From: Runella sp.
Lineage (GTDB): Bacteria > Bacteroidota > Bacteroidia > Cytophagales > Spirosomataceae
Reading direction: 5' to 3'
Length of the DNA stretch: 64,000 nucleotides
NCBI GenBank assembly: GCA_023254175.1
Contig: JALQYJ010000107.1
Location: 1-64,000, forward strand
Shown: positions 1 to 64,000 of the stretch, piece after piece
Numbering within the stretch: position 1 is the first letter of the stretch
Layout: each line of letters begins with the position of its first letter
Program-made: the position numbers and the translations under genes
The notes under the pieces: model-generated
Seen by the model: only the letters and a program-made list of their open reading frames with translations
The model's database searches: none
Told to the model about the DNA's origin: nothing

Positions 1-77
1 AGACCCAGAACAACACTCAACTTCTTATCCCCCATTGAGTTTATTCAAAATCAAAAAATTGCATTTCAATATTGAAT

Positions 78-224
78 TCACGTCATGTAAAAAATAGCTA
101 TTGAAGAGGAAATGCTTTTGTAGGAAGAGTAAACACCACGTTTTTTGCCTTCGACGGTGATTAAATCGTTGCAATTGGAGAGATAACCTAAAATATCAAG
201 TAGACCTTCAGCCCCATTGTTCAT
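78..224 (-). CDS. Possible 48-residue protein overlapping the end of the IrrE-like gene
   Basis: The reading frame starts at an ATG inside the last codons of the IrrE-like gene (…DEQWG stop) and runs 48 codons (MNNGAEGLLDILGYLSN…). The overlap would allow translational coupling. No family is recognised. It could instead be a former C-terminal extension of the upstream gene separated by a frameshift. The longer 89-residue ORF on the track begins inside the upstream gene and its first 41 residues are probably a shadow. Confidence 0.35.
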   Translation of the reverse strand: MNNGAEGLLDILGYLSNCNDLITVEGKKRGVYSSYKSISSSIAIFYMT

Positions 225-933
225 CGGCGTACTCACTTTCGCTTGATTTTGAAACAAACAAAGGCCGTGCTTTGATGGGGTGTTCGGGTTTGACGGTTCG
301 GAAGTTACGGTATTGTTCGTTCGAGATGATTTCGAGTAAAAGAGCACGTTTTAGAATAACTGAAAAAGGCATTTGGAAGAAATCAGAAATGTCCATCGCC
401 AACGATGCTGATAATTTAGAAATACCTCGGCGAAAAAAGCTACGTACGTCGGCCTCTGGCAGGAAGGTTTCAAATACCAATTGCTCGGCGCGGCTGCTAA
501 GGTCAGCCGCAGAGTAGTTCATATACAACCCCAACGAAGTGACCAAAAAACAGATGTAGTAGTGGCGTTCGTAATCAGACGCTTTGGCATTAATAAAAAC
601 CCATCCTTTGTTTTGATATAGGGCCGAGAAGCCTACAAAATCGTTTTCGATGTGGTGAAGCTGGGCTACTTTTACGTCTTCGGGGTAGGCGAGTCGGCGC
701 CCAATTTGCCGAATAATTTCCTGCCCCGACGACACATCGGTGGCTTCGCCAGCAGGTTCTAGCAGCCACTCTTCCGTCAAAAGAGTTTGGAAAAGGCGCT
801 CCCCTTCACGTTGTGCCGCGATTTGTCCCAAGTGCAGTACTGTGCGGTCGGGCAAATGAAAATCAATGGCTACTTGGTTGATAGGTGGCTTTTTCTTTCT
901 CATGGCTTTCTTAAAAGCTTGATTTATAGGCAA
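208..933 (-). CDS. IrrE/ImmA-like protein lacking the zinc-protease motif
   Basis: A 241-residue protein whose middle and C-terminal parts follow the order of the IrrE/ImmA family: a strand like GFSALYQNKGWVFINA, a helix beginning RHYYICFLVTSLG, a helix RAEQLVFETFLPEADV that matches the family's E..AN.FAA.LLMP pattern, and a C-terminal segment DISDFFQMPFSVILKRALLL resembling the family's closing helix-turn-helix-like region. Where active members carry HExxH (FTLAHELGH) this protein has CFLVTSLGLYM, so the zinc ligands and catalytic Glu are absent. It is therefore probably non-catalytic, perhaps a DNA- or protein-binding regulator. The N-terminus is basic (KKAMRKKKPP). Family assignment is by pattern recognition only. 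Confidence 0.6.
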   Translation of the reverse strand: MPINQAFKKAMRKKKPPINQVAIDFHLPDRTVLHLGQIAAQREGERLFQTLLTEEWLLEPAGEATDVSSGQEIIRQIGRRLAYPEDVKVAQLHHIENDFVGFSALYQNKGWVFINAKASDYERHYYICFLVTSLGLYMNYSAADLSSRAEQLVFETFLPEADVRSFFRRGISKLSASLAMDISDFFQMPFSVILKRALLLEIISNEQYRNFRTVKPEHPIKARPLFVSKSSESEYADEQWG

Positions 934-1035
934 AAGTACGCGGAATTTATAAATGCCCCTAAAGCGACCTATTCATTTTTTTGAAATAACTCGTTTTTCA
1001 AAACCTGCACTTTTCTGATTGTCAATTTAGAAAGG

Positions 1036-1043
1036 TAGCTTTG
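1036..1043 (+). promoter_or_regulatory. Bacteroidota -7 box (TAGCTTTG) of gcvT
   Basis: TAGCTTTG matches the Bacteroidota -7 consensus TAnnTTTG and lies 26 bases before the gcvT ATG. No TTTG at the expected distance upstream was found, so only the -7 element is supported. Confidence 0.5.
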
Positions 1044-1069
1044 CACCCAAATTTCAACAAGCCAAAAAC

Positions 1070-2170
1070 ATGACTGAGCAACTAAAAACAGTTCCTCTTA
1101 ACGACCTACACCAACAGTTGGGGGCAAAAATGGTACCATTTGCGGGCTACGTAATGCCTGTTCGTTATTCGTCTGACCTCGAAGAACATCACTGCGTTCG
1201 CAACGGCGTGGGTGTGTTTGATGTGTCACACATGGGTGAGTTTATTATCAAAGGCCCCAAAGCCTTGGACTTGATTCAGCGCGTTTCGGCCAACGACGCT
1301 TCGGTTCTCTTTGATGGGAAAATTCAATATAGCTATCTCCCCAACGGTAAAGGCGGGGTAGTTGACGATTTATTGGTGTATCGAGTAAGTGCGGATGAGT
1401 ATTTTTTGGTCGTCAATGCGTCAAATATCGAAAAAGATTGGAATTGGATTCAGAGCCAGAATACTGAAAGTGTCGAAATGCACAACATTTCAGACGACCT
1501 TTGCTTGTTTGCCGTTCAAGGCCCCAAAGCTGCTGAAGCACTTCAGTCGTTGACGGAAGTCAACTTGGCGGAGATGGATTATTATACTTTTGTGAAAGGT
1601 GTGTTTGCTGGTTTACCTGACATCATCATTTCGGCAACGGGCTACACGGGTGCGGGTGGTTTTGAGTTGTACATACCCAAAGAAGCGGCGGTTGAAGTGT
1701 GGAATGCTATTTTTGAAGCAGGAAAGGAATTTGGTATAAAACCAATTGGTCTTGGTGCACGCGATACTCTCCGTTTAGAAATGGGCTATTGCTTATATGG
1801 AAACGATATTGATGACACCACTTCGCCGTTGGAGGCTGGGCTTGGCTGGGTGACAAAGTTTACCAAAAACTTCATCGACTCAGAAGTGCTTCTGGCACAA
1901 AAACAAGCGGGGCTTGCCAACAAATTGGTAGGTTTTGAAATGATTGATCGTGGAATCCCGCGTGGGCACTACGAATTGTGCGATGCCGAAGGAAATGCGA
2001 TTGGACACGTAACGTCAGGAACGCAGTCGCCAACATTGTCAAAGGGAATTGGACTTGGGTATGTTCCATTAGCAAATAGCAAAGTAGGAAGCGAAATTTT
2101 TGTAAAAGTACGCGAGCGTTTGCTCAAAGCCCAAGTGGTGAAATTGCCTTTTGTAAAACCAACGGTCTAA
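1070..2170 (+). CDS. gcvT: Aminomethyltransferase (glycine cleavage T protein)
   Basis: A 366-residue protein, the usual length of GcvT, which moves the aminomethyl carbon from the lipoyl arm of the H protein to tetrahydrofolate and releases ammonia. Family blocks are visible in order: an N-terminal [24 protein letters not shown], a central [16 protein letters not shown] and [20 protein letters not shown], and a C-terminal beta-barrel domain ([21 protein letters not shown]). It is cytoplasmic. The start ATG follows a TAnnTTTG box. comB follows after only 10 bases, so the two are probably co-transcribed; the other gcv genes are not in the window. Confidence 0.96.
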
Positions 2171-2180
2171 TATTTTTTGT

Positions 2181-2888
2181 ATGAAATCAATTAATGTCTG
2201 TTTAACTCCTGACTTACTCCACCTTCATAACATTGATAACACGATTGTGGTGGTGACGGATATTTTTCGGGCTACCTCGTGCATGGTGACGGGCCTGGCT
2301 TATGGCATAGGAAGTATCACGCCCGTCGCCACGGTAGAAGAATGTTTTGAACTTCAACAAAAAGGCTACATCGCCGCCGCCGAAAGAAACGCCATGAAAG
2401 TCGAAGGGTTTGACCTCGACAATTCACCGTTTAGCTACATGGACGAAGACTTAGTGGGGGCAAACATTGCCATGACGACCACCAACGGTACTTTATCTAT
2501 TACTAAAGCCAAAACGTCGGCCGTGAAAGTATTGGTGGGGGCATTTTTGAATTTAGGCGCAATTGCCAACCACCTTAGTTCTCAGCCTTACGACGTACTT
2601 GTGTTGTGTGCGGGCTGGAAAGGGCGGGTCAATTTGGAAGATACACTCTTTGCAGGAGCGTTGGTTGACGCCCTCAAAGACGAATACATCATTGGCGAAG
2701 ATAGTGCTTTGATAGCCATGCGAGCGTATCAACAAGCCCAAAATGACTTGCTAGGGTATGTCGCGAACTCGTCGCACGTGCGACGTTTACAGCGTCTAGG
2801 TATTCATAAAGACATTGCGTATTGCTTGCAGCGCGACTTATACGACGTTGTACCCGTACTTCGCGGAAGCACTCTCGTGAATATGTAG
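2181..2888 (+). CDS. comB: 2-phosphosulfolactate phosphatase family (ComB-like)
   Basis: A 235-residue ComB-family protein. ComB removes phosphate from 2-phosphosulfolactate in the coenzyme M pathway; homologues are common in bacteria that do not make coenzyme M, where the substrate is less certain (sulfolactate metabolism is one possibility). Recognisable blocks are VVVTDIFRATS near the N-terminus, AAERNAMKVEGFDLDNSP, NIAMTTTNGTLSI and VLVLCAGWKGRVNLEDTLFAGALV. It is 10 bases downstream of gcvT. The gene ends just before two hairpins that probably terminate the pair. Confidence 0.88.
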   Translation: MKSINVCLTPDLLHLHNIDNTIVVVTDIFRATSCMVTGLAYGIGSITPVATVEECFELQQKGYIAAAERNAMKVEGFDLDNSPFSYMDEDLVGANIAMTTTNGTLSITKAKTSAVKVLVGAFLNLGAIANHLSSQPYDVLVLCAGWKGRVNLEDTLFAGALVDALKDEYIIGEDSALIAMRAYQQAQNDLLGYVANSSHVRRLQRLGIHKDIAYCLQRDLYDVVPVLRGSTLVNM

Positions 2889-2899
2889 TATCGTGGAGC

Positions 2900-2949
2900 G
2901 GGTTGCTTATAACCCACACGCTGTAGTTGGGGTTGTGAGCAACCCCAAC
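2900..2949. terminator. Two hairpins between convergent comB and thiL
   Basis: A short hairpin (GGGTT-6-AACCC, 2900-2915) is followed by a perfect 10-bp stem GTTGGGGTTG-TGAG-CAACCCCAAC (2926-2949). There is no T-tract. Its position between convergent stop codons suits a bidirectional terminator. A close relative of the second hairpin occurs at 49837, so it may be a dispersed palindrome. Confidence 0.55.
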
Positions 2950-2956
2950 ACACTTA

Positions 2957-3988
2957 CTACCGCGTCAAATGCTGCCAACCTTGCGCCTGCACAGGGAAGC
3001 GGCCTCCTCCTTTGGTAATAATTTCTACGGCAGATGGGTCATTGGTCATAAAGCCAATGAAGCTAATGTGCGGTGAGTTTTTGATTTTTTCGTAATCTGT
3101 TTGTTTAATCGTAAACAGCAACTCGTAATCTTCCCCCCCGTTCAACGCTGCCGTTAAAGGGCTTAATTTAAACTCATCGGCGGTGAGGAATGTTTCATCG
3201 GCGACAGGAATATGTTCTTCAAAAATTTGGGCACCTGTCCCCGAATGTTTGCACAAATGCAAGATTTCAGACGCTAGTCCGTCTGACACGTCAATCATGG
3301 AAGTAGGAACCAAATCGGCATCGTTCAACTCATAAATGATGTTGGTACGCGCTTCGGGCTTCAGTTGACGGCCTACCAAGTAAGCTTTGCCTTCAAGTTG
3401 GGGTTGCATATTGGGATTTTCTAAAAATTCCCTTTTTTCGCGTTCGAGTAATTGAAGCCCCAAATACGCCGCGCCTAAGTCGCCAGTCACACAAATGACA
3501 TCGTTGGGGTGGGCACCGCTTCGGTATACGATTTTGTCTTTTTTGACCGTTCCGATGGCTGTTACCGATAGCACAAGCCCCGACCGCGACGCACTCGTGT
3601 CGCCACCTACCAAGTCAACTTTGTACGCTTCGCAAGCCGTTTGAATACCTGCATAAAGTTCATCAATGGCCTCCATCGAAAAACGATTGCTTAACCCAAT
3701 GCTCACTGTAATTTGGTGCGGGGTGCCGTTCATGGCAGCAATGTCCGAAACGTTGACAGCGACGGCCTTGTAGCCTAAATGCTTCAGGGGGGCGTAGCTC
3801 AAATCGAAATGAATACCCTCGATGAGCATATCGGTCGAAACTAAAGTATATTCATCACTGCCTGTATCTATGACGGCAGCGTCGTCGCCAATTCCTTTGA
3901 TGGTTTGGGGCAAAGTAGGAGTAAACTGCTGATTGATGCGCTCAATTAGCCCAAATTCGCCTAAAGTGGAAAGCTCGGTTCTCGTCAT
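2957..3988 (-). CDS. thiL: Thiamine-monophosphate kinase
   Basis: A 343-residue ThiL, which phosphorylates thiamine monophosphate to the active cofactor thiamine diphosphate using ATP. The PurM-like fold is shown by the N-terminal metal-binding segment KGIGDDAAVI, then VSTDMLIEGIHFDL, AVNVSDIAAMNGTP, VDLVGGDTSAS and VICVTGDLGAAYLGL; the C-terminal half has SMIDVSDGLASEI and ALNGGEDYELLFTI. All are standard for the family, and the length is normal. It is monocistronic here and divergent from msrA. Confidence 0.96.
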   Translation of the reverse strand: MTRTELSTLGEFGLIERINQQFTPTLPQTIKGIGDDAAVIDTGSDEYTLVSTDMLIEGIHFDLSYAPLKHLGYKAVAVNVSDIAAMNGTPHQITVSIGLSNRFSMEAIDELYAGIQTACEAYKVDLVGGDTSASRSGLVLSVTAIGTVKKDKIVYRSGAHPNDVICVTGDLGAAYLGLQLLEREKREFLENPNMQPQLEGKAYLVGRQLKPEARTNIIYELNDADLVPTSMIDVSDGLASEILHLCKHSGTGAQIFEEHIPVADETFLTADEFKLSPLTAALNGGEDYELLFTIKQTDYEKIKNSPHISFIGFMTNDPSAVEIITKGGGRFPVQAQGWQHLTR

Positions 3989-4153
3989 TTTGGAAAAAGT
4001 GTCAGATGGCTGACATTCGCTTTGAATTAAAAGTCAGATAATTATATCACAAAACTTTTCGCTGCAAAGTTCGTTAAAATTATGTCTTTTCTCGTATGTA
4101 TTTGTGGGAAACGCGCCAAGGCACTTTCATAACCCCTTTTTTGTTGACTAATT

Positions 4154-4807
4154 ATGAAGACAATCCTCAAAAAACTTATTCTCGGAACGCTGACGTTGAC
4201 GGCACTTTCGTCGTGTGGACAGTCGGCAAAAAAAATCGAACAAATGGAAGACAAAGCAAAAACACTAACAGGATTGGCCACCGCAACTTTTGGTACGGGC
4301 TGTTTCTGGTGCACCGAAGCCGTCTATCAAGAGATGGAAGGCGTAGAGTCGGTGGTGTCGGGGTACTCGGGTGGATTTATCGAAAATCCCACTTACGAAC
4401 AAGTATGTAGCAAAATAACGGGCCATGCCGAATGTGTGGAAATCAAATACGACCCTAAAAAAGTGAGCTATGTAGAATTATTGGAGGTATTTTTCCGCGT
4501 CCATGACCCAACGACCAAAGACCGCCAAGGCAATGACGTAGGGCCACAGTACCGCTCAGCGATTTTTTATCATAACGATGAACAAAAACAGTTGGCCGAA
4601 AAAGCCATCAAAGAACTCAATGCCTCAGGAGCTTACAGCAAGCCTATTGTCACGGAAGTAACCAAAGCAGAGAAATTTTACGTAGCAGAAGACTACCACC
4701 AGAATTATTTTGCTAATAATCCGAACCAAGGCTACTGTGCCTTTGTGGTTGCACCTAAATTGGATAAATTCCGTAAGGTGTTTAAAGAAAAATTGAAGAA
4801 GAATTAG
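4154..4807 (+). CDS. msrA: Peptide methionine sulfoxide reductase A, exported lipoprotein form
   Basis: A 217-residue MsrA that reduces methionine-S-sulfoxide in damaged proteins. The active-site motif GCFWC is at residues 49-53, with Cys50 catalytic; GGFIENPTYEQVCSKITGHAE and RSAIFYHNDEQ follow as in the family, and YHQNYFANNPNQGYC is near the end. A signal sequence with a lipobox (LSSC, Cys21) precedes it, so the enzyme is predicted to be anchored outside the cytoplasm, repairing envelope proteins. The start is the ATG with this signal peptide. No msrB gene is adjacent. Confidence 0.95.
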   Translation: MKTILKKLILGTLTLTALSSCGQSAKKIEQMEDKAKTLTGLATATFGTGCFWCTEAVYQEMEGVESVVSGYSGGFIENPTYEQVCSKITGHAECVEIKYDPKKVSYVELLEVFFRVHDPTTKDRQGNDVGPQYRSAIFYHNDEQKQLAEKAIKELNASGAYSKPIVTEVTKAEKFYVAEDYHQNYFANNPNQGYCAFVVAPKLDKFRKVFKEKLKKN

Positions 4808-4871
4808 TGAAGTTCGGAAGTGAGTTGTTTTTCAAACGGCTAAATAGCAAAGCCCCTTTTAAACACCTTTC

Positions 4872-5666
4872 TCATTCCTCCAACAGCTCTGTCTCTACTT
4901 CCAGCGAGTTGAGGGTTGCATTGCCAAATTGCGTGACCATCGCGACGTCGGCGGCGTCGCGGCCGTAGCCCAGTACGATGCGGTAGCCGTGGGTTTCTGA
5001 TTGAACGGCGTCGAAGGTGTACCATCGGTCGCCTACATACGCCTCAAACCATGCGTGTAAATCCATAAAATTGAGCTTGTCGAGGTAGCCAACGGTCATA
5101 CGGGCGGGAATAGATAGCGTGCGGCATAAGGCAATGCCCAAATGTGTAAAATCTCGGCAAACACCTATCCGCTGGTAAAAAAGATCCAAGGCGGTGGTGG
5201 TAGAGTCGGTGGCGTTGTATTGGTACTTGATATGTTGATAAATCCAACGCCTGATGGCTTCTACCTGTTCGTATCCCCAAGAAGCATCGCCTACGATTTG
5301 GCTTGCTAACTGTTGAAGTTCGGCTAAGTCTGACTGACAATAACGGCTAGGAGAAAGGTACACCAACGTGTCTGTAGGCAGATTTTCCACCAGAATATAC
5401 GGAGGAAAGAGTAGATGTGGCGTATCTTCTTTTGTCACTAGCACTTCAATTTCTGTTGTAATCGTACACTGACCAACGGGAAGAACTGCTCGTACGCAAT
5501 GATTTTCAAAAGAGTCGTTGTACGTGTTAAAAGTAACGGAAGGCTCCAGATGAAAATCTTCTTTGAGGACAGTTTGCCCTTCTTGGCGGCGGGGACTAAG
5601 AAGCAGGTGAACGGTTGTAGGGGTGTGTATTTGGTACTTAAATACACTTTTGCCTCTTATCTTCAT
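4872..5666 (-). CDS. Transglutaminase-like cysteine protease-fold protein
   Basis: A 264-residue protein with a C-terminal transglutaminase-like core. The probable triad is Cys170 (in RIGVCRDFTHLGIALCR), His204 (MDLHAWFEAYV) and Asp219 (RWYTFDA), spaced as in the family. The N-terminal ~110 residues are beta-rich, like the N-terminal region of bacterial transglutaminase-like proteins. No signal peptide is evident, so it is probably cytoplasmic; substrates are unknown. It lies downstream of the ThuA-like gene on the same strand but behind a hairpin. Confidence 0.88.
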   Translation of the reverse strand: MKIRGKSVFKYQIHTPTTVHLLLSPRRQEGQTVLKEDFHLEPSVTFNTYNDSFENHCVRAVLPVGQCTITTEIEVLVTKEDTPHLLFPPYILVENLPTDTLVYLSPSRYCQSDLAELQQLASQIVGDASWGYEQVEAIRRWIYQHIKYQYNATDSTTTALDLFYQRIGVCRDFTHLGIALCRTLSIPARMTVGYLDKLNFMDLHAWFEAYVGDRWYTFDAVQSETHGYRIVLGYGRDAADVAMVTQFGNATLNSLEVETELLEE

Positions 5667-5749
5667 GAGTAAAAAACGTCAGAATAGAATTTTGTGAAAA
5701 ATACTAAAAAAAAGCCGTTTTAACATCATTCTCGCCAATTTTTGGCTAA

Positions 5750-5780
5750 AGAAGGCAGGTTCCTTACGGGCCTGCCTTCT
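5750..5780. terminator. Hairpin terminator after the ThuA-like gene
   Basis: A perfect 10-bp stem AGAAGGCAGG / CCTGCCTTCT with an 11-base loop, followed on the minus strand by a short T-rich stretch. It lies 32 bases past the stop codon of the minus-strand ThuA-like gene. Confidence 0.6.
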
Positions 5781-5812
5781 TCGTGATTGTACTCAGGTGC
5801 CAACGTAACCCC

Positions 5813-6574
5813 TTACATTGGTTTCTTTACGGACTTGCGTCCCATGGCGTATTCGATGCCGCCTAAGAGGTGTTGCACAAACAATGGCTCTACGAATGAT
5901 TCGTCGGTATGGCCGCCACCTGTGTAAAACGAGCGTCCTCCGTCAAATTCACGATACCATATAAACGGGTGATTGACCCCGTTGGCGCCCCCTTTGTAGG
6001 TGCTTTCATCGAGCGTGGCGAGGACTTTAATCCCCAGCACAATTTTTTTATAATTATATAATTCATCAAAACGCTTCCAGCGGTCGGGGAGCATTGAGGT
6101 AGAAGGGTGTTCTTTACTGTTTACCACCACGTCCACATTTTGCTGTTTGGGGTGGCTAAGAAAATAGGCGCCTACCAACTGATTGTACCAAGGCCAATTG
6201 TATTCGGTATCGGCTGCGGCATGAATTCCAACGTAGCCTCCTCCTCCGCGAATGTATTGCTCAAAAGCCGCTTGTTGTGTGTCGTCGAGGACATCACCAG
6301 TAGTGCTCAAAAATACTACAGCTTTGTATTTCTTTAAGTTTTCAGCCGTAAATACACTTGCATTTTCGGTCGTATCTACTGCGAATTTGTTTTGTTGACC
6401 AAGCAGCAGCAATGCAGCCTTTCCCTTTGGAATAGACGCGTGCCGAAAGCCCTTGGTTTTAGAAAAAACCAAGATGGCATCTTTGGTTGCCGATCCGGCT
6501 TTTGTCTTTTTTTGGGCGAACGAATTTACCGTGAGCGCCAACAAAAAAGCGCAGCAGTAAAACAATCTTTTCAT
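5813..6574 (-). CDS. Secreted ThuA-domain protein
   Basis: A 253-residue protein with a signal peptide (MKRLFYCCAFLLALTVNSFAQ) followed by a ThuA-like domain, a glutamine-amidotransferase-like fold first linked to trehalose use. Typical pieces are AILVFSKTKGFRHASI, YKAVVFLSTTGDVL, YIRGGGGYVGIHAAADTEYNWPWY and WYREFDGGRSFYTGGGHTDESF. It is exported, probably periplasmic. Its substrate is not known; such proteins often occur with glycan-degrading systems, but none is adjacent here. Confidence 0.9.
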   Translation of the reverse strand: MKRLFYCCAFLLALTVNSFAQKKTKAGSATKDAILVFSKTKGFRHASIPKGKAALLLLGQQNKFAVDTTENASVFTAENLKKYKAVVFLSTTGDVLDDTQQAAFEQYIRGGGGYVGIHAAADTEYNWPWYNQLVGAYFLSHPKQQNVDVVVNSKEHPSTSMLPDRWKRFDELYNYKKIVLGIKVLATLDESTYKGGANGVNHPFIWYREFDGGRSFYTGGGHTDESFVEPLFVQHLLGGIEYAMGRKSVKKPM

Positions 6575-6648
6575 AATTCATTGGGTATTTTGAAAAGAAA
6601 GACGTGCCCAAATGAAAACTACTATAAAAACTAAGAAGTAGTTGAGAG

Positions 6649-7110
6649 TTATTGTTCACTCTTCACGGAGGCCTTCTCGTATTTTTTTGGAGCGTACAAA
6701 AACCCAAATGCTTCGGCACCGTCGCGTTCGTGGACTTTGTGGTGAATGTAATGCGCCCGAATGATACGATTGAGATAGCGATTGCTGGTTTTAAATTTGA
6801 TTTTGACCCGACGATGAACAATGACGTCGTGAAAAAGAAAATACCCAATGCCGTAGAGGGTTATGCCAAAACCAACGTACATCAACCAACGAAGCGATTC
6901 TACTTCTGAGCCTACCACGATGAGGCCTGTGGCTGACACGCCGAAAATAACTCCAAAAAGGTCATTGGTTTCCCACCAGCCTTTGTGGTGCACGTGGTGC
7001 GATTCGTGCCAGTTCCACATGATGCCGTGCATGATGTATTTGTGTGTAAACCAGGCAAAGCCTTCCATAAAAACAAACGTGCCGAGCACAAGAAGAAAAT
7101 TGAGTAGCAT
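6649..7110 (-). CDS. crtZ: Beta-carotene hydroxylase-type membrane di-iron enzyme
   Basis: A 153-residue integral membrane protein of the fatty acid hydroxylase/CrtZ family, which adds 3-hydroxyl groups to beta-carotene to give zeaxanthin. Histidine clusters for the di-iron site are visible: HKYIMHGIMWNWHESHHVHH, FFHDVIVHRR and HYIHHKVHERDG. The length fits CrtZ rather than the longer sterol desaturases. No other carotenoid gene is in the window, so this is an orphan copy. It is divergent from the M3 peptidase; the shared 88-base intergenic region has an ATTTTGTT-4-AACAAAAT inverted repeat. Confidence 0.88.
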   Translation of the reverse strand: MLLNFLLVLGTFVFMEGFAWFTHKYIMHGIMWNWHESHHVHHKGWWETNDLFGVIFGVSATGLIVVGSEVESLRWLMYVGFGITLYGIGYFLFHDVIVHRRVKIKFKTSNRYLNRIIRAHYIHHKVHERDGAEAFGFLYAPKKYEKASVKSEQ

Positions 7111-7198
7111 AGGAAATAAATGTCCGATGTTTTCAGAAAAACCAATTTTTAGGTTATTTTGTTAGACAACAAAATCAAAACATTGCAAATTTAGCTTT

Positions 7199-8920
7199 AT
7201 GTCAGCACTTACCATACCGCAGCGCCCGCTCCGTCCGTTTTTGGGTGAGGAGTTTTCTTTGACGACTTGGGAGCAGCTTCAACCTTTTTATGAAAACCTA
7301 AAAAACCGGGCTATTGAATCAGCAGATGAACTTCGTCAGTGGTTTTTGGACAAAAGTGAATTGGAGTCGTACTTGTCCGAAAACTTCGCGTGGCGATACA
7401 TTCGCATGACCTGCGATACTAGCAGCGAACAATATCAACAAGAATTTAATGATTTTGTGGAGAACTTTCAGCCACAGCTCAGTACCTACGGAAATGAGCT
7501 AGATAAAAAAGCGTTGGCCAGTCCGTTTTTGAGTGAACTCAAAGACCAAGGTTTTGAAATAGCGCTGCGCGGAATGAAGAAGGCGATTGAGATTTTTAGG
7601 GAAGAAAATATCCCGCTACAAACCCAAATCCAAACCGAACAAGCCCAATACGGCGCGATTATCGGGGCGATGATGGTAACTATAAACGGAGAAGAAATGA
7701 CGCTCCAAAAAGCGTCGGATATATTGCAATCAACCGACCGCGCGGTGCGTGAAGAAGCATGGCAACAAATTCAAACGCGCCGCTTGGCCGACAAAGATAA
7801 GCTTGACCAATTACTCAATTCCCTTCGTGATTTGCGGCACGAAGTGGCTACCAACGCGGGGTTTGCCAATTTCCGCGATTTTATGTTTGCCGCACTTGGT
7901 CGTTTTGATTACACACCGCAAGATTGTTTCAATTTCCATGAGTCGGTGGCGGATGCGGTAGTGCCCATGCTTAACGACATGGCTCAAGAGCGCAAAGATG
8001 CACTGGCACTGGAGGGGCTCCGCCCGTGGGATTTTAAAGTCGACCCCCAAAATCGCCCGCCGCTAAAACCGTTTAGTACGGGGGAAGAATTGTTAGAAAA
8101 AACGATTATTTGTTTCACAAATCTTGACCCACAACTCGGTGATTATTTACGGATTATGAAAGCCATGGGGCATCTCGACCTCGAATCGCGGAAGGGGAAA
8201 GCGCCAGGTGGGTATAATTATCCGTTGGAAGAAATCGGGGTGCCGTTTATTTTTATGAATGCTACCTCTAATCTGCGCGATTTGGTGACACTGCTGCACG
8301 AAGGTGGCCACGCCGTACATAATTTCGTGACGCGAGATTTGATGCTCAACGCCTTCAAAAATCCTCCTGCTGAAGTGGCGGAATTGGCCTCGATGAGCAT
8401 GGAGTTGTTGACGATGGACTACTGGGATGTGTTCTTCGATAATGAAGATGACCTACGCCGCGCCAAAATCCAGCACTTGGAGTCGATTATCGAAACGTTA
8501 CCTTGGGTAGCTACCATCGACAAATTCCAGCATTGGCTGTACGAAAATCCTACCCATACCGTTGAGCAACGTCAAGAAGCTTGGTTGGAGATTTATGAAC
8601 AATTCAGTGACTCTCTGACCGACTGGAACGGACTCGATGACGCGAAAAAATACATTTGGCAAAAACAGCTCCATATTTACGAAGTGCCATTTTACTACAT
8701 TGAGTACGGCATGGCACAATTAGGAGCCGTAGGCGTGTGGCGCAATTACAAACAAAATCCACAAAAGGGACTCGAAGGGTATTTGAACGCCTTGAAATTG
8801 GGCTACACCGTGCCGATTAGCCAAATTTACGGAGCAGCCAACATTCCTTTCGATTTCTCAAAAGGTTATATTACCGAGTTGATTAATTTTGTAAAAGAGG
8901 AACTGACGAAATTGAAATAA
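7199..8920 (+). CDS. M3 family oligoendopeptidase
   Basis: A 573-residue zinc metallopeptidase of the M3 (PepF/thimet) family that cleaves short peptides in the cytoplasm. The zinc motif HEGGH is at residues 367-371 (LLHEGGHAVHNF), with the third ligand region PAEVAELASMSMELL about 25 residues later. The length and the absence of a signal sequence fit a cytoplasmic enzyme. The ATG is immediately preceded by TAGCTTTA, a near match to the Bacteroidota -7 box, which would leave almost no leader; the true promoter may be further upstream. Confidence 0.93.
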   Translation: MSALTIPQRPLRPFLGEEFSLTTWEQLQPFYENLKNRAIESADELRQWFLDKSELESYLSENFAWRYIRMTCDTSSEQYQQEFNDFVENFQPQLSTYGNELDKKALASPFLSELKDQGFEIALRGMKKAIEIFREENIPLQTQIQTEQAQYGAIIGAMMVTINGEEMTLQKASDILQSTDRAVREEAWQQIQTRRLADKDKLDQLLNSLRDLRHEVATNAGFANFRDFMFAALGRFDYTPQDCFNFHESVADAVVPMLNDMAQERKDALALEGLRPWDFKVDPQNRPPLKPFSTGEELLEKTIICFTNLDPQLGDYLRIMKAMGHLDLESRKGKAPGGYNYPLEEIGVPFIFMNATSNLRDLVTLLHEGGHAVHNFVTRDLMLNAFKNPPAEVAELASMSMELLTMDYWDVFFDNEDDLRRAKIQHLESIIETLPWVATIDKFQHWLYENPTHTVEQRQEAWLEIYEQFSDSLTDWNGLDDAKKYIWQKQLHIYEVPFYYIEYGMAQLGAVGVWRNYKQNPQKGLEGYLNALKLGYTVPISQIYGAANIPFDFSKGYITELINFVKEELTKLK

Positions 8921-8928
8921 AACTGATT

Positions 8929-8995
8929 TTGGAGTGTCGAATGCAGAATGTCGAATAAGTGGATTTAATTAGACATTCTGCATTCGACACTCCAA
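8929..8995. repeat. Perfect 24-bp inverted repeat between convergent genes
   Basis: Two 24-base arms (8929-8952 and 8972-8995, beginning TTGGAGTGTCGAATGC) are perfect complements around a 19-base loop. The element fills nearly all of the space between the convergent M3 peptidase and the next gene. It may act as a bidirectional terminator or be a dispersed palindrome. A partial relative (GTGCAGAGTGTCGAAT) occurs near 18141. Confidence 0.75.
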
Positions 8996-9988
8996 TCAAT
9001 TTTTAGGCTTATCTGCTGGTTTAAAATGTATTTCAGTTGAAAGTATGGCTTCGTTGATGGCCTCAAAATATGGGGAATTAGGGAAATCATGTTGAAAGCG
9101 CTCGAAAAGCCCTTTGAATTTTTTTATTCTTCCGTTGGGACCGATACCCCCTCGGGTAAAAAGCGACCGATGGGTGAGTTGTCCTAGGGTCAATTCGCGG
9201 GTTTTGGGAACGCTCTTGAGGGCTTCTAACATCGCATCGTAGGTTTTTTCCCAATGCGCGCTGTCGGTGACAAAAAATGCACCTCGCATCAGGCCCATAT
9301 CTAAACTAGCTCCTAAAAAATGCTGGTGAATGGAAGAAAGGTACAAGTCCGAGATACGTGCATCGTCCGAAAGCAGCTTAAAACGAGGGCTTTCATTGCG
9401 AGACGTCTCCCCTTGAGACTGTACATGGGTTTGTTTTCGAAGAAATTTCTGCCCTTCGAGTGAAGCCGTCACGTAAGTAGTCAAAAACGCATTGGTGGTG
9501 TCGCAGTTGCGTTGAAAGCGCTCCCAGTACTGGTCGGCTAAGTCGTTAATAATGGTGCTATAGTTATCAAGTGACATGTGCCGAACCAAGGGCTTTTCTC
9601 TCAGAGAGTCCCGCCCGAGCAGCATACTTTCGTACAAAAAATGTTGCAATGCGGCTGTACGCCCCTGCACTTGTGGCGACTGCGTACGGCTTGGATTACA
9701 AAAAATGAGGGTGTCGTTGGGCGATAAAATAAAATCAACCCGATAGCCGAGGCAGTCGATAGAAACTTTTTGGGTTGTCTCTAAACGAATATCGGTTTCA
9801 AAATTTCCGTGCGTATCCGTGCGTCCTTGGGCGATGGTCGTGGAGGTATAGAATGAAGCGGGAAGCCTGATTAAAATGTGGTAGTTTGAGGATGGAAATC
9901 CCTCAAAGTGCCCCCGAATGTGGACATTGGGCTGGGCAAAACACTGCATCGCTCCCAATAACAACGTACACAAAAATCGCATCTTCAT
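8996..9988 (-). CDS. Exported protein with DUF4369-like N-terminal region
   Basis: A 330-residue protein with a signal peptide (MKMRFLCTLLLGAMQCFAQ). Residues ~20-110 (VHIRGHFEGFPSSNYHILI…TDTHGNFETDIRLE…DFILSPNDTLIF) resemble the beta-sandwich found in front of many Bacteroidota TlpA-type thioredoxins. The rest is alpha-helical and no thioredoxin CxxC motif follows, so a redox role is not supported. It is probably periplasmic with unknown function. It follows the FAD/Fe-S dehydrogenase on the same strand with a 33-base gap. Confidence 0.75.
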   Translation of the reverse strand: MKMRFLCTLLLGAMQCFAQPNVHIRGHFEGFPSSNYHILIRLPASFYTSTTIAQGRTDTHGNFETDIRLETTQKVSIDCLGYRVDFILSPNDTLIFCNPSRTQSPQVQGRTAALQHFLYESMLLGRDSLREKPLVRHMSLDNYSTIINDLADQYWERFQRNCDTTNAFLTTYVTASLEGQKFLRKQTHVQSQGETSRNESPRFKLLSDDARISDLYLSSIHQHFLGASLDMGLMRGAFFVTDSAHWEKTYDAMLEALKSVPKTRELTLGQLTHRSLFTRGGIGPNGRIKKFKGLFERFQHDFPNSPYFEAINEAILSTEIHFKPADKPKN

Positions 9989-10021
9989 TTGGTATAAATA
10001 AATAGTGATTAAGGGTAAATT

Positions 10022-12955
10022 TTAACGCAACGCATTCCACAAAATCTCAATGGGATGAAGGGCTTTCTTACCCGTACCGTCTTTGATTTGGTGACGGCAA
10101 CTGGTTCCTGGTGCGGCGATAAGCACATCTTCGGGCTGTTGTCGAACGGTAGGGAAAAGCACCAATTCGCCTACTTGCATCGAAAGTTCGTAATGTTCTG
10201 TTTCATATCCAAATGACCCCGCCATGCCGCAGCATCCCGAGGGAATCAGCTGTACCTGATAGTTTTGTGGCAGCGACAACATTTTTTTTGTAGGAGTTAG
10301 CGAACCAAGTGCTTTTTGATGACAGTGGCCGTGTAGTTTGATAAGCTGACTATGTGCCGTAAATTGATTACTACTGATGTTTTTGGCGTCGATTTCGCGA
10401 GCGATAAACTCATCAAACAATAAGGCATTTTGGGCTAATTTTTGCGCGTCTTTACGGAGCGAGGCAGGTACTAAATCGAGGTATTCGTCGCGGAAGGTCA
10501 ACAAAGCCGAAGGTTCGATGCCTACCAATGGTGTTTCGCTCGAAATTAGGTCTTTTAGTAACTCTACGTTTTGAATGGCTATCTTTTTGGCTTCTTTGAC
10601 CAGTCCCTTCGAAAGGTACGTTCGTCCGCTTTCGAGGTGATTAGGAATGATCACTTCATAGCCTAATTTCTCCAAAAGCTGAATAGCTTTTTGCCCAACT
10701 TCAACATCATTAAAATTCGTAAATTCATCGCAGAAGAGATAAATCTGCCCCTTGCCTTTTACCTCTTGCTCCCTGCCCTTTGCCCACTGTTTCAACGTGG
10801 TGTTATGCAGCATCGGCATGGTGCGGTCGGGGTGAAAACCGACAATGCGGTTGGCGATTTTACGTAAACTTTTAGTGCCAAAAATAGCATTGTACGCCCA
10901 AGGAACGAGGCTCGCGAGCTTCATCTGTTGCGTAAAGTTAGCAATCAAACGTGTGCGGAACGGAATCCCATTTTTGTCATAATAACTTTGCAAAAACTCA
11001 GCCTTCATCTTCGCAATGTCCACACTCGACGGGCATTCTGACTTACAGCCTTTGCATGACAAACACAAATCAAGAATCTCTTTGGTTTCTTCTGCACTGG
11101 TAGGCGTAGCCTCGGTATAAAAGTGACGAAGCATGTTGGCACGAGCGCGGGTGGTATCGCGTTCGCGGCGACTGGCCATGTAGCTGGGGCACATTGTCCC
11201 GCCTGTGATTTGGGTTTTGCGGCAATCGCCCGAACCGCTGCATTTTTCGGCTAACCGAAGGATGCTTTCTTGGTGGCTAAAATCAAAAACGGTTTCGATT
11301 TTAGGCGCAACTTGGTCGGGTTGGTAGCGCAAAAATTCATTCATGGGTGGCGTATTCACGATTTTTCCACGGTTAAATATGCCGTTCGGGTCAAAAATCG
11401 CTTTTACTTTTCTAAACAACTCGTACACTTGTTCACCCATCATAAAAGGAATGAACTCGCCGCGTAGACGTCCGTCGCCGTGCTCGCCCGAGAGTGAGCC
11501 ATTGTATTTTTTGAGCAATATGGCCGTATCGGTCAAAATCGCCCGAAACTTAGCTTTTCCCTCGGAAGTTTTTAAGTTTACCATGGGTTCTACGTGCAAC
11601 TCGCCTGCACCCGCGTGCGCGTAGTAGGAGGCATGAACCCCGTGTTTTTGAAGCACTTCCCCAAGGTCCTGAATGTAATCGGGGAGGTCTTCTACCGCCA
11701 CGGCACAGTCTTCGATGAGGTTCACGGGCTGGGTGTCGCCAGGCAAGTTTCGGATAAGACCCAAGCCTGCTTTACGCACATCCCACGCTTTTTTTGATTC
11801 ATCGCCAAACAAAAGCGGATAAGCATAGCCCAAGTTGGCGGCTTTTAATTCATCCACCAAGCGATTCGCCATGGCTTCTACTTCGGGGCGAGTCGCAGCG
11901 CCAAATTCCACCATGAGCATGGCAGCGGGGTCGCCTTCGATAAAAAAGCGGTTGTGGCGGTATTCGTTGTGGCCTTTGGTAAAATCCATGATATATTTAT
12001 CTACCAATTCCGACGCCAACGGCTGATGACGCATGGCAAAGCCATTGGCCAGCAACGACTCGTGCAGTGACGTGCAGTGAATGCACAACAAACCCAACTC
12101 AGCAGGCGGTAGCGGCAATAAATTCAATTTGGCTTCGGTTACAAAACAGAGCGTTCCTTCCGAACCTGCAATGAGTCGGCATAGGTTAAATGCTTCCGTT
12201 CCCCCAAAAGGAGCCGTATCAAGCAGGGCGTCGAGGGCATAGCCTGTATTGCGCCGAGTGACGGTTTTTTTGGGAAAGTTTTTATGAATTTCTTCTTGGT
12301 AGGAAGGCGTTGAGAGCAAGGCAAAAATCTCGTTGTTGATTTTTTGCATCAAACTACCTTCGGCATTTTTTTGTGGATTAGTCTTTGAAATTTCGGGGCT
12401 AAAGAGAACCTCGCTGCCATCAGAAAGCAGGGCTTTTACTTCCAACAAATGGTCGCGGGTTGTACCCCAACTGATGGAATGAAGGCCGCAAGAATTGTTG
12501 CCAATCATTCCGCCGATCATTGCGCGGCTCGCTGTGGATGTTTCGGATCCAAACATCAAGCCGTAAGGTTTCAAAAAGACGTTGAGGTCGTCCCGAATAA
12601 CGCCAGGCTGAACCCGTACCCAACGTTCTTGTGGGTTGACTTCCAGAATTTTATCAAAATATTTAGAAATATCGACGATAATGCCATTGCCCACCACTTG
12701 CCCCGCAAGCGATGTACCTGCGGCCCTTGGAATAAGCGTAAGTTGGTGACGGGTAGCAAATGCAATCAACTGTTGAATATCCTTAGTACCGCGCGGCAAA
12801 GCCACCGCTAAGGGCATTTCTTGATAAACCGAAGCGTCAGTGGCGTACAGTTTACGAATAGCTTGGTGCGGTGTGGTGGTATCAAAATACAATTCTCCCT
12901 CAAAATCAGAGGCGAGTTGTTCAAAAGGTAGTTGGGTGGTGGTAACGTAAAACAT
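10022..12955 (-). CDS. FAD-linked dehydrogenase fused to Fe-S/CCG domains (YdiJ-like)
   Basis: A 977-residue cytoplasmic or membrane-associated oxidoreductase. An N-terminal PCMH-type FAD-binding domain (~40-270; PRAAGTSLAGQVVGNGI, MIGGMIGNNSCGLHSI) is followed by the FAD-oxidase C-terminal domain (GAGELHVEP, GSLSGEHGDGRLRGEF). Then comes an iron-sulfur region (CSGSGDCRKT…TMCPSYMASRRE; CLSCKGCKSECP) and a cysteine-rich CCG region (LHGHCHQKALG, SGCCGMAGSFGYE). This order is that of E. coli YdiJ (2-hydroxyglutarate dehydrogenase) and related 2-hydroxyacid dehydrogenases. The exact 2-hydroxyacid substrate cannot be told from sequence. Confidence 0.88.
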   Translation of the reverse strand: MFYVTTTQLPFEQLASDFEGELYFDTTTPHQAIRKLYATDASVYQEMPLAVALPRGTKDIQQLIAFATRHQLTLIPRAAGTSLAGQVVGNGIIVDISKYFDKILEVNPQERWVRVQPGVIRDDLNVFLKPYGLMFGSETSTASRAMIGGMIGNNSCGLHSISWGTTRDHLLEVKALLSDGSEVLFSPEISKTNPQKNAEGSLMQKINNEIFALLSTPSYQEEIHKNFPKKTVTRRNTGYALDALLDTAPFGGTEAFNLCRLIAGSEGTLCFVTEAKLNLLPLPPAELGLLCIHCTSLHESLLANGFAMRHQPLASELVDKYIMDFTKGHNEYRHNRFFIEGDPAAMLMVEFGAATRPEVEAMANRLVDELKAANLGYAYPLLFGDESKKAWDVRKAGLGLIRNLPGDTQPVNLIEDCAVAVEDLPDYIQDLGEVLQKHGVHASYYAHAGAGELHVEPMVNLKTSEGKAKFRAILTDTAILLKKYNGSLSGEHGDGRLRGEFIPFMMGEQVYELFRKVKAIFDPNGIFNRGKIVNTPPMNEFLRYQPDQVAPKIETVFDFSHQESILRLAEKCSGSGDCRKTQITGGTMCPSYMASRRERDTTRARANMLRHFYTEATPTSAEETKEILDLCLSCKGCKSECPSSVDIAKMKAEFLQSYYDKNGIPFRTRLIANFTQQMKLASLVPWAYNAIFGTKSLRKIANRIVGFHPDRTMPMLHNTTLKQWAKGREQEVKGKGQIYLFCDEFTNFNDVEVGQKAIQLLEKLGYEVIIPNHLESGRTYLSKGLVKEAKKIAIQNVELLKDLISSETPLVGIEPSALLTFRDEYLDLVPASLRKDAQKLAQNALLFDEFIAREIDAKNISSNQFTAHSQLIKLHGHCHQKALGSLTPTKKMLSLPQNYQVQLIPSGCCGMAGSFGYETEHYELSMQVGELVLFPTVRQQPEDVLIAAPGTSCRHQIKDGTGKKALHPIEILWNALR

Positions 12956-13002
12956 CAGACATGAATGGTTTGTGCAAATGTAGTTTAAAATCAGATTGAG
13001 CG

Positions 13003-13010
13003 TACCTTTG
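13003..13010 (+). promoter_or_regulatory. Bacteroidota -7 box (TACCTTTG) of prmA
   Basis: TACCTTTG fits TAnnTTTG and lies 25 bases before the prmA ATG. No upstream TTTG at 17-23 bases is visible. Confidence 0.45.
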
Positions 13011-13035
13011 CAGTGAAACGGTAATTTATGAAACT

Positions 13036-13869
13036 ATGCCTGCTACGTATTATGAAGCGCGCTTGACGCTTAATCCTGATTTTAATGAAATCGTCATGGC
13101 CGAATTAGGCCAAATTGGCTACGAGTCGTTTGTCGAAACCGACGAAGGGCTTTTGGCTTATATTGTAGAAGAACAATTTGACGTGACCCAACTCCAACAA
13201 GTCATTGAAGACTATCAGTCGATGACGCCGATTGTGGTGGAATACCAACAACTAGAACCCAAAAACTGGAACGAAGAGTGGGAGAAAAACTACCAGCCGA
13301 TTGAAGTGGCAGGGAAAATCCGCGTACGTGCTTCGTACCACGAGCCGAATCCAGCGTTTCAGTACGAAATTGTGATTGACCCTAAAATGTCGTTTGGAAC
13401 GGGGCATCACGAAACTACCACGTTGGTCATGGAACAACAACTTTCGCTGGACCATCAGGGAAAATCGTTGCTCGACGTAGGAAGTGGTACGGGTATTTTA
13501 GCGATTTTGGGAGAAATGTTGGGTGCCATCAAACTCACCGCTTTCGACATCGAAGAATGGGCGTATCTCAATGCCGTCGAAAACGCCGAGATGAACGGTT
13601 GTAAACACACGACTGTTTTTCAAGGCACCATCGAAGATTGTCCGTACGATACCTACGACATCGTGCTGGCCAACATTAACCGTAATATTTTGCTTCGCGA
13701 AATCCCTATCTATGAAACGTTTTTGAAAGCGGGTGGTACGATGATGGTAAGCGGTTTTTACGAGTTTGATATCGAAGACATTACTCAAAAAGCCGAGGAA
13801 GTTGGGTTAAAGTTAGTAGCTCAAAAAACGCTCAATCAATGGGCTACTTTACGTTTTGAAAAACCATGA
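13036..13869 (+). CDS. prmA: Ribosomal protein L11 methyltransferase
   Basis: A 277-residue PrmA, which trimethylates several amino groups of ribosomal protein L11 using S-adenosylmethionine. The N-terminal ~90 residues form the L11-recognition domain; the linker PKNWNEEWEKNYQPIEV and IDPKMSFGTGHHETT are characteristic. The SAM motif is LLDVGSGTGILAI and the catalytic-domain motif is DIVLANINRNILL. Its stop overlaps the ATG of the next gene (ATGA), indicating translational coupling. Confidence 0.95.
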   Translation: MPATYYEARLTLNPDFNEIVMAELGQIGYESFVETDEGLLAYIVEEQFDVTQLQQVIEDYQSMTPIVVEYQQLEPKNWNEEWEKNYQPIEVAGKIRVRASYHEPNPAFQYEIVIDPKMSFGTGHHETTTLVMEQQLSLDHQGKSLLDVGSGTGILAILGEMLGAIKLTAFDIEEWAYLNAVENAEMNGCKHTTVFQGTIEDCPYDTYDIVLANINRNILLREIPIYETFLKAGGTMMVSGFYEFDIEDITQKAEEVGLKLVAQKTLNQWATLRFEKP

Positions 13870-14687
13870 AAGTAAGCATTTTAGGATGTGGTTGGCTAGG
13901 CTTGCCTTTGGCTAAAAAACTCATAGAGCAAAGACATACAGTAAGAGGCTCAACAACCCGAGCCGAAAAACTGAGCGAACTCCGTCGGGCAGGGATTGAA
14001 CCGCTTTGGTTGCAGTTGTCGCCCGAACTGAAAGGAATTGGCTGGGATTATTTGTTGGATACCGAAGTGTTGATTGTCAATATTCCACCGCGATTGGCGC
14101 AGACGGGGTCGGCATTTCACCCTGCTCAAATCGAACACTTGGCCGCGTTGTTGAAAAATAGCTCGGTGGGGCGGGTGATTTACGTAAGTTCAACGTCGGT
14201 TTATGCCGATGAGAATCGGACAGCTGTAGAAGACGATGTCACAACACCTGAGCAGTCTGCTTCACCTGCCTTGGTAGAAGCGGAGCGTATCATTCAAAAG
14301 GTAGGAAAAACATGGCTAGTGCTTCGTTGCGGCGGCCTGATGGGCTACGAACGCATTCCTGCAAAATACGTATCGGGTAAAAAAAATTTAACGACGGGGC
14401 ATTTACCCGTCAATTACCTCCATCGCGACGATGCGGTCAGCATCATTGAAACGTTTCTATCGTTGCCCGATGAGGCGTGGAACCAAGTCTACAATGCAGT
14501 GGCGCCACAGCATCCTACTCGGCGAGAGGTGTACTTAGGTAGTTGTGACCCTTTTGGCTTTGTACCTCCCACGTTTGAAGATAATGTCTCTGAACCGTAC
14601 AAGGTGATTTCGTCGAAGCACTTGCAATCGCAAATTCCGTATTCGTTTTTGTACCCTAATCCTTTGGATTTTTATTATTCGTTATAG
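13866..14687 (+). CDS. NAD-dependent epimerase/dehydratase-like protein (YeeZ type)
   Basis: A 273-residue Rossmann protein. The N-terminus MKVSILGCGWLGLPLAKKL has the GxGxxG nucleotide-binding loop of this small extended-SDR subgroup, and VIYVSSTSVYAD is the usual Ser/Tyr strand. The catalytic YxxxK is not evident, as in many YeeZ-like proteins, so activity is uncertain. It is cytoplasmic and overlaps prmA by four bases. Tail residues run into a palindrome cluster. Confidence 0.8.
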   Translation: MKVSILGCGWLGLPLAKKLIEQRHTVRGSTTRAEKLSELRRAGIEPLWLQLSPELKGIGWDYLLDTEVLIVNIPPRLAQTGSAFHPAQIEHLAALLKNSSVGRVIYVSSTSVYADENRTAVEDDVTTPEQSASPALVEAERIIQKVGKTWLVLRCGGLMGYERIPAKYVSGKKNLTTGHLPVNYLHRDDAVSIIETFLSLPDEAWNQVYNAVAPQHPTRREVYLGSCDPFGFVPPTFEDNVSEPYKVISSKHLQSQIPYSFLYPNPLDFYYSL

Positions 14688-14712
14688 TTACCACTCTAAT
14701 ATAAGCACAAGT

Positions 14713-14760
14713 TTCATTAAACAAAAACACCACTTAAAAGCGGTGTTTTTGTTTAATGAA
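14713..14760. repeat. Palindrome 1 with TTTGTTTAA cores, after the epimerase-like gene
   Basis: Perfect 19-base arms (14713-14731 and 14742-14760; TTCATTAAACAAAAACACC and complement) with a loop that adds three more pairs. It could be the terminator of prmA and its partner, since the right arm ends in a T-rich stretch, but each arm also carries the same TTAAACAAA/TTTGTTTAA core as palindromes 2 and 3. Confidence 0.75.
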
Positions 14761-14787
14761 TTATATTCAACATTAAACAGATATTAG

Positions 14788-14841
14788 AATTTTCGATTTT
14801 GTTTAATTTATAACCTCATAAATTAAACAAAATCGAAAATT
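14788..14841. repeat. Palindrome 2 with TTTGTTTAA cores
   Basis: Perfect 24-base arms at 14788-14811 and 14818-14841 around a 6-base loop (AACCTC). Each arm contains TTTTGTTTAATTT or its complement. The element lies about 210 bases before the sigma-factor ATG and is not next to a stop codon, so a terminator role alone does not explain it. Confidence 0.75.
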
Positions 14842-14977
14842 GTACTATTTTAAGTTAAATACCTTTTAAATGCTCAGAATTATCTAAAAAATTGGAAAAA
14901 AGAATTTCAAAAAAGCATTAAAATCAAGCTATTAATGGAAAATTAGTAGGGTTTTGTTCTAAAAATCCAAAAGCTGA

Positions 14978-15010
14978 TTTGGTTGTATCAATTCTTTTTG
15001 TTTAACTTTG
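14978..15010 (+). promoter_or_regulatory. Promoter of the sigma-factor gene
   Basis: TTTG (14978-14981) and TAACTTTG (15003-15010) are separated by 21 bases, a good fit to the Bacteroidota -33/-7 consensus. The ATG is 39 bases downstream of the -7 box. The -7 box overlaps the left arm of palindrome 3. Confidence 0.6.
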
Positions 15011-15032
15011 TTTCGTAAGAATTAAACAAAAA
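14995..15032. promoter_or_regulatory. Palindrome 3: probable operator over the sigma-gene promoter
   Basis: TTTTTGTTTAA (14995-15005) and TTAAACAAAAA (15022-15032) are perfect 11-base complements with a 16-base spacer. The left arm covers the start of the -7 box, so a protein bound here should affect transcription. The core is the same as in palindromes 1 and 2. Confidence 0.55.
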
Positions 15033-15049
15033 TCAACTGACTAAAAACC

Positions 15050-15562
15050 ATGACCGCCATAGAATTCACGCACCACCTATCCAAAGTTTCGAAGTCATTG
15101 AAACCGTTTGCAGTACGTCTTACCAAAGACCATGATGATGCTAATGATTTGCTTCAGGATACTTTGTTGAAAGCCTTTACTAACCGAGAGAAATACGCCG
15201 ACGGAACGAATCTCAAAGCGTGGCTTTACACCATTATGAAGAATACTTTTATCACCAACTATCAACGTATGGTGAGAAAAAATACCTTCATTGACGAGTC
15301 TGAAAATTTACACTATATCAATTCATTAGAAAATAGCACGGAAAATGACGCCGCTTCAACGTTTATTATGAACGACATCAATCGTGCTGTCGATGCGCTT
15401 GATGAAGCTTACCGTACCCCTTTTATGATGCACTATCGCGGGTTTAAATACCATGAGATAGCCGAACGCCTTCATATTCCTATTGGGACAGTTAAAAATA
15501 GGATTCATATTGCTCGTAAAGAATTGAAAGACAAATTGTACGTTTACGAACACGCTTTCTAG
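15050..15562 (+). CDS. ECF-like RNA polymerase sigma factor
   Basis: A 170-residue sigma-70 family protein with region 2 (FAVRLTKDHDDANDLLQDTLLKAFTNREKYADGTNLKAWLYTIMKNTFITNYQR, ~20-75) and region 4 (ALDEAYRTPFMMHYRGFKYHEIAERLHIPIGTVKNRIHIARKEL, ~115-160). No anti-sigma gene is adjacent. Proteins of this kind in Bacteroidota are often found near carotenoid/photolyase genes, and a crtZ lies 8 kb away, but no link is shown here. Three palindromes sharing one core precede it. Confidence 0.9.
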   Translation: MTAIEFTHHLSKVSKSLKPFAVRLTKDHDDANDLLQDTLLKAFTNREKYADGTNLKAWLYTIMKNTFITNYQRMVRKNTFIDESENLHYINSLENSTENDAASTFIMNDINRAVDALDEAYRTPFMMHYRGFKYHEIAERLHIPIGTVKNRIHIARKELKDKLYVYEHAF

Positions 15563-15790
15563 AAAAAATAGGCAAATTTTGGCCGTTGGCCGTATATCCT
15601 AAATTTTAGGAATAATTTTAAAACAATTTAAGGTCAATTTTATGTTATATTAAGTGAAACTGCTTAGAAAAATTTGAGTTATCTTTTCCAGTAAAAATAA
15701 ACGGAGAAAGAGAGTAAAAATATACAGATGATTGTTTTCCTAGAAAACATCAAAAATTTTAATTTTTGGTTAAAAAAGAGGAAGGTTCCG

Positions 15791-15822
15791 AAAAGTTGGC
15801 TAGTTTCTGGCCAACTTTTTTT
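15791..15822 (+). terminator. Rho-independent terminator downstream of the sigma gene
   Basis: AAAAGTTGGC-9-GCCAACTTTT stem followed by a run of T on the plus strand. It lies about 230 bases past the sigma-gene stop and touches the murB stop, so it may serve both strands. Confidence 0.7.
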
Positions 15823-16840
15823 ATACGAAGTTGACCTCAGTATATAACCTAATGCCAAATTGCTCTTCGACAGATTCCTGTATTTTTCTAGCAAGTTGTT
15901 GTATTTCAGCTCCTTTTCCTCCACCATAATTGACTAGAACCAGCGCCTGCCGCGTATGTACACCAATGCTTCCGATGCGTTTGCCTTTCCATCCATTTTG
16001 CTCAATTAACCAACCTGCGGGTACTTTTACGGTTGTTTCGTTGATTACATAACCTGGAATCATTGGGTATTGCGTTTTTAATGTTTCGTATTGGGAAGAA
16101 GGTATTTCTGGGTTTTTGAAAAAACTACCCGCATTTCCAATTTCGGCAGGGTCGGGGAGCTTACTACGACGAATTTTGATAACTGCCTCACTTACAGATT
16201 TAATGCTCAGTTCTTTGACCCCCATTTGCTCTAGGGTATTCTGAATGTCGCCGTAAGATACGTGAAAAGTAGGTTTTTTGGCCAATTTAAATTGTACACT
16301 ACTGATGATGTATTGGCCTTTGGCTTCGTTTTTAAAAATGCTGTTGCGGTACCCAAAATGACAATCGGCATTGTTAAAAATGTGCTTTTCTCCCGTTGCA
16401 ACGTGAACTGCTTCAAGGCGATCGAAGGTGTCTTTGATTTCAACTCCGTACGCTCCAATGTTTTGCATAGGAGCTGCCCCCACCGTGCCAGGGATAAGCG
16501 ATAAATTTTCGATTCCAGCCCACCCTTTTTCGACGCAGTACATCACAAAATTGTGCCAGCTTTCACCTGCTCCTGCGCGCACCCATACATACTCTTGGTC
16601 TTCTTTTACAAGAGAAATACCTTTGAGATTGATTTTTACAACCAATCCGTTAAAGTCTTGTGTGAGAAGGAGATTACTGCCCCCACCTAAAATAAGCATA
16701 GGAAGTGAGTGGGTATTGGGAAGTTGAAGGAGGGTTTGAATATCTTCTTCATTTTCTACTTCTATTAAGTAGCGTGCAGTGGCATCTATGCCAAAGGTAT
16801 TGTACGGCTTAAGTGAAACGTTGCTTTGGATGGTAAGCAT
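15821..16840 (-). CDS. murB: UDP-N-acetylenolpyruvoylglucosamine reductase
   Basis: A 339-residue MurB, the FAD- and NADPH-dependent enzyme that makes UDP-N-acetylmuramate for peptidoglycan. The N-terminal KPYNTFGIDATARYLIEV, LILGGGSNLLLT, IENLSLIPGTVGAAPMQNIGAYG and FGYRNSIFK are typical of the type I (E. coli-like) enzyme, and NAGSFFKNPEIP holds the catalytic Ser. The C-terminal GWLIEQNGWKGKRIGSIGVH carries the final Glu region. The track ORF begins at TTG (16864); the in-frame ATG at 16840 (MLTIQSNVSLK) is a better start. Downstream of the RsmB-like gene with a short gap. Confidence 0.95.
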   Translation of the reverse strand: MLTIQSNVSLKPYNTFGIDATARYLIEVENEEDIQTLLQLPNTHSLPMLILGGGSNLLLTQDFNGLVVKINLKGISLVKEDQEYVWVRAGAGESWHNFVMYCVEKGWAGIENLSLIPGTVGAAPMQNIGAYGVEIKDTFDRLEAVHVATGEKHIFNNADCHFGYRNSIFKNEAKGQYIISSVQFKLAKKPTFHVSYGDIQNTLEQMGVKELSIKSVSEAVIKIRRSKLPDPAEIGNAGSFFKNPEIPSSQYETLKTQYPMIPGYVINETTVKVPAGWLIEQNGWKGKRIGSIGVHTRQALVLVNYGGGKGAEIQQLARKIQESVEEQFGIRLYTEVNFV

Positions 16841-16885
16841 TTTGGTGAGTGGTTCCTTGGACAAAGAACGTAAAAAAGGCGATTT

Positions 16886-18079
16886 CTAACAAGATTTTAC
16901 CAACGATGCCATATAAAACCCGTCGAATCCGTCGCGGGCAGGAGAGGTACGGGTTTCGGTTTCAAGCGTCCATTGCTGGCCTTGATTTTCTAAAAAACGC
17001 TGTATTTGATTTTCGCTTTCTGAGGGTAGAATGCTGCATGTAGCATAGACTAACTTCCCACCAGGTTTAACCATTTGTGAGTAATGACTGAGAATATCGT
17101 ACTGTGTTTGACGAATTTGCGAAAAAAATTCAGGCGTAATTTTCCATTTAGAATCAGGGTTACGTCGAAGTACACCTAGACCTGAACAGGGTACGTCCAA
17201 TAACACACGATCGGCAGTTTCGCGGAGGCGTTTGATCGTTTTGGCTTCAATGAGGCGCGTTTCTACGTTGCTGACTCCATTGCGACGTGCGCGGCGACGA
17301 AGTTCGTCTAGTTTCCAGTCCTCTATATCCATCGCAATCAATCGCCCTTGATTTTGCATCAAAGCGGCTAAGTGCAGCGTTTTTCCGCCTGCACCCGCGC
17401 AAGCATCAATGACGCGCATTCCAGGCTGTACGTCGAGCGTGGGAGCAATCACCTGTGAACCTGCATCTTGAACTTCAAAAAAACCGTTTTTAAATGCCTC
17501 CGTTTGGAATACATTTTTCTTTTCTGCCAATGCCAATGCAGAAGGCAATGAAGGAAGAGGGTTCGCCTGAATGCCATCTTCGGCCAACTGCTTTTGAAGT
17601 GCTTCACGGTTGGTTTTGAGGGTATTAACGCGTAAAACGACAGGGGCAGTTTGGTTGAGCGCGTGCAGTTCTGTTTCCCATTGAGGGCCTAGTTCTGCTT
17701 CCCCTACTTCATCGAGCCAATCGGGAATGGATTCGCGTACCTTTCGGATTTTCTTGGCTTCTTCGTAGGCTTGACGGATACGCTTCGGTTGAATGTGCAC
17801 AAACTCACTCCAAGCAGGGAGTTCGTTGCCTTTTAGCACTTGCCAAATGGCAAAAATATCGCTGTAAGTGGGTCTTTCTTCTTGACTTACAAACAATAAA
17901 AGTCGCCACCAGCGGACAATTTCGTAGGTATTTTCGGCAATAAAACCACGGTCGCGGGCACCCCACTTGCGGTTTGATTTGAGAACTTGCTCAATTACTT
18001 TGTCGGCCTGACGGCCTTGTTCAAAAATTTCGCCGAGCGAAAAAACAATCGCTTCGACCAAGACACGATGATATCTCAT
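16886..18079 (-). CDS. RsmB/NOP-family rRNA (cytosine-C5) methyltransferase
   Basis: A 397-residue SAM-dependent RNA m5C methyltransferase. The first ~130 residues are a helical NusB-like RNA-binding region (RGFIAENTYEIVRWWRLL). The catalytic domain has the SAM loop VIDACAGAGGKTLHLAALM and the two cysteine motifs LLDVPCSGLGVLRRNPDSKW (general catalysis) and YATCSILPSENE-like YATCSILPSESE (nucleophile region). RsmB methylates 16S rRNA C967 in E. coli; the site here is inferred only. It lies 45 bases before murB on the same strand. Confidence 0.88.
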   Translation of the reverse strand: MRYHRVLVEAIVFSLGEIFEQGRQADKVIEQVLKSNRKWGARDRGFIAENTYEIVRWWRLLLFVSQEERPTYSDIFAIWQVLKGNELPAWSEFVHIQPKRIRQAYEEAKKIRKVRESIPDWLDEVGEAELGPQWETELHALNQTAPVVLRVNTLKTNREALQKQLAEDGIQANPLPSLPSALALAEKKNVFQTEAFKNGFFEVQDAGSQVIAPTLDVQPGMRVIDACAGAGGKTLHLAALMQNQGRLIAMDIEDWKLDELRRRARRNGVSNVETRLIEAKTIKRLRETADRVLLDVPCSGLGVLRRNPDSKWKITPEFFSQIRQTQYDILSHYSQMVKPGGKLVYATCSILPSESENQIQRFLENQGQQWTLETETRTSPARDGFDGFYMASLVKSC

Positions 18080-18190
18080 TCAATGAAGATGGACAAATAT
18101 TCCTCAAAAGTACAAGTAATTCTGCGAATGTCGAGGGTAGAGTGCAGAGTGTCGAATAATTGTACCGAGAGGTGCCCCTCACTTGAGTAT

Positions 18191-19528
18191 TTACAGGAGT
18201 AAGAATTTTAGGAGATAAACCATGCCCAGTGCGACCAACCCCATAAGTACAGAGGCAGGTGAAAAAAGACGTAATGTTTGAGAAACACTCAGATTCCCAA
18301 AGCGAGAAATAACCCAAAAATAGGAGTCGTTGGCGTGCGAAGCCACCATCGAACCTGCCCCCGTAGCAAGGAGAGCTAGTAAAGTACCAGTTTCGGAAGC
18401 AAAACCTAAAGAACCTAACAAAGGCGCAATTAATGAAGCAGTCGAAACAACTGCTACTGTCGAAGACCCTTGCGCTGTTTTGAAAATAGCGGCTAAACCA
18501 AACGGTATAAGAAGTCCCCAGCCGCCTGAAGAAATGGTGGAGCCATAGACACTTCCGAGTTCGAGCCCTTTGATGATTTCTCCAAAAGCCCCGCCTGCCG
18601 CCGTTACAATCAAAATTGGCCCTGCCTTGGTAATGGCGTCGTCGAATAGGGCGTTGAGCTGGTCTTTTTGTAAAGGACGAAACAATGGTAGGGTCAGTAA
18701 TAAACCCACAATAAGAGCAGGAATGGGTTCGCCCAAAAATTTGACCATTGTGATTAAAACGGGAAGTAAAGCTTCGGGGCTAAGTAAAACGACCGATTTG
18801 AGTGATATGAGGGCAATAGGAACAATAATTGGTAAGAATGAGAGCCAAGGAGAAGGAAGGTGTTTGGTCGGAACTGTCGCCGTAGGCAAAGAGCCCTTAT
18901 CGAGTGTTTCAATAGTGGGAGTTGGTTGAGAAAGGCTGTAAAGGTAACCAACGGCGGCAGCGGGTAATGCGACGACTACCCCCAATAACATAGCCCTTCC
19001 CAAGTCGACATTTAGAACCCCAGCGGCGGCGGTTATTCCAGGGTGAGGTGGTACTAAACAATGCACTGCATAGAGCGAAGTAGCCAAACAACCTATCAGC
19101 GATACTCGTTTTTGGGGTAATTGAAGTCCCAACGAAACGACGAGCCCGCTCAATACGACAAAACCTGAGTCGCAAAAAATAGGTAGTCCAATCAAAAAGC
19201 CAATAATACTCACGGCCAACGGGGCATAACGCTCACCTGTTTTGGTCAAAATAAAATGGGCAAGACTGAGGGTAGCGTGGGTTTTATCCAAAATAACTCC
19301 TAGGGTAGCTCCCAAAATAATCAGTAAGCCGATTTTTTCGAGTGTGCCCCCAAAACCTACTTTAAGGGCTTTGAGTACATTTTCTCCGTCCATCCCTGCG
19401 GCAAATCCTACGCCCATCGCTACGAGTACCAGTACAAAAAAGGTATTGAATTTGTACCGTGAACTTAAAATAATGATGGCTAAAATACTGATAAATAGTA
19501 AAGCGCTGACGAAGAAAGGGCTAAGCAT
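18191..19528 (-). CDS. GntP-family gluconate/organic acid:H+ symporter
   Basis: A 445-residue, very hydrophobic inner-membrane transporter of the GntP family, which imports gluconate or related hydroxy acids with protons. Family segments are visible: GFGGTLEKIGLLIILGATLGVILDKT near 60-85, PIFCDSGFVVLSGLV, HCLVPPHPGITAAAG (~160), TAAGGAFGEIIKGLELG and FKTAQGSSTVAVVSTASLIAPLL. The length is normal. It lies 54 bases downstream of a LysR gene on the same strand, so the two are probably co-transcribed. No gluconate kinase is nearby; the substrate may be another organic acid. Confidence 0.92.
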   Translation of the reverse strand: MLSPFFVSALLFISILAIIILSSRYKFNTFFVLVLVAMGVGFAAGMDGENVLKALKVGFGGTLEKIGLLIILGATLGVILDKTHATLSLAHFILTKTGERYAPLAVSIIGFLIGLPIFCDSGFVVLSGLVVSLGLQLPQKRVSLIGCLATSLYAVHCLVPPHPGITAAAGVLNVDLGRAMLLGVVVALPAAAVGYLYSLSQPTPTIETLDKGSLPTATVPTKHLPSPWLSFLPIIVPIALISLKSVVLLSPEALLPVLITMVKFLGEPIPALIVGLLLTLPLFRPLQKDQLNALFDDAITKAGPILIVTAAGGAFGEIIKGLELGSVYGSTISSGGWGLLIPFGLAAIFKTAQGSSTVAVVSTASLIAPLLGSLGFASETGTLLALLATGAGSMVASHANDSYFWVISRFGNLSVSQTLRLFSPASVLMGLVALGMVYLLKFLLL

Positions 19529-19582
19529 TGTTAACAGAGGTTAGTACATTATCATTGAAACTCAGCTAGACACTTTTTTTAC

Positions 19583-20506
19583 TTAATAACTTTCAAACCA
19601 AGCAAATTTTTCATGAATTAGGTTTTGTTTTTCTTGGGTTACGTAATCTAAGTAAGCTTGGGCAACAGGCGAAAGTTTTTTGTCTTTTAACCAAATCAAC
19701 GTCCAAGTAGAGGTGATGGGAAAACCTTCGACAGGGATAATACACAGTTGATGATTGACCAGTTCGTTTTTGATGCCAATCAGTGGCATGATTGAACACC
19801 CAAGTCCCGCAATGACGGCCTGTTTGACGGCTTCGTTGGAGGTCAATTCCATTTTTTTGCGAACGGGAAGGTTATTTTGAAGAATAAATTTTTCCATTAC
19901 ATGTCGTGTTCCTGACCCTGATTCTCGATAAATGAGGGGAATATTTTCAAAAATAGATTTGCCATAACGTGCGTCTTTGTATGGTGTCTCAGTATTCCCT
20001 ACCAGAAAAAGTTTGTTCTGCATGAGTTCAATTTTTTCAATTTTCAGAGTCTCAGGCAAAACACTTACCCACGAAAAATCAACCTCATTTTTTTCAAGAC
20101 TAGTCACTACTTGGCTTTTGTTGGTGACGTCCATTTGAAGCTCAACGCCAGAGTGCTGTTTGATAAAATCGGTGATAAAGTAAGGTGCGATGTACTTACC
20201 TGTCGATACCACCGAAAACTTGAGCTTGCCCGTAAGTTGACCCTTGTGGGCGTGCATTTTATAATTGATGGCATACACTTCGGTCAAAATCTTGTCGGCG
20301 ACTTCTGCTATTTCTTGCCCAAAATCAGTGACATAAATTTTTTTATTGAGCACTTCAATCAATGGAAGATCAAACTGATCCTGGAAGTTTTTGAGCTGAA
20401 TCGAGACCGCAGGCTGGGTCAAATGCAACTCTTCAGCGGCTTTAGTAATGCTCCGGGTTTGTGCCACTTTTAGGAATATTCGAAGCTGATTGAGGGTATA
20501 GTTCAT
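19583..20506 (-). CDS. LysR-family transcriptional regulator
   Basis: A 307-residue LysR-type regulator: N-terminal winged helix (LRIFLKVAQTRSITKAAEELHLTQPAVSIQLKNFQDQF) and a periplasmic-binding-like effector domain from ~90. It is transcribed divergently from the isocitrate dehydrogenase gene with a 93-base gap and is followed by GntP. The intergenic region has AT-rich ATAAA…TTTAT dyads that could be LysR boxes. The usual logic for divergent LysR genes suggests control of icd and/or gntP by an organic acid (inference). Confidence 0.92.
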   Translation of the reverse strand: MNYTLNQLRIFLKVAQTRSITKAAEELHLTQPAVSIQLKNFQDQFDLPLIEVLNKKIYVTDFGQEIAEVADKILTEVYAINYKMHAHKGQLTGKLKFSVVSTGKYIAPYFITDFIKQHSGVELQMDVTNKSQVVTSLEKNEVDFSWVSVLPETLKIEKIELMQNKLFLVGNTETPYKDARYGKSIFENIPLIYRESGSGTRHVMEKFILQNNLPVRKKMELTSNEAVKQAVIAGLGCSIMPLIGIKNELVNHQLCIIPVEGFPITSTWTLIWLKDKKLSPVAQAYLDYVTQEKQNLIHEKFAWFESY

Positions 20507-20599
20507 AAAAAAAATTTATGATAAATATTGCAAAGTTAAATAAAAATTTATAGATATAACTACAGACCTTTGCACTGTCAACCAAAAACAAATCCATTA

Positions 20600-22036
20600 A
20601 TGAAAAGAATTACGGTAGCAAAGGGCGACGGCATCGGTCCCGAAATCATGGATGCCACTCTTTCCATTATTAAAGCCGCAGGAGCACAAATTGAGGTAGA
20701 TGAAATTGAGGTGGGTGAAAAAGTTTATTTATCAGGAAACACCTCAGGGATTGCCAAAGAGTCGTGGGATATTATCCGCCGCAACAAAGTGTTCTTGAAA
20801 GCCCCCATCACAACTCCCCAAGGTGGTGGTTACAAAAGTTTGAACGTAACTACGCGTAAGTTTTTGGGTTTGTATGCCAACATCCGTCCTTGCATTAGTT
20901 TACACCCTTTTGTGAAAACAAAACACCCGCAAATGGACATCGTTATCGTGCGTGAGAATGAAGAAGATTTGTACGCAGGTATCGAGCACCAACAAACGGA
21001 TGAAGTGGTACAATGTTTGAAATTAATTAGCCGTCCAGGGTGTGAAAAAATCGTTCGTTATGCGTTTGAGTACGCCAAAAACTACGGCCGTAAAAAGGTG
21101 ACGTGTTTTACCAAAGACAACATTATGAAACAAACCGACGGACTGTTTCACCAAGTTTTCGATGAAATTGCGAAAGAATATCCTACCATTGAAAACGAAC
21201 ACTGGATTATTGACATTGGAGCCGCCAAAATGGCAGATACTCCTGAAGCCTTTGACGTCATTGTGATGCCAAATTTGTACGGAGACGTACTTAGTGACGT
21301 AGCGGCTCAGATTGCGGGTTCTGTAGGTTTGGCGGGGTCGGCTAACATCGGCGAAGAGTGCGCTATGTTTGAGGCAATTCACGGTTCAGCCCCTCGTAGA
21401 GCAGGTCAAAATATGGCCAACCCATCTGGTTTATTACAAGGAGCTATTTTGATGCTTAACCACCTTGGCCAAACTGAAGTAGCCGAAAAAGTACAAAATG
21501 CTTGGCTCAAAACCATCGAAGAAGGCATCCATACCTACGATATCTACAAAGAAGGGGTTAGCAAACAAAAAGTAGGTACGAAGGAGTTTGCGGAGGCAGT
21601 TATCAAAAATTTGGGCGAAAAACCGAGTCAACTAAACGCCGTAAGTTATTCTGAAGGTACTTCGTTTAACTTGCCAAAATACCAACGTAAAGCTCCTAAG
21701 AAAAAAGAACTGCTAGGGGTTGATTTGTTTGTGCATTGGGATGGAGAAAGTGCTGATGAATTGGCGGCGATTGTTCAAAAAATCAATACATCAGGAGTCG
21801 AATTAAGTATGATTACCAACCGTGGTATTAAAGTGTGGCCTGAAGGTTTTCCCGAAACATTCTGTACCGACCACTGGCGTTGCCGTTTTAAACCAGTTGG
21901 AATGACTGAATTAGATAAGCAACAGATCGTAGGGCTGTTGGAGGCTGCAAGCGAGTACAACATCGATGTTATCAAGACGGAAAACTTATACGCTTTTGAT
22001 GGTAAACCTGCTTTCTCATTGGGACAAGGACAATAA
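20600..22036 (+). CDS. icd: Isocitrate dehydrogenase (NADP-type, long form)
   Basis: A 478-residue isocitrate dehydrogenase that oxidises isocitrate to 2-oxoglutarate in the TCA cycle. The catalytic core (MKRITVAKGDGIGPEIMDA, IVRENEEDLYAGIEH, TCFTKDNIMKQTDGLFH, VIVMPNLYGDVLSDVAAQIAGSVGLAGSANIG, EAIHGSAPRRAGQNMANPSG) occupies ~1-340. A C-terminal extension (ELLGVDLFVHWDGESADELAAIV…FCTDHWRCRF) marks the long form known from Rickettsia and Bacteroidota. The track ORF starts at TTG (20570); the ATG at 20600 gives the family N-terminus. A GACCTTTG near-match to the -7 box lies just upstream. Confidence 0.94.
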   Translation: MKRITVAKGDGIGPEIMDATLSIIKAAGAQIEVDEIEVGEKVYLSGNTSGIAKESWDIIRRNKVFLKAPITTPQGGGYKSLNVTTRKFLGLYANIRPCISLHPFVKTKHPQMDIVIVRENEEDLYAGIEHQQTDEVVQCLKLISRPGCEKIVRYAFEYAKNYGRKKVTCFTKDNIMKQTDGLFHQVFDEIAKEYPTIENEHWIIDIGAAKMADTPEAFDVIVMPNLYGDVLSDVAAQIAGSVGLAGSANIGEECAMFEAIHGSAPRRAGQNMANPSGLLQGAILMLNHLGQTEVAEKVQNAWLKTIEEGIHTYDIYKEGVSKQKVGTKEFAEAVIKNLGEKPSQLNAVSYSEGTSFNLPKYQRKAPKKKELLGVDLFVHWDGESADELAAIVQKINTSGVELSMITNRGIKVWPEGFPETFCTDHWRCRFKPVGMTELDKQQIVGLLEAASEYNIDVIKTENLYAFDGKPAFSLGQGQ

Positions 22037-22048
22037 CTTTCTGAAAAG

Positions 22049-22288
22049 ATGAATATACAACTTTTGAATGGTCATTTTTCGTCTTCGGAGGCAATTGAGC
22101 TCTTGGCGCAGTTTGTGCAAGTAAAAGTGCGGTTTCACGAAAATAAAATTGAAAAAAGCCAAAATGAAGAAGATATAAAAATGCGTGAAACACGTATCAA
22201 ACAACTTCAGAAGGATTTTTTTGAGGCCAAACAGCAGCTTCTGAAGCAACCAACCATTGAGCTGAATGCCGAGCTAAAAATCAATTAA
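22049..22288 (+). CDS. Small conserved-looking coiled-coil protein
   Basis: A 79-residue protein (MNIQLLNGHFSSSEAIELLAQFVQVKVRFHENKI…) starting 12 bases after icd, so probably co-transcribed. The second half is charged and helical (SQNEEDIKMRETRIKQLQKDFFEAKQQL), suggesting a short coiled coil. No function is recognised. The close spacing and sensible composition argue that it is a real gene. Confidence 0.75.
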   Translation: MNIQLLNGHFSSSEAIELLAQFVQVKVRFHENKIEKSQNEEDIKMRETRIKQLQKDFFEAKQQLLKQPTIELNAELKIN

Positions 22289-22321
22289 TCTGCACCTTAA
22301 GAAAAGGTAACATTACTCAGA

Positions 22322-22347
22322 GGGTTGTTCCTACTACTGGGACAACC
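22322..22347. terminator. Hairpin between two small genes after icd
   Basis: GGGTTGTTCC-6-GGGACAACCC forms a 10-bp stem with one G-T pair. It has no T-tract. It could be an attenuator or weak terminator after the icd operon. Confidence 0.4.
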
Positions 22348-22371
22348 CATCTTCATCAACAACTAAATGCT

Positions 22372-22911
22372 ATGAATTCCATTTTTTCAAATCAGTTATT
22401 TTTGGTATGCCCTTTCGGCCAGATGGAGGGGTTTATTCGCAGGCATTTTGGAAACGTATTTTTTCTAACCTCTCCTGCTTCGGTGTTTGATTTTCGAGAC
22501 GAAGCGTATTTGAATGAGGTAAAAAAAATGATTCGGAATGAAGGAATTCAAGACATTTATCTGGTAGGAGATGTTTTCTGTCAATTTGTTAAAAATGCTT
22601 TGGTTTCAAGAGAGTTAGGTTTTTTTTCGTGCGAACAACTTATTCGTGAATTATGCTTGGAAACCGATACGCCGATGACTTTGACTGAGAAATTGCTGAA
22701 GAAACAACTTTATGAATTAAGCGCTGAACGTATATTTGGTAGAGAACTGGAAAAAGGTGAAGTGCGGCTTCATGCGTTGATGATTTCCAAGGCGGAGAAT
22801 TTGATTTCGCCTGTGTGTGGTGAGTTTATGCCACAAAAGCAGCGAGAATTTACAAAAAAGAACAACGGCACGAACCTTGAACCCGTGCCGTCTTCAGAGT
22901 TAATCCTCTAA
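22372..22911 (+). CDS. Hypothetical protein, 179 residues
   Basis: A soluble 179-residue protein beginning MNSIFSNQLFLVCPFGQMEGFIRRHFGN. It has an alpha/beta feel in the middle (VKKMIRNEGIQDIYLVGDVFCQFVKNALVSRELG), loosely like the beta-carbonic-anhydrase core order but without its zinc cysteine/histidine set, so that call is not supported. The last four codons overlap the end of the convergent cytochrome gene by 12 bases. It is 83 bases after the small coiled-coil gene. Confidence 0.65.
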   Translation: MNSIFSNQLFLVCPFGQMEGFIRRHFGNVFFLTSPASVFDFRDEAYLNEVKKMIRNEGIQDIYLVGDVFCQFVKNALVSRELGFFSCEQLIRELCLETDTPMTLTEKLLKKQLYELSAERIFGRELEKGEVRLHALMISKAENLISPVCGEFMPQKQREFTKKNNGTNLEPVPSSELIL

Positions 22912-23292
22912 TTTATACCATTTTACATTTCGCAATGCTTCGCGTCGCGAGTAAGCGCTTTGGCTAGGTGCGTAATGTTTGGCTAGGTAATCGAGGACAG
23001 TTTTCTCTGATTCTCCCAAATCCCACAATTTATGATTACGCTGCATCCAGCGAATTTTACTCAACCATTCGTCACGGGTAAAGCGGTGTTGGAGAATAAG
23101 TTTTGGCGAATGACAACCTGTACATTGTGCCTTTACAATTATGAAGTTAGGGTCGAGAGCCAATCCTGTTTCTTTATCGACACTGTCGGCAACGGCGGCG
23201 GTTAGCGTTGCTGATGGGAAGTCAGCGGGCGCGCGGCGAATGGCCGCCAAACAAAATGCAGCCGCACAGAGAAATATGATGTTCGTTTTCAT
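22900..23292 (-). CDS. Exported c-type cytochrome, probable electron acceptor of sulfite dehydrogenase
   Basis: A 130-residue protein with a signal peptide-like N-terminus (MKTNIIFLCAAAFCLAAIRR) and one haem c motif, CTGCH, at about residue 57 (VKAQCTGCHSPKLI). A later Met ligand is not obvious; the segment after the haem (RFTRDEWLSKIRWMQRNHKLWDLGESEKTVLDYLAKHY) is like the small cytochrome partner of SorA-type enzymes. It starts 12 bases after the molybdoenzyme gene, so it is surely co-transcribed and probably takes electrons from it. Confidence 0.83.
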   Translation of the reverse strand: MKTNIIFLCAAAFCLAAIRRAPADFPSATLTAAVADSVDKETGLALDPNFIIVKAQCTGCHSPKLILQHRFTRDEWLSKIRWMQRNHKLWDLGESEKTVLDYLAKHYAPSQSAYSRREALRNVKWYKLED

Positions 23293-23304
23293 TGGTAGAT
23301 TGGA

Positions 23305-24537
23305 TTAAACGACTTTGACAGCAATACGGTGACAAGCGTTGTTGAGGTAACCGCCAGGATTCCACGCAGGAATCACCATTGGTTGCGATACCCCCTGCGA
23401 ATCAACGGCGCGTACCCATACTTCGTAATATCCTTTTTGAGGAAACTGAACTTGAGCGACCCACTGCTGCCACGCCAAACGATTTTTCGGGGCTTGAAGC
23501 GTGGTTTTTTGCCAAGTGGCTCCGTAGTCAATGGACGTAAACACTTTTTTGACGGCGAAATCGCCCGCCCAAGCATGGCCGCGAACAGACAGAGGCCTCC
23601 CAAACTCAATCATTGCCCCTGTTTTGGGGTAAGTAATAAGCGATTTTACTGGCATCGACTCAATGATTCGGAAGTTTTCGGGCGTTTCGGCCAACTTTTC
23701 TCCTGGCATTACAGCTTGGCGTGGCACACGGTAGCTGTGGCCGTCCATTTTGGCACCGTCGTGTTCTTTATTACGTACTGCAATGGTATGAAGCCATTTG
23801 CCCGATACCGACGCAGGCCAGCCTCCCACGACTAAGCGAAGCGGAAAACCGTGCATGAGCGGGAGATCTTTACCGTTGAGCGCCCACGCAATGAGGGTTT
23901 CGTCTTCCAAGGCTTTTTTGATGGGAACACCGCGTGAAATTACTACTTTGCTCGGGTCGCGGCTTGGGTGAAGGTCTTTGCCATAATACCCAATATAAAC
24001 GGCATCGTCTTTCAGACCCACATCGTTCAAAATATCCTTGAGGCGAACCCCCGTCCATTCGGCACAGCTCACCGCCCCTTGGTCCCATTGATTCCCAGAG
24101 GTTTGAGGAACATAACCTGAACGACCATTACCGCCACATTCCAACACCAATTGATAGGTATGGGTTTTAAACTTATTCTTTAGGTCGCCAATTTTGTAGG
24201 TTTTGGTTTGCTTGACCGATTCGCCTTTAATGGTAAGCGTCCAAGCCGAAGCGTCGATTTCCTGCTCAGGAACGAGGCCATTGTTACGAATAAACATCCG
24301 TTCGACGGGCGTAATGGCATCGTCCAACAAATGGGGTGGCGTTTCGACGTTCCAAGGTTTATCACTCAAGACAACCATGTCGGGGTGTTTTCCCGCTAGG
24401 CCATCGTCGAAAGCCAATGGGACGTGGTGTGGAGGCATGTTTTTGGCAAAAACAATCTCCGTTCCCACCACGCCTACAAGGGTAGTGAGCGCACTTTTCT
24501 TTAGAAAACCTCGGCGATTGTGAAGGGGTGAGTTCAT
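23305..24537 (-). CDS. Tat-exported sulfite oxidase-family molybdoenzyme (SorA-like)
   Basis: A 410-residue enzyme with a twin-arginine signal (NRRGFLKKSALTTLVGVVGTEIVFA). The molybdopterin domain contains the cysteine that binds Mo in YQLVLECGGNGRSGYV, then CAEWTGVRLKDIL and GFPLRLVVGGWPASVSGKWLHTI, as in sulfite oxidases. A C-terminal Ig-like dimerisation domain (~290-400; FGRPLSVRGHAWAG, KKVFTSIDYGATWQKTTL) follows. It should oxidise sulfite to sulfate in the periplasm with the adjacent cytochrome as acceptor. A LysR gene lies just upstream on the same strand. Confidence 0.9.
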   Translation of the reverse strand: MNSPLHNRRGFLKKSALTTLVGVVGTEIVFAKNMPPHHVPLAFDDGLAGKHPDMVVLSDKPWNVETPPHLLDDAITPVERMFIRNNGLVPEQEIDASAWTLTIKGESVKQTKTYKIGDLKNKFKTHTYQLVLECGGNGRSGYVPQTSGNQWDQGAVSCAEWTGVRLKDILNDVGLKDDAVYIGYYGKDLHPSRDPSKVVISRGVPIKKALEDETLIAWALNGKDLPLMHGFPLRLVVGGWPASVSGKWLHTIAVRNKEHDGAKMDGHSYRVPRQAVMPGEKLAETPENFRIIESMPVKSLITYPKTGAMIEFGRPLSVRGHAWAGDFAVKKVFTSIDYGATWQKTTLQAPKNRLAWQQWVAQVQFPQKGYYEVWVRAVDSQGVSQPMVIPAWNPGGYLNNACHRIAVKVV

Positions 24538-24570
24538 AGAGAAATCGAAATAGGTTAGATGGATACGTTA

Positions 24571-25467
24571 TTATTTTTTATGATATTCACGAAAGGCAAA
24601 ACGCATAAATGACTCAGCCATCGGCTCGGGTTGTCCTTGGAGATGAATAAGCCAAAACTTTCGTAATAATTGTAATTCGTTGATTTTTATTGTTTTGAGA
24701 TGGCCTGTTGCTAGTTCTTTTTGAATAGAACGAATGGACAAAAAAGCCATACAATTTGAATGCTCTAAAAATGATTTAATACTTTCGGTGCCTCCTAAGT
24801 GCATCACAATTTGAAGGGAGGAGAGTTTGAGGTTGTGTTCTCTGAGGGCGCTTTCAATCACTTCTAATGTTCCCGAGCCTCGTTCGCGTAATACTAACGG
24901 AGTTTTAACGAATTCTTGGATGGTCATTTCATTGAGCATAGCCAATTTACTTTTTGAGTGTACAACAGCCACGAGTTCGTCGTCCATAAAATCAACATAT
25001 TTGATACCCGATTGATGTTTTTTCCCCTCCACCACTCCTAAGTCAATTTGATGGGCAAGGATGGCGTTTTCTATCATTTCAGTGTTTCCGTTGAGCAAAG
25101 AAAGCTCTACTTGGGGAAATTTTTCGTAATACTTTGCCAAAAGAGGTGCAATCAAATACTGGCCGATGGTGGTGCTTGCTCCTAGCCGCAGAACGCCGTT
25201 GTGCTTATCTTGCAGTGTTCCTAGTTCAAACGCTGCTTCTTGGTATAAATGCAAAATTTGCGACGAATAGCGTTTCAAAATTTCGCCTGCTTGGGTCAAA
25301 ATTACCGAATTGCCTTTGCGCTCAAAAAGGCGCGTGCCGTACTGCTGTTCGAGTTCGCGAATATGTTTTGTGACGGCAGGTTGACTGACAAACAACTCGC
25401 TCGCAGCCTTGGTAAAGCTGAGATGCTGGGCTACGCTACAAAAAACTCTTAATCGGAAATCAGACAC
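24571..25467 (-). CDS. LysR-family regulator upstream of the sulfite dehydrogenase genes
   Basis: A 298-residue LysR-type protein with N-terminal helix-turn-helix (LRVFCSVAQHLSFTKAASELFVSQPAVTKHIRELEQQYG) and effector domain. It is 33 bases before the SorA-like gene on the same strand, so regulator, enzyme and cytochrome form one transcription unit and the regulator probably controls it. Its effector is unknown. It differs clearly from the other LysR gene in the window in the effector domain. Confidence 0.92.
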   Translation of the reverse strand: MSDFRLRVFCSVAQHLSFTKAASELFVSQPAVTKHIRELEQQYGTRLFERKGNSVILTQAGEILKRYSSQILHLYQEAAFELGTLQDKHNGVLRLGASTTIGQYLIAPLLAKYYEKFPQVELSLLNGNTEMIENAILAHQIDLGVVEGKKHQSGIKYVDFMDDELVAVVHSKSKLAMLNEMTIQEFVKTPLVLRERGSGTLEVIESALREHNLKLSSLQIVMHLGGTESIKSFLEHSNCMAFLSIRSIQKELATGHLKTIKINELQLLRKFWLIHLQGQPEPMAESFMRFAFREYHKK

Positions 25468-25573
25468 AGTGGTGAAAAATTGGGTTGATGTACAAAGTAA
25501 ATAGAATTGTGAAAATAATGTCCTAAATGCCTAACTTTACGCTTTGAGATTTTGAAAAAAGCGAGAAACCAAG

Positions 25574-26530
25574 ATGTCACAAAAAAAAATAAAAGCTGTT
25601 TTTGAAGAAATGGGTAAGGTGGTAGTAGGGCAAGAAACGCTCATCAACCGCCTTTTAGTGGGACTTTTTACAGGAGGCCATATTTTGTTGGAAGGGGTGC
25701 CAGGGTTGGCCAAAACACTGACAGTAAACACCCTAGCTCGTGTTCTAAGCCTTGATTTTCAACGTATCCAGTTTACACCTGACTTGTTGCCCGCCGATAT
25801 TGTGGGGACGATGATTTATAGACCCAAATTGGGCGATTATGAAGTAAAAAAAGGGCCTATTTTTGCCAATTTGATTTTGGCTGATGAGGTCAACCGTTCG
25901 CCCGCTAAGGTGCAATCGGCTTTGCTCGAAGCCATGCAAGAAAAGCAAGTGACTATTGGGGAGGAATCTTTTCAATTAGACCAGCCTTTTTTTGTGTTAG
26001 CGACCCAAAACCCTGTGGAGCAAGAAGGTACGTATCCGCTTCCTGAGGCACAATTAGACCGTTTTATGATGAAAGTGTTTGTGGATTATCCCACCAAGCC
26101 TCAAGAATTGGAGGTCATGCGCCGAATGTCGAACTTGGATTATAATTACGACCCTAAGCCTGTTTTGTCGAAAAAAGACATTGCCCAAATTCGTCAGGAA
26201 ATCAATCAAATTACGTTGTCCGAAACCCTCGAAAACTACATTGTTGAGCTTGTATTTGCTACTCGTCGACCGTTAGATTATGCCCTCCGCGAAGAAGCAC
26301 GTTATATTCAGTTTGGGGTATCGCCGCGCGGAACTATCAAACTCAATCTTGCTGCTAAAGCGTTGGCGTACATGGACGGACGCGACTATGTGCTGCCCGA
26401 AGACATCAAAGAAGTAGCTCCCGATGTGTTTAACCACCGTATCATGCTCAACTACGAAGCCGAGGCCGATGGCATCACTACTCGTTTTGTGATTGATTCT
26501 ATCCTTCGGAAAGTGGCGATTGGGCGGTAG
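25574..26530 (+). CDS. MoxR-type AAA+ ATPase
   Basis: A 318-residue MoxR-family AAA+ ATPase: Walker A GVPGLAKT (~40), Walker B LILADEVNRSPAKVQ, sensor 1 FVLATQNPVEQEGTYPLPEAQLDRF, and the C-terminal lid with LAAKALAYMDGRDYVLPEDI. MoxR proteins act as chaperones that mature or assemble other complexes, usually with VWA-domain partners; none is encoded downstream here because the next gene is convergent. The 3' ends overlap by 32 bases. Confidence 0.94.
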   Translation: MSQKKIKAVFEEMGKVVVGQETLINRLLVGLFTGGHILLEGVPGLAKTLTVNTLARVLSLDFQRIQFTPDLLPADIVGTMIYRPKLGDYEVKKGPIFANLILADEVNRSPAKVQSALLEAMQEKQVTIGEESFQLDQPFFVLATQNPVEQEGTYPLPEAQLDRFMMKVFVDYPTKPQELEVMRRMSNLDYNYDPKPVLSKKDIAQIRQEINQITLSETLENYIVELVFATRRPLDYALREEARYIQFGVSPRGTIKLNLAAKALAYMDGRDYVLPEDIKEVAPDVFNHRIMLNYEAEADGITTRFVIDSILRKVAIGR

Positions 26531-27398
26531 TCCGTTTGTGTTTCCATCGTTTGTGGCTCCACAGCCAGGTGGCAGGTTCTTGGCGGATGTCGGCTTCGAG
26601 CCACTTCATCATCTTTTCAGTAATTTCTCCGTAGGCTGTTTCGCGTGGAGTGTCGGTGAGTAATTCAAAATTGGCGTAGTAATAACCGCGCTTTTGGGCG
26701 TGAATGTGCCCAAAAATGACGGGAAGGTCATATTCTTTGGCGTACTTTTCTGTTCCAAATAATACGGGAGTGTCTTGGTGTAGAAACGCCATCCAGTAGG
26801 CACTTTCTGCGTTAGAAGGCGATTGGTCCATGGCAAAGGCCGCCGCCACGGGCTGTCCGACCACTTGTTCCCCAAACTGCGATTTGATTTCGTATATCGA
26901 AGCTAAATTTAATCCCAATTTGCTACGGCTCTGCTTGATTTTTTCGTCAAAAAAACGATTATTTAAAGGACGGTACAATGCCATTACTTTATGTTTTACG
27001 AGCGGGTCGATACCTGTAACTAGCCATTCGTAATTATGACAATGACCCGCTGCAAGAATAACACTGCGGCCTTGTCGGGCATATTCGTCAAGTATTTCTA
27101 AGCCTGTAAACGAAACCCGGTCCATAAACTCCGCACGGGTCATGCTAAATGCCTTAACCGTCTCGATGATAAGCGTGCACAAATGCGTGTAAAACTCGCG
27201 GGCAATTTGCTGTACTTCAGCTTCTGATTTTTCGGGGAAAGAATTACGGATATTTTCCACAACTACTTTTTTTCGGTAACCCACGACGTTGAAAAAAAGC
27301 CAACTTAGGCCATCGGCAATGGTATACAAGACGCCAAACGGAAGCCGAGAAATGGGAATAAGTAGGACGTAATAGAAGAAAGCTGATAGGTAATACAT
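26499..27398 (-). CDS. Lysophospholipid/lipid A acyltransferase (LpxL/HtrB family)
   Basis: A 299-residue membrane-bound acyltransferase with an N-terminal hydrophobic anchor (AFFYYVLLIPISRLPFGVLYTIADGLSWLFFNV) and the HX4E catalytic motif in ILAAGHCHNYEW (~115-120). DQSPSNAESAYWMAFLHQDTPV resembles the substrate-binding block of the family. It probably adds a late acyl chain to lipid A or another lipid at the inner membrane. Its 3' end overlaps moxR by 32 bases. Confidence 0.88.
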   Translation of the reverse strand: MYYLSAFFYYVLLIPISRLPFGVLYTIADGLSWLFFNVVGYRKKVVVENIRNSFPEKSEAEVQQIAREFYTHLCTLIIETVKAFSMTRAEFMDRVSFTGLEILDEYARQGRSVILAAGHCHNYEWLVTGIDPLVKHKVMALYRPLNNRFFDEKIKQSRSKLGLNLASIYEIKSQFGEQVVGQPVAAAFAMDQSPSNAESAYWMAFLHQDTPVLFGTEKYAKEYDLPVIFGHIHAQKRGYYYANFELLTDTPRETAYGEITEKMMKWLEADIRQEPATWLWSHKRWKHKRTTAQSPLSEG

Positions 27399-27419
27399 TC
27401 GATTGGCACTGTTAAAGGC

Positions 27420-27452
27420 AGACCTGTAAGGTTTTTAAAACCTTACAGGTCT
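27420..27452. repeat. Palindrome (AGACCTGTAAGGTTTT class)
   Basis: Perfect 16-base arms around a single central base (AGACCTGTAAGGTTTT-T-AAAACCTTACAGGTCT), between the S9 peptidase stop and the acyltransferase start on the minus strand. The centre AAGGTTT-tta-AAACCTT parallels the AAAGTT-nnn-AACTTT centres of the three palindromes at 40560, 43859 and 44802. Confidence 0.8.
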
Positions 27453-27466
27453 GGTCTAGATAAAAA

Positions 27467-30331
27467 CTACTTTTGTGAGCCACTACCAAGCTGCGAAGCC
27501 TTTTGAGAAGAAACAGGGCTAAGTCCTTGACGGATTCCCTTTTCGACCATTGGAAGACCCTCTGACATCCACTTGGGAGCAGGCGCATCTTTGAGGTAGT
27601 GGTCAAAATATTGGTACAAACGTACAGCAAAATCTTTCATATTTTGTCGTTTTGTTAATCCATGTTTTTCTCCGTTGTAATTAAGCATCCAAACGGGCTT
27701 GTTGAGGCGCTTGAGTGCCATGTAAAATTCGATACCTTGGTACCAAGGCACAGCACCGTCGTCGTCGTTGTGCATCATCAACACAGGTGTTTCGATTTTG
27801 GGAGCGTGGAAAAGTGGCGAGTTTTCGAGGTATTGCATGGGCTTTTCCCAAAGTGTCCCACCAATGCGGGTTTGGGTACGCTCGTACTGCGCTTGTCGCG
27901 ACATCCCTGAATCCCAGCGAATACCGCCGTAGGCACTTGTCATGTTTGACACGGGAGCACCTGCCTCGGCCGCGCGGAATAAATTGGTTTGGGTCACGAG
28001 GTAAGCTGTTTGATAGCCGCCCCAGCTGTGGCCCGAGATACCAATTTTGTCTTTATCCACAAACCCTTTGTCAATGATACTCAACACGCCAGGTACGATG
28101 CAGTTGTACGCGCTTTGGCCAGGGTAGCCGTCTTTATAGACAATATCAGGTACAAAAACCACGTACCCGTTGCTGGTAAAGTACGAGAAGTTGATGTACG
28201 AGCGAATCGGACGAGGAGCGTAGTGGGTATGGATATTTTCTGAGTTTTTCTCGTAGAAATACGTCATCATTGGGTATTTCTTGGTTGGGTCGAAGTTCTC
28301 AGGTTTGTAGAGTAGCCCTTGCAAGGGTGTACCATCACCCGCACGCCAATTGACGATTTCGACGCTTCCCCACCAGTAATTGGCTTGCTGGATGTTGGCT
28401 TCGGTAACGCGTTTTACGTTTTTGAAACTCAAATCCGTCGCGTACCAATCGGGGTATTCTTTGAACGTTTCTTTGCTGAAAAGAATACGGTCGGCGTCTT
28501 TGGCCTTCAACACGGTCATTCCCACTTTAAAATCGCCTTCGTACAAACGCTGTATAGCACTGCCCGTTAGCTGACTGAAACCTTCTTGGCGAGTAGTTTC
28601 GTTGACCGTACGCAACAAAAGAGACTTACCAAGGTCGATGTTTCGTTCTTCGGCATCCAAACGTACGTAGCGGTACTGGTTTTTGGCTGCGCGTCCATTG
28701 GTTAATTTTACGAGTGATGCTGGTTTTTTAGGGTCAATTTGCCAAATATCAAAACGGTCATATACCAACAAATACTGGTCGTTTTTCGTCCAGCCTGCTA
28801 TGCCATACGGATTAGGAAAATCGGGGTGGTCGTCTTCTTCGTCGGCGTAGCTAACGTTTTTATTGCTGGTCAACTGAATGGTTTGATTGGCGGCGACATC
28901 GTACGCAAACCAAGCGGTGTCAGGGTTAGAGAACCAATACAAAAATTTGCCTTCGGGCGACGTACGTACATTGCCTTCTATTTTCTCTTTGGCTAATTTC
29001 TTAGCCCCATCTCGTACACTGATGATGTAGGCATCTTCTTTGGGGTTCCAATCCCAGTGTTGGTTTGAATAACGGCGATTAGAAGTCCCGACGACAAAGT
29101 CAGCATTCCCCTCGTTAACAAGCTCTACTTCGGGGACTTCGAGGTTGCCTAGTTGCGTCAATTTTAAGTCGTTAAGGTGAGCAACGGCTAGGTATGACTT
29201 CTTTTTGTCGCGTTCAAGGCTCACTTTTTGTTGCGTTTGAAGGCGCTCGTCTTGCCAGTGCCAAACCTCTACGTTAACCGTTTCTTCAGGAAGTAATGTA
29301 GTGTCCTGAACGATGGGTTTAGGATTGGTTCCGAAAAACAATTTAGACCCATCTTTGGCAAAACGAGGGGTGAATTCGCTGCTTACAAGCCAGCCTTGAG
29401 CGGCAGGTTGATTGGTTTCGTCGGCGAGGCGAGCGGCAGTTGCCTGGCCTGCTTTCCAATAAAATAGCTTGGGAAGACGAATTTGGGTTTTGCTATTGGT
29501 ATCTAGGTCGGTAATAAAAGCGAGTTGTTCGCCGTTTTCATCAAACGCCAATTTTTTGAACTTGTGTTTGGTGTGTCCTTCGTAGACCTGTTGAAGTAGG
29601 TTGGAAGCAGGTTCAAATACATAAACTCCCGCTTTAGTAGAATCGCTGCCCGTGGTCGAAAAGGCCAACCGTTTGCCATTTTTTGCCACTTCGTAGTCGG
29701 TGACAAACGAAAAAGCGCGTTCGGTGCTGGTCTTGAGCATACGAGTTACTAGCCGATACCCGTTTTCATCCGATTCACGTTTGCTGCGTTTGGTAGGTAC
29801 TTTTTTGGTGGTATCGGGTTTTACTTTAGGGCTTTCTCCTAAAAACGCTACCCATTCACTGCCTTTTTCGGGTAACTTAAATGACTGAATGGCAGGAAAT
29901 TTGCTGAGTTTTTTGGTCGAAAGGGCATAGATCCCTAGCGAGTCCTTCGGCATTTCGTCTTTTTTCTTTTTAGCCCGTTTGGCTGCTTTGGTAGCGCTCA
30001 ATTGAGGCTTGATTTTGAAGATGGCAAATTCCGAATCGTTCGAAAAGCGCAATTCGCCACCGCGAGCTACTGAATCGGTTTGGTTGGTGACAAAATGTTG
30101 AAAAACGACTTTCCCGTCGCCTTCTTGGGGATTGAGGGCATACCCAAACCACTGTCCGTTGTTGCTGACGATGCGCTCAGGAATATCCTTCCAAAAGTCG
30201 TACACATCGTGAGTAAGGGCTTTTTTTTCAATCGGCGCGGGGGGCGGCGTTGTCTTTTTGGGTTTCTTTTGGGCGAAAGCAGTATAACAGCCCAATAGAA
30301 ATAATGAAGTGTAAAGGAGAAGTTTTTTCAT
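27467..30331 (-). CDS. Secreted S9-family serine peptidase
   Basis: A 954-residue exported peptidase with signal peptide (MKKLLLYTSLFLLGCYTAFAQ), a long beta-propeller-like region (~40-690) and a C-terminal prolyl-oligopeptidase alpha/beta-hydrolase domain. The nucleophile is in GISGHSWGGYQTAYLVT; the acid and base are in HNDDDGAVPWYQG and YNGEKHGLTKR. It probably degrades peptides in the periplasm or at the surface. A TATTTTTG -7-like box lies 23 bases before the ATG on the minus strand. It may be co-transcribed with the acyltransferase gene. Confidence 0.94.
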   Translation of the reverse strand: MKKLLLYTSLFLLGCYTAFAQKKPKKTTPPPAPIEKKALTHDVYDFWKDIPERIVSNNGQWFGYALNPQEGDGKVVFQHFVTNQTDSVARGGELRFSNDSEFAIFKIKPQLSATKAAKRAKKKKDEMPKDSLGIYALSTKKLSKFPAIQSFKLPEKGSEWVAFLGESPKVKPDTTKKVPTKRSKRESDENGYRLVTRMLKTSTERAFSFVTDYEVAKNGKRLAFSTTGSDSTKAGVYVFEPASNLLQQVYEGHTKHKFKKLAFDENGEQLAFITDLDTNSKTQIRLPKLFYWKAGQATAARLADETNQPAAQGWLVSSEFTPRFAKDGSKLFFGTNPKPIVQDTTLLPEETVNVEVWHWQDERLQTQQKVSLERDKKKSYLAVAHLNDLKLTQLGNLEVPEVELVNEGNADFVVGTSNRRYSNQHWDWNPKEDAYIISVRDGAKKLAKEKIEGNVRTSPEGKFLYWFSNPDTAWFAYDVAANQTIQLTSNKNVSYADEEDDHPDFPNPYGIAGWTKNDQYLLVYDRFDIWQIDPKKPASLVKLTNGRAAKNQYRYVRLDAEERNIDLGKSLLLRTVNETTRQEGFSQLTGSAIQRLYEGDFKVGMTVLKAKDADRILFSKETFKEYPDWYATDLSFKNVKRVTEANIQQANYWWGSVEIVNWRAGDGTPLQGLLYKPENFDPTKKYPMMTYFYEKNSENIHTHYAPRPIRSYINFSYFTSNGYVVFVPDIVYKDGYPGQSAYNCIVPGVLSIIDKGFVDKDKIGISGHSWGGYQTAYLVTQTNLFRAAEAGAPVSNMTSAYGGIRWDSGMSRQAQYERTQTRIGGTLWEKPMQYLENSPLFHAPKIETPVLMMHNDDDGAVPWYQGIEFYMALKRLNKPVWMLNYNGEKHGLTKRQNMKDFAVRLYQYFDHYLKDAPAPKWMSEGLPMVEKGIRQGLSPVSSQKASQLGSGSQK

Positions 30332-30434
30332 GAAAATGAGCGTATTTAGTATTCAAAAATACGGTAATGAAGCGTTTTATTGGTAAATTATCCTCAATTT
30401 TGCGACATAATCTCAAACTTCTTAGTCGAAACTG

Positions 30435-31238
30435 ATGAAAATTGCCATTGTAGGTTGCGGAAACATGGGAATGGCCTTTGCCAAGTCGTTTTTGCAATAT
30501 GATTTAGTAAAAAAAGAAAACCTTCTTTTGATTGAAAAAAGCGCCAATCGCGCCGAAAACCTGCGAACCGAAAACACGGGTGTGGTTGTCGAAACCATCA
30601 GTGCGCACGTGGGTGAGTACGATGTCGTGATTTTGTCGGTGAAGCCGCAAGATTTCGGTATGGTTCAGGACGCCTTGCGGGAGGTACTTCAACCGCAGCA
30701 AGTGGTTTTGTCAATCATGGCGGGGATTCCGATTTCTACCATTCAAGAAAGCCTAAATCACCGTTTGGTCATCAGGGCCATGCCTAATACCCCCGCCATG
30801 TTGGGAATGGGTATCACGGGCTTTTCGGCGGCGAAAGAGTTGAGTTTTGCCCAATTGCTAAAAGTCGATAACCTTATCAATGCCACGGGGCGCTCGGTGT
30901 TTTTGGAGGACGAGTCTATGCTTGATGCCGTAACGGCTTTGAGCGGTAGCGGTCCTGCGTATTTCTATTATTTGGTCAAAGCGATGGTGGAAGCAGGTAA
31001 GCAGATGGGTTTTGAGGAGTCGATGGCGACCTTGCTAGTGAAGCAAACCATGCTGGGCTCTTTCCACCTTATTAATAACGCCGATAAGAGCCTCGATGAT
31101 TTAATTAAAGCGGTGGCTTCCAAAGGTGGAACCACCGAAGCCGCGCTTCGCGAGTTTGAGGCAGGTAGCCTTGCCCAAACGCTCCAAACGGGGATTTTGG
31201 CTGCCGAACGTCGTGCTAAAGAACTCTCAAAAGGATAG
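30435..31238 (+). CDS. proC: Pyrroline-5-carboxylate reductase
   Basis: A 267-residue ProC, which performs the last step of proline synthesis with NAD(P)H. The Rossmann loop is KIAIVGCGNMGMAFAKSF; the family signature ALSGSGPAYFYYLVKAMVEAGKQMGF is near 165-190, and SKGGTTEAALREFE is close to the C-terminus. It is cytoplasmic. proA is found 14 kb away, so the pathway genes are scattered. A hairpin follows the stop codon. Confidence 0.96.
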   Translation: MKIAIVGCGNMGMAFAKSFLQYDLVKKENLLLIEKSANRAENLRTENTGVVVETISAHVGEYDVVILSVKPQDFGMVQDALREVLQPQQVVLSIMAGIPISTIQESLNHRLVIRAMPNTPAMLGMGITGFSAAKELSFAQLLKVDNLINATGRSVFLEDESMLDAVTALSGSGPAYFYYLVKAMVEAGKQMGFEESMATLLVKQTMLGSFHLINNADKSLDDLIKAVASKGGTTEAALREFEAGSLAQTLQTGILAAERRAKELSKG

Positions 31239-31277
31239 TGCGCGTGGTGTAAGATTTATTATCAAAAAAAAAAACGG

Positions 31278-31309
31278 GACTTCCCAACGTTCTGGTGCTT
31301 TGGGAAGTC
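31278..31309 (+). terminator. Hairpin after proC
   Basis: GACTTCCCAA-12-TTGGGAAGTC, a 10-bp stem 40 bases after the proC stop, with a short T-rich stretch following. TACCTTTA just after it (31311-31318) is a 7/8 match to the -7 consensus and could start the next transcript. Confidence 0.6.
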
Positions 31310-31359
31310 TTACCTTTATAGATTGCATAATTTCAACGAAGCCTTTTCGTTTGTTTTAC

Positions 31360-34300
31360 ATGAAGCATATTGTACGCATTCTAGTTGTATTGTTTTTGGT
31401 GCTGGGAGAAGGGCGTGCGCAAACCCCCTCGGCGGTTCGTTTTGTGCGTAATCAAGGCCAATGGGACGCCGACGTACGTTACCGTGCCGATATTCCAGGA
31501 GGTTATTTGCTCCTCAAAGAAAAATCGTTGATGTACGTATTTCAGGAAGAAAACCCGTTGCGAAGTATTCATACTACGGGTGAGCGCCTATCCAATGTAC
31601 GTACAAGTTCGTTGGTCAATGGACACGCTGTTGAAGTACTATTTGAGGGTGCGTCTTCGGCTATAAAAATGAAAGAAGACCACTCAAATGCTGCTAAGTT
31701 TAACTATTTTTTAGGCAATGACCCTAGCAAATGGGCGCAAAATGTGCCTTCGTTTGGCGAGATTGTCTATGAAGATGTCTATCCTGGCATCGACTTTAAA
31801 ATGTATGCTTTTCGCCAAACCCTCAAATACGAGTTTTTGGTGGATCCTCAGGCTGATGCCTCTAAAATTAAGCTTCGTTACGAGGGTAGTAAGTCGTTAA
31901 AGTTGGAAGATAATCAATTGGCGATTGAAACTTCCATCAATACGTTTCGGGAGTTAAAACCTTATACTTACCAAGAAATCAACAACCGTACCCGCGAAGT
32001 AGTAGCTCATTATCAGTTAGATGGAAATCAGTTGTCGTTTAACTTTCCCAAAGGATATGACCGTACACAAGCATTGACGATTGACCCTGAGCTGGTATTT
32101 TCGACTTTTTCGGGTTCGTTTGCCAACAACTTTGGGCATGCCGCTACCTACGACGAACAAGGAAACCTGTATTCAATTGGTACACTTCACTCGACGGGAG
32201 CTTTCCCAGCCACTGCAGGAGCGTTTCAGCGCCAAGCAACTTTGAGTGTGGACATGGGCTTGCTTAAGTTTAGCCCCGATGGAACTCGCCTTCTTTATGG
32301 AACTTACATCGGAGGCTCAGATACCGATGTACCTCATAGTATGATTGTGAACAATAAAGGCGAGTTGGTGGTGTTTGGAACAACTTCTTCCCAAAACTTC
32401 CCATTATCAGCAGGAGCTTATCAGACACGGTTTGGTGGGGGAACTCCCGTGGAGCCTGTTGGGGGATTTCAGTATACCAACGGTAGCGACATTTTTGTGT
32501 TAAAACTCAGTGCCGACGGGTCAACATTAGTCGCAAGTACGCTGGTTGGTGGAAATGGCAATGACGGGATTTGCCGCACCTTTGATTTTAATTTGATAAA
32601 CTACAGCGATGAGTTTAGGGGAGAAGTAGTGGTAGATGAAAAAGACAATGTGTATGTGGGGACTTCGACGAACTCGACCAATTTTCCAACGGCTAACCCC
32701 ACCACGGCTCAGTACGGTGGTGGTCGTCAAGATGCAGTGGTATTTAAGCTAAGTTCAGACCTCAGAACAATGATTATGAGTACTTACTTGGGTGGCACAG
32801 CTGCTGACGGAGCCTATGGGGTAAAATGGGCTCCATCGGGTGCCTTATACGTCGCTGGCTTGACTCGAAGCTCAAATTTGCCCGCCAAAACGACCGCATT
32901 CAAAAGTACTAAAAGTGGCGAAGAAGATGGTTTTGTGGCTAAGTTTGTAAATGACAAACTCGACCAACTTACTTACCTCGGGACGGATAGTTCGGACGTT
33001 GCGTATTTGTTGGACGTGGATGCTGAAGAAAATGTTCACGTTTTTGGACTAACGCGTGGGCGTTATCCTACCACAGCAGGGGTTTATAGTAATACCAACG
33101 CGGGACAGTTTATTCATGCTTTAGATAAAACACTTTCGCGAACATTATTTTCAACCACTATCGGCTCCTCAAGAGCAAGACCCGATATTGCACCGACAGC
33201 CTTTTTGGTCAATGAATGTGGGAATATTTATTTGTCGGGGTGGGGAGGAATTGTTAATTCTCGAAATGGCTATAATCCCACAAGTAGTACAATTGGCCTT
33301 CCAACAACGCCTGATGCGTATCGACAAACTACCACAGGAAGCAACTTCTATATCGCTATTTTAGAAAAGGGGGCTAAATCGTTGCTTTACGGTACATTTA
33401 TTGGAAGCACAGTATCAAGTTCTGATGGTGACCATGTGGACGGTGGGACGAGCCGTTTTGCTAAAAATGGGGTAATTTATCAGGCCACTTGCGTATGCCG
33501 CCAAGCTAACTTCCCTTCGACTCCCAACGTGTGGGCAGTGAACCGTAACAGTGCAGATTGTAACAATGCGGCTTTTAAATTTGATATTGACCGTCTCAAG
33601 GCTGATTTTGATGTGTACCAAGGTTCGGCCAAAAACGTACTTTCGGGGTGCGTGCCTATGACATTAGAATTCTTAAATACAAGCGAAGGGGGAAAGACGT
33701 ATACGTGGTCGGTACAAGGAAATAACATCTCACTAGACCCGTTGAAAGCCACGTACACTTTTAATCAGCCAGGTGAATACCGCGTGACATTACGGGCATC
33801 TAATCCCCTGGTTTGTCGTGGGCAGGATGTAGTGACAAAAATTATCAAAGTGGGCGTAAGCAAAGCTGCTGCTAGTGGGGATACCACGGTTTGTAGCAAT
33901 GTAGGCGTACCGCTCAAAGCCACGGGTGGGTTGAAATATTCGTGGACTCCTGCGGCGGGTTTGAGCAATCCTAACATTGCCAATCCCATTGCGAAAGTAA
34001 ATGCTACAACCAATTTTATCTGTACCATTACGGATTCGGCATGTGTCGTTACACGTACCGTAACCGTCAAAATCAACAATGATAAACCTGATTTTGCGGC
34101 ATTTAAGGATACTACAATTTGTGTAGGACAAAGTGCCGTTTTGAGCGCTCAAGGTAATGCCACTCGTTATCGCTGGACTCCTTCGTTGACGTTGAGTGAC
34201 TCAGTCGGAACGCGAGTAATGGCCAAACCGTTGGTGACAACAGTCTACACCGTGACGGGGCAATATGCCGATGGCTGTTTACCACAAAAAAACATTACTG

Positions 34301-35028
34301 TACGAATCGATAACAACAAACCTGATTTTAGGGTAACTCCCGATACAACAGTATGTGCGGGACAAACGGCCATGTTGTTAGCGCAGGGAGCGGGTACAAT
34401 CCGTTGGAAAGCTTCACCGACGTTGTCAGATACTACTGTAAAAAACCCCATTGCATCTCCTTTGCAAACCACCACGTATACCGTGACAGCGGTGTATCCT
34501 GATGGTTGTAAACCAAGCAAAACGGTAACAGTAAATGTGGAAAGTGGCCCGCAAAATACGAGCTTTGAAGTAGTACCTACGTACGCTTGTGGAAAATCAA
34601 CGATGGTACAGTATGTCAATAAAACAACTGGTGCTTCTCGCTATGAGTGGGATTTTGGCAATGGCGTAAAATCAGGGGTAGCAGCTCCTGCGGCGTTGGA
34701 TTATACTCAAAATGGAATCTATCAAGTAACGCTCAAAGCGTATTCGCCGAGAGGGTGTGCGAGTACCGTGACGCAGTCGGTGTCGGTATTGAATTTGGAT
34801 AAAATTCCGAACGTAATCACCCCCAATGGCGATGGCAAAAACGATACTTTCGTGGTAGGCGCTCCAAATACCCGAATTGAAATTTTTAACCGCTGGGGGA
34901 AACGCGTTTTCGCTAGTGACAACTACGCCGAAGATTGGGGAAAAGGTGTTTTAAATGGTACTTATTACTACCAACTCACGCTGCCAGGCAATTCGATTTG
35001 TAAAGGCTGGATTCAAGTAATTGAATAG
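31360..35028 (+). CDS. Large T9SS type B secreted protein with propeller and PKD-like domains
   Basis: A 1222-residue exported protein. Signal peptide MKHIVRILVVLFLVLGEGRAQ; then an N-terminal domain (RFVRNQGQWDADVRYRADIPGGYLLLKEKSLMYVF) of the DUF7948 type common in Bacteroidota; then repeated SBBP-type propeller blades (~235-700; e.g. ATYDEQGNLYSIGTLHSTGAFPATAGAFQ, LYGTYIGGSDTDV, MSTYLGGTAADGAYGVKW). Next come PKD/Ig-like repeats with TTVCSNVG/TTICVGQS/TTVCAGQT starts (~820-1120) and a gliding-type C-terminal domain (NVITPNGDGKNDTFVVG…WGKRVFASDNYAEDWGKGVLNGTYYYQL) that targets it to the type IX secretion system. The track start (31126) overlaps proC and is spurious; the ATG at 31360 fits. 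Confidence 0.93.
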   Translation: MKHIVRILVVLFLVLGEGRAQTPSAVRFVRNQGQWDADVRYRADIPGGYLLLKEKSLMYVFQEENPLRSIHTTGERLSNVRTSSLVNGHAVEVLFEGASSAIKMKEDHSNAAKFNYFLGNDPSKWAQNVPSFGEIVYEDVYPGIDFKMYAFRQTLKYEFLVDPQADASKIKLRYEGSKSLKLEDNQLAIETSINTFRELKPYTYQEINNRTREVVAHYQLDGNQLSFNFPKGYDRTQALTIDPELVFSTFSGSFANNFGHAATYDEQGNLYSIGTLHSTGAFPATAGAFQRQATLSVDMGLLKFSPDGTRLLYGTYIGGSDTDVPHSMIVNNKGELVVFGTTSSQNFPLSAGAYQTRFGGGTPVEPVGGFQYTNGSDIFVLKLSADGSTLVASTLVGGNGNDGICRTFDFNLINYSDEFRGEVVVDEKDNVYVGTSTNSTNFPTANPTTAQYGGGRQDAVVFKLSSDLRTMIMSTYLGGTAADGAYGVKWAPSGALYVAGLTRSSNLPAKTTAFKSTKSGEEDGFVAKFVNDKLDQLTYLGTDSSDVAYLLDVDAEENVHVFGLTRGRYPTTAGVYSNTNAGQFIHALDKTLSRTLFSTTIGSSRARPDIAPTAFLVNECGNIYLSGWGGIVNSRNGYNPTSSTIGLPTTPDAYRQTTTGSNFYIAILEKGAKSLLYGTFIGSTVSSSDGDHVDGGTSRFAKNGVIYQATCVCRQANFPSTPNVWAVNRNSADCNNAAFKFDIDRLKADFDVYQGSAKNVLSGCVPMTLEFLNTSEGGKTYTWSVQGNNISLDPLKATYTFNQPGEYRVTLRASNPLVCRGQDVVTKIIKVGVSKAAASGDTTVCSNVGVPLKATGGLKYSWTPAAGLSNPNIANPIAKVNATTNFICTITDSACVVTRTVTVKINNDKPDFAAFKDTTICVGQSAVLSAQGNATRYRWTPSLTLSDSVGTRVMAKPLVTTVYTVTGQYADGCLPQKNITVRIDNNKPDFRVTPDTTVCAGQTAMLLAQGAGTIRWKASPTLSDTTVKNPIASPLQTTTYTVTAVYPDGCKPSKTVTVNVESGPQNTSFEVVPTYACGKSTMVQYVNKTTGASRYEWDFGNGVKSGVAAPAALDYTQNGIYQVTLKAYSPRGCASTVTQSVSVLNLDKIPNVITPNGDGKNDTFVVGAPNTRIEIFNRWGKRVFASDNYAEDWGKGVLNGTYYYQLTLPGNSICKGWIQVIE

Positions 35029-35063
35029 GAACGAATGACGAATTTTGACTAACGATATTGGAA

Positions 35064-35092
35064 CAAAAAAGCGGACGAAAGCCGCTTTTTTG
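35064..35092. terminator. Bidirectional terminator
   Basis: CAAAAAAGCGG-7-CCGCTTTTTTG, an 11-bp stem with A and T tracts on both sides, between the convergent T9SS gene and the YugP-like gene. Confidence 0.85.
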
Positions 35093-35128
35093 TTTGTGTG
35101 TGGTTGCTCACAATCTCAACACGAATGT

Positions 35129-35839
35129 TTAGTCATCGCTACGACGACCGAGCAATAAGCTTGCGTAATAAAGCAAATTAGCTAAAGCACCCAATGCAGC
35201 GACTACATAGGTAAGGGCGGCCCATTGGAGGGCGTCTTTGGCCATTCCGTATTCGTTACGATTGACAACCCCGCGTTGTTCAACCCACGCCAAGGCGCGG
35301 CGGCTTGCATCAAATTCGACAGGAAGGGTAATCATGGCAAACAAGGTTACCCCTAAGTTGGCAGCGACTAAAATGGTTAAAATAGTAGTGCTAACAAGGC
35401 CTTGGTTGTAGAAAATGAATCCACCGATAAACATCATCGCCATGTTGAAAAAGTTCAGGATGTTGCTACACACCTGTACCACAGGTACTAAAGCCGAACG
35501 CATCTGCAAAGGGCTATATGCTACTTTATGTTGTACGGCGTGCCCGCATTCGTGGGCAGCTACGGCAGCAGCGGCTACGCTACGCCCATAATAGACATCA
35601 GCACTCAGGTTAACGGTTTTGTCGGCAGGGTTATAGTGGTCGGTGAGCATGCCTTCTACTTGGGTGATACGCACATCGTAGATGCCGTTGTCACGAAGCA
35701 TTTGGGCAGCAATGTCAGCACCACTCATGCCGTTCATTAATCCTACCTGCGAGTATTCGGTAAATTTGCTTTTTAGACGCCACTGGACAATCATACCAAT
35801 GACCATAAAGACAATTCCAATGAGAATTAAACCACCCAT
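35129..35839 (-). CDS. Membrane zinc metallopeptidase (YugP family)
   Basis: A 236-residue membrane protein of the neutral zinc metallopeptidase YugP family. There is an N-terminal membrane segment (GGLILIGIVFMVIGMIVQW), the zinc motif HECGH at residues 96-100, and three further hydrophobic stretches from ~120 to the end. Function is not established; it is presumably an inner-membrane protease. It is the last gene of the panC-panD-rfaE2 run, 20 bases after rfaE2. Confidence 0.9.
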   Translation of the reverse strand: MGGLILIGIVFMVIGMIVQWRLKSKFTEYSQVGLMNGMSGADIAAQMLRDNGIYDVRITQVEGMLTDHYNPADKTVNLSADVYYGRSVAAAAVAAHECGHAVQHKVAYSPLQMRSALVPVVQVCSNILNFFNMAMMFIGGFIFYNQGLVSTTILTILVAANLGVTLFAMITLPVEFDASRRALAWVEQRGVVNRNEYGMAKDALQWAALTYVVAALGALANLLYYASLLLGRRSDD

Positions 35840-35859
35840 GTTTGTTTAAATTTTTGCTG

Positions 35860-36345
35860 TCAATAACTTTTTTTAATCTTCTCGATAAGGGAAGTCGTAG
35901 AATAGCCCTTCACTAACGGAATGGTTTTTACGGTTCCTCCTCGATTAACAACAAAATCCGCACCAACGATGTTTTCTACTGTATAATCGTCGCCTTTGAC
36001 CAAAATATCAGGACAAATTGTCTGAATTAGCTCCAGTGGCGTAGGTTCTCCGAATAAAATGACAGCATCCACAAACCCCAACGAGGCCATTAAACGGGCG
36101 CGGGCATATTCGTTTACGACGGGGCGGAGAGGGCCTTTTAGCTTACTTACCGAGGCGTCAGTGTTGAGGCCAAGCACCATTCTATCGCCTAAGTTACGGG
36201 CTTTTTCGAGGTAGTCGATGTGCCCCAAGTGAACGATGTCAAAGCATCCGTTAGTAAATACAATTTTTTGACCTTTTGTTTGCCATGCGCGGGCGGCTTG
36301 CGCACCTTCTTCCCACGATAAAATTTTAGCGGCGGAGTTAAACAT
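35860..36345 (-). CDS. rfaE2: D-glycero-beta-D-manno-heptose 1-phosphate adenylyltransferase
   Basis: A 161-residue nucleotidyltransferase that activates heptose-1-phosphate for lipopolysaccharide core synthesis. The nucleotide-binding [20 protein letters not shown] has the HxGH motif; [21 protein letters not shown] and [17 protein letters not shown] are typical. The kinase half found fused in E. coli HldE is absent, as in split RfaE2 proteins. The track ORF begins at TTG; the ATG at 36345 ([11 protein letters not shown]) is preferred. Confidence 0.94.
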
Positions 36346-36387
36346 AAGATTGTTACGATTAACAGTTAACAATTTAGACAGATAACA

Positions 36388-37395
36388 TTACTCTACTTCG
36401 GTTTTTGGGCTTTTTACGAGGGTGATGATAAATGAAATTCCGCCTAGAATTAGCATCAAAATCATTTGAGTACCGTGGATGTAAGTTGCGAGGGCAAGGC
36501 CATCTTCTTCCGATAATCCGTAAAGTACCAATGCGCTACTTACCAACATATGATAGGTGGAAGTTCCTCCTGGTGTTGGTGCCGACATCCCCAAACCTCC
36601 CACGACCAGAACAGTTAACCCTGCTAATAGAGTGAGATGGGAAGACTCGGGCAGTACAAAAAAGCAAACGTAAGAACTCAGAAAATACATAATCCAAATC
36701 AGAACCGTATGGAATACAAACGCCCACGGATTCCGTAGTTTTCGGGCGCTCAATAAGCCCTCAATGAGACTCAGTACGAATCCTTCGATTTTGGCAAAAA
36801 GCGAATTTTGACGCAAACGGTCGGCATTTTTTTGGTAAAACCACCACGCAGTCCCCAAAAAACCTATTCCTAGTACCGCCAAACCTCCCAAAAGGGCTAT
36901 TCGACTGCTGCCACTTCCATGGCCTAATCTTAGCTTTTCGCCAAACAATTCCATGAAAAAATTGCTCAAACGACCAAATTCGAGCACAAATGCGAGGCCA
37001 ATCAAGAACAAAAGTGTCATAACGTCAAATACGCGCTCGGCCACTACGGTACCAAAACCGACGTTGATGGGTACTTTTTCGAGGCGATTGAGCGTGCCGC
37101 AGCGGGTCACTTCACCTGCCCTCGGAATGAGTTGGTTAGCAAAATACCCTGTAAAAACGGCTACGGTCGAGTCGAACGCAGAGGGGCGGTACCCCAGGGG
37201 TTCGAGGAGCATATTCCAACGGCAGGCACGGCTCCAAGCGGCAATAATAGTGAAGATGGTAACTAAAATTAGCCAGCTGTGATTGGCATATTTAATTTTC
37301 CCCCACATCTTATCTAATTCCTGGTCATTAAAAAGGTACCACATCAACCCACCTGCTACGGCAAGCGAAAGGCAGTATTTGAGAATATTTTTCAT
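36388..37395 (-). CDS. Flippase-like membrane protein (LPG synthase transmembrane domain family)
   Basis: A 335-residue polytopic membrane protein of the family also known as UPF0104/AglD-like, with about eight hydrophobic segments. Family-type segments are WSRACRWNMLLEPLGYRPS, FTGYFANQLIPRAGEVTRCGTLNR and GGLGMSAPTPGGTSTYHMLVSSALVLYGL. It has no aminoacyl transferase domain. A role in moving or modifying a lipid-linked molecule is inferred. It lies between panD and rfaE2. Confidence 0.87.
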   Translation of the reverse strand: MKNILKYCLSLAVAGGLMWYLFNDQELDKMWGKIKYANHSWLILVTIFTIIAAWSRACRWNMLLEPLGYRPSAFDSTVAVFTGYFANQLIPRAGEVTRCGTLNRLEKVPINVGFGTVVAERVFDVMTLLFLIGLAFVLEFGRLSNFFMELFGEKLRLGHGSGSSRIALLGGLAVLGIGFLGTAWWFYQKNADRLRQNSLFAKIEGFVLSLIEGLLSARKLRNPWAFVFHTVLIWIMYFLSSYVCFFVLPESSHLTLLAGLTVLVVGGLGMSAPTPGGTSTYHMLVSSALVLYGLSEEDGLALATYIHGTQMILMLILGGISFIITLVKSPKTEVE

Positions 37396-37479
37396 TATAT
37401 GTTCTTTGTAGTGGATAGTCCATGGGTCTACGGTTAATAGTAGATTGCTTGTTTTCTATGGACTATTATCGACTGTTAC

Positions 37480-37827
37480 CTATAAAACTCCGTTATTTTC
37501 GTCGGGGAAAACGATTTTTGGTTTGAAGGTCTTGGCTTCTTCTTCGGTCATCATTCCGTACGAAATGATAATGACGACGTCGCCCACTTGGGCTTTGCGG
37601 GCTGCAGCACCATTGAGGCAAATAATGCCCGTATTGCGCTCTCCTTTAATGACATACGTGATGAGCCGTTCGCCATTGTTATTGTTGACTACGTGTACTT
37701 GTTCGTTTTCCAAGATACCCGCCGCTTCCATGAGGGCTTCGTCGATGGTGATGCTTCCTACGTAATTGAGTTCGGCTTGCGTTACTTTAACACGGTGGAT
37801 TTTTGACTTAAAAAGGGTAACAAACAT
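37480..37827 (-). CDS. panD: Aspartate 1-decarboxylase
   Basis: A 115-residue PanD proenzyme, which makes beta-alanine for pantothenate and coenzyme A. Self-cleavage occurs at Gly24-Ser25 (NYVGSITID) to create the pyruvoyl group. [20 protein letters not shown] is the conserved C-terminal block. The length is normal. It follows panC by 34 bases, so both beta-alanine supply and its condensation are encoded together. Confidence 0.96.
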
Positions 37828-37861
37828 TGTTGTTTGGATTGTTTTCGCGGCAAATTTCAGT

Positions 37862-38704
37862 CTAAAAAACTATATTATCAATCAAGCGGACTTTTCCAAG
37901 GTGGGCTGCAATACACAGCGCGGTTTGTCCTTCGGGTTGTAGCTTATTAACATCTTGCAGACTGAAAGCATTCACAATCTCAAAATATTCTAAACGAAAA
38001 GCGGGTTGTTGAGCAAAGTGTGTATTTATCCAGCCTTTTACTTCGGCGGGAGTTCGTCCAGACAACAGTTGTGATTTAGCGGTACTTAACCCCGCGTAAA
38101 TGTGAGGGGCAATGGCGCGCTCGTCGACTGTAAGGTTGCGATTGCGCGATGACATCGCCAGTCCGTCTGCTTCGCGAAGGGTAGGGTGAGGGTGAAGCTC
38201 TATTTGAAATCCTAAATCAATCATCATGCGGCGTACAACCGCCACTTGTTGTAAGTCTTTTTGGCCAAAATAGGTACGGTCGGGCTGAACGACGTTGAAC
38301 AATTTGGAGACAACGACGCCCACACCGTTGAAGTGACCAGGGCGAAATTTGCCTTCCATGACACGTTCCAAATCTCCAAAATCGAAGGTTAAAAGGGGCT
38401 TTTCAGGGTACATTTCTTGAACGGACGGCGCAAAAACGGTGTCGCAACCAATGGTTTGGAGCAATTCACAGTCGGTTTCTAGCGTACGAGGATACCGAGC
38501 GAGGTCGTCGGGGTTGTTAAACTGAATCGGGTTGACAAAAATACTGCAAACCGTCAGGTCGTTTTGGGCGTTGGATGCCTCAATGAGCGACAAATGTCCT
38601 TCGTGAAGCGCACCCATCGTGGGGACGAATCCAACAGATTTGCCTTGTGCCCGTTCAGCCAGCAAGTAGGCTCGCAAATCGGCTATAGTGGGGAAAATGT
38701 GCAT
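37862..38704 (-). CDS. panC: Pantothenate synthetase
   Basis: A 280-residue PanC, which joins pantoate and beta-alanine using ATP. The N-terminal [20 protein letters not shown] carries the HxGH motif; [39 protein letters not shown] and [15 protein letters not shown] are hallmark blocks. It lies upstream of panD and 9 bases after the DoxX gene. panB is not in the window. Confidence 0.97.
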
Positions 38705-38713
38705 TTTAGGTTT

Positions 38714-39073
38714 CTATTTCTTATAAATAAACCAAGCCCAAGCAATCAACACAAATTGAATGGGTAAGCGCACTAACGCGGCTTGGTGGCTACCAATGGC
38801 AGGTTTTTCTTTAAAAACATCGATGACGTGTAACGGCAAGAAAAGGAGCATTAGTACTAAGATGCCAAGCACTGCAAGTGGGCGAAAGCGGGGTACAAAT
38901 GTACTGGCTCCTACCGCAATTTCTAACAGACCTGCCATGTAGTTAATCGCTGCTTGGGGGAGGAAATCGGGAATGAATGGAAAAAACATGGCTGGCTTTA
39001 AAAAGTGACTAATGCCTGCAAAAATCATCACGGCTCCGAAGAGAAATATTAAAACCAGTTTTGCTTTTTTCAT
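38714..39073 (-). CDS. DoxX-family membrane protein
   Basis: A 119-residue protein with four predicted membrane helices and the DoxX-like pattern GISHFLKPAMFFPFIPDFLPQAAINYMAGLLEIAVGASTF. Function of these small membrane proteins is mostly unknown. It is the first gene of the minus-strand run leading into panC. Confidence 0.85.
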   Translation of the reverse strand: MKKAKLVLIFLFGAVMIFAGISHFLKPAMFFPFIPDFLPQAAINYMAGLLEIAVGASTFVPRFRPLAVLGILVLMLLFLPLHVIDVFKEKPAIGSHQAALVRLPIQFVLIAWAWFIYKK

Positions 39074-39173
39074 TTGCTTAGAAGTAGTTAATCGTTATTT
39101 ATTAACTGTATAATTGTGTTAAAACTCCGTCGGAACATTGTTTAAATCCATAGAAACTGTGTCTAATTTGTAC

Positions 39174-39212
39174 CATCCGTGTGCTATTTTCGGTGATTGT
39201 AGCACACGGATG
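39174..39212. terminator. Hairpin downstream of the M14 carboxypeptidase gene
   Basis: CATCCGTGTGCTA-13-TAGCACACGGATG, a perfect 13-bp stem about 50 bases after the stop of the minus-strand M14 gene. An A-run on the plus strand follows the right arm, so the T-tract is on the wrong side for a classical minus-strand terminator. Confidence 0.5.
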
Positions 39213-39262
39213 AAAAAAAAGCTTCGGATACAGTACGATTTCCCCGACTAGCACGCAGAAAG

Positions 39263-40534
39263 TTAATTTTTTAAAAATCCGTTGTCAACTTTCCAGTTTT
39301 TCTTATCCGAACGCAATTCGAAATTGGCACGGTCGCCTAGTTTTAGTACCACAGGTTTTCCGCTTTTAGGGTCGAGCAGTTGCGCTCCTTGGGCGTCGAT
39401 TTCTTCGATGCCATAAAACACCGACAAATCGCCGAAATCTTCGACGCTGCTGCGGTAGCTAAAGCCCATCGTATCGGCATTATTGGACTCGTTGCGGTTA
39501 ATGGCTATGTCAACGGTATAGCTCACCCCGTTGAGCTCCGTACGGGCGTTGCGGATGATGAGGTCAAAGTGGTTTTTCTCGTTTTGCGGGATTTTTTCGT
39601 AGTCGTTCCGATTCTGGCGAGTGTATGTTCCGTCGGCGATGGCTTCAAGCGCCGTCAAAATAGCGATAAAGTTCATCTTGCGTAAATACTGCTTTTCAGG
39701 GTCATTTTTATACCCGCCTGATTCGATGAGTACCAAACTCGTTCCCCATTTGGCAATGTTATCTCCGAAAGCCCTTGGCTCAAATTCGTCCGAATACCGA
39801 GCGATCTGATTGGGAATAAATTTCTGTAAATCGCGGTTCATCCCTACAATGAGCTGCATGGCCCGCTCTCGGACGGAGTTGATGGTACGTTCTTCGTTGT
39901 AAGCCGTTGCCAAAAACGAAATCGCGGCTACTTCTTTGGTGTTCCCCACGCTGTACCGAGGGCTTTGGTCGTGAAGGTTGAAGCCAACGAGTGGTTTAAG
40001 GGTTTGCTGAAGGTTTTTAAGCAGCTTCGACTCAGGGCATTGAAGACGCACGGCATCGCGGTTCATGTCGATTTCTTGGGCTGTACGGCGCTGCCAACGT
40101 TCGACCCCGTCGGGGTTGAGCATGGGTACAAAGTAAAGCGTACTTTTTTCCAAAAGCTTTTTACGAAGGTCGTCAAAACCATCGCTGCTGGCATTCAAGA
40201 AGTTAAAAATATCGAGCAAAGCCATCGTTGCGGTAGCTTCGTCGCCGTGCATTTGTGACCAAAGAAGCACAGGAGGCGCACCTTTTCCGTATTTGATTTG
40301 ATAAATTTCACGTCCTTCAAACGATTTGCCTGCTTCGCTTACTGCAAAATTAGGACTTGTTTTGAGGCGTTCGATGAGCGGCACTAAATGGCGATGCTTA
40401 AACTCGCGACGTACACTTACGCTTTTTTCTCGAAATAAATCGTGCGCGTCGAAAAGGCGCTGAGCGAGATTACTTTGGGCAATAATGGTTTCAGACATAC
40501 AAAAAAAAGAAACCACCAATAACAGGTGTTTCAT
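39263..40534 (-). CDS. Exported M14-family zinc carboxypeptidase
   Basis: A 423-residue protein with a signal peptide (MKHLLLVVSFFCMSETIIAQ) and a peptidase M14 catalytic domain. Zinc ligands are in LLWSQMHGDEATATM (HxxE) and the later GFNLHDQSPRYS; the catalytic Glu is probably in SLVLIESGGYKND. It should trim C-terminal residues from peptides or peptidoglycan in the periplasm. The C-terminal ~90 residues form a separate beta-rich tail. It is divergent from the GH-type gene. Confidence 0.9.
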   Translation of the reverse strand: MKHLLLVVSFFCMSETIIAQSNLAQRLFDAHDLFREKSVSVRREFKHRHLVPLIERLKTSPNFAVSEAGKSFEGREIYQIKYGKGAPPVLLWSQMHGDEATATMALLDIFNFLNASSDGFDDLRKKLLEKSTLYFVPMLNPDGVERWQRRTAQEIDMNRDAVRLQCPESKLLKNLQQTLKPLVGFNLHDQSPRYSVGNTKEVAAISFLATAYNEERTINSVRERAMQLIVGMNRDLQKFIPNQIARYSDEFEPRAFGDNIAKWGTSLVLIESGGYKNDPEKQYLRKMNFIAILTALEAIADGTYTRQNRNDYEKIPQNEKNHFDLIIRNARTELNGVSYTVDIAINRNESNNADTMGFSYRSSVEDFGDLSVFYGIEEIDAQGAQLLDPKSGKPVVLKLGDRANFELRSDKKNWKVDNGFLKN

Positions 40535-40559
40535 AATCTTAAAGGAGATATTGTGAAAA

Positions 40560-40588
40560 CTCCGCGAAAGTTCAGAACTTTCGCGGAG
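40560..40588. repeat. Palindrome (CTCCGCGAAAGTTC class)
   Basis: Perfect 14-base arms CTCCGCGAAAGTTC-A-GAACTTTCGCGGAG in the divergent intergenic region before the M14 gene. It shares the AAAGTT-nnn-AACTTT centre with elements at 43859 and 44802 but has a different, still complementary, outer stem. Confidence 0.8.
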
Positions 40589-40697
40589 GTTCGCAAATTA
40601 AGGCAATTCAAAACGGATTAATCTTGACAATTTAAGCTTCTGTCGGGCTAGTTCGTGTTTCTGTCGAGGCTTAAAATAATGGATTGTAGGGGTGTTG

Positions 40698-40705
40698 TAT
40701 ATTTG
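40698..40705 (+). promoter_or_regulatory. Bacteroidota -7 box (TATATTTG)
   Basis: TATATTTG matches TAnnTTTG 34 bases before the ATG of the glycosidase gene. No clear -33 TTTG was found. Confidence 0.5.
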
Positions 40706-40739
40706 TACTACTTTATTTAAAGATAATACAAATACTGCT

Positions 40740-43700
40740 ATGGCTAAAAAATATGTACCCTACTTGGGGCTTTTGGTGCTCATCTTTGTGTTTGGTTGCA
40801 GTAAAAAGGTTATTGAAACCAAAAAATTTGAACGCTTCAATCCCGTTACAGCCCTTACCAATAATTCATTTTTGAATCCTTCATCAGAGGATTTTCCGTG
40901 GGTAAGGTGGAACTTCCCGCCCGAAACAGCTGAGATTGGGGAATTAGAAAAACAACTCGTTGAATTAAAAGACGCAGGTATTGCAGGAGTAGAAATTGGC
41001 CAAGGTGGAGAGCCAACCCTGCCCCAAATTGAGGCGATTTTAAGAAAAGCCAATCAAATTGGCCTAAAAGTTAGTTTGAAATACAAAACGGGAGCGCCAA
41101 CCCCAGGAAGTTTTTTGGCCAAACATAACTACGTACGCAAAACACTAGCCGCCGCAGATACGCTGCTCCAAGCAGGAAGTAATTTCAATGATACGTTGCC
41201 AGGAAAAGGGACAATCCTTTCGGTACAGGCGTATGAAGTAGTAAGCCTACCCACAAAAGGCTCGAAAATAGTGACCATCAATCATGCTTCTGCGGTCAAC
41301 CTGACGGATAAAATAACACAAACCAATGCGACTGGCTTTTTTGGAGGAACGACAACGGGGCGTTTAACTTGGAAAACACCCGAGGGGAAAAATCAATGGG
41401 TATTGATTGTATTTCGAGTGCAGACAGTTGATCCTCAGCCCGAAGTGTTTAGTCGAGAAGGTACGGACTTACTTATTAAAGGATATGAATCTTATTGGAC
41501 TGATGCCATCAAGAACCTTCTAAGGCAGAACGGAGGCGGGGATATTTTTGTAGATTCTCACTCAATCGATGGTTTTGGAGCACCAAGTGATGTATGGAGT
41601 AGCAACATGACAAATGAGTTTAAAGCCCGAGCGGGTTATGATTTAATACCTCACTTGCCTGCTTTGATAGATGCTGGAATTGACCGAGTTTGGGGGCCAA
41701 GAGGAGGTGGGCTTGATATAGATCATTACTATACCTACAGTAACAAAACCGATACCCGGATTCGGGCTGATTACAACAAGGTCAGAACCGAACTATTTGT
41801 GGAGTATCGTATCAAGCCTTTTAGAGACTGGGCCAATAGCTATAATTTGGCACTTAGACTTCAACCAGAAGATGTACCAGTAGTAAACACGCCAGACCAA
41901 CTGGATGTGACTTATCACCTCGACCGCCCCGAACACGAAACCTTGGCGTCGGGGGATCAAATAGATGTGTACCGACCTATGGCGTCGGCCAATCACATCA
42001 GCGGAAATACGTGGTATTCTAATGAACTGGCAGCGGCTCGTTCGTTAAATTATGCCCAAACTTTTCAGGATATTATCGTGAGAATGAACAAATGCTTTGC
42101 CAGCGGGCAAACCAAAGGCGTGTACCACGTATATCCTTACACTTTCAATCCTAAGTCTGTATGGCCAGGCTATAATACATTTGCAGAGGCCAACTTTGCC
42201 AATAGCTGGGGGCCTCGAAATCCTATTTGGTTTACAGAAGCCAAGACAATCAATACTTGGATGGCTCGCAACGAACAGGTGTTGAAACAAGGTGTGGCAA
42301 AAATAGATGTGGCAGTATACATGCAAAACTATTCATTCCCAGCTCCTTTTGTGGCGGGGGTAGGAAATGTACGTTTTTGGAACGACTTGGCTTTGCAGCA
42401 AGAAGGTTTTACGTGGGATTATCTCAACCCAACGTTGTTGAATCTCCCTCAACTTACGGCTTCCAATAATCGCTTATATGAAAAAGGACCTGCGTATAAA
42501 GCGTTTATTTTGAACGGTTTTTTGCAGTCGGCTTCCGTATTTAATCCTGCTAAAAATACTCTCCCCGTAGCAACGGCTCAAAAGATTTTAATGCTTGCCA
42601 AACAAGGTCTTCCCGTAATCATTGTAGGACAGTTGCCATTTAATACGCCAAGTAACAAACCTGAAGAGGATGCAGTACTAAAGGCAGTATTGGAACAACT
42701 GATGTTGCAAAAAACAGTACACAAGGCGGCAACCGAAGCTGATGTACCCAAACTGCTAAAATCGTTGGGAATATTTCCTGCTTCAAATCCTGAAAAGCCA
42801 TCGAATTTGATGACGATGCGTCGCTACGACTCAGCGTCGAAAACGGATTATTACTTTTTGTATAACCAAGGTGATGACCAAATTCCTGCTACTCCCAATG
42901 CCAAAGAAGAACGTTATAAAGGCTTGACCACTACGCCAGGAAATATCTTCGAAGAACCTAAAACGGTTAGAGTAAAAGGCTTGAATTATGCCACAAAAAT
43001 AGGTTCTTCGCTAAAAACCCAAGTGATACTAGAAGGGGCTGGGCAGCCATTTTTGCTGAATGCTTGGTCGGGAGAAATAACTCCTATCGCTCATTATACA
43101 ACCGACGGTAAACAGGTAACTATGACCGTGGATTTGGCCGTGGATGAATCGATGCTTGTCGGTGTTACTCAGAATGCCACAAAGCTTGGCTTACCGATGG
43201 CAGATGTTTATGTCAACGAAACGAATGCCGACGGGGTGAGTCAAACATCGAATGGGGGAGTTTCAATCATTGCCACGAAAGCGGGGAATTATACAACGAA
43301 GCTGAGTAATGGACAAACCGTAAAAACGACCCTCGAAGCGCCACTTGATAAAATAGACCTTACGCAAGCAAAATGGAGCTTGAGTGTAGAAGACTGGCAA
43401 CCACAGCAAAAATATGGGACAACGGGTGCGGCTGGCGCGGAAACGTCAAAGTCGTTGATAACGTTGAATTTGAACTCATTACAACCTTGGCCAGACATTG
43501 CTGAGTTGAAAAATGCCTCAGGAGTAGGTACTTATAGCTATGCCTTGAATCTTCCAATGGCGTGGAATAACAGTGATCATGGAGCCACCCTTAGCCTTGG
43601 GCAAGTCGTAGATGCGTTTACGTTAAGAGTAAATGGTCAACTTATTCCTACTGACCAACTTAGTGCCAAAGTTGATTTAGGAAGTAGTTTAAAGGCAGGG

Positions 43701-43856
43701 GAGAATAAGATAGAAATTCGGGTTTCAACAACCCTCAACAATCGACTTCATACGCTGAATAAAGCTGTCGCCGACCGAGGTATCATTCAAGAATATGGAT
43801 TGGTGGGCCCTGTGATTTTTCAACCGTACAAAAAAGCGACTATTTGGTCGAAGTAA
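40740..43856 (+). CDS. Large lipoprotein glycoside hydrolase, GH106 (alpha-L-rhamnosidase)-like
   Basis: A 1038-residue exported protein whose signal ends in a lipobox (FVFGC, Cys about 19), so it is surface- or periplasm-anchored. The N-terminal barrel region (NFPPETAEIGELEKQLVELKDAGIAGVEIGQGG) and SHSIDGFGAPSDVWSSNMTNEFKARAGYDLIPHLPAL resemble GH106-type rhamnosidases, and the C-terminal ~120 residues look like a carbohydrate-binding jelly roll (GTYSYALNLPMAWNNSDHGATLSLG). The track ORF starts earlier; the ATG at 40740 gives the lipoprotein signal. No SusC/SusD genes are adjacent, so it is not part of a visible polysaccharide locus. Confidence 0.8.
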   Translation: MAKKYVPYLGLLVLIFVFGCSKKVIETKKFERFNPVTALTNNSFLNPSSEDFPWVRWNFPPETAEIGELEKQLVELKDAGIAGVEIGQGGEPTLPQIEAILRKANQIGLKVSLKYKTGAPTPGSFLAKHNYVRKTLAAADTLLQAGSNFNDTLPGKGTILSVQAYEVVSLPTKGSKIVTINHASAVNLTDKITQTNATGFFGGTTTGRLTWKTPEGKNQWVLIVFRVQTVDPQPEVFSREGTDLLIKGYESYWTDAIKNLLRQNGGGDIFVDSHSIDGFGAPSDVWSSNMTNEFKARAGYDLIPHLPALIDAGIDRVWGPRGGGLDIDHYYTYSNKTDTRIRADYNKVRTELFVEYRIKPFRDWANSYNLALRLQPEDVPVVNTPDQLDVTYHLDRPEHETLASGDQIDVYRPMASANHISGNTWYSNELAAARSLNYAQTFQDIIVRMNKCFASGQTKGVYHVYPYTFNPKSVWPGYNTFAEANFANSWGPRNPIWFTEAKTINTWMARNEQVLKQGVAKIDVAVYMQNYSFPAPFVAGVGNVRFWNDLALQQEGFTWDYLNPTLLNLPQLTASNNRLYEKGPAYKAFILNGFLQSASVFNPAKNTLPVATAQKILMLAKQGLPVIIVGQLPFNTPSNKPEEDAVLKAVLEQLMLQKTVHKAATEADVPKLLKSLGIFPASNPEKPSNLMTMRRYDSASKTDYYFLYNQGDDQIPATPNAKEERYKGLTTTPGNIFEEPKTVRVKGLNYATKIGSSLKTQVILEGAGQPFLLNAWSGEITPIAHYTTDGKQVTMTVDLAVDESMLVGVTQNATKLGLPMADVYVNETNADGVSQTSNGGVSIIATKAGNYTTKLSNGQTVKTTLEAPLDKIDLTQAKWSLSVEDWQPQQKYGTTGAAGAETSKSLITLNLNSLQPWPDIAELKNASGVGTYSYALNLPMAWNNSDHGATLSLGQVVDAFTLRVNGQLIPTDQLSAKVDLGSSLKAGENKIEIRVSTTLNNRLHTLNKAVADRGIIQEYGLVGPVIFQPYKKATIWSK

Positions 43857-43858
43857 GC

Positions 43859-43893
43859 AACCTTTGGCAAAGTTCAAAACTTTGCCAAAGGTT
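43859..43893. repeat. Palindrome (AACCTTTGGCAAAGTT class) after the glycosidase gene
   Basis: Perfect 16-base arms AACCTTTGGCAAAGTT-CAA-AACTTTGCCAAAGGTT directly after the glycosidase stop. It is immediately followed by the open but start-less DUF6973-like remnant. Confidence 0.8.
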
Positions 43894-43896
43894 TAA

Positions 43897-44401
43897 GGTT
43901 TTTCTTTTATACCTACGTATAATAACGCTGTTGCTGTCAATGGGATATTTAGTTTGTTTAATTACCTTAATCAAAACTTTGGTTTAAATATTGCTGAACA
44001 AAATTTTTATAGCACGTTCCCTTGGGTAATTCCTCAAGCAATTCTAGATGAGGCAGATGTAAGGAATAAAATGAGCGAAATCTATTGCGGGGATGATATG
44101 GTTAATCATTATAATGGTAGCGCATTTAAACATGCCTATTTTTCTGCTGATATAGCTAGAACGATGGGACAAGTACACGAAGATAGGGAGTCTTGCATTA
44201 CATGCTCAAATGGACTTGTATAATAACGAATTAGGTATTCAAATTGCATCAGAATTGCCCAGTTCTGCGGGAGATGAAGCCTTAAAAAATGCTATTCTTA
44301 CTGCAATTATAAATGGTAATGGAAGGCGAATAGCTTTATTAAATGATGGTGCAACGCTAAATTTCATGTTTCCGACAGATGATTCTAATAGGTGTTGGTA
44401 G
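43897..44401 (+). pseudogene. Remnant of a DUF6973-like domain with a frameshift
   Basis: Two frames together read as one domain. The first, open from 43897 without a proper start, has YNNAVAVNGIFSLFNYLNQ… and NGSAFKHAYFSADIARTMGQVHE. The second picks up at ~44190 with LALHAQMDLYNNELGIQIASEL, ending at 44401. The combination HAYFSA … HE … MDLYNN..G resembles DUF6973-type domains found at the C-termini of large secreted proteins. One frameshift near 44180-44195 separates them, and the 5' end is missing. The region is visibly richer in A+T than its neighbours, suggesting acquired DNA. Confidence 0.6.
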
Positions 44402-44803
44402 AAAAAATATTTTTTTGGGGGAGTTATTCCACTTGCTTCTTTCACAGTTAGTTGTATTTCTACTACGACTGATGTCTATCATATTGAAAATGCAAGTGAA
44501 AAACGAAACTTTACTCCTTTTGTAATGAGTCCTCGTTCATCATTTTACTGCCTGCATGTAAAAGGGGAAATAAATGGCGCGGCCGAATTGCATTTTTTGT
44601 TACCAAATCATGATTTTAGTAAAGGGCCGACATGTGATGATTACCACGTAAAGTTAGATTCGGGCAAAGTGGATAAATATATACAAGGGGATTATTTTGG
44701 AGGATTTGAGCGACCCAATATCTTTTATCTACCTTGCAACGTCACAAAAGGCCATTTGAACATTGAAATTGCTTTTAATAAAGATTTGAGAAACAACAAG
44801 TGA
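44402..44803 (+). pseudogene. Lipoprotein-like gene without a start codon
   Basis: An open frame follows the TAG that ends the remnant: KKYFFGGVIPLASFTVSC… then ISTTTDVYHIENASEKRN and the 92-codon ORF of the track. The first residues look like a lipoprotein signal ending at a Cys, and the stop codon TAG sits exactly where an ATG would be expected (TAG AAA AAA TAT). A lost start codon is likely, or translation begins at the ATG at 44525. No family is recognised. Its place after a toxin-like remnant hints at a former immunity gene (inference). Confidence 0.45.
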
Positions 44804-44844
44804 TTTACCTTCTCGAAAGTTTAGAACTTTCGAGAAGGTAAATC
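44802..44844. repeat. Palindrome (GATTTACCTTCTCGAAAGTT class)
   Basis: Perfect 20-base arms around the loop TAG, overlapping the stop of the preceding remnant and lying just before the convergent proA stop. Centre AAAGTT-TAG-AACTTT as in the elements at 40560 and 43859. Probably also a bidirectional terminator. Confidence 0.8.
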
Positions 44845-44872
44845 CAAAACTTTCGGGAAAATTGTAGCTTTA

Positions 44873-46126
44873 TCACCATCTCACCTGTCCATTACCCACC
44901 ACAACCCACTTCTCTGTTATGAGTTTTTCGAGGGCAAAAGGGCCGCGGGCGTGGAGTTTTTGGGTAGAAATACCAATTTCAGCCCCAAGGCCAAACACAC
45001 CTCCGTCGGTAAAACGCGTGGAAGCATTGGCATAGACGGCTGCCGCATCCACTTCGGCTAGGAAGCGGTCAACAGCTGCTTGGTTTTGGGAAACAATGGC
45101 TTCGGAGTGGCGCGATGAGTAGTTCTGAATGTGTGAAAGCGCTTCGTCTAGGCTGTCAACTACTTTTACGGCTAGTTTATAATCCAAAAACTCGCGTCCA
45201 AAATCTTGGGGTTGAGCGTGTTGAAGTTTGGGGTAAGAGATGCCTTCAAAAATCGGATACGACGCATCGTCGGCGTACACTTCTACGTTCCACTTGATAA
45301 AATCGTCGTTGAGCATAGGCAAAAACTCAGCAGCGATGGCGCGGTCAACAATCAGGCAATCCATTGAGTTGCAGACTGAAGGCCGCGAGACGCGCGCATT
45401 GACCACAATATCACGGGCTTTGGCAAGGTCAGCCGTGGACTCAATGTAGCCGTGACATACCCCCGCACCCGTTTCGATGGTGGGAATCAAGGAGTTTTTA
45501 CGCACAAACTGAATCAACGACTCCGAACCGCGCGGAATGATAATATCGACATATCGCGTGGCCGTGAGCAATTCGGTCACAAACTGACGGTCGGTAGGAA
45601 GCAACATCACGGCGCTGGTGTCCACCCCTGCTTCTTGCAGTGCTTGGTGAATCAAACCGACCAAACAACGATTGGAGAAATCTGCCTCTTTACCACCCTT
45701 CAGCACACACGCATTGCCCGAACGCAAACACAACGAGGCTACGTCCACCGTCACGTTGGGGCGCGACTCGTAGATAGCTCCTACGACTCCCAACGGTACA
45801 GTAATTTTCTTGAGTTTAAGCTCTTGTTCAATCTCTCGTTCCAACAACACCTGCCCCGACGGGTCGGGCAACAGCGCTACGTCGCGGAGGCTGTCGGCTA
45901 GTCCCTGAATCCGTTTTTCGTTTAAAAACAAACGGTCTTTTTTCGGGTCGCCATCGGGCATTCGCTCCATGTCTTTCTGGTTTTCGGCCATAATCAGCGC
46001 TTGGTGTTCTAGCAGCAAATCGGCGAGGCGATTGAGCAAGGCCGTTTTTTGCTCGCTAGTCAAGCGACGCACTTGCGCAGCGGCTTGTTGCGTGGCTTGA
46101 AGTTGGGGTACGATGGTAGTTGTCAT
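44873..46126 (-). CDS. proA: Gamma-glutamyl phosphate reductase
   Basis: A 417-residue aldehyde dehydrogenase-fold enzyme that reduces gamma-glutamyl phosphate in proline synthesis. LGVVGAIYESRPNVTVDVASLCLRSGNACVLKGGKEA is the N-terminal signature, VSRPSVCNSMDCLIVD holds the catalytic Cys, and TRFTDGGVFGLGAEIGISTQKLHARGPFALEKL is the C-terminal block. The track ORF starts at an upstream ATG; MTTTIVPQLQATQQAA at 46126 fits family length. proB is not adjacent. Its upstream region is shared with blaI and includes an operator copy. Confidence 0.95.
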   Translation of the reverse strand: MTTTIVPQLQATQQAAAQVRRLTSEQKTALLNRLADLLLEHQALIMAENQKDMERMPDGDPKKDRLFLNEKRIQGLADSLRDVALLPDPSGQVLLEREIEQELKLKKITVPLGVVGAIYESRPNVTVDVASLCLRSGNACVLKGGKEADFSNRCLVGLIHQALQEAGVDTSAVMLLPTDRQFVTELLTATRYVDIIIPRGSESLIQFVRKNSLIPTIETGAGVCHGYIESTADLAKARDIVVNARVSRPSVCNSMDCLIVDRAIAAEFLPMLNDDFIKWNVEVYADDASYPIFEGISYPKLQHAQPQDFGREFLDYKLAVKVVDSLDEALSHIQNYSSRHSEAIVSQNQAAVDRFLAEVDAAAVYANASTRFTDGGVFGLGAEIGISTQKLHARGPFALEKLITEKWVVVGNGQVRW

Positions 46127-46188
46127 AATGAATAAATTGAGCTGCAAATGTCCTGAAAATCGCTCGAAATACCACATAAAAAAGCTAA

Positions 46189-46204
46189 TACGAAACGTTT
46201 CGTA
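46189..46204. promoter_or_regulatory. BlaI-type operator copy 1
   Basis: TACGAAACGTTTCGTA, a perfect 16-base palindrome, 63 bases upstream of proA and 65 bases before the blaI-like ATG. Confidence 0.75.
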
Positions 46205-46211
46205 TAAAAAA

Positions 46212-46243
46212 TTTGGTAATACGAAGCATTTCGTATATATTTG
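46212..46243 (+). promoter_or_regulatory. Promoter of the blaI-blaR1-like operon
   Basis: TTTG (46212-46215), a 20-base spacer, then TATATTTG (46236-46243): a full match to the Bacteroidota -33/-7 pattern. Operator 2 fills the spacer and operator 3 starts two bases downstream. Confidence 0.75.
46220..46235. promoter_or_regulatory. BlaI-type operator copy 2
   Basis: TACGAAGCATTTCGTA: TACGAA and TTCGTA half-sites around GCAT. It lies between the -33 and -7 elements, so occupation should block transcription. It starts 31 bases after copy 1. Confidence 0.75.
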
Positions 46244-46244
46244 C

Positions 46245-46260
46245 TACGAAATTATTCGTA
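46245..46260. promoter_or_regulatory. BlaI-type operator copy 3
   Basis: TACGAAATTATTCGTA: the same half-sites around ATTA, starting 25 bases after copy 2 and ending 8 bases before the ATG. Confidence 0.75.
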
Positions 46261-46268
46261 CTTAGACT

Positions 46269-46637
46269 ATGAAACCAACAGACTCCGAACTTAAAATCTT
46301 ACAAGTGCTTTGGCAAGAAGGCCCTTGTACTGTACGGCAGGTCAACGAGCGTTTGACTGAAAACCGCGACGTGGGTTACACCACCACCCTCAAATTAATG
46401 CAAATCATGTACGAAAAGGGGCTACTGACGCGGGTAGAAGACGCCCGCTCACACGTATATAAAGCCAACGTGAGCGAAGAAGCAACCCAAGCTACGCTGC
46501 TTGAGCGATTTGTGGGTACGGCCTTTCGGGGGTCGGCCAGCAAGCTGGTCATGCAAGCACTTGGTTCGCATAAAACCACCCCTGCTGAATTGGATGAAAT
46601 TCGTAAACTCTTAGACCAAATCGAACAACAGCCATGA
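46269..46637 (+). CDS. BlaI/MecI/CopY-family transcriptional repressor
   Basis: A 122-residue winged-helix repressor: PTDSELKILQVLWQEGPCTVRQVNERLTENRDVGYTTTLKLMQIMYEKGLLTRVEDARSHVYKA is the DNA-binding domain, followed by a short dimerisation/cleavage-prone region. Such repressors leave DNA when cut by a BlaR1-type protease. Its last bases overlap the next gene (ATGA). Three palindromic sites surround its promoter, supporting autorepression. What the system senses is not known. Confidence 0.95.
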   Translation: MKPTDSELKILQVLWQEGPCTVRQVNERLTENRDVGYTTTLKLMQIMYEKGLLTRVEDARSHVYKANVSEEATQATLLERFVGTAFRGSASKLVMQALGSHKTTPAELDEIRKLLDQIEQQP

Positions 46638-48706
46638 AAACGACCACTTTTTTCTCCGAACCCATCACCTCGGCTTTGGGATGGACATTGGTTCACTCTC
46701 TTTGGCAAGGGGGAGTGGTAGTCCTCTTTGCCGCAGTTGCGTTGTTTGCCTTGCGTAAGTGCTCCTGCGTGGTGAAGTATTGGGTAGGCATCAGCGGATT
46801 AGCTGCCCAAGTCTTTGCTTCGGTGGCGACCTTTGTACTTTATTACCAGCCAGTAAATGCCGTTGCTACATCCTCATTGACAACGCTTCATACGCAACTT
46901 TATTGGACCTCGGACATGACCTATGCCAAAGTAGCCTTGCCTTGGTACAAAGAAGTGCTACTGTTTCTCCAACTTCATTTGGATACCATTGTGCTATTTT
47001 GGGGCATTGGTGCTTCGGTACTATTGGTGCGTTTGGTGGGAAGCTGGGTGTATGTGCAACAACTCAAAGCTGAAGGTATTCAACTGACTGAGCCTAGCGT
47101 ACAGTCGTTGTTTCGTCGGGTGCTGGGTACGTTGCGCATTCGTCAAAACGTACATTTGTTTGAGTCGGTGCGTGTCAATACGCCCATGGTGATTGGATTT
47201 GTAAAACCTGTGGTGCTGCTTCCTGTAGGCTTGGTTACGGGCTTGAGCTCCAAGCAAATTGAGGCAGTTTTGGCCCACGAACTAGCTCATGTGAAGCGTT
47301 ACGATTATTTGGTCAACTTACTCCAATCGTTGGTCGAAGTGGTTTACTTTTTCCATCCTGCGTTATGGTGGTTGTCGGGACGCGTCCGTCAAGAACGGGA
47401 ACACTGCTGCGACGACATTGCCGTAGCCGTTTGTGGTGACAAAATGGCCATGGCCAAAGCCTTGGCCGAAGTAGCCGCTTACCGTTCCACCCTGGCGCTA
47501 GCGATGGCTTTTGCCAACAAAAAAGGAGCGATGCTGCACCGCGTCAAAAGAGTATTGGGCGTGACTGAAAAGCCGCAGCGACGTTTAAACGCGAGCGGTT
47601 TGTTGTTGGTGTTACTTTTGGTGGTAGGCGTTTCTGTGTATGCTTTTCAGCCGCAGGATAAGCCCAAACAAGAAGCCAAACTTAGAAACACCAGCCATAC
47701 CTTGAAAGACATGCAATTTGTGATGGATGAACAAGGCAAGTTGATCAAAGTAAAATGGAAAAATCGTTTTTTATCGTCAAAGCAAGTGGCGGAGTTACAA
47801 CAGCTAAAAGAGCAATTGGCAGAGGGAACGGTAGTGCTTAGTGATATTAAACAGGCTGATTTTAGGGTTATATTGTCTCGGATTACGGAGGTTGAAAAGG
47901 AATCATCAACGGGTTTGTCTGCTTTGGGCAACATTTCGCTGGATAACATAGAGCTCATGGAGGCAGTAGAAGATGTGATTGAGCCTGTTGAGACACTGGC
48001 AGAAGTTGAAATAGCCGACTCCAATCTAGTCAATGGCAAATGGGTAGAGGTAGGTAGTACATTTGAAGCCAAAATAGACGAGGTAAAAATGGCATATTAT
48101 CACCGCCAAATAGACAGCCTTCACCGATTGATGGAGCCACAGATGCAAAAAATGAACGAGCTGCGTTTAAGGATGGAACAGTATGAATTTCAGGTAAACG
48201 AAGTGGAGCGCAAGCGAGAAGTGCTCGAATGGAAAAAGAACAAAGCCTCCAAAGAACGCAGTCAAATTCTGGAAAAACGTAGCCAGTTGCTTCACCAAGA
48301 AAATGCGGCCAAAAAGCTATCAGACGACCAGATTGAAAAGGCATTGGTGCAGTACGAAGAACAGGTGAAACAGTTTGAAAGCCAAATGCAGCAGTTTAAC
48401 AAGCAGATGGCCGAATTGTCGGAGCAGGAGAAGGCCGCCCGCAAGCCCATCGAGGAATTGGAAGAGCAACAACGTAAGTTGGAAGTCGTGAACGAGAAAC
48501 TTTCTGAGAAGATAGAGCGCTATTCGAACGAAATGGAGAAATTGTATCCACCGCCACCACCACCGCCAGCTTTCCGTGTGCGTGCAGTGCGAACTTCCCG
48601 CGCCCCTCGTGCGGTTCGGACGCCCGCATCTGCGGTGAAGGCCGTGGGTCCCACTGCGCCTAAAGGCACAGGAACGCCTCCGCCACCTGCCAAAAAGAAG
48701 AAGTAA
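46634..48706 (+). CDS. BlaR1-type M56 metalloprotease with coiled-coil, proline-rich tail
   Basis: A 690-residue membrane protein. Several N-terminal membrane segments surround the gluzincin motif HELAH at residues 215-219 (VLAHELAHVKRYDYLVNLLQ), and HPALWWLSGRVRQEREHCCDDIAVAVCG follows as in M56 peptidases. A last membrane helix (LLLVLLLVVGVSVYAFQ, ~325-340) leads to an extracytoplasmic region that is not a penicillin-binding domain; it is charged and coiled-coil (EQYEFQVNEVERKREVLEWKK, ~490-630) and ends in PPPPPPAFRVRA and a Lys/Pro tail. It should cleave the adjacent repressor. The signal it senses is unknown and probably not beta-lactam. Confidence 0.92.
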   Translation: MKTTTFFSEPITSALGWTLVHSLWQGGVVVLFAAVALFALRKCSCVVKYWVGISGLAAQVFASVATFVLYYQPVNAVATSSLTTLHTQLYWTSDMTYAKVALPWYKEVLLFLQLHLDTIVLFWGIGASVLLVRLVGSWVYVQQLKAEGIQLTEPSVQSLFRRVLGTLRIRQNVHLFESVRVNTPMVIGFVKPVVLLPVGLVTGLSSKQIEAVLAHELAHVKRYDYLVNLLQSLVEVVYFFHPALWWLSGRVRQEREHCCDDIAVAVCGDKMAMAKALAEVAAYRSTLALAMAFANKKGAMLHRVKRVLGVTEKPQRRLNASGLLLVLLLVVGVSVYAFQPQDKPKQEAKLRNTSHTLKDMQFVMDEQGKLIKVKWKNRFLSSKQVAELQQLKEQLAEGTVVLSDIKQADFRVILSRITEVEKESSTGLSALGNISLDNIELMEAVEDVIEPVETLAEVEIADSNLVNGKWVEVGSTFEAKIDEVKMAYYHRQIDSLHRLMEPQMQKMNELRLRMEQYEFQVNEVERKREVLEWKKNKASKERSQILEKRSQLLHQENAAKKLSDDQIEKALVQYEEQVKQFESQMQQFNKQMAELSEQEKAARKPIEELEEQQRKLEVVNEKLSEKIERYSNEMEKLYPPPPPPPAFRVRAVRTSRAPRAVRTPASAVKAVGPTAPKGTGTPPPPAKKKK

Positions 48707-48726
48707 TTAGCCTTAAAAATACCCTT

Positions 48727-48757
48727 GAAAGCGCTCGGTTTGCTACCGAGCGCTTTC
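48727..48757 (+). terminator. Terminator of the blaI-blaR1-like operon
   Basis: GAAAGCGCTCGGT-5-ACCGAGCGCTTTC, a perfect 13-bp stem followed by TTTG, 20 bases after the stop codon. Confidence 0.85.
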
Positions 48758-48846
48758 TTTGTAAGAGACTATTTGATAAAAACCCTAGTTTATTTTTGGG
48801 AGGCTGTCAAAAATGCGCTTATTTTGCTCACTTACTATGCACACTT

Positions 48847-49362
48847 GTGAAGAAAAAAACTACTCTATTTAACATAAAAGACCTCGTCGTATATTTTTTG
48901 ATTGCAGGTACTGGGGCTGTTGTTCAGCTTGCTTCTGGGAGTTTTTTCCGTAACTACGTTGATTTTTACACTTCGGTTTCGTTGGGTTATATCGTATCGT
49001 TTTTTGTCGGTTTTGTGTTAACAAAACTTTTTGCCTTTGATGCCCGAAATACCAATCAGACCCGCCGTGAGATGGTCAAATTTGGCATTGTAGCGTGTTT
49101 GTCTTTTGGGATTACCGTTGGTTTGTCAGCTTTATCGCTGGAACTTTTTCACGCATCAAGTCCCACAGATTTTATCTACTTAATCCCGTTTGATTTTATT
49201 CCTGCTAAGTCAAGGGAAATCAACGTGACCGAAGCTACGTCTACCTTGGTAGGGATGGGCTTTAGTTTTGTGAGTAACTTCATTTTGCACAAAACTTTCA
49301 CTTTTCGCAGCACAGGTTTCTACGACCGCGCCAAGGCTGTGTTGAACTTAGGCCGAAATTAA
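48847..49362 (+). CDS. GtrA-like membrane protein
   Basis: A small four-helix membrane protein of the GtrA-like type, which often helps move lipid-linked sugars. LVVYFLIAGTGAVVQLASGSFF, SLGYIVSFFVGFVLTKLFAF and GMGFSFVSNFILHKTFTF match the family pattern. No ATG is in frame at the 5' end: the track ORF begins at TTG (48796) and the GTG at 48847 (VKKKTTLFNIKDL) gives 171 residues, the better fit. No glycosyltransferase gene is adjacent. Confidence 0.8.
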   Translation: MKKKTTLFNIKDLVVYFLIAGTGAVVQLASGSFFRNYVDFYTSVSLGYIVSFFVGFVLTKLFAFDARNTNQTRREMVKFGIVACLSFGITVGLSALSLELFHASSPTDFIYLIPFDFIPAKSREINVTEATSTLVGMGFSFVSNFILHKTFTFRSTGFYDRAKAVLNLGRN

Positions 49363-49468
49363 GCCGCACTGACCCAACTATTTCCCCGATTCACGTACAA
49401 ATTGGGCTGATTCACGTAATAGAATTGATGGAAAGTACCTCGAACGCGTCAAAAGCTACGTACAAAAA

Positions 49469-49756
49469 TTGTCTTTCCTGAGCCTAAAAGTAACGTTTGA
49501 GCGCTCGCTCGAAAAGCTTATGCTTGATGAAATCCTGTACATTGAAGGCATGGGAAACTATCGAATGATTCACACAGTTACCCAGAAAATTATGACGTTG
49601 CAGACCTTCACTGATTTTGAACAAGAGCTGCCGCCGAGTCTTTTGTGTCGGGTGCATAAGTCGTATATGGTGACGAGTGCGAAGATTGATTCAGCGGTCA
49701 TTCCGATTTCGGATAGCTACTGACAAACGTTTTTTTCGCTCATCGGGCAAGCCTGA
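49469..49756 (+). pseudogene. Broken LytTR DNA-binding domain of a response regulator
   Basis: The frame encodes LytTR features: LEKLMLDEILYIEGMGNYRMIHTVTQKIMTLQTFTDFEQELPPSLLCRVHKSYMV. After SAKIDSA the usual ~10 residues are missing and VIPISDSY follows directly, then a TGA stop, with QTFFSLIGQA and another stop in the same frame. Y-R-QTF is the normal ending, so TGA probably replaced CGA. There is no start codon or receiver domain in front. The matching receiver fragment lies downstream, in the wrong order. Confidence 0.7.
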
Positions 49757-49836
49757 GTTTATCCCATTTGTAAGGTGGTTCGTTTCGTCCCATATTTTTA
49801 GAACATCTCCGTAAAAAGTTGATTTTTGCGTTGAAC

Positions 49837-49892
49837 GTTGGGGTTGTGAGTAACCCCCAACCACTGTGAGTCAGGTTGTTCACAACCTGACT
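49837..49892. repeat. Two palindromes in the regulator-remnant region
   Basis: GTTGGGGTTG-TGAG-TAACCCCCAAC (49837-49861) resembles the hairpin at 2926. AGTCAGGTTGT-TC-ACAACCTGACT (49869-49892) has perfect 11-base arms. They separate the LytTR piece from the receiver piece. Confidence 0.65.
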
Positions 49893-49921
49893 AATGACTG
49901 AGTTACCCAAATTTGAAACCC

Positions 49922-50062
49922 ATGATTGCCATTGCCATAGACGACGAGCCCAAAGCGCTAGACATAGTGCGCGTTTTTGTCCAAAAAGTACCCTACTTGG
50001 AGCTGGGTATAGTGGTTTTTTTAGAAGAAGTTTGTAATTTTCAGTCAGAAATTTCTACTTAA
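49922..50062 (+). pseudogene. Truncated receiver-domain start of a LytTR response regulator
   Basis: MIAIAIDDEPKALDIVRVFVQKVPYLEL is the standard N-terminus of a receiver domain, with the DDE acidic pocket. After residue 28 the sequence departs (GIVVFLEEVCNFQSEIST) and stops at 46 codons, so most of the receiver is missing, including the phospho-acceptor Asp. It probably belonged to the same kind of gene as the LytTR fragment just upstream. Confidence 0.7.
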
Positions 50063-50080
50063 ACCTAACCAATTACTACA

Positions 50081-50497
50081 ATGAAATCTTTACAAATCAA
50101 TTATTTGGCCGTACTAGTGGCAGCAATAGTCACATTTATCTTAGGCGCTATTTGGTACATCACCTTTAGCGATGCTTGGATGAAGCTTGCAGGGCTAACC
50201 CAAGACCAAATTATGGCAGGTGGTGGGAGCACACCCTCATATATTATCAGTTTTGCGACTTATATTTTGGGAGCCTATGCCATGGCTTCACTCTTCAAAG
50301 CAATGAATGTAAAAACAGCTCAGAAGGGGCTATTGTCTGGTCTATTGATTGGGACATTGTTGATTGGAGGAAATATTTTTACAAACAATGCGTACGAAAT
50401 GAAACCTATCGGACTTTCGGTGCTCAATGCGGGCTTTAGTAGCGTTAGTGGGGCTTTGATGGGGGCTATTTTGGGAGCTTGGCGAAAGTATAAATAA
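50081..50497 (+). CDS. DUF1761-family membrane protein
   Basis: A 138-residue protein with four predicted membrane helices. INYLAVLVAAIVTFILGAIWYITFSDAWMKLAGLT is typical of DUF1761 proteins, whose function is unknown. A strong terminator follows. Confidence 0.88.
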   Translation: MKSLQINYLAVLVAAIVTFILGAIWYITFSDAWMKLAGLTQDQIMAGGGSTPSYIISFATYILGAYAMASLFKAMNVKTAQKGLLSGLLIGTLLIGGNIFTNNAYEMKPIGLSVLNAGFSSVSGALMGAILGAWRKYK

Positions 50498-50519
50498 GAT
50501 TTTACGAAAGGGAACGATA

Positions 50520-50557
50520 AAAAAGCGTCGGCAGGCTAAAACTGACCGACGCTTTTT
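50520..50557 (+). terminator. Rho-independent terminator
   Basis: AAAAAGCGTCGG paired with CCGACGCTTTTT, with an extra CAG/CTG inner pairing, 20 bases after the DUF1761 stop and before the MFS genes. Confidence 0.85.
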
Positions 50558-50595
50558 GCTATTATTGCACAAAAACCATAACCTAGAACTACTCA

Positions 50596-51888
50596 ATGTC
50601 TAAACCTTCTAACCAAAATACCCTCTTTGGGCTTCCCGTGATTGTGGCCGCACTGGGCTACTTTGTAGATATTTATGATTTGTTATTGTTTGGAATTGTA
50701 CGTGTACCTAGCCTCAAAGATTTGGGCTTAAGCGAACAAGAGGTATCGGCCGTAGGGGCTTCCATTATCAACTGGCAAATGGGAGGTTTGTTGCTTGGCG
50801 GAATCATTTGGGGAGTATTGGGCGACAAACGTGGCCGTCTTTCGGTGTTGTTTGGGTCAATTATTACTTATTCCGTTGCTAACATTCTTTGTGGATTTAT
50901 TCAGGATACGTCTTTTTTACCAGCTACCGATTTATATAAATACTTACGTTTCATCGCAGGAATTGGATTGGCGGGTGAACTAGGGGCTGGGATTACCCTT
51001 GTTTCGGAAATTTTACCCAAAGAACTTCGTGCCATTGGAACATCGTTGGTGGCAGGAATTGGCCTTTTAGGGGCTGTCGTGGCCTATTTTACAGTTGAGA
51101 TATTCGGCGATTGGCGCATTGCTTACTTTGTGGGCGGAGGGCTAGGATTTGGCCTTCTTTTACTTCGGGTTGGCGTTATTGAATCAGGGATGTTCACAGA
51201 AGTTTCCAACAAAAAACACGTTGCGAAAGGCGATTTTCTTTCGTTTTTTACCAACTGGGACCGCTTTGTACGCTACATGAAATGTATCGGCATTGGCCTT
51301 CCAACGTGGTTTGTGATTGGTATTTTAGCCACGTTTAGTAACGAATTTGGCAAAGCCTTGGGCATCACCGAAGCCATTAAGCCTGGACTAGCCATTATGT
51401 GGTGCTACGTAGGTTTGGCTAGTGGCGATCTGGCCAGTGGGTTTATTAGCCACTATTTTCATTCGCGTAAAAAAGCCGTGGCAGTGCTGATGGCGTTTTC
51501 GGGCGTATTTAGTATTGTGTATTTGTTTGCGGGTGTTCAATCTTCGACTATGCTTTATGCCCTTTGTTTGTTGATGGGCTTTGGCATTGGCTACTGGGCC
51601 ATGTTTGTGACCATCGGTGCGGAGCAATTTGGGACAAACCTTCGGGCAACAGCTGCTACGACGGTTCCCAATATGGTACGCGGAATGGTGATTCTGATGA
51701 CGACGTTGTTTGCGGGTTTCAAAACAGGCTCGTTGGATGTCTTTGGTTGGTTCTCGCTCACTGTTCCTCAATTGGGCGTCATCGGAGCGGGTACGTTGGT
51801 AGGGATTTTGAGTTACGCTTTAGGGTTTTACTCCACCCTCACCGTTCCCGAAACTCACGGCAAAGACCTTGACTTCGTAGAAATCTAA
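50596..51888 (+). CDS. MFS transporter, first of two tandem paralogues
   Basis: A 430-residue major facilitator with about 12 helices. The N-terminus PVIVAALGYFVDIYDLLLFGIVRVPSL and the loop GVLGDKRGRLSVLFGSIITYS carry the MFS motif A (G-D-K-x-G-R). The family resembles metabolite:H+ symporters; the substrate cannot be told. The next gene starts 4 bases after its stop and is clearly a paralogue, so the pair arose by duplication and is co-transcribed. Confidence 0.9.
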   Translation: MSKPSNQNTLFGLPVIVAALGYFVDIYDLLLFGIVRVPSLKDLGLSEQEVSAVGASIINWQMGGLLLGGIIWGVLGDKRGRLSVLFGSIITYSVANILCGFIQDTSFLPATDLYKYLRFIAGIGLAGELGAGITLVSEILPKELRAIGTSLVAGIGLLGAVVAYFTVEIFGDWRIAYFVGGGLGFGLLLLRVGVIESGMFTEVSNKKHVAKGDFLSFFTNWDRFVRYMKCIGIGLPTWFVIGILATFSNEFGKALGITEAIKPGLAIMWCYVGLASGDLASGFISHYFHSRKKAVAVLMAFSGVFSIVYLFAGVQSSTMLYALCLLMGFGIGYWAMFVTIGAEQFGTNLRATAATTVPNMVRGMVILMTTLFAGFKTGSLDVFGWFSLTVPQLGVIGAGTLVGILSYALGFYSTLTVPETHGKDLDFVEI

Positions 51889-51892
51889 GAGG

Positions 51893-53107
51893 ATGAAATA
51901 TCGTGCTCTTTTTACCTTGCCCGTCATTGTATCGGCGCTTGGTTTTTTTGTAGACGTGTACGACCTACTCATTTTTAGTATTGTACGTGTTCCAAGCCTT
52001 CAATCGCTGGGTTATTCGGAAGCCGAAGTCTCTAAAATTGGAACGTTTATCTTCAACTGTCAGCAAGCAGGTTTGCTGGTAGGTGGGATTTTATGGGGAA
52101 TTTGGGGCGATAAACGCGGTCGTTTGTCGGTGTTGTTTGGATCTATCATTACTTATTCGTTGGCCAACATTGCCTGCGGTTTTGTCGAAGACCCCAATTT
52201 GTACGCTTTGCTGCGATTTGTGGCGGGGGTAGGGTTATCGGGAGAAATTGGTGCAGCTATGACCCTCGTGACCGAAATTGTCCCCAAAGAGATTCGAAGC
52301 CTTGGTCCGACGTTGGTGGCAGGAATTGGGTATTTGGGGGCAGGTGCGGCGTACTTGACCCAAGAATGGTTTACGTGGCGGACGGCCTACATGGTGGGCG
52401 GAGGCATGGGCTTGTTGCTGCTGCTGTTGCGAATTAGCGTGTTTGAGTCGGGGTTGTTTTTGCAACTGAAAGAAACCAACGTCTCCCGAGGCAATTATTT
52501 GTATTTTTTTAGCAGTTGGCCGAGGCTGGTCAAGTATTTTCGTTGCGTGCTTATTGGCGTCCCGACTTGGTTTGTGGTAGGAATATTGGGTACGTTCGGC
52601 AATGAGTTTGGGAAAGCGTTGGGCATCGACGAAGGGATTTCGCCTGGTAAGTGTGTGATGTTTATCTACTTTGGCCTAACCGCAGGCGACTTCTTTAGCG
52701 GGCCGCTGAGTCACTGGCTAAAGTCCCGACGAAAGGCCATCCTATTTTTGCTTTTCATTGGGGTAATTTTTGTTGGACTTTACCTCTTCGGAGGTGTTAG
52801 GTCGGCCAATATGCTCTATGTAGTGTGCTTTTTGGCGGGAATTTGTACGGGCTACATTGGCCTGTACCTGATGATGGTGGCCGAACTCTACGGTACCAAT
52901 CTACGCGCCACAGCCACCACTTCGGTACCGAGCGTAGTGCGAGGAATGGCTATCCCGATGACGTTGGCTTTTCAAGGGTTAAAACCTTCGTTTGGAGCGC
53001 TGGGCGGAGCGGCGTTATTAGGAGTGTTGTGCTATGGTTTAGCCCTATTAGCCATCTATAAAACCGACGAAACCTTTGGCCGTAGCCTGGATTTTGTGGA
53101 AGAGTAG
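51893..53107 (+). CDS. MFS transporter, second of two tandem paralogues
   Basis: A 404-residue MFS protein closely matching its neighbour in order and motifs (PVIVSALGFFVDVYDLLIFSIVRVPSL; GIWGDKRGRLSVLFGSIITYS; IGVPTWFVVGILGTFGNEFGKALGI). It is shorter mainly in loops (e.g. the FIQDTSFLPATDLYKY region). Differences in the central loop and helices 7-10 suggest the two may differ in substrate. Confidence 0.9.
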   Translation: MKYRALFTLPVIVSALGFFVDVYDLLIFSIVRVPSLQSLGYSEAEVSKIGTFIFNCQQAGLLVGGILWGIWGDKRGRLSVLFGSIITYSLANIACGFVEDPNLYALLRFVAGVGLSGEIGAAMTLVTEIVPKEIRSLGPTLVAGIGYLGAGAAYLTQEWFTWRTAYMVGGGMGLLLLLLRISVFESGLFLQLKETNVSRGNYLYFFSSWPRLVKYFRCVLIGVPTWFVVGILGTFGNEFGKALGIDEGISPGKCVMFIYFGLTAGDFFSGPLSHWLKSRRKAILFLLFIGVIFVGLYLFGGVRSANMLYVVCFLAGICTGYIGLYLMMVAELYGTNLRATATTSVPSVVRGMAIPMTLAFQGLKPSFGALGGAALLGVLCYGLALLAIYKTDETFGRSLDFVEE

Positions 53108-53140
53108 GGGGTAGAAAAGGCAATTATACCCAAAATACGA

Positions 53141-54241
53141 TTATCGAAGGCTCACTTCGCCGTATTTTGAGACTATTTTGACTTTGGTGCTTTTACCGCT
53201 GCCAATTTTTCCTACGTATTGTTTGGTCATTTTTGGGCCGCGGTTTTCATTGTCTTTGCGCTCGTCATCATTTTGAGTGAACGATACTTTGCGGTCGTTG
53301 GGATATTTGAAACTGCCATAGCTCACCGTGACGTCGAAGTTACATTCGTTGTTTTCCATTGGAATTACCACGGATGAATAATTGGCCAAAATATCAACAT
53401 TATCGGCCGATTGCGTCAGTTGGTCGATGCGGAAGCCGCCTGAGAAACTAAGCTTAATTTTGCTCGAACCTTTGAGCATACCAATACGTCCACCCGAATA
53501 GCTGATTTGGCCATCTAGGGTTTCTACTTCGCCGATTTTCATTTTGCCAAACTTGTTGTTGAGCGTGATATTTTCTGCTTTTTCGAGTTCGAGGGTCGAA
53601 TACGAAATATCGAGGTTGCCGTTGGCGATTTGCTGAATTTCCGCTTTACCGTACGATACGTTAATGTCATTTTTGCTACCTACCAAATCGTTGGCCATAA
53701 AAGTGCCGTACTTAGAAACGACTACCAACGGCGCTTTGAACTTAGGGATATTGGTATTTCCAAAACGATTTTTAACCGTCAAAGGCGTATTTTTTGGCAT
53801 CGACACGTTGTAGTCGATTTGCACAAAATTCTTTTCGTTGTTGGTGTTCCAACCCCACCCGTTTGAATTGTTCGATTTGTTAATAATGGTACGGACACTG
53901 ATTTGGTTGCCTTCACGTTTGTCTTCAATCACTACACCGTCAAGATATTCTTGGGCACGGTCATCGCTGCTTGAGTTGGCAATAATGTGAATGTCAATTC
54001 TTATTTCGTTTTTGTCCCAAAGATTCACTTTTACCTGCCCAAACTGATTGTCGAGCAATAAGTTGTCCTTGGACGAAGTATCGTAAATTTTAATCACCGA
54101 TTTTTTCTTTTCAATGGTGCCCCATTCGTGAGCCGTTGCTCCAAAGGCAAAAAACAGACAAAAAGCTACAAAAAAGATACTTACCAATCGCTGACGGCTG
54201 ATCGCTAATTGCTGATAATTACATGATTTTATCGTTTGCAT
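53141..54241 (-). CDS. Exported DUF4097-like adhesin-type beta-helix protein
   Basis: A 366-residue protein with a signal-anchor region (QRLVSIFFVAFCLFFAFGATAHEW) and a long run of short beta strands (e.g. VKNRFGNTNIPKF, VVSKYGTFMANDL, NVSYGKAEIQQI, ENITLNNKFGKMKIGEV, NVDILANYSSVVI) typical of DUF4097-type head domains. It is probably periplasmic or surface-exposed. Its start overlaps the end of the preceding gene by 23 bases, indicating coupling with the sigma/anti-sigma pair. Confidence 0.82.
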   Translation of the reverse strand: MQTIKSCNYQQLAISRQRLVSIFFVAFCLFFAFGATAHEWGTIEKKKSVIKIYDTSSKDNLLLDNQFGQVKVNLWDKNEIRIDIHIIANSSSDDRAQEYLDGVVIEDKREGNQISVRTIINKSNNSNGWGWNTNNEKNFVQIDYNVSMPKNTPLTVKNRFGNTNIPKFKAPLVVVSKYGTFMANDLVGSKNDINVSYGKAEIQQIANGNLDISYSTLELEKAENITLNNKFGKMKIGEVETLDGQISYSGGRIGMLKGSSKIKLSFSGGFRIDQLTQSADNVDILANYSSVVIPMENNECNFDVTVSYGSFKYPNDRKVSFTQNDDERKDNENRGPKMTKQYVGKIGSGKSTKVKIVSKYGEVSLR

Positions 54242-54818
54242 GGTTGTTCTTGTTTTTGATACGTTGGATGATGTCCAACTGTTGGTTTAATAAATCAATC
54301 TGCCATTGTAGGTTCTGAATCATGGCCTGAATCACCACTTCTTGGTTGGGGTTCTTCGGAAGGTCAGATTTCAGGTTTTGGTAGGAGCGCTCAAGTTGAT
54401 CCAGTTCTACGGCAAATTCTTTATACAAATTAGGGTTACTTTCAGTCATTTGGCGAAGCTCATCCCGTTTGGTATCAATCAATTGGGTGTATTGACTGAC
54501 TTGTTTGGCAAACGCAGGATTACTCAGGGCTACTTCGGGGGCTTCCGTAATACCGTAATTTTGATTGATACGGTAGCCAAACCACCCTAAGCCAATTACC
54601 AAAGCAATGGAGGCTGCAATGCGCCAGTCGAGGTTTCGCCATGTCTGTTTGAAGGAGCGAGACGCACTTATTGGCTGGGTAGTTTCTTGCACAACTTTGG
54701 GCGTTTCTTCGGCGGGTAGTTGTTGACTCAACCGATTCCAAAGGTCGTCGGAAGGTTCATATACATCAAACGCTTCTCGGTTGTCTCTTACGAATCGTTG
54801 TAATTTATCTTTCATCAT
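54219..54818 (-). CDS. Probable anti-sigma-type single-pass membrane protein
   Basis: A 199-residue protein with a cytoplasmic N-terminus (MMKDKLQRFVRDNREAFDVYEPSDDLWNRLSQQLP), one membrane helix (WRIAASIALVIGLGWFGYRI, ~90-108) and an extracytoplasmic coiled coil (QYTQLIDTKRDELRQMTE … QNLQWQIDLLNQQLDIIQRIK). Position directly after an ECF sigma gene and this topology suggest an anti-sigma factor; a zinc-anti-sigma motif is not present, so this is inference. Confidence 0.75.
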   Translation of the reverse strand: MMKDKLQRFVRDNREAFDVYEPSDDLWNRLSQQLPAEETPKVVQETTQPISASRSFKQTWRNLDWRIAASIALVIGLGWFGYRINQNYGITEAPEVALSNPAFAKQVSQYTQLIDTKRDELRQMTESNPNLYKEFAVELDQLERSYQNLKSDLPKNPNQEVVIQAMIQNLQWQIDLLNQQLDIIQRIKNKNNHANDKIM

Positions 54819-54887
54819 CTTTGGTATTTAACCGCCCCCTGCCCCAAAGGGGAGTTATTTTGTACTGAGTCTCTTTCAGCGGGGGCT

Positions 54888-55445
54888 TTAAAGAGGGCGT
54901 AACATTTCTAATAATTTTTTCTTTCCCCGCATGTACTGCGTACGCGAGGTACTTTCGCTGATACGGAGGATTTCGCCGATTTCTTCATGGTCGTATCCTT
55001 CAAACAAATAGAGCGACAGAACAACACGGTAGCCTTCGGGGAGCTGCTCAAGGCACTTACGAACCCGTTCTACATCCATATGAAGTCCTTCTTCGTCGAA
55101 CGGAACATCGTCGGCTATGTCTTGGGTGTCGCTTCCGTAGCCTTCAATATCAACCAGTTGCATTTTACGTTGTCGGAGGTGATTGATGGCTTTGTTGACC
55201 ACAATCTGCTTCAGCCACGCCCCAAACGTGGACTGCCCCTTGAACGTATGTAAGTGGCAAAAAGCATCCAAAAACGCCTCTTGCAGTACGTCTTCGGCCT
55301 CTCCAACGTGATTGACCACTCGCATACAGACGTTGAACATGGACTTTGAGTACAACTTATAGAGTTCGTACTGCGCTTTGCGGTCGCCCTGCCTGCATCT
55401 TTCTACGACTTCGACGTGTTTGTCTATGTATAGTTTAGATTCCAA
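54888..55445 (-). CDS. ECF-family RNA polymerase sigma factor
   Basis: Sigma region 2 (DRKAQYELYKLYSKSMFNVCMRVVNHVGEAEDVLQEAFLDAFCHLHTFKGQSTFGAWLKQIVVNKAINHLR) and region 4 (LEQLPEGYRVVLSLYLFEGYDHEEIGEILRISESTSRTQYMRGKKKLLEML) are complete. The track ORF begins at an ATG at 55550, but its first ~35 residues look like non-coding leader. Homologues usually begin shortly before KHVEVVERCRQGD, so the TTG at 55445 (LESKLYIDKHVEV) is preferred. Followed by the membrane protein and the adhesin-type gene. Confidence 0.88.
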   Translation of the reverse strand: MESKLYIDKHVEVVERCRQGDRKAQYELYKLYSKSMFNVCMRVVNHVGEAEDVLQEAFLDAFCHLHTFKGQSTFGAWLKQIVVNKAINHLRQRKMQLVDIEGYGSDTQDIADDVPFDEEGLHMDVERVRKCLEQLPEGYRVVLSLYLFEGYDHEEIGEILRISESTSRTQYMRGKKKLLEMLRPL

Positions 55446-55550
55446 TTGGCTGTAATTTCGTGGTAATGACAATGGGGCAAGGAAGAATGTTGCATGGTTT
55501 CTAAAAAAAATCAAGACAATATATTTGCAGTGACGTTGGCTGAGTATCAT

Positions 55551-56279
55551 TTACGTCTTGATACTTGGAAGACGTTCTAAAATCTCTTTTTTCTGCCCCT
55601 TTGCAAGAGCGTATTTCAGATTGTAGCAGTTCAAAATCAGTTGGTCTTTTTCAATTCTTTCAATGAAATTTACATTGATTACATTCGATTTATTTAGCCT
55701 GAAAAGATCATCGTAATGTAGTCCATCCAACAGTTTTTTCATATTCATAGATAACGTATGATGCTGCGTTTCGGTAGCAATATAGATATCCGAATAAGAA
55801 CCATTAGCTTTGATGGCTACAATGTCTGATTTCTTTACTTTTTGATGCGCCTTGTTGATGGGTAACAAAATGATTTCCTGGTACCTATGGTCTTTGGGTT
55901 CATGCTCGTCTTTTTTCCCAATCATCATCTTCGCTTTAAATATCAATTCGGGGGTACGCACCGCTTTCATCATGTAGTTGATGTTTCCTAACGCATTCAT
56001 TGTGTCGAGCATGGTCTCATTGCTGTCACCTGTTATGAATATGATCGGTACTTCTGACGTTTTTCTGATTTGTTTGGCAAAATAAAGCCCGTCTAACGAA
56101 TCGTGTTTGAGCGTGATGTCTAATAGAACCAAGTCAAATTCAATTGTTTCAAAAGCAGCCATAGCACTCGAAATTCTATCAGCCACGACGGGCACTTCAA
56201 AACCTGCGGCTTGCATAGCCTCTTTAAATTCGGTAGCTGTAATTAATTCATCTTCAACTATTAATACCTTTGGTTTCAT
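55551..56279 (-). CDS. LytTR-type response regulator
   Basis: A 242-residue regulator: receiver domain (KPKVLIVEDELITATEF…, phospho-acceptor Asp in FDLVLLDITLKHDSLDG, FITGDSN and the Lys in NYMMKAVRTPELI) and a C-terminal LytTR DNA-binding domain (INKAHQKVKKSDIVAIKANGSYSDIYI…LFRLNKSNVINVNFIERIEKDQLIL). Its start overlaps the histidine kinase end by 26 bases, so the two form a pair. LytTR proteins bind paired 9-bp direct repeats; a candidate lies at 58051. Confidence 0.92.
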   Translation of the reverse strand: MKPKVLIVEDELITATEFKEAMQAAGFEVPVVADRISSAMAAFETIEFDLVLLDITLKHDSLDGLYFAKQIRKTSEVPIIFITGDSNETMLDTMNALGNINYMMKAVRTPELIFKAKMMIGKKDEHEPKDHRYQEIILLPINKAHQKVKKSDIVAIKANGSYSDIYIATETQHHTLSMNMKKLLDGLHYDDLFRLNKSNVINVNFIERIEKDQLILNCYNLKYALAKGQKKEILERLPSIKT

Positions 56280-57972
56280 GGGGGGGACATTTTAAAATAA
56301 ACCGTAAACCACTGTCATACATAAAACTGTAATTTCCTCTCAACTCACCCGACTTTAACCTGATAAGACTCAAACCAAAAGAGTTGGAAGTAGAATAATA
56401 TTCTTTTTCAAATACCAACAATTGCCCGTTTTTACCATTGTCTTTGTATTCAAAAATCAACTCCTTATCACTTACCTTGAACGCTATTTCTACGCTTGGA
56501 TTTGGGTTATCAAAACCAAAAGCGTATTTGAAACTGTTGGTCAATAACTCATTGAAAATAATGCCCAAATGAATAGCCAAGTTGGGAGTTATCTGTTCAT
56601 TTTCAATCAGGAAAGCAGCATTGATAGATTTGTTGAAAATAAGGGCTGTTTTATCAACAATTTGGGAAAAATACGCCTTTGCTTCTATCTCGACGGTATC
56701 ATTGGTTTCGTAAAATAGTTGTTGCAATAGGCTCATTACGGCGATTCGGCCTTGCATTTCCTCCAACGATTCCTTTAAGTCTTGGTTTTGGAGGCGATTT
56801 ATCTGCAATCCAATCAGGCTCGAAATCACCTGTAAGTTGTTCTTCACTCGGTGGCTTTGTTCTTTGATAAGCAGTTTGTTCTTTTCGCTTATTTTCCAAT
56901 ACTGCTGGGCAAGTTTTTTACTTTTGGCATATTGGTAATAAAAAGTACCCGCAAAAACCAACAAAATGCCGCCTACGAAGTAAAACAAATACTGTTTTTT
57001 ATGATTGGCCCTCAGTACCTCCGTTTGAAGCATCAATTCTTTCTCCTGACTCAATGCCAACGCAGTGACATCCAGCTCATTTTGACTTGCTACAAGTTTG
57101 TTTTGTTCTTTGGTATGTATCTCATCCTGTAATTCGGTGTATTTTTTTTGCATTTCGTAGGCTTTCGCCCAGTTTTTCTCTGCTTCAAAAATGGCGGTTT
57201 CTGCCTTTAAACGATTTAGCTTATACCCCCAAAATTGGTCTTGCGCTGGATTTTGATTATAAAAACTACCATCCCCCAGCACTTGTCGGGCTTTTTTTGG
57301 TTCTCCTAATTTGGCGTAACAGTAAGCTAATCGGCAATTTAAATCATTGATATTACCATTTCTGTATGTATTGAACCAATAAATGGCCTTCAAGAACGAC
57401 TCAACAGCAGCTTGATAATCTGTTTCCATCAGTAAATGTCCCTTCATCTGATACATAAATCCCAGTTCGTCCTTGATGTTATTTTGTATGATGTACAAAA
57501 CCATCGCATCAAAATCTTTGAGTACAACAGCCAGAGATTTACTAAAATATTGATGCGACATATCTGTAACAAACATATAATTGGAAACAATGCCCTTGGG
57601 AGAATTGAGTTTTTTGAAAATTACTAATGCACTATCAGAATACGCAATCCCCTCCTTTATATTTTTTCGGCTACACTCTACGAAGGCTAACCATTGATAC
57701 GTTTTGCCCAACTGAACACTGATTGGTTGCCGTTTGTATATGGCTATTGATTTGTTCATCCAGTACTTAGTGGACAGAAAATTACCGATACCCGACTCGT
57801 ATTTCCCCAATTGATAATATCCCTCGGCCATTTTCAACGAGTCTTGTTCTTCAATACCTTCAACAAATATATCCGTTGCTATTTTCTTTTTTTCAGACTC
57901 AAAACTTGGCTTGGTCTGCCCAAAAGAAAGGGTGGCATAAATCCATAAAAATAGAGAGATGGGATGCTTCAT
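56254..57972 (-). CDS. TPR-containing sensor histidine kinase (HisKA_2 type)
   Basis: A 572-residue kinase. Signal peptide MKHPISLFLWIYATLSFGQ, then a periplasmic TPR-like helical region (~30-320; YYQLGKYESGIGNFLSTKYWMNKSIAIYKRQ), one membrane helix (KQYLFYFVGGILLVFAGTFYYQYA), then the dimerisation box with the phosphorylated His (IKEQSHRVKNNLQVISSLIGLQINRL) and a HATPase domain (LAIHLGIIFNELLTNSFKYAFGF). The upstream ATG used by the track adds 36 unlikely residues. Paired with the LytTR regulator. Confidence 0.93.
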   Translation of the reverse strand: MKHPISLFLWIYATLSFGQTKPSFESEKKKIATDIFVEGIEEQDSLKMAEGYYQLGKYESGIGNFLSTKYWMNKSIAIYKRQPISVQLGKTYQWLAFVECSRKNIKEGIAYSDSALVIFKKLNSPKGIVSNYMFVTDMSHQYFSKSLAVVLKDFDAMVLYIIQNNIKDELGFMYQMKGHLLMETDYQAAVESFLKAIYWFNTYRNGNINDLNCRLAYCYAKLGEPKKARQVLGDGSFYNQNPAQDQFWGYKLNRLKAETAIFEAEKNWAKAYEMQKKYTELQDEIHTKEQNKLVASQNELDVTALALSQEKELMLQTEVLRANHKKQYLFYFVGGILLVFAGTFYYQYAKSKKLAQQYWKISEKNKLLIKEQSHRVKNNLQVISSLIGLQINRLQNQDLKESLEEMQGRIAVMSLLQQLFYETNDTVEIEAKAYFSQIVDKTALIFNKSINAAFLIENEQITPNLAIHLGIIFNELLTNSFKYAFGFDNPNPSVEIAFKVSDKELIFEYKDNGKNGQLLVFEKEYYSTSNSFGLSLIRLKSGELRGNYSFMYDSGLRFILKCPPHETKGINS

Positions 57973-58050
57973 AAACACACAGATTGAATGACGAAGATAT
58001 ACACAAATGCCATTTAATAGTCTCCGATTCAACATATAATTCTTTATGGG

Positions 58051-58080
58051 TTGGTTCACAAAAAAAAAGGTAAGGTTCAC
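58051..58080. promoter_or_regulatory. Candidate LytTR binding site (9-12-9 direct repeat)
   Basis: TTGGTTCAC (58051-58059) and AAGGTTCAC (58072-58080) are direct repeats with a 12-base gap (21-base period), each followed by A-rich DNA. This is the geometry known for LytTR regulators. It lies in the divergent region between the kinase gene and the exported-protein gene. Confidence 0.5.
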
Positions 58081-58201
58081 AAAAAAACAATTGTAGATGG
58101 ATACGAACTTCTTCTATTTAATCAGTCAAAAAAACTTTTGCTATCCCCGCTGGCTTGCTAAGTTGATAACAATTTTAATACACCCCATAACTTACTATCT
58201 A

Positions 58202-59296
58202 ATGAAACTGAAACATTACCTACAATGCCTGCTGTTCGCGTTATCCACCACCGCCCAAGCCCAAGAAACACTCACCAATCAAAGCATTGTTTCGTTGGTC
58301 AAAGCCAAAATTTCGGCTGAATTGATCATTGATAAAATCAAAGTCAGCCCGACCAATTTCGATCTAACTACCAAAGGGGTTATTGAGTTAACCAAAGAAG
58401 GAGCCAACGGAAATATTTTAGAGGTAATGATGCTCACCAGCGACAACCTGCCTATTCTTCGCAATCAGGATATTATTGATTTACATCTGAATAGAATACC
58501 AAAGGATGTTATTCTAAACAAGATAATGTACTCAGAGTGCAACTTCAACACAACCGTAGAAGGCATGGTAGAACTAAAAAACAGTAAAGTACCAGATGCT
58601 GTTGTGAAAGTAGTAATGGACCCCAAAAGAGCCAGTAAGGTAAGCCAAAACCCTAATCTGATTGCAGGAAACCTGCCACCGCACCCGCAAGACTTACCTC
58701 CTCCTGCTCGGGGAGCAATGCCCGAGCCCGGTATTTACTACGAAGACTTTCTGAAAAAGCCCATTAAGTACGACCAACTTGAACCCACCACCAGTAACAA
58801 TACCAAGCAGGGGTCGGCAGGGGAAGCCATTGGCGGGGCGGTGTCTCAGTCCAAATTGGGGGTCAATGTAGTCGGAACAAAACAGCGGATTGGGTTGGTT
58901 AATCCCAGTGCCAACTTTGTCATACAAGACAATCGCCCAGTGTTTTACATGGTTTTTGAAGGCAACACCCGTAAAAAAATGGACGATGTCGCCGAGTCTG
59001 TTTTTGGGGGGGTGGCAAGCCCCAATGACTTTACGCTTATGGGGGTAAAACCTAAACGAAGTGGGCGTGATTTTGTCATTGGGCAAACCTCCGATTTAAG
59101 TTCTAAATCAGGATTTTCGGAAGGTGCTATACCGTTTCGTTTCAAGAAAATAAGCAATACGCTCTACAAAATCTATTTTGAAGAAGACATCGCAGCTGCC
59201 GAATACGCCTTTTTCTACAATAAAGGCAGCGAGTTTACCTCATCACTCAAATTGTTTGATTTTTCGCTTAGAAACAACGTGAAGGGGAATAAATAG
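58202..59296 (+). CDS. Exported protein with two internal repeats
   Basis: A 364-residue protein with a signal peptide (MKLKHYLQCLLFALSTTAQAQ). Residues ~25-125 hold two related units: IVSLVKAKISAELIIDKIKVSPTNFDLTTKGVIELTKEGA and IIDLHLNRIPKDVILNKIMYSECNFNTTVEGMVELKNSKV. After a proline-rich linker comes a beta-rich region (~200-364). The ATG at 58202 is preferred to the track start. Function is unknown; it is the first gene of the exported set facing the two-component genes. Confidence 0.82.
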   Translation: MKLKHYLQCLLFALSTTAQAQETLTNQSIVSLVKAKISAELIIDKIKVSPTNFDLTTKGVIELTKEGANGNILEVMMLTSDNLPILRNQDIIDLHLNRIPKDVILNKIMYSECNFNTTVEGMVELKNSKVPDAVVKVVMDPKRASKVSQNPNLIAGNLPPHPQDLPPPARGAMPEPGIYYEDFLKKPIKYDQLEPTTSNNTKQGSAGEAIGGAVSQSKLGVNVVGTKQRIGLVNPSANFVIQDNRPVFYMVFEGNTRKKMDDVAESVFGGVASPNDFTLMGVKPKRSGRDFVIGQTSDLSSKSGFSEGAIPFRFKKISNTLYKIYFEEDIAAAEYAFFYNKGSEFTSSLKLFDFSLRNNVKGNK

Positions 59297-59321
59297 ACAC
59301 AACTCTAAAAAATACAAACCA

Positions 59322-60383
59322 ATGAAAACAACAATAAAAACACGCACAAGTAAAGCCGCCTTCTTTACAATAGGGTTTCTTCTCCTCCTCACGGCCTCCC
59401 TCACTTTTGCCCAAAACGTAATTCGGGTGCAGAACGGGGCGAATATTCAAAATGTGATTGACAACGCAACGACAGCCGCTGGTTCGGTACTGTTACTTGA
59501 CCCTGGTAGTTATGAAGGCTTTGAAGTCAGGAAACGAGTTAGCATTATTGGCAACGGCTATTTCAACGGTACAAATGCCTCTGTAATTACGGGAGGAGTT
59601 ACTTTCACCTCTAATAATCAGACCAGTTCGGAGGGTTCGCTTCTCTTGGGTTGTACCGTCCAAAGTGTAGATGTAAGAACAGATAATATAGTCCTCCAAA
59701 GGTGTCGTGTTCAAGCAACGGGAAATATGTTTTATTCTAATTCGATATATATAAGGTCTGTTAAAAATCTAAAAATTAACCAATGCTATGTTGGCGGTGG
59801 TATGACTATACTTGACAATACCACCAACTTTTTAGTGAGCAACAATATTATACTTGGGTCAATATATTTCGGTAACTCAACATTCAGCAATTCATTAAAT
59901 GGCAAAATAATTTACAATACAATTTTTGGGGGAGGCAATTGTAACCCTTTAAGTTACGATAACGTAGTTCACGAAGCAATTGTGTCGAACAATATTTTCA
60001 TCTCTCCAATCAACTGCGATAACAGGAACGCAAACACTAATTTTAGAACGAACATATTGGCCAAGTTCAATAACAATATCGTTCGTCAAGGCAATTATCA
60101 AAGTAACGACCTAAGCAATAAGTTTCTGACCGATACTGACATGGCACGGGTGCTGTTTGCCGCTGTAGGAACAACCGCCGATGGTCAGTATTTGCTTTTG
60201 GCTAACTCCCCCGCCAAGGGTGCAGGCGAGGGCGGCACCGACTGCGGGGCGTTTGGTGGGCCAGACCCTTACGTACTCACGGGTTCGCCCATTGGGCCTA
60301 TCATTCAGGATATTCAGGTGCCGAGCACTGCCCGCCAAAACGAGACCATTCAGGTAAAACTCAAAGCCAGAGTGCAAAACTAA
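59322..60383 (+). CDS. Exported right-handed beta-helix protein
   Basis: A 353-residue protein with a signal region (FTIGFLLLLTASLTFAQ) followed by a parallel beta-helix (NVIRVQNGANIQNVIDNATTAAGSVLLLDPGSYEGFEVRKRVSIIGNGYFN…, VLQRCRVQATGNMF, KNLKINQCYVGGGMTI, NFLVSNNIILGSIYF). Such folds bind or cleave polysaccharides, or act as surface scaffolds; no catalytic motif is evident. The gene lies 25 bases after its neighbour and 7 bases before the next, so all are probably one operon. Confidence 0.85.
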   Translation: MKTTIKTRTSKAAFFTIGFLLLLTASLTFAQNVIRVQNGANIQNVIDNATTAAGSVLLLDPGSYEGFEVRKRVSIIGNGYFNGTNASVITGGVTFTSNNQTSSEGSLLLGCTVQSVDVRTDNIVLQRCRVQATGNMFYSNSIYIRSVKNLKINQCYVGGGMTILDNTTNFLVSNNIILGSIYFGNSTFSNSLNGKIIYNTIFGGGNCNPLSYDNVVHEAIVSNNIFISPINCDNRNANTNFRTNILAKFNNNIVRQGNYQSNDLSNKFLTDTDMARVLFAAVGTTADGQYLLLANSPAKGAGEGGTDCGAFGGPDPYVLTGSPIGPIIQDIQVPSTARQNETIQVKLKARVQN

Positions 60384-60390
60384 GTCCGCC

Positions 60391-61425
60391 ATGAAAAAGC
60401 TACTTATTTTCTTGTTGGGTTGGTGTATGGGCATAACAAGCCACGGCCAAACCCCCGATAACCTCACCACTGCCGAATATTTTTGGGACACCGACCCAGG
60501 TTTTGGCAAAGGAGCTGCGCTTGCGCTCAACGGCACGGAGGTAAACACCACCCTCAACGTGCCTACGGGTACGCTCTCGCAGGGATTGCATTTTTTGGGC
60601 ATTCGACTCAAAACCGCCCGAGGTACATGGTCGCCTACCCAAACGCAGTCGGTGTATATCCACGCTCCCAACCCCACTGGAGATCCCAACAACCTGACCA
60701 CCGTGGAGTTTTTTATTGACAACGATTTGGGTTTTGGCAAAAACACCGTCCAGAAAATAACCGCCAAAGGCCCTGAAGTCGCCCTCACGGTTGATTTAAC
60801 AATTCCGCCTACCTTGGCTGTGGGTACGCACCTGTTGGGGCTACGCATCCAAACTGAGCGGGGGCAGTGGTCGGCCACGCAGTTGAGTCCGTTTGTGGTG
60901 TTTTCGAGCCAGTCCACCAACGCCATCAATCGGGTCGAAGTTTTTATTGACACCGACCCTGGCTACGGAGCGGCCAATTCGCTGGCGTTTACGCCCACGG
61001 GAGGCAAAGAAGTAACGGTGGACAGGCCATTAGAATTAGCCCTTTCGAGAGCAGGCAAGCGGTATTTGTTTTTCAGGGCCAGAGATACGGCAGGTCGCTG
61101 GTCGGCGCTTTACCCCGTACCCATTGATATTTCACTGGTGCTTTCGGTCAGTTCGCCGCTCCCCACCGAGGGCGTCAAAGTCTATCCCAACCCTACCAAC
61201 GGCGTTTTTGTGGTGGAGTTCGACGGGGCGGCTTTTCAAAAGCAAGGCACTGCCATTGAAGTAGTTGATGCCACGGGCAGAAGTATTTTGCAACGCCTTG
61301 TTCCGTCGTTCAGCGGCAAACATTCCGAAAGTATTGATATTTCTACCTCGGCAGCAGGCACGTATTTTCTGCGGGTAGTAGAAGCTGCAAAGGTAAGCAC
61401 GCAAAAGGTAGTGAAGGGGAATTGA
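60391..61425 (+). CDS. T9SS type A secreted repeat protein
   Basis: A 344-residue exported protein (signal MKKLLIFLLGWCMGITSHGQ). Three ~80-residue repeats start AEYFWDTDPGFGKGA, VEFFIDNDLGFGKNT and VEVFIDTDPGYGAAN, each ending in an R.W… strand (RGTWSPTQ, RGQWSATQ, AGRWSALY). The C-terminal ~80 residues (VKVYPNPTNGVFVVEF…AGTYFLRVVEAAKVSTQKVVKGN) are a type A sorting domain for type IX secretion, so it should be surface-exposed or released. Confidence 0.9.
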   Translation: MKKLLIFLLGWCMGITSHGQTPDNLTTAEYFWDTDPGFGKGAALALNGTEVNTTLNVPTGTLSQGLHFLGIRLKTARGTWSPTQTQSVYIHAPNPTGDPNNLTTVEFFIDNDLGFGKNTVQKITAKGPEVALTVDLTIPPTLAVGTHLLGLRIQTERGQWSATQLSPFVVFSSQSTNAINRVEVFIDTDPGYGAANSLAFTPTGGKEVTVDRPLELALSRAGKRYLFFRARDTAGRWSALYPVPIDISLVLSVSSPLPTEGVKVYPNPTNGVFVVEFDGAAFQKQGTAIEVVDATGRSILQRLVPSFSGKHSESIDISTSAAGTYFLRVVEAAKVSTQKVVKGN

Positions 61426-61443
61426 AGCATAAATGTTAAATCA

Positions 61444-61881
61444 ATGAAAACGAACCTTTTTTTATTTTTTCTTTTGGTCGGTTTGGTTATGGTTGGTTGC
61501 AAACCCCAAGTGGTACCCCTATCGGAGCGCATTGTCAAAATTTGGACGGCCAATAGTGTGCGCGAAGGCAACAGCTTGGTTTACACGCAAGGAGGTGCTA
61601 CCAATCTCCGCCCTGGTTACGTCAATTTTAAAGTAGAACTGCAAACGGGCGGTACGGTAGTCTTTACTGATTTTGATGGTACACGCTTTACGGGGCAGTG
61701 GGCATTGGAGGGCGACACCAAGCTGGCTCTCAAAAACCTCACGCCCCAACCCACAGGCACTAACGGTACCATAGTATTTACCATCAGTGAATTTACCGAT
61801 GGTAGCATGACCCTCACCCGCACCACGGCCAGCACCAAAACAGGTGGCACGGTCAATGTGTATCAGGTGGTGGGGAAGTAA
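61444..61881 (+). CDS. Small lipoprotein
   Basis: A 145-residue lipoprotein: signal MKTNLFLFFLLVGLVMVGC with the lipobox Cys at 19, then a beta-rich domain (RIVKIWTANSVREGNSLVYTQGG, TGGTVVFTDFDGTRFTGQWALEGDTKLALKNL) that resembles small lipocalin-like Bacteroidota lipoproteins. It is 18 bases after the T9SS gene. Function is unknown. Confidence 0.82.
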   Translation: MKTNLFLFFLLVGLVMVGCKPQVVPLSERIVKIWTANSVREGNSLVYTQGGATNLRPGYVNFKVELQTGGTVVFTDFDGTRFTGQWALEGDTKLALKNLTPQPTGTNGTIVFTISEFTDGSMTLTRTTASTKTGGTVNVYQVVGK

Positions 61882-61888
61882 AAGACGG

Positions 61889-61939
61889 TAGTGGTGACAC
61901 GACTTGGATGGAACCGCCCCTGCGGTTGTGCCACCACTA
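61889..61939. terminator. Hairpin after the lipoprotein gene
   Basis: Outer arms TAGTGGTG/CACCACTA with an inner AACCGC-CCCT-GCGGTT stem, 8 bases past the stop. Probably ends the exported-protein operon. Confidence 0.55.
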
Positions 61940-62010
61940 AGAGATTCATCGTAAGCGTAAGGGACAGTATATGATGGGCTGAGTATTCGTGCAAAAGATA
62001 ACTCGTAGCA

Positions 62011-62190
62011 TCAAAAACTAAGTTCCAAAAACTGGGCAGGCGTTAAGATTTGGGGTGGTAGGGGTTTAAAGCGAGAAGGTCTTTATCGCCCGTCAAAATA
62101 TACTGAGCTTGGGTATCAATATACAACGCGACTAACCATTGCCATACTGACCCATAAGTTGGTATCGATGATAATGTTAATCTTGTGCAT
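62011..62190 (-). pseudogene. Remnant of a PIN-domain toxin
   Basis: Reading on the minus strand from the ATG at 62190: MHKINIIIDTNLWVS, the usual PIN-domain first strand with the acidic Asp, then a stop after 23 codons. Further on, AQYILTGDKDLLALNPYHPK, the PIN C-terminal Asp-containing strand, and a frame-shifted TPAQFLELSF ending. About 80 codons between the two are missing. The order matches putative PIN toxins of TA systems. It overlaps the end of the antitoxin-like remnant. Confidence 0.65.
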
Positions 62191-62430
62191 ACCGCTTTTG
62201 GCGAAAGTCTTTGATTTCGTTTATAATCTCTGTTTGACTAATGGCGGGGTCAGCTGCTGTCAACGTTTTTAAGAAGGCTTTCATCTTAGCTTTCATCAAG
62301 TCTTGCTCAGTAATATCCTCAATCGGAATCACAATGATTTCAAAACGTTTTGGGCATATTCTTTGGGAATCCGCATAGACACACGGCCATTTTTGGGCGT
62401 AACAATTTCTCTTAAAGCGTTCATGGTCAT
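62177..62430 (-). pseudogene. Remnant of the antitoxin paired with the PIN toxin
   Basis: From the ATG at 62430: MTMNALREIVTPKNGRVSMRIPKEYAQ, an AbrB/SpoVT-like or related opening, then a one-base frameshift (NVLKSL stop). In the next frame: RFEIIVIPIEDITEQDLMKAKMKAF…FRQKRYAQD, ending at 62177 with an overlap onto the PIN start. One base change would restore a protein of about 84 residues. The module is therefore decayed. Confidence 0.65.
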
Positions 62431-62526
62431 TATTTTTTATACAAACTTATGCAAAAACCAAACGTAATGAAGACCAATGAGAAAAGTATCGGAGCTATCA
62501 ATCACATTATCAGTCATTTGGATTAG

Positions 62527-63807
62527 ATGAACAAGCTTTTAATATTTTGTATGTACGTGTTTGGAGTAGTGGGCTTGAACGTTTGCTATGCTCAAGATAC
62601 CACCCCAAAAGTCTTTTTGACGCTTTTAGGTGGCGCAGGTGGACGAGCAGCTGGCCCTGACCCTGTGGTGCAGAACTTCGGGCGAACCGTCTATACCTAT
62701 ACAGGTAAGCCTCAAAAAAATGACTTTGCAGGCACAAAATATCTTGTCATTGATGCCCAAGGGGAGGAAAAAGAAATAAAACTCGACGAACTCAATTTTG
62801 ATGCCGAAGCAAGGCTCGGTATCAGAAACGTACAAGGCCACGGCTGGTTTCTTAGTGCAGGCTATCTGTTCAGTCGGATTAGCTTTCAGTACGAGACCAT
62901 AAACTTCGCTTACAAAGGCCGTGGCCTTGGCAGAAGGTGGGGCGATGTCGAAAACCATTTTCTTACGTTTGGTATTGCCAAATACTGGAACTTGCGCCCC
63001 TACGAAAACTGGGATAGTGGCTTGTTTGTTAGGGGTTCGGGTGGTTATATTTTTAGACAAACTGTTGGTGGGGGGAGCAACATTCCCGTCAATCAATATG
63101 CTTCTCGGCGCATGGAAAACGGTACGGGCTATGTGTTTAATCTGGAAGAATCCATCACCAGTAACTGGGCTGTGATACCCGAATTTGGGATGAGGGCAAA
63201 CAATCCAGAATTTTTAGCTGAGTTTTCGATTTCGGCTATCTTGCCTATGAGCGATTTTATCTTCAAAGAAAGAGCCAAATACTACGAAAACAACGTGCTA
63301 CGGGGGCAGGCCGTCAGTTCGGTGTCAGGTATGATGATTGCCCTCAACTTTCGGCTGGGGCTGACCGTATTCTCGACCAAAAGGCGAAGCAAGCCCAAAC
63401 GACAGTACATTCCCCAACTGCGAAAAGAAACATCAAAGCCGAGTTATGTACCATCCTCTAAATTTGACGAAGCCACTGCCACAAAGCCCGTCGAGCTATT
63501 GATTTATTTCAAACTGACAAAATCGGAACTTGAAAGGGAGTCTTTTTCCGAACTCGATGAATTGGCGACATGGCTGGCGGCCAACCCCCGCAAACGCATT
63601 CGGCTCGAAGGCCACACCGACAAAATCGGCGACCCAACACTCAACTACGAGCTTTCGCTCAAACGCCTCTATACTGTCAAATCGTATTTGACGAAGCAGG
63701 GCATAGCCGCCAACCGCATCGAAACCACTGGCTATGGAGATACCAAACTCCTGTACCCCAGCCCCGACCAACGCAACCGACGGGTAGAAATGCGGTTGCT
63801 GAATTGA
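62527..63807 (+). CDS. OmpA-family outer membrane protein
   Basis: A 426-residue protein with a signal peptide (MNKLLIFCMYVFGVVGLNVCYAQ), a beta-barrel-like region (~30-290, with aromatic-rich alternating strands such as GWFLSAGYLFSRISFQYETINFAYKG) and a C-terminal OmpA domain that binds peptidoglycan (IYFKLTKSELERESFSELDELATWLAANPRKRIRLEGHTDKIGDPTLNYELSLKRLYTVKSYL…GYGDTKLL…NRRVEMRLLN). It anchors the outer membrane to the wall. A second exported gene follows. Confidence 0.9.
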   Translation: MNKLLIFCMYVFGVVGLNVCYAQDTTPKVFLTLLGGAGGRAAGPDPVVQNFGRTVYTYTGKPQKNDFAGTKYLVIDAQGEEKEIKLDELNFDAEARLGIRNVQGHGWFLSAGYLFSRISFQYETINFAYKGRGLGRRWGDVENHFLTFGIAKYWNLRPYENWDSGLFVRGSGGYIFRQTVGGGSNIPVNQYASRRMENGTGYVFNLEESITSNWAVIPEFGMRANNPEFLAEFSISAILPMSDFIFKERAKYYENNVLRGQAVSSVSGMMIALNFRLGLTVFSTKRRSKPKRQYIPQLRKETSKPSYVPSSKFDEATATKPVELLIYFKLTKSELERESFSELDELATWLAANPRKRIRLEGHTDKIGDPTLNYELSLKRLYTVKSYLTKQGIAANRIETTGYGDTKLLYPSPDQRNRRVEMRLLN

Positions 63808-63834
63808 TGAAATAATTATAAACCTAACCAAGAC

Positions 63835-64000
63835 ATGAAAAAAATATTTTTGCTTCTCCTCTGCTTTTTGGGCTTTATCAATAGCCAAGCCCAGAGGCTC
63901 ACCCTCCGAGATTTGGAGCTTTTGCACCAATGTGATTCGCCTGACTGCGAAAAAGACTATCTCCAACAATTGGGTTATGTATTTAAAGAGGCAGAATATA
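63835..64000 (+). CDS. Exported protein, cut by the window end
   Basis: Starts at ATG 63835, 27 bases after the OmpA-family gene: a signal peptide (MKKIFLLLLCFLGFINSQAQ) and then RLTLRDLELLHQCDSPDCEKDYLQQLGYVFKEAEY, still open at the last base. Probably the next gene of the same operon; the family cannot be named. Confidence 0.75.
   Translation, partial: MKKIFLLLLCFLGFINSQAQRLTLRDLELLHQCDSPDCEKDYLQQLGYVFKEAEY

Follow-up and report, generated by a model that had tools for sequence, protein, structure and literature searches.

In Myxococcus xanthus, a CarH-family repressor and a light-linked ECF sigma factor belong to one carotenoid circuit (CarA/CarH-CarQ), in which CarQ is held by the anti-sigma factor CarR and not by CarH. 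The CarA site was at first drawn as inverted repeats, and a later assessment of the Myxococcus sites favored direct repeats (PMC9304148). The known CarH operators are built from 11-bp direct repeats, three or four in tandem, whose contact motif is TnnACA (PMC8156234, PMC9304148). Among the Bacteroidota, flavobacterial crtI-crtB-crtZ clusters include an unnamed MerR gene, for which the passages found on these clusters give no operator, sigma link or photoreceptor assignment (PMC5887021, PMC11855829). The regulation of rhodopsin genes has been stated as open for Dokdonia (PMC3587595). MliR of Bizionia (PMC9478572), a known Bacteroidota MerR protein, was set aside as a comparison, as it is without an effector domain.

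Here, we analyzed a 64,000-nt stretch of DNA from a Runella sp. (the window), in which three 32-bp dyads precede an ECF sigma factor gene. We consider it quite likely that these dyads are operators of a CarH/LitR-type B12 light switch, which would repress a sigma factor/carotenoid/rhodopsin/photolyase regulon in the dark and relieve it in the light. The candidate regulator resembles CarH/LitR of Thermus thermophilus and Bacillus megaterium in combining a MerR winged helix with a B12 four-helix bundle and a Rossmann domain, in its Wx9EH and ExH motifs and in its RxWExRY recognition helix; the putative operator, likewise, lies over a target promoter, is associated with carotenoid targets and has TnnACA in a half-site. 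This motif, contained in TTAAACAA, is short and thus only a lead. Unlike those systems, the Bacteroidia operator is an inverted N16 dyad with centres 24 bp apart, often in tandem at 41-46 bp, its targets take in ECF sigma, rhodopsin and fasciclin genes, and the Runella protein, with about 23% identity over the fold alignment, has L/M/V at the equivalent of H132. As in M. xanthus, a CarH-family protein and a light-linked ECF sigma factor appear in one circuit, but in Runella the sigma gene itself bears the dyads.

Dyads and putative promoter upstream of the sigma factor gene

The original prediction described three inverted repeats with a common TTTGTTTAA/TTAAACAAA core, six half-sites in all, within 320 bases 5' of a sigma factor gene. 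We found these repeats in place, but the unit that recurs in a single register is the dyad TTGTTTAA-N16-TTAAACAA, present in three copies (A, B and C; Table 1), and the first palindrome is a terminator. Dyads A, B and C were the only sites in the window with zero or one mismatch. An early search pattern with a 6-nt spacer gave no match.

Table 1. Features of the window and of related loci. Positions without a prefix refer to the window.
Feature	Position	Strand	Details
Palindrome 1, arms	14713-14735 / 14738-14760		
Palindrome 2, arms	14781-14811 / 14818-14848		
Palindrome 3, arms	about 14996-15008 / 15020-15032		
Terminator	14713-14760	+	intrinsic, probably bidirectional; for the upstream gene 13866-14687; terminator-like prediction on the minus strand
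Dyad A	14749-14780	.	TTGTTTAATGAATTATATTCAACATTAAACAG, one mismatch; conserved upstream of orthologs
Dyad B	14799-14830	.	TTGTTTAATTTATAACCTCATAAATTAAACAA, exact; forms the core of an AT-rich palindrome of greater length (14781-14848); conserved
Dyad C	14998-15029	.	TTGTTTAACTTTGTTTCGTAAGAATTAAACAA, exact; overlaps the promoter; conserved
Putative -33 box, TTTG	14978-14981	+	from sequence and alignment; next base G in most of 13 genomes
Putative -7 box, TAACTTTG	15003-15010	+	Bacteroidota TAnnTTTG; offset in dyad C, 5 nt; distance from the -33 TTTG, 21 nt
ECF sigma factor gene	15050-15562	+	Pfam Sigma70_r2 and Sigma70_r4_2
CarH/LitR-like gene, same genome	C177:1155-2027		290 aa; MerR_1 and B12-binding_2
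62-63 aa membrane protein genes	L065:6765-6953, L069:6112-6303, L071:6533-6724, L117:6574-6765		
PF01227/PF01242 loci	L276:1573-2283, L256:1670-2359, L251:1553-1969		

Palindrome 1 lies 25 nt past the stop codon at 14687 and has the GC-containing stem followed by a U-tract of an intrinsic terminator, with a predicted RNA fold of -25.6 kcal/mol (z -9.5). The 3' arm and U-tract of this terminator merge into the left half of dyad A; in three close relatives (L006-L008), terminator and dyad A are distinct, the former being a GC-rich hairpin upstream of the latter. As a terminator merging with dyad A, palindrome 1 was rejected as an operator. The arm 14713-14735, being part of the terminator, was rejected as an operator half, and the true partner of the half-site at 14749 is 14773-14780, which the original prediction had missed; the number of half-sites stays at six.

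Palindrome 2 consists of dyad B inside a longer AT-rich palindrome and also gives a good RNA fold (-28.4 kcal/mol). The original prediction itself had raised the objection that all three elements might be unrelated terminators, and this holds for palindrome 1 only. We regard an explanation by terminators, or by RNA hairpins that share no regulator, as very improbable: a GC-rich stem with a U-tract is missing from dyads B and C, dyad C straddles the promoter and would thus be transcribed at most in half, and both the fixed spacer and the conserved half-sites are found again before unrelated genes. The palindrome around dyad B is nearly perfect and, with its 31-nt arms, much longer than the dyad; outside the core, the arms differ in close relatives, yet pairing is partly kept, and the extension may itself be under selection.

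Bacteroidota promoters have the consensus TTTG at -33 and TAnnTTTG at -7. Both putative boxes were kept in the alignment of Runella sigma upstream regions, and dyad C covers the -7 box, as had been predicted for the third palindrome. The sigma factor (170 aa) matches PF04542 and PF08281 above the cut-off, having regions 2 and 4 without region 3. In Cyclobacteriaceae, the ortholog of its gene (66-70% identity) is located between a carH/litR-like gene and crtI-crtB.

Conservation and promoter geometry of the dyads

Exact dyads with spacers of 13-21 numbered 29 in 13 Runella genomes, as compared to none for the reversed control. When two mismatches were allowed, the window's own genome gave 13 dyads and 15 controls, which is the noise level. 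Therefore, only sites with zero or one mismatch are meaningful without other support, and weak (two-mismatch) sites were counted only when position or conservation spoke for them. An N13 match in one genome (G001), inside an ORF, was taken as chance. The aligned dyads showed an extra A/T-only position four bases inside each half, which is compatible with further contacts.

The expectation that the core would be kept before orthologous sigma genes was borne out at 31 of 31 loci, none of them selected for the dyad. All 13 Runella genomes have at least one dyad (two mismatches or fewer), and mostly two or three, within 450 bp of a sigma ortholog with 81-94% identity to that of the window. Dyads were likewise present within this distance at all 18 sigma orthologs situated beside the regulator gene in other Cytophagales genera (66-74% identity), mostly as two dyads in tandem, 43-46 bp apart. 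A further 43 loci, picked by their dyad, were used for geometry and not as evidence of presence.

Of 74 loci, 56 had TAnnTTTG inside a dyad; the offset was 15-16 in 50 of them, 10 in one and 5 in five, so that 55 of the 56 have an offset of 5, 15 or 16; offsets 5 and 16 are one helical turn apart. In more distant loci of the class, the -7 box is often just outside the dyad. In most relatives, a 21-nt spacer separates the -33 and -7 boxes and the dyad is placed between them, like the sites of MerR activators. Such a position would suit a regulator of the classical MerR activator type, which would respond to light or another signal by untwisting a promoter whose spacer is too long, with no repression in the dark. 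However, in the window's clade the dyad covers the -7 box and the region downstream, further dyads lie 200-250 bp upstream, and the characterized CarH proteins are repressors (PMC8156234). We consider activation of this kind unlikely, and favor repression from the dyads. The distance from dyad B to dyad C is 199-200, 188 or 179 bp, depending on the Runella clade, corresponding to about 19, 18 and 17 turns; since each is near a whole number of helical turns, these distances suggest looping.

Linkage of the dyads to a candidate MerR-B12 regulator gene

In 80 regulator loci of Cytophagales (1.49 Mb), we found 42 dyads (zero or one mismatch, spacer 16-17), as compared to one for the control. All except one of these were within about 1.2 kb of the regulator start (41 of 42), and the remaining dyad, at about 2 kb, stands directly before a sigma gene. 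When half-site spacings from 0 to 40 were counted in the same loci, a spacing of 16 occurred in 37 cases and 17 in five, with at most three for any other; exact half-sites favored no short direct-repeat spacing, the clustering being that of the inverted pair with N16. The gene order in Cyclobacteriaceae (e.g., Algoriphagus, Belliella and Imperialibacter) is cruF-crtZ (in most)-regulator-[dyads]-sigma-crtI-crtB.

A family scan detected an exact dyad in 177 of 223 genomes, and 28 of the 30 family loci examined had a dyad before the sigma ortholog. Among 395 Bacteroidia genomes, an exact dyad was present in 150, of which 146 also have the regulator, i.e., in 146 of 253 genomes with the regulator as compared to four of 142 without it (Fisher p=2e-32, kinship ignored); 107 of the 253 regulator-bearing genomes have no exact dyad. 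The sigma and regulator genes again stood beside dyads in the class loci, together with rhodopsin, GTP cyclohydrolase I and PTPS-family genes. This comparative evidence fits the original suggestion that several sites together form the operator of a single DNA-binding protein, perhaps a light regulator with a connection to carotenoid genes, and goes beyond it in pointing to a CarH/LitR-like MerR-B12 protein, encoded on another contig, as the probable regulator, and to a regulon with rhodopsin, fasciclin and photolyase genes.

The CarH/LitR-like protein

The candidate regulator has a MerR winged-helix N-terminus (PF13411, E 3.8e-16), and T. thermophilus CarH is its closest solved relative by sequence, the two being aligned via W139-x9-E149-H150 and E186-x-H188. 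In 26 orthologs, R21, W23, E24, R26 and Y27 of the RxWE.RY recognition helix are invariant, as are W139, E149 and H150 of the Wx9EH motif in the B12 four-helix bundle. Within the B12 motif D/ExHx2G-x41-SxT/V-x22-27-GG, E186, H188 and T235 are invariant in these orthologs and the rest is partly changed: the window's genome has S191 where the motif calls for G, and GG is replaced by TG263; the residue after W139, equivalent to CarH H132, is L/M/V. An AlphaFold model (pLDDT 86.6) has the DNA-binding domain, helix bundle and Rossmann domain in the fold of CarH, and its top Foldseek matches were the CarH structures 5c8d and 5c8e (E 7e-15; cobalamin domain TMt about 0.8). The protein scored 85.7 bits against the NCBIfam CarH equivalog model, the cut-off of which is 400, and we therefore name it CarH/LitR-like, as a relative rather than an equivalog.

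The genome of the window encodes only three MerR_1 proteins, the CarH/LitR-like one being the strongest match, and no dyad was found near the one other MerR_1 gene inspected. The regulator gene lies about 12 kb from crtI-crtB on the same contig. An alternative is that another DNA-binding protein binds the dyads, the CarH/LitR-like gene being merely a target or neighbor. Such a reading would account for an inverted dyad unlike the direct repeats of known CarH; moreover, the regulator and sigma genes are unlinked in Runella, and the regulator gene has no strong dyad in 10 of 13 Runella genomes, a one-mismatch dyad being present about 165 bp before it in three Runella species. Against this stand the tight linkage of dyad and regulator in Cytophagales, their class-wide co-occurrence and, in a survey covering the MerR_1 family, the small number of such proteins in the window's own genome. 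We judge a different binder to be improbable, somewhat more so than the activator mechanism considered above, and the CarH/LitR-like protein is the best candidate for binding the dyads.

Other genes preceded by dyads

The genome-wide motif search that had been proposed as a check placed Runella dyads before other genes as well. One group of exact dyads lies upstream of a fasciclin gene, after which come a CBS-domain gene and, in two species, a photolyase gene, and another, with spacers of 16, 17 or 18, before the genes for a conserved 62-aa membrane protein and a rhodopsin, beside lycopene cyclase (crtY) and Blh genes (Pfam assignments); the MerR-B12 gene itself, with its one-mismatch dyads, was the third. 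The membrane protein (62-63 aa), encoded just upstream of rhodopsin and with its own dyad in front, has no Pfam match. No dyad was found in the upstream stretch of Runella crtI-crtB that was examined, so these genes are not a direct target there.

In other Bacteroidia families, an exact dyad precedes genes for GTP cyclohydrolase I (PF01227) and a PTPS-family protein (PF01242). These targets possibly supply photolyase or cryptochrome with pterin/folate or deazaflavin cofactors.

Discussion

The dyads, their conservation and spacing, their overlap with the promoter, their target genes and their association with a carH/litR-like gene all support the operator reading, from which we infer binding, B12 dependence, light response, repression and the targets of the sigma factor. 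The 320-bp region would thus be the light-responsive promoter of the ECF sigma gene. By analogy with CarH (PMC8156234), the AdoCbl-bound CarH/LitR-like protein would occupy the dyads in the dark; bound to dyad C, it would lie over the -7 region and keep RNA polymerase out, and the two dyads about 200-250 bp upstream, A and B, would contribute cooperativity or looping. On illumination, the Co-C bond of the bound adenosylcobalamin would be cleaved, the protein would leave the DNA and the cell would make the sigma factor. This factor would in turn switch on carotenoid genes, a step suggested by its location in the Cyclobacteriaceae crt cluster. Direct targets of the same protein would include the small membrane protein gene and rhodopsin beside crtY-blh, the fasciclin-CBS(-photolyase) genes, in some species the regulator's own gene and, in other families, GTP cyclohydrolase I or PTPS-family genes.

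A CarH/LitR-type light circuit is itself already known. We found no description of this operator architecture, with its class-wide spread, in the open literature, which leaves out most subscription papers, and an earlier description is possible. More tentatively, and as a possibility we would not yet favor, the Bacteroidia CarH/LitR branch may have a binding mode undescribed for CarH, with long-spaced inverted dyads, often in tandem, in which the -7 position can shift by one helical turn; a tetramer may bridge dyads B and C by DNA looping, and light sensed through B12 may act directly on a proton-pumping rhodopsin and a sigma factor.

The class-wide 32-bp operator names a probable photoreceptor and defines a testable regulon (sigma, crt, rhodopsin, fasciclin, photolyase and GTP cyclohydrolase I genes). 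Within the CarH family, its architecture differs from that of the operators in Thermus, Bacillus and Myxococcus. Light-controlled promoter parts are few in this phylum, and the operator would provide a compact one.

Several further dyads and genes were observed. In a small-genome relative (G008), strong dyads are present at L072:6729-6760 and L118:5207-5238 (contigs C138 and C304), one before a membrane protein gene and one flanked by the genes for an aminotransferase and a large receptor-like protein, with no clear link to light. Two Runella genomes have in common an N17 dyad, TTGTTTAAATCTATCAATCATATGATTAAACAC (L119:5739-5771 and G012:C15:23318-23349), with no obvious target gene. The crtZ named in the original prediction as a carotenoid link is represented in the window by a crtZ-like gene at 6649-7110, but this gene has no dyad of its own nearby. 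It shares 44% identity with a crtZ-like gene of an Algoriphagus genome, in which that gene comes before the regulator.
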